From positions 1 through 20,094 of IMG/VR virus record IMGVR_UViG_3300031708_000584: a stretch of DNA of 20,094 nucleotides; one strand, 5' to 3'. The translations under genes and the position numbers were made by a program. The DNA comes from a virus. Shown here piece by piece: positions 1-20,094 of the stretch; position 1 is the first letter of the stretch; the number at the start of each line of letters is the position of its first letter. The notes beneath the pieces were generated by a model, which was not told the origin of the DNA, did no database searches, and worked only from the letters and a program-made list of their open reading frames with translations.

Positions 1-1
1 A

Positions 2-466
2 GAACTGTGCCTGGATCGCGCAAAGCCGCTCGCTGAGCGGAAGCGCATCGCGGTGGTGGTGGAGCCGATGCTGGACAACATGCAGGTCACCGGGGACCGC
101 GAACTTATGGAATACGCCTGCTACAATCTACTCACGAACGCAGTGAAGTACTCTCCGCAGCGGACCGAGGTGAGGGTTTCCGCGTGGAAGGAAAGCGGCC
201 ATGTCCGCGTTTCAGTGAAAGATCAGGGCATTGGCATGGATCAAAAGGAAGTCAAGCAAATTTTCCAAAAGTTCTACCGGACTAAGAAGGCCGAAGAGTC
301 GGGCGAGGCGGGTACCGGAATCGGTCTATCCATCGTCCAACAGATTGTAGAACAGCACGGAGGAGAGATCGAAGTGGTGAGTGAACCTGGCGCGGGCTCT
401 TGTTTCACCCTGGTACTGCCGGCCGCTGTTGCCACACCGAATCCGGCTGTGGCGGAACGGCGCTGA
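2..466 (+). CDS. Sensor histidine kinase, C-terminal ATPase part (5' truncated by window)
   Basis: The reading frame is open from the first bases of the window, so only about the last 154 residues of the kinase are present. They form a HATPase_c domain. The N box is visible as YNLLTNAVKYSP, the G1 box as DQGIGM, an F-box-like IFQKFYR, and the G2 box as GTGIGLSI. This domain binds ATP and donates phosphate to the conserved His of the DHp domain, which lies upstream of the window. The TGA stop directly abuts the start of the response regulator gene, so the two very probably form a cognate two-component pair. The sensor input domain cannot be seen, so the signal is unknown. Confidence 0.93.
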   Translation, partial: ELCLDRAKPLAERKRIAVVVEPMLDNMQVTGDRELMEYACYNLLTNAVKYSPQRTEVRVSAWKESGHVRVSVKDQGIGMDQKEVKQIFQKFYRTKKAEESGEAGTGIGLSIVQQIVEQHGGEIEVVSEPGAGSCFTLVLPAAVATPNPAVAERR

Positions 467-1774
467 TTGATGCCAAAGCTCTTGTTAGTGGAAGACGATC
501 CCGGGCTTCAATTTACGATTCAAACGGCGCTTGAAGAGAAGGGCTATGCGGTGGATGCCGTATCGACCACTGGCGAGGCCATGGAGCGCTTAAGCGACGG
601 TGGTTACCCGATCGTCATTTCCGATATCTACGTGGATGAACGCACGGGTCTCGATGTCCTTGATGCGGCCAAGCGTAAGGATCCGAACTGTTCGGTAATC
701 CTGATGACCGGACGGGGAACAATCGAAACCGTCATGGCGGCCACTCGCGGCGGCGCTTTCGATTACATCGCGAAGCCGTTCGATTTGGACGTGATGCTGG
801 ATGCGATCGAGCGCGCGGAAGCGACGCGCGAGGTCGGTGAGAAGGAGGCCGAGGAAGAAGATCTGCCTGCGACCGAAATGATCGGCTTTTCGCCCTCGAT
901 GGTCGAGATTTACAAGACGGTCGCGCGGGTGGCTGGTACCGATGCGACGGTGGTGATTGAGGGCGAAACGGGCACGGGCAAGGAAATGGTGGCGCGCATG
1001 ATCCACCGCCGCAGCAAGCGGGCCAATGCGCCGTTTGTAGCGGTGGATTGCGCTTCGATCACACCCACGCTGCTGGAGAGTGAGTTATTCGGCGCCATGC
1101 GTGGAGCTTTCACCGGAGCCGACAGAGACCGCGTTGGCGTGTTTGAAGCTGCGCACCGCGGTACGGTTTTCCTGGACGAAATCGGTGAAGTGGAGCCGGA
1201 GTTTCAGGTGAAGCTGCTGCGCTTCCTGCAAGAGAAGGAGATCCGCCCGGTAGGCGCTTCCCGAACCAAGGAAGTGGATGTGCGCGTGGTGGCGGCCACC
1301 AATCGCGATCTCCAACGAATGGTGGATGAAGGCAAGTTTCGCGAAGACCTGTGGTACCGGCTGAATACAGTACGCATCATGATGCCGCCCCTGTGCGAAC
1401 GGCGCGACGATATTCCCGTGTTGGCGCGGTTCTTCGTGAATAAGTACGCGGAGCGGTACGATCGCGACGTGAAGTTGATGGATTCCGGAGTTAAGGCGCT
1501 GCAAGATTACACATGGCCCGGCAACGTGCGGCAGTTACAACACATGATGGAGCGACTGACTATTTTGGCGGACCGAATCGATGCGGACGCCGTACGCGAT
1601 GCGCTCACCATTATGGAGAGCCGCGAAAAGCCCGTGGAGACGCTCGCGGAGGCCGAAGAGGACCAGATCCGCCGGGTGCTGGCCGCTACCGGCGGCAATA
1701 AGAGCAAGGCTGCTCAGATTCTGGGGATCGAGCGCAAGACGCTCTACCGCAAACTCGAGCGCATGAAGCTCTGA
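467..1774 (+). CDS. NtrC-family sigma-54-dependent response regulator
   Basis: This is a full-length three-domain enhancer-binding protein of 435 aa if the TTG at 467 is used, or 434 aa from the ATG at 470; ATG is the more natural start. Residues 1-120 are a receiver domain with the acidic pair D10/D11, phosphoacceptor D53 and K103. Residues 137-375 are an AAA+ domain with Walker A GETGTGKE (166-173), the sigma-54-contacting GAFTGA loop (213-218) and Walker B TVFLDE (233-238). Residues 395-433 are a Fis-type helix-turn-helix (NKSKAAQILGIERKTLYRKL). The intact GAFTGA loop argues for real activation of sigma-54 RNA polymerase. Its start abuts the kinase stop and the SDR follows after 2 nt, so all three are probably one transcript. 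Target promoters cannot be inferred here. Confidence 0.95.
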   Translation: MMPKLLLVEDDPGLQFTIQTALEEKGYAVDAVSTTGEAMERLSDGGYPIVISDIYVDERTGLDVLDAAKRKDPNCSVILMTGRGTIETVMAATRGGAFDYIAKPFDLDVMLDAIERAEATREVGEKEAEEEDLPATEMIGFSPSMVEIYKTVARVAGTDATVVIEGETGTGKEMVARMIHRRSKRANAPFVAVDCASITPTLLESELFGAMRGAFTGADRDRVGVFEAAHRGTVFLDEIGEVEPEFQVKLLRFLQEKEIRPVGASRTKEVDVRVVAATNRDLQRMVDEGKFREDLWYRLNTVRIMMPPLCERRDDIPVLARFFVNKYAERYDRDVKLMDSGVKALQDYTWPGNVRQLQHMMERLTILADRIDADAVRDALTIMESREKPVETLAEAEEDQIRRVLAATGGNKSKAAQILGIERKTLYRKLERMKL

Positions 1775-1776
1775 CC

Positions 1777-2508
1777 ATGGCGCTCGCGGCTGATTCCCTG
1801 CGGGGTAAGGAGATCATTCTTGCCGGTGGAACTGGCGGCCTGGGGTCCGTGGTTGCGACGCTACTCCAGGAAGAAGGCGCACGCCTGACGCTCAGCTTTC
1901 TCTTGCAGGAGATGCGCGCGCGTCAATGGGAAGGCCGAGCAACTATTGTGCAAGCCGATCTCGCCTCTTCATCGGACCGTGTAAGACTTCTCGATACTGC
2001 TCCTTCACTCTATGGCCTGGTGATTCTCGCCGGCAACCCGGCGCGAGTAAGTGAGGCTTCCCAAATGGAGTCGGCGATGCTGCAATCGCACACAGTTAAC
2101 TATCTGGGACCGGTCCTGTTGGCGCGAGAAGCGGCAGAGCGAATGAAAGCCGCTGCGATTCCCGGAGCCATAGTGCTCATTTCCACTATGCAGGCCAATG
2201 CGCTATTTCCGGGGTCCACCGCCTATGCTGCACAAAAGGAGGCCTTGCAGCACGCCGCTCGCATACTAGCAAAAGAGTGCCGCGGCGCCAGGAACGTTCG
2301 CGTCAATGTGGTCAGCCCCGGCGTAACAGCGGCGGGAATGGCGGAAGCCAGCATCGCATCCGGCAAATATGACCGGTTCATCAATGAAGATGTCATCTCG
2401 CGTTTCGGCCGGGCCGAAGACATCGCCCGCGCAGTGCGTTTTTTCCTTGAGCCCGATAATTACGTTACCGGTCAAGTGTTGTGTGTGGATGGCGGCGTCA
2501 CGCTCTAA
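1777..2508 (+). CDS. SDR-family NAD(P)-dependent oxidoreductase
   Basis: This 243-aa protein is a classical short-chain dehydrogenase/reductase of normal length. The nucleotide-binding glycine motif is GGTGGLG (17-23). The catalytic set is N108 in HTVNYLG, S136 in VLISTMQ, Y150 and K154 in YAAQK. The C-terminus YVTGQVLCVDGG is typical of FabG-like members. The usual NNAG motif is replaced by LAGNPA (84-89). The substrate cannot be told from sequence. It starts 2 nt after the response-regulator stop, with no strong Shine-Dalgarno sequence, so it is probably coupled to the two-component operon. Its TAA (2506-2508) overlaps the TAG of the convergent phage gene (2505-2507). Confidence 0.92.
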   Translation: MALAADSLRGKEIILAGGTGGLGSVVATLLQEEGARLTLSFLLQEMRARQWEGRATIVQADLASSSDRVRLLDTAPSLYGLVILAGNPARVSEASQMESAMLQSHTVNYLGPVLLAREAAERMKAAAIPGAIVLISTMQANALFPGSTAYAAQKEALQHAARILAKECRGARNVRVNVVSPGVTAAGMAEASIASGKYDRFINEDVISRFGRAEDIARAVRFFLEPDNYVTGQVLCVDGGVTL

Positions 2509-5207
2509 GAGCCCATAAATCGCGCTTTTCGGGGGCCGCCACTCAACGGCAGGCCGTAACCGATCAGGCAGAACTGATCGAGAGCGAACAGAACCACCGA
2601 CTCGTCCCCGGCAGCGATTGCAAGTGAACGCTCCTTAGCCCAAGGAGTCGTGTAATCGGTGATTCCGATCAAGTGACTGGATTGTGCCGGCGTAAACCCG
2701 TTCTGCGCCGGAAACTGAATCGATTGGCGTGCTTCATCCAGGTTGCGATTGCCTGTATAAGTAAAGTTCTCGGTCTTGAGACAAGCCAGGTTGGCAGGAA
2801 TCCAATCATTCAGCGGAAAATTTACGATCCGATTCAGCGCGGTATCGTTGACGTCGTGCGGGTAAAGAACTTCGAACTCCGCCGCAGGATAAGTCTGACG
2901 CACGAACTGCCTGATTGCGCTTGTGAACTGCCCGATCAAGCTGGGTAGAAAAACACACTCTTGCGTTAAGGTGGAGGGGTCTGCATTCTGGCTCAAGATT
3001 ATGGACATCGCTCTGCTATACTGCGCTTGAAAGGCGCTTGTAGCATAGGCGTCATAGAACGGCATACCCGATGCCGCCGCAAAGTACCACCACTGCACTT
3101 CACCAAATTGCAGATAGGGCGTGACCCCCGCGACAGCCATCAGCCCTGCCATGTCAGCGTAGACCTGCTGCCAAAAAGCTAGGCTGGCTGGGCTAAAGTT
3201 GGTTTGCAACGCTGGCGTATTTACCCATACAGGGTCGCCGCTCGGATACCGTTGCGCGATGCCGGTCGTCACAGTGTCGTCGCCATTGCCGATTTCCGTG
3301 CTGAACGAGGTCGCCACCGATATTCCATGCCCTTTCAGCGCTTGAAAGAAGCTTGTACTCCAGTCGCGCGCCGCCCGATTGATTCGCGGCGTGGCGGTCA
3401 GATCGGTCAGCCAAATCCCATCCTGCCCGCCGGCAAGCGCGGCACTGCTGGATTGTGCAGTGAACTGCGTGCTGTTTGTACTTACCGTAATGGTGATGCT
3501 TTCGCCTTGTGTGCCCATGGCGCGCGCCGTAATCGTCAAGGCGGAGCCATTCGCCTGCGCCCAAACACCGGTCGAACCTGCGTTGATCAGTAACGCAAAA
3601 CAAGTGGCAATACTCTGGGCGGTGTCGCCGATCAAGTTCAAATGAGAGATCGAAGTCGCGCCAAGCGATATCTGCGTGGTATTCCCGAATTCCGGAGCTC
3701 CGCTGAAAGTAACCGTCGCCCACGAATACTGTTGCCCAGGCTGGAGCAACTCATAAAACCACAGCGCCCCGGCATAGTGATTCGCGCGGCCCTGAAAGCC
3801 CAGCGTTTGGATTAGCCATGCAGTCCTTTCGGGCGCCAATGCCTGCGAGTGGAGAGTATCCCAATCGGTTGCCAGCGCCGTCGTGGACATTGGCGTGAAA
3901 CCAGGAAGCCCGGTAGCCGGAATGGCGATCTCAAAGAAATCGAAGTAAAAGTACGATCCCGCCGCTCCTGTATGGGAAATGGCCACTTGATGACTCCCGC
4001 CGGCGGAAAAGTTGCCCAGCAAGATCCGCGTGAGCACATCTTCACCCGCCAATTCAAGGTTAATCGTAACTGCCGCGCCGCTATCTACCTGAACCGAGAC
4101 CTGTGCTCCGCCATCGGCGCACCTGGTTCCCAGGTAAAGAGAGTGCGCCCCTACAGCAGTGTAACCGAAGCTGAGAGAGTCTCCTGGAGTTGTTGTCCAG
4201 TGGATAGATCCGCCTGAGAAGTTACCCAAAGCGCTGCTCCAAGTACCGTGATACGAGATCTCATCGCCAGCTGAGTCCTCTGCCCGCCGGCTACCAGGCC
4301 CGGCCACGCTATATTGCAGATTGCCTCCGCTCAACGTCCAACCGGAAACCAGCACCGAGAATTCAGTGCGCTGGAAAGTCCCGGGCTGCAAATCCGCGGC
4401 CCAAGTCCATCGCATCTTTCGGACATTGGTAACTGGTACAGACACACCGGTCACATCCAGCAGGTTACTGAAGTTGAGGCTTATTTGCCAGGCTTGCGGC
4501 GATTGGCCGCCGCTAAACAATGCAGAAGCGGGCGACCAGGATTCGGTGCCCGACCCATGAACCGTTCCATAGACGCCAATCCGATTGCCATTCGACCCCG
4601 GAGCTCCCAAGTAGGTCAAGGTGATCTGGTTGCCGCTGGCAGTTGCCGTGACCAGACCGGCTGTCTGGTTTACTGTAATGGCATATGCCAAGCTGTTCAC
4701 AGCGGTGGCCAGCGTATCGCTTGACGTAATTTGGTAGTTGAAGTGTTGGTCCAGCCACGCCAGTTCGATGTAGTCGCCCGCGGTCGGCGTTCCCTGCAAC
4801 TCGAACTGGGTCGTAGCGGCAATGGTCGATCCAACGGCCGATGCGTAGTTTTTAAGCGGCACCTGATAAATCGTTTCGGCGCCACCCACGTCGGCCCAGA
4901 TTCGCAGGTACGGCCAATCCACTGTTGGGAACCAGAGCGAGTCAAGCGAAATGCAATTGGTGCGTGTTTCCGTATAGGAAAGACTTATGCCAGCCAGATC
5001 GCCATCCGGTAGGTTTCGTAGCGCCGGATGCTCAAAGACATTGTCCCGGTTCCACTCAACCACTACCCAGTCGAACTGCTGCCGCCAGGATCCTGAAACC
5101 GTGAAACCCGACCCACTGGTTTGACTCAGCGCCGCCACCGCCGAAGGCTCTAGGAAATAGCACTGCAGATCACGGTCTGGCTGTAGTTTCGTAAGTGTCT
5201 CGGCCAT
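2505..5207 (-). CDS. Phage tail fibre/tip protein with CBM-like and glycosidase-like TIM-barrel domains
   Basis: This 900-aa protein is the last gene of the virion operon. Residues 1-300 are beta-rich and include a small module (about 147-235) ending SGGQ. Residues 318-430 look like a jelly-roll carbohydrate-binding module (GSIHW ... YFYFDFFEIAIP). From about 440 the sequence looks like a TIM-barrel glycoside hydrolase: GFQGRANHYAGALWFYEL resembles an early strand, and PYLQFGEVQWWYF (697-709) carries a candidate acid/base, E703. A second copy of the SGGQ-type module (511-597, ending AGGQDG) appears to be inserted in the barrel. It starts by a 1-nt overlap (TAATG) with the hub gene. By analogy with virion-borne hydrolases it may bind and cut surface glycans. 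The fold assignment is inferred by eye, and a purely binding role is possible. Confidence 0.62.
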   Translation of the reverse strand: MAETLTKLQPDRDLQCYFLEPSAVAALSQTSGSGFTVSGSWRQQFDWVVVEWNRDNVFEHPALRNLPDGDLAGISLSYTETRTNCISLDSLWFPTVDWPYLRIWADVGGAETIYQVPLKNYASAVGSTIAATTQFELQGTPTAGDYIELAWLDQHFNYQITSSDTLATAVNSLAYAITVNQTAGLVTATASGNQITLTYLGAPGSNGNRIGVYGTVHGSGTESWSPASALFSGGQSPQAWQISLNFSNLLDVTGVSVPVTNVRKMRWTWAADLQPGTFQRTEFSVLVSGWTLSGGNLQYSVAGPGSRRAEDSAGDEISYHGTWSSALGNFSGGSIHWTTTPGDSLSFGYTAVGAHSLYLGTRCADGGAQVSVQVDSGAAVTINLELAGEDVLTRILLGNFSAGGSHQVAISHTGAAGSYFYFDFFEIAIPATGLPGFTPMSTTALATDWDTLHSQALAPERTAWLIQTLGFQGRANHYAGALWFYELLQPGQQYSWATVTFSGAPEFGNTTQISLGATSISHLNLIGDTAQSIATCFALLINAGSTGVWAQANGSALTITARAMGTQGESITITVSTNSTQFTAQSSSAALAGGQDGIWLTDLTATPRINRAARDWSTSFFQALKGHGISVATSFSTEIGNGDDTVTTGIAQRYPSGDPVWVNTPALQTNFSPASLAFWQQVYADMAGLMAVAGVTPYLQFGEVQWWYFAAASGMPFYDAYATSAFQAQYSRAMSIILSQNADPSTLTQECVFLPSLIGQFTSAIRQFVRQTYPAAEFEVLYPHDVNDTALNRIVNFPLNDWIPANLACLKTENFTYTGNRNLDEARQSIQFPAQNGFTPAQSSHLIGITDYTTPWAKERSLAIAAGDESVVLFALDQFCLIGYGLPLSGGPRKARFMGS

Positions 5208-8200
5208 TAGAGTCGAATCAGGACGGTAAGATCGGCGCCAGGCAGCGTTTGACCCACCGCCAGCACTGCAAGCGTAATCTGTGCGCCGGAAGTTAATGGC
5301 GGCAGTGTAACGCCGTCGACGCTATTGGAGATGAATAGTCCTATCGGAATCGTCAACTGACAGTAGGAAGCGCCATTAACATTTACTTGAAGTTGCACCG
5401 GTTGGTCGGCCGAGGTCCCCAAGACCGCAAACACGTCCCGTACGGAATGCGCCGCATCCGTCACCAGAGCCGCTGCCGCCGATTGGTCCACGGCGAGGAA
5501 TCCGTCTACCTGAATCGAGTATTGGCCGCCGGAGAGCGTTCGAAGCCCGTTATCCACGTTGTGAGTGACGCACACGCTGGCGATGGGCCCGCTACCCTTC
5601 TCGTTGGTGACAAACATCTGGGCGCTGGCCACCCGCACATCGGGCAGTAAGATTGGGTACGTCCAATTGCCGCTGTAAAGGCTGCCGAAGAATTCGGGAG
5701 GGAATGGAGCTATCACCGGCAGGACTGAGAGTTGATAAATTAGGGCCTGTACGGAATGGGCCGCCACCGGACTTCCGTGTAAGCCGCGAGTAACCGTGTA
5801 TTGAGTACCGTTGGTGGAGACCGCCGTGACCTGCATCACTTCTGCATCGATCTGAACGACGCTCCCCGCCTGCGCCGACCCCGCCGAATTCAACGTTAGA
5901 GTTGTGTCGGTCGCGGCCATCGCGGCTGAAAGCAGAGTCGTGGGCGTACCTTGAATCTCGTTCCAATAGAAGAGCGATAGAGTACCCGACGAGACCGTTT
6001 GGGTGTTGGTCAGATCGGTAAACGACACGCCGCTCAGGACTATTGTGCCGCCGCTCGGCCCAGTGCCCAGACCGAATTCGGGCGCGGGAGGAGGGACACT
6101 GTCGGTCGTGCCCGATCCGCCGATCTGCCAGCGCGTGACAATTGCAAGCTGCGGCGGGCACTCCACGTCGCTCGCGTTGGCCGAGCGTCCCGTCAAATGT
6201 ACCACTTCGCCTGCGAAATTTGGAATCGCAAACTGAATCGGGCTGCTGGCGGCCACTCCACCAAAATGCCATGCCGACTCGGCCACTACAAAAAAGCTCG
6301 TCGCGTCTGGTTCTACCACCCACGTCGAAGTCAGAGTGACGGTAGTCGTGCTGTTGGAGGAAATACTGGCCTCCTGGCCAGCGCCGGTTCCCCTGGTAAT
6401 GCGCACCGTCATGCCCAGGTAGGAATTCGCCGCCATCTGCAGCGTGCTGTTGCCTACTGTGTTCGCGGAATAAATGGCGGCGGCGGTTTCAGGCTGCGCC
6501 TCCATTCGCCAGTAGAAGTTTGCATGATCGAAGTTAGGATCGGGTGGCGCAACCAACTGGTCTGTCAGGCCGGTATCGCTAAACTGCGCCGCGATGGCCT
6601 GTCCCGTGGCGATTCGAAACAGTTCGGATGGCGTCGGTCCGCGGTACACGTTGAAGGTTGCGGTGTCCGGGGTGAAGCTCAAACCTGTCAGTGTCACGCT
6701 GCTTCCATCCGCCGGAATGCTCGCTGTTACTATGAACGAAAGCGCCCCTTCTCCGCTGGCGCTGTTGACGCCCGAGACCGCATAGTACAGGTTCTGTCCT
6801 GAAGTCAACGTTCCGCCCGTAGTAATCTGCGGGGAGAAACTCAAAAGAGGGATTCCCGGACCGGTGGCGGCGATGGTGGCCGGAGCCACAAAGCTCACGG
6901 ACACTCCAACCGCGACAGTGCCGTCGCTAGCCGTCGTGTCGGTCTCTTGCACGCCGAATTCGATATTGCCGTTGCTATCGATGGTCGTCCCGATTAGTGG
7001 ATTTGGCGTCCCAATCCCGGCGCTGCCATTCGGCCCTGTCCCGGAGGGTGAATTCGTCTGCCCATTAGTGTCTGCATACCAGGCGTCATCGTGGATCTGG
7101 GCCGTAATAGTGGAAGTCCTATAATTGGTCGCCGGGGAAATCTTCAGAACCCGGAATGCCTGCCGGGTGAAACCCTCTTTCAGATAGGTGAATGTGATGA
7201 TGTCGCCAGGCCGGATCCCAACTGCTTTGACGCTGGTATCAAATTGAATATAAGTATTTCCAAGTATGGATTTATCCAGGTTGAACTGCAGAATCCGGCC
7301 GGCCTGATCATAATTCGGAATGCCGACGGCCATTAATGCCGCAGTGACCTCCTGGCCGGACAGCACAATATCCTCAGGATTCGTTACCGAGAAGCTGTCC
7401 TGTTGATACCCATTGAGACTGTCTTGATATTCGACATTGTAGGAATTCGGCGTGTCCGCGATGGGGCGGCTTGTCACCGTCACGCTGGGGTCGCCATTCT
7501 GCCGCCGCATTATGCCCGAAGTCCCATTGCTTCCATCCCCAAATTCGTAGCTCGGCCATCCGCCATTGAGGGACGCAGTACTGTTCGACCATGCCAGTTG
7601 GGCAGGCTGCTGGAGAGCTATCGTGTTTTCTACTTGTAGTTGGAGTACGCCGCCTGGTCCGTATGTAAGGAACAGCCGGGCTCCATTGCGAATTCCCCTA
7701 ACCAAGTCCCCGGCGCTACGTCTCTTTTGCAAAACCAGATTGCATTGAAACCGCGGCAAGGTGATCGCATTTCCGTTCAAATCGGTCGAGTTGATCTGCT
7801 GATCGCAATATGCCGCCGCCGCGGCAAAACTGGTGAAATCGAGCTCTGACGCCGTCCAACCGCTCCGCTGCAGTACATCAAGGAGTATCCATTCCGGATT
7901 GTTTGAGAACTGACTCGCCAGCTTGGCGCCGGCCACCGAATAGGTTGGTACAATCAGGCCCTGCGCCAGCACCTGGATGCTTGGAATCGAATTTCCGTCG
8001 CTCAATTGGTTCGGCACAACAACAGAGAGGTAAGCCATGCTGCCATAGGGATCGCCCACTGGTTGCCCGCTCCCGTTTACGAAATTCATGTCGAACGCGC
8101 CGTCCCGTGATCCCAGTGTCACTACGTTGTACCATCCGGTCCCCGTCATGTTAGTGCCGGAAACGCCGATTGGGATTTGAACGTCATTGACTAGGACCGT

Positions 8201-9097
8201 GACTACCCCTTGCATCACGCCGATGCCCAGCAACACTTCCATCCGTGTCAGATTGCCGTCATTGCGCGCAAATACCACCAGCGGCTCGTACCACGCCGTC
8301 CCATAGACCATGGGGACGAAGTCGTTATAGCGCGCCTGATTTACCGAGAGATTCGAACTCGTCCAGGCACTGCCGTAGCCGCGCACCGAGATCACTGGCG
8401 GGACGAATTCCAGACCGCCGAATCTCGTGAACATGCCGCGCGCCTGGCAATCGGTGCGCACATATCCGCAAGATGTAAACGGCGCCCCATTATTCAAGTT
8501 GCCCGTCCCGCCCGGCAACCCCGCCGAGTAGCCACAACGGTAGTACATGGAATACTGCCCGTCTGTTCCGCCGCTCACGGCTTCAGCTTGTTGCGCCGGC
8601 GTCGAGGGAAACTGCCATGGGCACCGGCTCTGGATTCGAACCTCGGGCAGCAGGAGCCTCTGCAGGTTCATCCGGTTCGTCGCGGTAAGCCTGAAGGTCG
8701 CCTCCTTAATCTGGTCGGGTGGATTGCAGATACCCTGGAACACCACCGTCGTGGCGGTCAGCGGCACATTGTTCCGGAGATCGTAGAATAGGAAACTCGC
8801 AGTCAGTTGGGCGCCCTTCCAACCAGTCGCTTGTTGGATTTCGGAAAAGTGCGAATCCGCGTTCGCCAAGGTTACCGATATGGCCGGGCTTCCGTCCACG
8901 CCTTGATCGGACGCCGTCTGAATGTCGAACGAGCTTTGCTGAAGCACGCGCGCCGCGTACACGGTTCCGCTGATCGTGATGGCGTGCGTGCACCAGTGTT
9001 CGGTGTCGCCATTCGAAAGGGCGCAGTCGAACACCATCAGAGGCGTATCGGTTACGGCCTGTTCTTTCAGGCTAGAGATGGTTTGCATAAACGACAT
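5207..9097 (-). CDS. Phage tail hub/tip protein with Ig/FN3-like modules
   Basis: This 1296-aa protein is the largest virion protein here. The N-terminal 155 residues (FDCALSNGDTEHWCTHAITI, then VLQQSSFDIQ) resemble the start of tail-hub proteins of the DUF2163/gp27-like type. Residues 380-670 fit the rest of a hub, ending TSTITAQIHDDAWY. A Ser/Gly/Asn linker (675-710) leads to accessory modules. About 755-850 is Ig/FN3-like with FNVYRG. About 868-940 carries GTGAGQEASISSN. About 1050-1122 carries a tail-protein repeat (LSAAMAATDTTLTLN ... VTRGLHGSPVAAH). The C-terminus is beta-rich. The usual role is to close the tail tube and carry fibres. The ATG at 9097 overlaps the previous gene by 26 nt; an in-frame ATG at 9088 is an alternative, and neither has a clear Shine-Dalgarno sequence. 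Confidence 0.68.
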   Translation of the reverse strand: MSFMQTISSLKEQAVTDTPLMVFDCALSNGDTEHWCTHAITISGTVYAARVLQQSSFDIQTASDQGVDGSPAISVTLANADSHFSEIQQATGWKGAQLTASFLFYDLRNNVPLTATTVVFQGICNPPDQIKEATFRLTATNRMNLQRLLLPEVRIQSRCPWQFPSTPAQQAEAVSGGTDGQYSMYYRCGYSAGLPGGTGNLNNGAPFTSCGYVRTDCQARGMFTRFGGLEFVPPVISVRGYGSAWTSSNLSVNQARYNDFVPMVYGTAWYEPLVVFARNDGNLTRMEVLLGIGVMQGVVTVLVNDVQIPIGVSGTNMTGTGWYNVVTLGSRDGAFDMNFVNGSGQPVGDPYGSMAYLSVVVPNQLSDGNSIPSIQVLAQGLIVPTYSVAGAKLASQFSNNPEWILLDVLQRSGWTASELDFTSFAAAAAYCDQQINSTDLNGNAITLPRFQCNLVLQKRRSAGDLVRGIRNGARLFLTYGPGGVLQLQVENTIALQQPAQLAWSNSTASLNGGWPSYEFGDGSNGTSGIMRRQNGDPSVTVTSRPIADTPNSYNVEYQDSLNGYQQDSFSVTNPEDIVLSGQEVTAALMAVGIPNYDQAGRILQFNLDKSILGNTYIQFDTSVKAVGIRPGDIITFTYLKEGFTRQAFRVLKISPATNYRTSTITAQIHDDAWYADTNGQTNSPSGTGPNGSAGIGTPNPLIGTTIDSNGNIEFGVQETDTTASDGTVAVGVSVSFVAPATIAATGPGIPLLSFSPQITTGGTLTSGQNLYYAVSGVNSASGEGALSFIVTASIPADGSSVTLTGLSFTPDTATFNVYRGPTPSELFRIATGQAIAAQFSDTGLTDQLVAPPDPNFDHANFYWRMEAQPETAAAIYSANTVGNSTLQMAANSYLGMTVRITRGTGAGQEASISSNSTTTVTLTSTWVVEPDATSFFVVAESAWHFGGVAASSPIQFAIPNFAGEVVHLTGRSANASDVECPPQLAIVTRWQIGGSGTTDSVPPPAPEFGLGTGPSGGTIVLSGVSFTDLTNTQTVSSGTLSLFYWNEIQGTPTTLLSAAMAATDTTLTLNSAGSAQAGSVVQIDAEVMQVTAVSTNGTQYTVTRGLHGSPVAAHSVQALIYQLSVLPVIAPFPPEFFGSLYSGNWTYPILLPDVRVASAQMFVTNEKGSGPIASVCVTHNVDNGLRTLSGGQYSIQVDGFLAVDQSAAAALVTDAAHSVRDVFAVLGTSADQPVQLQVNVNGASYCQLTIPIGLFISNSVDGVTLPPLTSGAQITLAVLAVGQTLPGADLTVLIRL

Positions 9098-9845
9098 TCA
9101 CGGTGACGGAGTGCCTGTTCACGTCGGTGGTGGCAAACGAAAACGTATCGTCGCCAAACCGGGCATCGCCATAGACTCCGCCAGTTGTGCTCTTCTGGTA
9201 AGCGGAAGGCGCGGCCTGGGCCTCCACCTGCGGCCCGAATACGCCAATTGCTCCGGGCGGTAGTTCGACGCCAAACACAATCGACGCCGCCGTCGGATCG
9301 CCGCTCCCGGTGAAGCCGATCCTGGTCCAGTTTGGACCGGCCGTCGCTGGGGCGCGATTGCTACCGAGCAGTAGAGTGACCGTAGTAGGCTGCGCGGCCT
9401 GGACGTAAACGCTCAATGAGTATATGTACCCGGCTGGCACGTTCAGAGTTTGGCTCACGCTCTGTGCGCCTTCGCCGGAATTCGTCAAGTGAAACGCCCC
9501 GCTTCCACCGAAAGGATCCGTCGCGCCGCCGGCGCTTGCCAAGAACGGACCAGCCTCCCAAACTGCATTTGTCAGATCTTCGCTCCACGCCAAAAGGTTG
9601 CCGGCTGGATCGAGGAAAGTAAACCCATTCAGCGATCCTTCCGCTGCCGCAAAGAACTGCTGCAGGTTGCTCAACTCAGTGTCGCTCAGCCCTTCATATT
9701 GCAGTTGCCATTCTGTGATGGCGCCGTTGGGATCTGCCAGCTTAATCGAGCTTCCATCGGCAGCCATATTCGTCACGGTTCGCGTCCGCCGCTGCTTCCG
9801 TAATGGAAATTGACTGTACGCTTCCTTTGTAAGTTGTGGATACAT
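9072..9845 (-). CDS. Distal-tail-like protein with C-terminal carbohydrate-binding-like domain
   Basis: This 257-aa protein has two parts. Residues 1-88 match the distal-tail/DUF2460-like pattern, with WQLQYEGLSDTELSNLQQFF followed by GSLNGFTFLDP. Residues 88-257 look like a jelly-roll binding domain of the kind often attached to tail proteins (LLAWSEDLTNAVW ... FGPQVEAQAAPSAYQ). GAGGG lies about 6 nt upstream of the ATG and supports the start. The gene begins 2 nt after the stop of a shorter paralogue. Such proteins normally form the ring joining the tail tube to the hub. The DIT assignment rests on motif and position, and the binding domain on pattern only. Confidence 0.6.
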   Translation of the reverse strand: MYPQLTKEAYSQFPLRKQRRTRTVTNMAADGSSIKLADPNGAITEWQLQYEGLSDTELSNLQQFFAAAEGSLNGFTFLDPAGNLLAWSEDLTNAVWEAGPFLASAGGATDPFGGSGAFHLTNSGEGAQSVSQTLNVPAGYIYSLSVYVQAAQPTTVTLLLGSNRAPATAGPNWTRIGFTGSGDPTAASIVFGVELPPGAIGVFGPQVEAQAAPSAYQKSTTGGVYGDARFGDDTFSFATTDVNRHSVTVNVVYANHL

Positions 9846-9847
9846 AT

Positions 9848-10207
9848 TTACCCTCGGTTCTCGGTAACGGTCACAGATGCAGTATTATGTAGCTCTTCGA
9901 CCGAGGTCAATTGCAACTGGTCGCTTGCAACACTACAATTCGGATAGGATGTGCCGTCCCAAGGATCTATAAAGATAAAGCTCGCAAAGCTGCCCTGGTT
10001 CGAAAGGAAAAAGCCCTCAAGCGATGCCAGCTCCGTTTCGTCCAGTTGGTCCAGCCGGATGACCCATTGATGAAGCGGCCCGGCCGAGTCCCGGTATCGC
10101 TGCTCGTTTCCGTCCACAAAGCGTACGATCTGGTTCTGGAAGCGGAGCGACTTGGTAGCTGGATACTGCGCCACAGCCCCCGTCTTCAGTGGTGGAAAAG
10201 TGGCCAT
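9848..10207 (-). CDS. Short distal-tail-like protein, paralogue of the next gene
   Basis: This 119-aa protein shares a core with the N-terminal half of the downstream 257-aa protein: both have W+IxLxxLxETELxxLxxFF, then GSFxxFxFxDP. Here the match is WVIRLDQLDETELASLEGFF and SFASFIFIDP. It has no binding-domain extension. The family is the distal-tail/minor-tail type (DUF2460-like) found just after the tape-measure gene in siphophages. A TGA in another frame (10209-10211) ends 1 nt before this ATG, matching the tight coupling elsewhere in the operon and hinting at a lost upstream gene in that frame. Its exact place in the tail is unknown. Confidence 0.55.
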   Translation of the reverse strand: MATFPPLKTGAVAQYPATKSLRFQNQIVRFVDGNEQRYRDSAGPLHQWVIRLDQLDETELASLEGFFLSNQGSFASFIFIDPWDGTSYPNCSVASDQLQLTSVEELHNTASVTVTENRG

Positions 10208-10208
10208 G

Positions 10209-10283
10209 TCAGAGCTCGGTCACCGCATCGTCGATCAAGCTAAGGTTTAACATGGCTCCCAAACTGCCTTGGCGATCTCGCGG
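10209..10283 (-). pseudogene. Possible C-terminal scrap of the lost tape-measure gene
   Basis: In the frame that ends with TGA at 10209-10211, 1 nt before the next gene, the sequence stays open for only 24 codons back to an in-frame TAA (10284-10286). It reads PRDRQGSLGAMLNLSLIDDAVTEL. Stop codons placed 1-5 nt before the next ATG are the rule in this operon, so this frame is the better candidate for the original end of the upstream gene. The 84-aa ORF that now covers the locus runs in a different frame and stops earlier. This is read as the scar of an out-of-frame deletion, but it could be chance. Confidence 0.3.
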
Positions 10284-10494
10284 TTATAGGATAACCCTGT
10301 TCTACCCCTGGTTCGCTCACCCTATAGAATGTTGAAGCGGCCATACGCCCGCTGTTTCCGCTCCCCGTGCCATCTATTGCGTCCATCGGTGCAGTGTTTA
10401 CTGCGTGCTCAAATACGGACGCGCGGTCCATCGACCCCTCGCCGGAGATCGGGGAGAGCTTTTCAAACATTTTATCTGCGTTTCTCTTGGCCAT
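10240..10494 (-). CDS. Short ORF at the tape-measure position (possible truncated remnant)
   Basis: This 84-aa ORF begins MAKRNADKMFEKLSP and has a good ribosome binding site (GGAG 8 nt before the ATG), so translation is likely to start here. It overlaps the end of the chaperone extension by 23 nt. No family is recognised. In siphophage tail operons a gene of many hundreds of codons, the tape-measure protein, sits exactly between the chaperone and the distal tail proteins; here only this ORF remains. It may be the true N-terminus of that gene fused out of frame to downstream sequence, or an unrelated small protein. The last part (GYPITARSPRQFGSHVKP) has no visible domain character. Confidence 0.45.
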   Translation of the reverse strand: MAKRNADKMFEKLSPISGEGSMDRASVFEHAVNTAPMDAIDGTGSGNSGRMAASTFYRVSEPGVEQGYPITARSPRQFGSHVKP

Positions 10495-10813
10495 CCCTTA
10501 TCTCCGCTGTCAACGCATTTTCTAGAATGGCGAACGCCTCCACCTGCCGTGCGCTCAACACCGAGAAATCGATCGCGCCCATTCGCCGCCTCACGAAGAA
10601 CTCTTCTACCAATGTTTCGCTGTCCGGGGTAATGTAAGACCTTGGACATGTAAACAGAGCTACGTCTTTACGGGCCCAAACGGGCGGCCCCTTGACATCT
10701 CCGCTGTCAGGCAGCCACCCGCACCGGCGCTTCTCTTCCAAGCCGGATTTCCGGCATAAGTCGCACCTCCAACCAGCTTGGTTTGAAAATTGAAAGTGGA
10801 AGGCGACGATTAG
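10472..10813 (-). CDS. Frameshift-dependent C-terminal extension of the tail-assembly chaperone (GT-like), zinc-ribbon pattern
   Basis: This segment is open for 113 codons in the -1 frame relative to the chaperone gene, starting at the codon after the slippery heptamer. It carries four cysteines: WRCDLC (C17, C20), RRCGW (C31) and FTCPRSYIT (C56), which looks like a zinc ribbon. After it come EEFFVRRRMG and a helical end rich in Ala/Glu. No ATG, GTG or TTG lies in this frame before the CxxC; the first is a TTG at 10741, after it. The full domain therefore seems reachable only by -1 frameshifting, giving a fusion of about 234 aa. This mirrors the G/GT chaperones of lambda-like tails. A separate protein starting from TTG 10741 would lose half the zinc motif. 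Confidence 0.65.
   Translation of the reverse strand, partial: LIVAFHFQFSNQAGWRCDLCRKSGLEEKRRCGWLPDSGDVKGPPVWARKDVALFTCPRSYITPDSETLVEEFFVRRRMGAIDFSVLSARQVEAFAILENALTAEIRDGQEKRR
10707..10757 (-). CDS. Possible 16-codon ORF with strong ribosome binding site inside the frameshift region
   Basis: An ATG (10757-10755) is preceded by GGAGGT with a 7-nt spacer, the strongest Shine-Dalgarno sequence near the chaperone genes. It opens a third frame, MPEIRLGREAPVRVAA, that closes after 16 codons. The Shine-Dalgarno sequence is the 3' arm of the stem that follows the slippery site, so it would be hidden while the stem is folded. It could be a leader peptide, a coupling device, or simply the by-product of stem formation. 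Translation is not proven. Confidence 0.2.
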   Translation of the reverse strand: MPEIRLGREAPVRVAA

Positions 10814-10819
10814 TTTTTT
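10760..10819 (-). promoter_or_regulatory. -1 programmed ribosomal frameshift signal
   Basis: On the minus strand the heptamer A AAA AAC lies at 10819-10813, in the correct phase (codons CGA AAA AAC), directly before the zero-frame TAA (10812-10810). After a 5-nt spacer, GTCGCCTTCC (10807-10798) pairs with GGAGGTGCGAC (10770-10760): nine Watson-Crick pairs, one G-U pair and one bulged T. Inside the loop AACCA/TGGTT (10783-10771) makes a second hairpin that abuts the outer 3' arm. Heptamer, spacer and stem match the standard bacterial and phage -1 frameshift layout. Confidence 0.72.
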
Positions 10820-11175
10820 CGTTCGGCCGCGGATAGCCCGGTCGCGGCCCGCACCGCCGCCACAGCCTCTCGGAACAATTCCTCCGGGCCAGACTCCACC
10901 AGCGACTCGGGAGTCGCCGGCTTACCATCCAGATCGAGCCCGGTAACCTCTCTTAGACCCCATGTCAGGTAGAGCCGATCGATCTCCGCGCGAAGTACCG
11001 CAGCATCCATTTTCTCACCGGCGTCTTGCCCGGCATCCAGGAATTCCGCTCTCCGCGCCAACTCCCTCACCCGCCGCATCAAGTCCATCCGCCGCGAAAA
11101 CGACATCTTCGCGATCAGGTAGCTCACTCCGGCCGCGAGAGCCGATTCCACCCTATCCACACTGTCGTAAGTCAT
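10810..11175 (-). CDS. Tail-assembly chaperone, zero-frame product (G-like)
   Basis: The 121-aa protein starts at ATG 11175 (MTYDSVDRVESALAAGV), 2 nt after the stop of the major tail protein gene; an upstream in-frame ATG at 11244 would lie deep in that gene and is rejected. It is helical and ends LYLTWGLREVTGLDLDG followed by KPATPESLVE, the pattern of small siphophage proteins between tail tube and tape-measure genes. Such chaperones coat the tape-measure protein during tail assembly and are absent from the finished virion. The gene ends at a slippery site, so a fraction of ribosomes should make a longer fusion. Family assignment rests mainly on position and on the frameshift. Confidence 0.62.
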   Translation of the reverse strand: MTYDSVDRVESALAAGVSYLIAKMSFSRRMDLMRRVRELARRAEFLDAGQDAGEKMDAAVLRAEIDRLYLTWGLREVTGLDLDGKPATPESLVESGPEELFREAVAAVRAATGLSAAERKN

Positions 11176-11177
11176 GG

Positions 11178-12347
11178 CTATCCGAAGGCCACCGCGATTT
11201 CGTTGTCCAACGTGCCCTGCGCCCGCGACGGCCGGAATTTCCATTGCAACCGGTTCGTGCTATCGTCGAACTCCGGCACGGCCGGGACCACGCTCTGCAG
11301 ATACACACCCATCATTTGTCCCGAAACATTGCCTAACTGCAGCATCAAGCTGATCGGCGATTGCTGCCGCGCCGCCTGATACAACCCTTCCGTCGCGGCG
11401 TCGTCCTGGCTATAAAGCTCCAGCGACACCGCCACTACCCGCCGTCCTGGCGAAATCGCTAGCGGCAGACTAGACCCGAACTCCCGTGCTCTCGTCTCCA
11501 GGTTGTTCTTCAGGACTATGGACGCATTGGTCACCGTGAAGAACTCGGACGCCGTGGTTCCGAACCATGCCTGACCCAGATTCCCCGGGACAATCGAATA
11601 GTCGAAAGCCGCCAGCGCGGGCTCAGCCGGGAAGCTTTGAAGCGACGCCTCGCCCGCCGAGAAGCTACTGCTATCCAATACGTCTTGCGCCGGCCCGCTG
11701 AACTGGAATTCGTGGAAGTCCCCGTTGACCTGGATTGCCATCTCGTCGACCGCCGCCCCGTTTATCACCCTCTGCACCGCGGTCGCCGGGTCCCAATAGT
11801 CGAACACAGTGACGCTCGGCAACACAGTCGCGGGCGTGTAGGTGACGGTTGCCTGCGTCGCTGTTCCGGTCGCCGGTAAGACGGTAAATGGCGCGTTCAA
11901 CACTATGTTATTGGCATCCACAATGGCGCCGACAAAGCGCAATTCGCTGCCCGATGCCACCGCTTGTCCAATTGAAAGCCCATGCGCTGCCGAGAAGCCC
12001 AGGGCCCCGCCGGCTGTTGCCGCTGACACCGCGCCCCCGCCCGATTGCGCGGGAGCACCCCCCAACGCTGCTTGGAAGAGCGGCCCATACGATGGCCCAG
12101 GCGACGTCTTCAGCCAGCTCGTCAAGTAGGTGTTCAATGCAAAACTCGTCTGCTTCCGTCCGCCCGCCGGGACTCCAGGAAAGGTGCGGCTGCCGGTCTT
12201 GTCCTGCCGACTGCTTACTACCAGCTGCTGTTTCACCGATAGCTTTACGGCTGGTATCCGGTTGCCGGATGTTATCGCTCCCACAAATCCATAAGAGCTC
12301 TCCAGCGCCGCATATAAGCGGTTTGAATTAGAAAGAATGTAGGACAT
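11178..12347 (-). CDS. Major tail tube protein
   Basis: This 389-aa protein starts 1 nt after the previous stop (TGATATG). The N-terminus (SNSNRLYAALESSYGFVGA, then NRIPAVKL) and the C-terminus (QSPISLMLQLGNVSG, MMGVYLQSVVPAVPEFD, LQWKFRPSRAQGTLDNEIAVAF) have the character of siphophage tail-tube proteins. The middle (about 100-170) is Ala/Gly/Thr-rich and looks like an inserted beta domain, making it longer than a minimal tube protein. Its place between the tail terminator and the chaperone is the standard order. It would polymerise as hexameric rings to form the tail shaft. Confidence 0.7.
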   Translation of the reverse strand: MSYILSNSNRLYAALESSYGFVGAITSGNRIPAVKLSVKQQLVVSSRQDKTGSRTFPGVPAGGRKQTSFALNTYLTSWLKTSPGPSYGPLFQAALGGAPAQSGGGAVSAATAGGALGFSAAHGLSIGQAVASGSELRFVGAIVDANNIVLNAPFTVLPATGTATQATVTYTPATVLPSVTVFDYWDPATAVQRVINGAAVDEMAIQVNGDFHEFQFSGPAQDVLDSSSFSAGEASLQSFPAEPALAAFDYSIVPGNLGQAWFGTTASEFFTVTNASIVLKNNLETRAREFGSSLPLAISPGRRVVAVSLELYSQDDAATEGLYQAARQQSPISLMLQLGNVSGQMMGVYLQSVVPAVPEFDDSTNRLQWKFRPSRAQGTLDNEIAVAFG

Positions 12348-12348
12348 A

Positions 12349-12852
12349 TCAACTAATGCTTACTCCAATCTCGAACGTAACTTTCGCGGTCTGAATAAAG
12401 TTCCGGCCGCCATGCTTCACCGGCCCGAACGCCACCTGGTAACCACCCGCGTAATACATACCGCCGCCCCAATCGCCCAAACTCGCGCCCAACACCCCTA
12501 TGACCGCATCGGCATAGGTCTCAAGGTTTGATTGAAGCTGGTCCAACCGGTCCTCGGAGTGGCGCAAGTCGATCGCCATCTGAAGCTTTCCCGAGAATGT
12601 CCGGAACTTCTCGATCAGGGTGTTCATGATCTTTTCGCAGTAAATATTCGCTGCCGGATACTGGACCGTGTCGCTTCGCTCGGCCAGATCGGCAGCAATG
12701 TTTCCAGATCGAATTTGCGCTGGGTCAAGTATTCCCGGAATCGTCAGAGCGCCTTGGGTCAGCGCCGCCAGGTTAGCGTTCACCCCGCCAGCCGGCTCAG
12801 TCAGCCGTTGGATTACCTTGCCCGTTATTACGCTCCCAATTTGTGGCGTCAT
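12349..12852 (-). CDS. Probable tail terminator/tail completion protein
   Basis: This 167-aa protein begins MTPQIGSVITGKVIQRL, with the ATG directly after the upstream stop (TAAATG). The C-terminal half (GGMYYAGGYQVAFGPVKHGG, then FIQTAKVTFEIG) fits the beta-sheet of small proteins that cap the tail tube and join it to the neck. A helical part with a charged stretch (EKFRTFSGKLQMAIDLRHSE) lies in the middle. The position just before the tail-tube gene is that of tail terminators (gpU or HK97 gp10-like). The call is by position and size; another neck protein is possible. Confidence 0.45.
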   Translation of the reverse strand: MTPQIGSVITGKVIQRLTEPAGGVNANLAALTQGALTIPGILDPAQIRSGNIAADLAERSDTVQYPAANIYCEKIMNTLIEKFRTFSGKLQMAIDLRHSEDRLDQLQSNLETYADAVIGVLGASLGDWGGGMYYAGGYQVAFGPVKHGGRNFIQTAKVTFEIGVSIS

Positions 12853-13617
12853 TTATCCCCTTTGAAGAATTCGCGGAAGCGCTTGCAGGTAAGTCGGCTT
12901 CTGCCCTTTGCCTGGAAGCGCGCCGGTCTGCACCAGCACGGACGGCTGCTCCCACGTCTGACCCAAAGTCAGGGGAGACGTATTCTGGCCGAACATCGCA
13001 TCCGGCGAAGCGCCTGCATAAACGTTCCATCCAGCTGCGGTCTGGGGCGCAGTGGCTGTGCCAACCAGAAAGGTGCTTGCGGTCGTGCTGATCGCCGTCT
13101 CAGTCGCCGCCGCTCCTTCTTCGCCGCCTGCGTTGACCCATGCCATAGTCACGTAGTACAGCCCGTCGGCCAAAGCCCCTGGAAATGCGGTTACCGTCGG
13201 CATCGCGGCCCGCGGGACCGGTTGCCCCGCTATTCCAACCCCGATCTCGATCAGCTTCTCGTACGCCCATTTCGCCAGGGCGTGGAACTGGTCCCTCTTC
13301 CCCGAATACCGGTCGTTGAGTTGACTGTTATATGCATCGCTGTAAACCAGTTCCAGCGACCGCGCCGTGTGCCATAACTTCAGAGGAGGGGTTACCACTA
13401 CGCTGTCCAATTTCGGCTGCGCCGCCAGCCAGAATAGCTGATCCACATAGCCGAACCGGTTGAGAGCGGTATGCAGGTCCATCGCCACTTGTTCCTGTGC
13501 GATGGCGATCTTCTGAGTCACATCGATCCCCTCCACGCTGGCCACGTTGGAAAGCTGTGAGTCCTGCGCCGTCAGGTCTTCCATGCAGGAAATAGGACCG
13601 TCTGTGAACAGTGCCAT
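12853..13617 (-). CDS. Probable head-tail connector/neck protein with Ig-like module
   Basis: The 254-aa protein has a largely helical N-terminal half (KIAIAQEQVAMDLHTALNRF, then LWHTARSLELVYSDAYNSQL) of the sort seen in connector proteins. Residues about 138-235 form an Ig/FN3-like beta module: LADGLYYVTMAWVNAGGEEG, then WNVYAGASPDAMFG. That module resembles one in the 1296-aa hub protein. AAGGG lies upstream of the ATG. The gene sits between the capsid genes and the tail genes, 5 nt after the 107-aa gene. The connector role is inferred from order; the Ig-like module might decorate the neck and bind glycans. Confidence 0.45.
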   Translation of the reverse strand: MALFTDGPISCMEDLTAQDSQLSNVASVEGIDVTQKIAIAQEQVAMDLHTALNRFGYVDQLFWLAAQPKLDSVVVTPPLKLWHTARSLELVYSDAYNSQLNDRYSGKRDQFHALAKWAYEKLIEIGVGIAGQPVPRAAMPTVTAFPGALADGLYYVTMAWVNAGGEEGAAATETAISTTASTFLVGTATAPQTAAGWNVYAGASPDAMFGQNTSPLTLGQTWEQPSVLVQTGALPGKGQKPTYLQALPRILQRG

Positions 13618-13622
13618 AGCCC

Positions 13623-13946
13623 TTACGCCTTTTCTTTCTTACCGCCGGCCAATCTCGCCAACTCGGCGCTTGGCACTACAGTTATATGCACCTTGGCAAC
13701 CTCGGCCTCCTCATCGGCCGCCCGCTTGGCCTCCGCCCGCGCTTCCCGGTAGGTTTTCGCTTCGTCCGCCGTCGCCAATCGCGCCGTCCCCTCGGTGATC
13801 ATTTTCGCAGCCACAGCGCGCGTAACCTCGGCGCAACTACCTGCCTTGCCGCCGTCGTCTGTCTGCTGGCTGATAATCAGCGGAAACGCATCTGGAATCT
13901 TGAATTCCGTATCCCGTCTCTTTTGGTAATAGAGCTTCAGATCCAT
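13623..13946 (-). CDS. Small phage head protein of unknown function
   Basis: This 107-aa protein starts MDLKLYYQKRRDTEF with a perfect AAGGAG 6 nt upstream. The first 45 residues look folded (EFKIPDAFPLIISQQTDDGG), the middle is a charged Ala/Glu/Lys/Arg helix (about 60-85), and the end is Lys-rich (GGKKEKA). No family is recognised. Its place between the major capsid protein and the connector suggests a head-completion, decoration or head-tail joining role. The 101-nt gap before it, after the capsid stop, holds no clear terminator. Confidence 0.6.
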   Translation of the reverse strand: MDLKLYYQKRRDTEFKIPDAFPLIISQQTDDGGKAGSCAEVTRAVAAKMITEGTARLATADEAKTYREARAEAKRAADEEAEVAKVHITVVPSAELARLAGGKKEKA

Positions 13947-14047
13947 CCCATTCTCCTTGATCTAACCTTCGCTGGTCTAACTTTGGCTAAGCCGGGGAGC
14001 GGGCCACCATCGCTGATCGGCCTGCCCCCGACTTATCGCCTGGGTAA

Positions 14048-14959
14048 CTAGGTATTGACTTGTACGCCCAACGCGTTCCGCAGAACGCCGCAGCCGTACA
14101 ATACATCCACCGTGAACTGCTGCGCCAGCGTATTCGGCTGGTAGCTCATTACTACGCGCATGCCGAAGTTGCCGAGTTCGGCGTACTCCGCAATCGCGCC
14201 CGTGCCCGGTAAGGGTTGCGGCAGCCGGCGGACCACCAGGCCGATCGCGTTCTTCGTGAACGCAAGGTTGTGAGTGTTCACCGGCGCGGTACCGGTCTTC
14301 GGCACGAACTGCGAACGGAATACGAAGAAGTCCTTCACCTTTCCGATCGTGCCGTCGACGATAGCGCGCAGGCCGGCTTCGCCGGAATTCTGGAATTCGC
14401 TGAAGCGCGGAATCTGTCGCCACGCCGAATACGTAGCGGCATCCACCACCATGTACTTCTCTTCGAGTGGCGGAGCCTTAGCCAGGAATAACGCTGTTTC
14501 CGCGGCGTCCACCACCGCTTCGGTAATCGCAACGCCCGGGGTGCCCAGCGGGCCGTTGAACGTGAAGCCGGCATAGAGGGCCAGCAGGTCGCTCTCGATC
14601 CTCTGTGCGATCGCCGCCACCGCCGGCTGCATGTAAATCTTCAGTAGGTCCGGCACCGCCAGCACCTTAGTCACGTCCGGAATCTGAAACGTCGCTTCCA
14701 CGTGCGAGTTCAGCACGATCTGCGCATTTCCCAGACTCGGGTTCTGCGTCTGTACCGTTCCGCCCTCAGCGATGTTATTCGCCACCATAGTCGGCGGAAT
14801 CGGGATGTTTACTGTATCGCCGGCATTCGCCAGCACGGGTTCATAGTCGCGATTGACCAGGTTCCCCATGATGAGGTTGCCGATCAGCACTGGTAAAGCG
14901 TCCACCGCCACCAGTTTCACAATCGCGCTTGCGACGTTGTTTGAGGTAATAGCTCCCAT
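14048..14959 (-). CDS. Major capsid protein (P22 coat-like)
   Basis: This 303-aa protein has the features of the P22 coat-protein family: an N-terminal segment naming the new strand (VNRDYEPVLANAGDTVNIPI), the phrase VEATFQIPDVTKVL near residue 90, the helix LLKIYMQPAVAAIAQRIESD, and KYMVVDAATYSAW in the middle. It would build the icosahedral shell around the scaffold. The ribosome binding site is the strongest in the operon (AAGGAG 5 nt before ATG), and two hairpins lie just upstream, both fitting high expression. It follows the scaffold gene, the usual order. Confidence 0.8.
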   Translation of the reverse strand: MGAITSNNVASAIVKLVAVDALPVLIGNLIMGNLVNRDYEPVLANAGDTVNIPIPPTMVANNIAEGGTVQTQNPSLGNAQIVLNSHVEATFQIPDVTKVLAVPDLLKIYMQPAVAAIAQRIESDLLALYAGFTFNGPLGTPGVAITEAVVDAAETALFLAKAPPLEEKYMVVDAATYSAWRQIPRFSEFQNSGEAGLRAIVDGTIGKVKDFFVFRSQFVPKTGTAPVNTHNLAFTKNAIGLVVRRLPQPLPGTGAIAEYAELGNFGMRVVMSYQPNTLAQQFTVDVLYGCGVLRNALGVQVNT

Positions 14960-14980
14960 TTATTCTCCTTATTTGTTTTG

Positions 14981-15027
14981 CCGGCCCGGTCGGCCGGTAC
15001 TTCTTTTTACAGACCCCGAAGGGTCTG
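14981..15027 (-). promoter_or_regulatory. Two hairpins between scaffold and capsid genes
   Basis: On the minus strand CAGACCC-TTCG-GGGTCTG (15027-15010) is a perfect 7-bp stem closed by a C(UUCG)G tetraloop; it overlaps the last codons of the scaffold gene. A second perfect stem CCGGCC/GGCCGG with a 5-nt loop follows (14997-14981), 21 nt before the capsid ATG. Neither has a T-tract, so they are not intrinsic terminators. They may protect or process the mRNA and set capsid against scaffold levels. Confidence 0.5.
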
Positions 15028-15558
15028 CGACGCCACGCGCACGATCTCTTCTCGTACCCGCTGCATTTCGTCTGCGCTCATTCCCGGCTTGATCCGGTCG
15101 AGAGTAATCGGCTCGCCACCGGAAGGAGGCGCCTTGAGGGACGCGGTCATTCCGCTCCCGCCGGCGATCCTGGCCGGAAGAAACTCCGGGTTGTCGCTCA
15201 CAAAGGATGTGAGGTATTCCTTCATCGAAACCTCCCCACTCTCTCCGCGAGCCACCAGACGGCCGTCTTCCCCGCGCACGATGCCGTCCTGCACCGCCTT
15301 GAATGCCAGGTCGATCTTCGCCACGCCGAGCCTCTGCAGCTCGGCGCGCACCGATGAGCTCCGTTCCGCTTCTTCGGCCTGCTTCCGGCTGCGTTTGTTC
15401 TCTTCGACTACTTCGTTCAGCCGACGTTCCAATTGCTCGCGCCGTTTGCGTTCTTCATGCAACTCCACTTTGTAGGCGGGTTCGCTCTTGGCAGTTTCGT
15501 TCGTCGCGTATTCCTGAATCGCCTGCCTGACGATCGCTTGTATATCGAGTCCTTCCAT
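15007..15558 (-). CDS. Capsid scaffolding protein
   Basis: The 183-aa protein starts at ATG 15558 (MEGLDIQAIVRQAIQEYA), chosen because GGGAGG lies 5 nt upstream; an in-frame ATG 30 codons earlier lies within the portal gene and gives an odd Arg-rich leader. Residues about 25-75 are a strongly charged coiled coil (EERKRREQLERRLNEVVEEN). The rest is acidic and helical, ending in a helix (ADEMQRVREEIVRVASQTL). A coiled-coil protein directly between portal and capsid genes is typical for scaffolds, which shape the procapsid and leave or are digested before packaging. Confidence 0.72.
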   Translation of the reverse strand: MEGLDIQAIVRQAIQEYATNETAKSEPAYKVELHEERKRREQLERRLNEVVEENKRSRKQAEEAERSSSVRAELQRLGVAKIDLAFKAVQDGIVRGEDGRLVARGESGEVSMKEYLTSFVSDNPEFLPARIAGGSGMTASLKAPPSGGEPITLDRIKPGMSADEMQRVREEIVRVASQTLRGL

Positions 15559-15577
15559 ATCCCTCCCAAGATTTGAC

Positions 15578-17011
15578 TTACGCTTGCGCCGGATCGTGCA
15601 TCCGGTCGATCTCCTCCGACACCTGATTCTTGATCTCTTGCCGTGCATCGCTCAGGTATTTCAGCGCCAGCTTCTTATACACTTGCTTCACCAGAGTTGG
15701 CGACCCAATGCCCAGGTCCAATAACTTCTTGGCGTCGTCCAACTCGCCGCCGAATTCATCGATGTCGAATTCGTCCATCCCCGTTACGTCGATCGAAATC
15801 CCGTCCTGCCGCGCTGCGGCAATAGCCCACAGCACCTCCTTCATGGAGTTCTTGACAGTGTCGCCGTACGCACGCAGCACTTCTTCGGTCGTGCTGAAAT
15901 CCAACTGCTTGCTGAGCGCCGATTGTTGCGAAGAGCCAGAGCTCTGTCCTGCCTGGCTCAGCAGATAGCACACCCGGTAGATCTCGTCTTTGAGGCTTAC
16001 GAGGTTATCCGCGGCTATCTGATAGACCTTACCCTCGGGTTCGTTCCATCCAAACCTGTCCTGTGGACCAAGCTGAATGTAATATGATTCACCAACAATC
16101 TGATTCCATTCCCGGTCTGAGTAAATCACCGGCGTCGCGAACAGCCCCATCGTCAAAGCCCATGAGAGCGCATTCGCTTTGTTAAAGTGTTCCAATTGCA
16201 GCAGCGCCGACTTATTCAACAGCCACAGCCCGTCCGTTACCTTCAGCTGAAACACTGGCACACGCCGCAGACCGGCGAATCCGTGCCGGCCCTCGTCGAT
16301 CAACTCCACCTGCTTCGATTCGCCGTGCTTGCAAAACACCTGAAAGTTCTCGCGGTCATAGTAGATCCACCGCGTGTCGCGCTCCCACTTGGTATCCGTC
16401 ACTTTGGACTGTTGAAAACACGACGTGCGGATTACCACCCATTCCAGTTCGCCGTTCTGGTCGTAGTTCCAGTTGATGACTTCGTCCGGGCCATAGCTCA
16501 TCAGATAGGCGCGCGACCGCCCCGTGGCGTCTTCCTCCGCGCGAGTAGCTGCCACGCCATCGGATCTCGGGAAATAGGCCACGATATAGCTGCTGCCACA
16601 CACCAGCGTTTCCACAAAACGCTGGCGGAAGAACTCGCTCAAGCTCGTTCCTTTGAGGTCGCAGTTGTTCGACAGGCCCGTATAAAATTGTTTCGCCGCC
16701 GCCCCGCTTCCACTGAACGTCACATTCGGAGCCCGGTGCATCAGCGTCGCCGCATACCAATCCACAATCGAGCCAATATGATTCTGGTAGAACACCCGGC
16801 TCAACCGTTCCGCGTAGATTTCGTTAGGCTCCTTGTGCCGGCGCGCCAGGTACTCCGAAGCCCGTTCCCGAAGCTGCTCGCCGCCCGTGTAAAGGTCTCG
16901 GTACTTCTTCCACATGGCTTTTCGAGCCGCATATTCCGGATGCTCCCGGTTGATAGTCGTTGTCAAAACAGTCGCTCCTGGCGCTCCCCTATTCCGGGGA
17001 GCGGTCTGCAT
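15578..17011 (-). CDS. Phage portal protein
   Basis: This protein is 477 aa from ATG 17011. It looks like a portal of the DUF4055/SPP1-like kind: EIYAERLSRVFYQNHIGSIV near the N-terminus, FRQRFVETLVCGSSYIVAYF, YLMSYGPDEVINWNYDQNGE, then the stem and crown region with LLQLEHFNKANALSWALTMG and LSKQLDFSTTEEVLRAYGDT. It would form the dodecameric ring at the capsid vertex. A TTG at 16966 (462 aa) has a better ribosome binding site, AGGAG with an 8-nt spacer, whereas AGGA touches the ATG at 17011. The ATG start also overlaps the putative terminase remnant by 23 nt, so the TTG start deserves thought. Confidence 0.8.
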   Translation of the reverse strand: MQTAPRNRGAPGATVLTTTINREHPEYAARKAMWKKYRDLYTGGEQLRERASEYLARRHKEPNEIYAERLSRVFYQNHIGSIVDWYAATLMHRAPNVTFSGSGAAAKQFYTGLSNNCDLKGTSLSEFFRQRFVETLVCGSSYIVAYFPRSDGVAATRAEEDATGRSRAYLMSYGPDEVINWNYDQNGELEWVVIRTSCFQQSKVTDTKWERDTRWIYYDRENFQVFCKHGESKQVELIDEGRHGFAGLRRVPVFQLKVTDGLWLLNKSALLQLEHFNKANALSWALTMGLFATPVIYSDREWNQIVGESYYIQLGPQDRFGWNEPEGKVYQIAADNLVSLKDEIYRVCYLLSQAGQSSGSSQQSALSKQLDFSTTEEVLRAYGDTVKNSMKEVLWAIAAARQDGISIDVTGMDEFDIDEFGGELDDAKKLLDLGIGSPTLVKQVYKKLALKYLSDARQEIKNQVSEEIDRMHDPAQA

Positions 17012-17216
17012 TCCTGCCGCGGTAAGTATCCGCGCGCGTTCCGATAAGTGTGTCCGTCCCGGCCGCTCGCAGTTTCGCGTTCGTCAGGTTCGCCCGCTCC
17101 CGGATACTTGGGTTCGGCCGGGGCGCCTCATATTTGAACCCGCGCCTTCGCGTGAGCCTGAGAAGCTTCCCGGCCCGCTTCCTAGTCCCTCCTTCCTGTC
17201 GTCTGCTGTTCGTAGC
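16989..17216 (-). pseudogene. Remnant of the large terminase C-terminus
   Basis: Directly upstream of the portal gene a frame is open for 75 codons between a TGA (17217-17219) and a TAG (16989-16991). It contains YEAPRPNPSIRERANLTNAK then LRAAGTDTLI. Large terminases often end their nuclease domain with a stretch of the form NPxxRxRxNxxNAxL followed by a variable loop and a short strand, and they lie just before the portal gene. No start codon fits and the ATPase motifs are missing from the whole window. It is therefore read as what is left after loss of about 400 codons. The identification is from a short motif plus position. Confidence 0.5.
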
Positions 17217-17250
17217 TCAACACAAGGTCCCGTTGCCGAGGCTCTTTCGC

Positions 17251-17517
17251 CTAAGACCCGCACTGCCTGCTCACTAGCTGAACCGCCAGCGAACTCGTCA
17301 AGGCCACGTTGGAACCCAGCGCCCACGGCCGGAACAACGGCGTTTCCGTCGCATCGGTAACATTGGATGGCTCGGCTCCCGCGGCAACCCCATCCTGCCG
17401 CGATTTCAAGTAACTCATTCGGACGGCCTCATGACAGACTACCTGGCTTTTCCGCTCGTTATGACAGGATGGGTCGTGGATTATTTGTCTTTCGAGAGAC
17501 TTGTGAATGCGACGCAT
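17251..17517 (-). CDS. Doubtful 88-aa ORF in the decayed terminase region
   Basis: The ATG directly follows the stop of the 86-aa ORF (TAAATG), which is how other genes here are coupled, so the first codons may once have started a real gene. The protein (MRRIHKSLERQIIHDPSCHN and on) has no recognisable domain, and its second half (TSSLAVQLVSRQC) looks like random translation. It may be the start of the lost terminase gene joined to unrelated sequence by a deletion, or not a gene at all. Confidence 0.22.
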   Translation of the reverse strand: MRRIHKSLERQIIHDPSCHNERKSQVVCHEAVRMSYLKSRQDGVAAGAEPSNVTDATETPLFRPWALGSNVALTSSLAVQLVSRQCGS

Positions 17518-17778
17518 TTAACGATGATCTCCGTTTGGCCTGTCGGTCTCCAGTTGTAAATCGCGCTCAACCTGCAGCAACGTTAAGTACTCCGCGAGCG
17601 TCGACCTGAAGGCTTCGTCGTCGATGCGTTTTTGTTCGAGAACCTTCAGCGCCTCGGAGAGCAAATCTGAGAGGCGCCGTGGCGGTAGCTTCTCCGCCTG
17701 CTTGACGTCTTTCGCCAGGCCCGGTTCGTAAGCGGTGGGTGCGTCATTCTTCTTTGGTCGATTGTTTGTTCGCCGCAT
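17518..17778 (-). CDS. Small ORF at the head of the phage operon, function unknown
   Basis: The 86-aa protein is read from ATG 17778 (MRRTNNRPKKNDAP); a start 12 codons earlier would lie inside a terminator-like hairpin. It has a basic N-terminus, then an amphipathic charged helical region (RRLSDLLSEALKVLEQKRID, LAEYLTLLQVERDLQLETDR). The position before the terminase locus and the small basic-helical character would suit a small terminase subunit or similar DNA-binding factor, but no family is recognised. There is no Shine-Dalgarno sequence, because the T-tract of the hairpin directly precedes the ATG. Expression is thus uncertain. Confidence 0.45.
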   Translation of the reverse strand: MRRTNNRPKKNDAPTAYEPGLAKDVKQAEKLPPRRLSDLLSEALKVLEQKRIDDEAFRSTLAEYLTLLQVERDLQLETDRPNGDHR

Positions 17779-17809
17779 AAAAAAGCGGCCTCGCAACCCG
17801 CGAAGCCGC
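17779..17809 (-). terminator. Intrinsic terminator facing the phage operon
   Basis: On the minus strand GCGGCTTCGC (17809-17800) pairs with GCGAGGCCGC (17794-17785) around a 5-nt loop, giving ten pairs with one G-U. Six T residues (17784-17779) follow at once. This is a good rho-independent terminator for transcription entering from the right. Its T-tract touches the ATG at 17778, so any transcript of the phage genes from an upstream promoter must pass through it. Confidence 0.7.
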
Positions 17810-17814
17810 CGCAA

Positions 17815-18376
17815 AATCTCTTCCCGGTATGAGACTAGCAGTCGGGTAATACGCTTCGAGCGCCCTTGATGCGCAAGTGGTTGAAAGGAAAACTGAAAAA
17901 AATTCTAATATTGCGTGACTCCACTTTCCTGCTCCCACGGGCTGTCACCGGGACGGATGAAAAAGGATGCCGCGCAGCGGCGAGTGGTTTAGAATTGCGC
18001 GCGGGTGCTCTTTCGTCAAGTGATTGATTCAGGGGCGGTTTTGATTCGATTGTTGGAGTACCGTAAGCGGCCAGCGTCGGATTGGTCGGCGAACAGAGAC
18101 CGCGCGGGCGAAAGCACAAGCGCAACCGCATGGCTCGCCGCTAGCCCGGACACCCAGATCATCACCAGCGATCGGTCCCCGCGGCAGGGGTGAGTTTACG
18201 GAGTCGCCAGGGCAGAGGCAATGTAAGCTCTGCGGCGCGGCGGAGCGATGGCATCGGTGTGTAAACAGTCGAAGGCAACCTTCCCGGATTCGCCCCTCCG
18301 GAAGCGTCGCGATGCCGCCCTCAAAAGAACCGTATCGGGATTAAATCGGCCTCATGCGGACCCGCGGATATGCGCA
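17815..18376. other. About 560 nt without a convincing gene
   Basis: Neither strand has a frame with convincing protein character, and no tRNA-like cloverleaf or TpsiC box was seen by eye. An AT-richer patch (17885-17915) has an oligo-A run on the plus strand and, on the minus strand, TAGAAT as a weak -10-like match with no good -35. The right boundary of the phage element probably lies here or close to the terminator at 17779-17809. No direct repeat shared with the left junction near 2505 was noticed. Confidence 0.5.
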
Positions 18377-19384
18377 TCAAACCCTCCATTTCACACCCAA
18401 ATCCAAGACCTTCCGCGCATATTGCACTCCAAGCTCCATATGCTCCCGCTGCTGGTATTGCAGCGCCGCTGCCAGTGGTTCGGCGATCTTACCCGGCACA
18501 TCTTCGATCACCATTGGGCCCTCATACGGGCTCCCCCGCTTGGCTAGAGCCATGAATCGCGCCAGATCCGCGGCTCTCATATCGGTCCAGTTCTTCATGA
18601 ACTCGGGGTCGTAAATGGCCAACACCAGCGGCGGGCGCCCAGTGATCGGCTTGTTATACACGGCTATCGGCGGACAAACTTCCCTTGCCTTGGCAATGAT
18701 CTTCTTGAAATCCACCACCCCTTCGCCCAGCGGAACCCATTGCACTGCGATACCGTTGCGCGATTCGTAAACCACCGAATCGCGCAGATGCAGCATCACT
18801 GCCACCGGCCCCAGTGTTTCCACCGTCGAGAGCGGATCTTCCATCACGAAGACCGGGTTGCCAGTGTCGAGATAAGAGCCCACAAATTCCTTTCCGGCCT
18901 CGTCAATCACCTGGCGCGTCTGCCAGCAAAAGAGATCCTTGTGATTCTCGATGGCGAATTTTACGCCGGCATCCATAGCTTCAGTACGCACGCTGCGTAG
19001 CGTTCGAATCATGGTCTCCATGGTCTTGTCCACCGGTCCGGGCGGAAGGCTGGCGCGGTCGCCGGCGACTCGAAACCGCACCAGCTTCGAGCCGATGCCC
19101 ACAGCGTGCTTGATGCCGTCGCGCAGTCTCTGCATGGTGGCGTCCATTCCGTCGGGCGTCCGCGGAAGCGCGCCGGCGTCGCCGCCGTGGAGCTCCAGAC
19201 TCAAACGCGCGGCGGTCTCCTTGAGCGCCTTCCAGTGAGCCGGATCGTTGTTCAACGGATCGATGGAATCCTGCAGATAGATCGCGTCGAGCTTGAGGCT
19301 GGCGCCATATTCCAGCAGCTTGAGGTCTTGCCAGCGCATGGCGCGAACCGAATACGTGTTGAATCCCAACGGAAAGTGATCCAT
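18377..19384 (-). CDS. Sugar phosphate isomerase/epimerase-like TIM-barrel protein
   Basis: This 335-aa protein belongs to the xylose-isomerase-like/AP-endonuclease-2 TIM-barrel superfamily. The start is ATG 19384 (MDHFPLGFNTYSVRAM), with AGGA 4 nt upstream; an ATG 11 codons earlier gives an unlikely leader. The barrel strands carry the expected metal-site residues: E146 and H148 in FAIENHKD, D173 in YLDTGNP, H199 in VMLHLRD, and E221 in PLGEGVVDF, a typical last-strand motif. LSLELHGGD (62-70) marks an early strand. No signal peptide is seen. Relatives isomerise or epimerise sugars or inositols; the substrate is unknown. It is not clearly linked with the phage genes. Confidence 0.85.
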   Translation of the reverse strand: MDHFPLGFNTYSVRAMRWQDLKLLEYGASLKLDAIYLQDSIDPLNNDPAHWKALKETAARLSLELHGGDAGALPRTPDGMDATMQRLRDGIKHAVGIGSKLVRFRVAGDRASLPPGPVDKTMETMIRTLRSVRTEAMDAGVKFAIENHKDLFCWQTRQVIDEAGKEFVGSYLDTGNPVFVMEDPLSTVETLGPVAVMLHLRDSVVYESRNGIAVQWVPLGEGVVDFKKIIAKAREVCPPIAVYNKPITGRPPLVLAIYDPEFMKNWTDMRAADLARFMALAKRGSPYEGPMVIEDVPGKIAEPLAAALQYQQREHMELGVQYARKVLDLGVKWRV

Positions 19385-19587
19385 GTGTCCTATATTAGCG
19401 CCGCTTCCGGCGTGCATTCGCCGCCAACTTGAAAGACAGTAGCTTCATCGCGCAGGTGTTAGCATTGCGTGACGATTTGACCAATCCAAAATCCGGCGCG
19501 ACCCGTTCGGCGCAATGGTAGTCCTTTGACTCCGACTCCGACTTCACCAGTTATACACAACCTCCGCCGGCAGCCTGGGCAATGGGC

Positions 19588-20094
19588 TCAGTCGCCGCCA
19601 CGCCCGCCGCGTCCAGCCTGCGGCTTTGGCATCGGCTTGCGCGGCAGCATGTCGGGCCGCGCAGCCGTGTTATAGACGAACCAGGCTTCAATGGCTGCCG
19701 CCTGCTCCAGGTCATTGGCCTGCAGACGGTCGTATAGGTCCATGTTGGAATGGTGCGTGCGGTCGCCATACTCGAGGGGATCCTGAATAAACTGGAACGC
19801 GGGCAGGCCCACGTTGTCGAAGGGCACATGGTCGGTGCTGCCGGTGGCGCGTATGGTCAGCGTGGAGGCGCCGAGATCCCGGAATGGTTCCAGCCACGCG
19901 CGGAAGATCGGCTCCACCATATTGTTGTCCTGCATGTAAATGCCGCGGATCTTGCCGCTGCCGTTATCCAGGTTGTAGTACGCCGATAACTTGCTCCACT
20001 CGGGCTTCGGCTGCATGTCCGCGGGGTCGGCGAAGTGCTGTTTCACGTAAGCGCGCGAGCCCAGCGTGCCTTCCTCTTCGCCGGTCCACAACGC
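19588..20094 (-). CDS. M28-family zinc metallopeptidase, C-terminal part (runs off window)
   Basis: The frame is open to the right edge, so only about the last 168 residues are present. The segment begins [17 protein letters not shown], where the paired Glu are the catalytic base and a zinc ligand in M28 aminopeptidases. [13 protein letters not shown] carries an aspartate typical of the family, and [20 protein letters not shown] followed by [16 protein letters not shown] provides the last histidine ligand region. The tail is Gly/Arg/Pro-rich ([12 protein letters not shown]), a low-complexity end. Members are usually secreted; the signal region is outside the window. About 200 nt separate it from the isomerase gene downstream. 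Confidence 0.88.

Follow-up and report, generated by a model that had tools for sequence, protein, structure and literature searches.

A conserved putative −1 frameshift signal in the predicted tail chaperone gene of a gene transfer agent-like element from Bryobacterales

Frameshift sites of tail chaperone genes

Xu, Hendrix and Duda reportedly described, in 2004, a conserved frameshift in the tail genes of dsDNA phages. According to the passages that a review devotes to the subject, −1 G-T frameshifting is widely conserved, the g-t shift site being A_AAA_AAC in haloarchaeal HCTV-2, and G_GGA_AAC and G_GGA_AAG in HCTV-1 and HCTV-5, and E. coli shifts less efficiently at A_AAA_AAC than at A_AAA_AAG (PMC5009743). 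The relevant sections of other reports place A_AAA_AAC in the tail-chaperone pair of the phiCbK-group Caulobacter phages (PMC3556154), in the Acinetobacter phages Loki and IME_AB3 (PMC5313236) and, possibly, in the P. larvae phage Dragolir (PMC6003738), and a genome-wide survey has it among its consensus heptamers (PMC3711429).

We studied a candidate signal of this kind in a 20,094-nt stretch of viral DNA (IMG/VR record IMGVR_UViG_3300031708_000584, positions 1 to 20,094), hereafter the window. Like lambda G/GT, the locus follows a tail protein gene and precedes the tape measure, its heptamer ends the upstream ORF, and the −1 extension has no start of its own. Unlike lambda, where the heptamer is G_GGA_AAG, it combines A_AAA_AAC with a conserved stem 5 nt downstream, its G and T proteins have no detectable similarity to known families, and it belongs to an element resembling gene transfer agents (GTAs), which is devoid of a tape measure in the lineage of the window. 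With the phiCbK group, Loki, IME_AB3, HCTV-2 and Dragolir, as described in the passages cited above, it shares AAAAAAC in a tail-chaperone pair and, in the case of Loki, also the direct contact between the heptamer and the stop of the upstream gene. In contrast, these precedents are single phages or phage groups from other hosts, and no covarying downstream stem is described in those passages, while the phage collection that we searched contained no sequence similar to G or T. Since A_AAA_AAC has precedents in this very gene pair, we have here a further case of a known kind of frameshift, and the features distinguishing it are the conserved stem and the setting. The initial annotation had suggested that the combination of heptamer and stem might be undescribed; this does not hold for the heptamer, whereas the passages cited above describe no covarying stem.

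The heptamer and its stem

On the minus strand, the G ORF (10810..11175, 121 aa, zero frame) ends with ...GAA CGA AAA AAC TAA, which puts the heptamer A AAA AAC (10813..10819, with the six A at 10819-10814 and the C at 10813) in the phase that fits tandem −1 slippage. The zero-frame stop TAA (10810..10812) abuts the heptamer and forms part of a 5-nt spacer, TAATC (10808..10812), and the T extension stays open in the −1 frame for 113 codons (10475..10813), from CTA at 10813 to TAA at 10474-10472. Phase, stop and open frame, all of which the initial annotation had pointed out, can thus be read directly in the sequence. Taken alone, such a heptamer means little: AAAAAAC occurs twice in the window for 2.04 occurrences expected, i.e., at chance level, so that a single sequence amounts to little proof, and any significance has to come from conservation and from a synonymous-codon control on the stem.

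To this end, loci of the T family were de-duplicated (98, later 178, were compared) and supplemented by 40 loci from genomes of the order, for a total of 218. The initial annotation had proposed to look for homologous loci in which the heptamer was lost and both frames were kept; the heptamer, as AAAAAA(C/T), is present in identical phase in all 218. Its A run is exactly six nucleotides long in 217 of them, and the codon providing the first A, which specifies R, A, T, V, G or I, always has A at its third position. In 177 of 178 loci, 0 or 1 codon separates the heptamer from the zero-frame stop, and the AAA codon is frozen at its wobble base (178/178, against a background of 29%). The heptamer therefore remains unchanged across an order although adjacent codons diverge, and the support that comparison lends to it is unusually good. 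A sequencing error or a broken gene is ruled out by the agreement of all independent loci.

Downstream of the spacer, the 5' arm of the stem, GTCGCCTTCC (10798..10807, minus strand), pairs with the 3' arm, GGAGGTGCGAC (10760..10770, minus strand), in which the T (U) at 10765 is bulged. These 10 pairs with one bulge, as drawn in the initial annotation, were confirmed in the window, with a local minimum free energy (MFE) of −17.2 kcal/mol, and the offset of the 5' arm is identical in the relatives. As a control, codons were swapped for synonyms at the family's own usage and the arm duplex energy was recomputed. The mean arm duplex energy is −13.5 kcal/mol, compared with −7.2 kcal/mol in the synonymous recodings; the arms pair better than in 95% of their own recodings in 64 of 72 non-redundant sequences, and none of 300 recodings of the window attains the observed energy. 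Moreover, T codons inside the arms are synonymously near-frozen (GTC in 173/173 sequences vs. 20% background; GAC 99% vs. 60%; AAG 99% vs. 71%), unlike the loop codons, which are mostly variable. When pairs were counted over the named structure, 94% of the cells were paired, vs. 39–54% in slid controls, and changes on both sides were seen in four stem pairs. Across 108 sequences, the outer pairs occur as GC/CG/AU and UA/CG/UG, while those sequences having A at the sixth arm position may pair it with the U that is bulged elsewhere. In several loci, the loop is longer and the arms are retained. Per-pair covariation is modest because a large part of the stem is invariant. As for the MFE of the whole region, it is only mildly under the synonymous control (mean z −0.59, vs. 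−0.74 for an adjacent control stretch); this measure being insensitive here, the arm-specific duplex energy was used as the test. Judging from these alignments, the stem is retained beyond coding constraint, with compensatory changes. In contrast, the 5-bp hairpin that the initial annotation had placed within the loop (10783-10771) was rejected as a conserved structure: among 178 loci, the five pairs can form in 177, 89, 152, 174 and 15, respectively.

The G and T products and their gene cluster

In the relatives of the window, the head part of the cluster consists of the large terminase, portal, scaffold, P22-like coat and three small genes, followed by the probable tail tube, G/T, a mini tape measure, two DUF2460-type genes, the hub and a TIM-barrel sheath-like protein, which makes for a complete head-tail structural cassette. 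The window, which lacks an intact large terminase, contains the following genes on its minus strand: portal protein (15578..17011; PHROG 145, E 1e-49), P22-coat-like major capsid protein (14048..14959; PF11651, PHROG 283), a tail protein directly upstream of G (11178..12347; PHROG 290 minor tail protein, E 2e-15), probably the tail tube given its position, tail hub/tip protein (5207..9097; PF13550, PHROG 31) and a non-contractile tail sheath-like protein of 900 aa with a TIM barrel (2505..5207; PF23845, E 5e-18). In the family, G/T thus sits between the probable tail tube and tape measure genes. A tape-measure-like ORF was recognized by motif in 113 of 147 loci and measures ~176–430 aa in most relatives, that of the window being a relic.

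T matches were found in 135 IMG/VR contigs, as well as in Bryobacterales, Solibacter and other acidobacterial metagenome-assembled genomes (MAGs). The AlphaFold model of G has a pLDDT of 90, that of T a mediocre 77. Foldseek searches of BFVD with G returned several tail assembly, pre-tape measure and tape measure chaperones at a TM-score of ~0.5, mostly with weak E-values, the sole strong match being an uncharacterised phage protein. Foldseek against PDB gave no fold match for G, a profile search returned nothing, and neither Pfam, PHROGs nor tblastn against phages yielded a convincing homologue of G or T, with no phage record matched. For want of a match in PDB or in sequence families, it is on position, gene architecture and weak structural likeness that G is predicted to be a tail-assembly chaperone, the ORF itself being backed by the family alignment and dN/dS. 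The N-terminal part of T is rich in cysteines, of which several are invariant (CxxC...C...C), and may correspond to a metal-binding site.

We consider it highly probable (about 0.9) that the heptamer and the stem constitute a programmed −1 ribosomal frameshift signal yielding a G and GT tail-assembly chaperone, and the comparison of loci strongly supports the frameshift cassette that the initial annotation had placed in a tail chaperone gene. That the shift occurs, its rate and the chaperone role are what we infer from sequence. According to this model, the majority of ribosomes would read G through to TAA and release the 121-aa chaperone, while a minority would be halted for a time by the stem, 5 nt farther on, with Lys-tRNA and Asn-tRNA on AAA AAC; both tRNAs would then slip back by one base onto AAA AAA, and reading would resume with CTA ATC GTC into T. 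The resulting GT protein would measure ~234 aa and have the junction ...ERKN-LIVAFHFQFS..., or ...ERKK-LIVAF... if a single tRNA slipped, a predicted junction peptide being, e.g., NLIVAFHFQFSNQAGWR. If the pair works as in lambda, the tape measure would be the partner of G and the tail tube protein that of T, with G and GT present in a fixed ratio.

Besides the lesser strength of A_AAA_AAC in E. coli, the modest covariation and the negative family and PDB searches, the state of the tape measure counts against this reading: the presumed client is mostly deleted in the lineage of the window. Comparison with relatives shows that an 84-aa ORF (10240..10494, minus strand) is all that remains of it, and relics of differing lengths are found in the window and in L002-L006, as well as in L127, L214, L215, L217, L229 and L235, with G/T and the remainder of the operon intact; one other clade, if not more, has lost the gene too. 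Likewise, a 40-aa sequence match (17332..17451, minus strand) is the only relic of the large terminase, a gene detected in 64 of the 67 loci that could be tested for it. In the close relative L165, for which a whole MAG is available, we recovered only a 34-aa terminase remnant with a stop (G001:C205:63522-63623), in a MAG that may be incomplete.

At face value, with most of both genes missing from the window, the signal might be a mere relic in a decaying prophage, where G and GT would no longer matter. We regard this as improbable, because within the lineage of the window dN/dS amounts to 0.03–0.15 for G, 0.06–0.15 for T and 0.00–0.07 for the capsid protein, and the flanking chromosomal genes behave similarly at similar dS (SDR 0.09, NtrC 0.03, isomerase 0.11). 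Over G, T, capsid and tail genes, values range from ~0.00 to 0.19, like those of adjacent chromosomal genes, so that, as far as substitution patterns tell, these genes are under purifying selection despite the loss of the tape measure and terminase. Three readings would fit: the proteins have uses for which neither gene is required, both genes were lost only recently on this scale, or another source provides their functions.

Less probable still, and to be given very little weight, is the idea that T is made independently, from an internal start or through re-initiation once ribosomes have terminated G, in which case the overlap would reflect ordinary coupling. Stop-start coupling of overlapping genes is frequent in phage operons, and an in-frame ATG does exist in some loci, e.g., 8 codons upstream in eight of them. 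However, the T frame of the window contains no ATG, GTG or TTG between its upstream stop and the 20th codon after the heptamer; the same stretch is start-free in 61 of 218 loci and ATG-free in 175 of 218. The earliest start listed for the window, a TTG at 10741, falls within the conserved Cys-rich part of T, and separate initiation would leave the frozen heptamer unexplained. No better placed is transcriptional slippage, by which RNA polymerase would slip on the A run and yield mRNAs in which T is in frame: slippage at poly-A tracts does occur in bacteria and an A6 run is present, but a run of almost invariably six is short for bacterial polymerases and shows no drift to longer runs, while polymerase slippage would need no stem kept at a fixed 5-nt spacing beyond coding constraint. 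We retain the ribosomal frameshift as the most probable explanation for the G/T pair.

Inheritance of the element

The element was traced in bacterial genomes, most of which are MAGs, the order name Bryobacterales being taken from the relative L165 alone. Of the 150 genomes of the order, 106 contain T, each with a single strong match. In a sample of 250 genomes from the class, 49 matched, nearly all of which had already been found in the order search. A head-tail cassette of ~16 kb, essentially single per genome, was observed at L165-L188 and L267-L306. For comparison with the host tree, four element proteins were set against checked rpoB ORFs. The two trees have 15 of 27 splits in common (random mean 0.24), with a Mantel r of 0.74, while the element tree contradicts five supported host splits. 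Furthermore, 10–11 loci, including the most divergent ones, have common downstream chromosomal neighbours, i.e., ABC-transporter ATPase-like and peptidase-like genes (named from sequence only). The flanking genes of the window itself recur beside the element only in L165, apart from the SDR gene, also found in L175, and differ from the neighbours common across the order. Altogether, single copy, congruence with rpoB and common neighbours point to a mainly vertical, GTA-like element, and we propose this chromosomal cluster of Bryobacterales as a candidate gene transfer agent. The initial annotation had referred to siphophage tail operons; the element does not look like an ordinary siphophage, and would rather be an order-wide, mainly vertically inherited cluster, in which the tape measure adjoining G/T is mostly gone in the lineage of the window.

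With the GTAs described as viriforms (e.g., Rhodogtaviriformidae; PMC9662315), the element has in common about one head/packaging/tail cluster per genome, a tree largely congruent with that of the hosts and neighbours conserved in part of the genomes. It differs from them in that the lineage of the window is without a large terminase and in that it is known here from its genes alone. Acidobacteria are not mentioned in that paper (PMC9662315), and our literature search found no report of a gene transfer agent for Bryobacterales or its phylum. The carrier of the putative frameshift signal is a candidate gene transfer agent from one of the major phyla of soil, and the signal opens the G:GT ratio to testing in a chromosomal element that appears domesticated.

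Combining these lines, we tentatively envisage, at slightly less than even odds, an undescribed order-wide GTA-like element whose chaperone is set by a stem-stimulated A_AAA_AAC frameshift and has remained under selection after some lineages, that of the window included, lost the tape measure (the window lost the large terminase as well). If true, G/GT would serve a particle that no longer measures its tail or packages DNA by itself. Those lineages without tape measure but with G/GT represent a natural experiment on a possible chaperone role beyond tail length. Regarding the intact tape measure, that of one relative (L016:8323-9009) matches the phrog_3779 tape measure by its C-terminus (E 2.9e-4); this protein and its homologues are very short (~200 aa), tape-measure-like and endowed with one hydrophobic segment.
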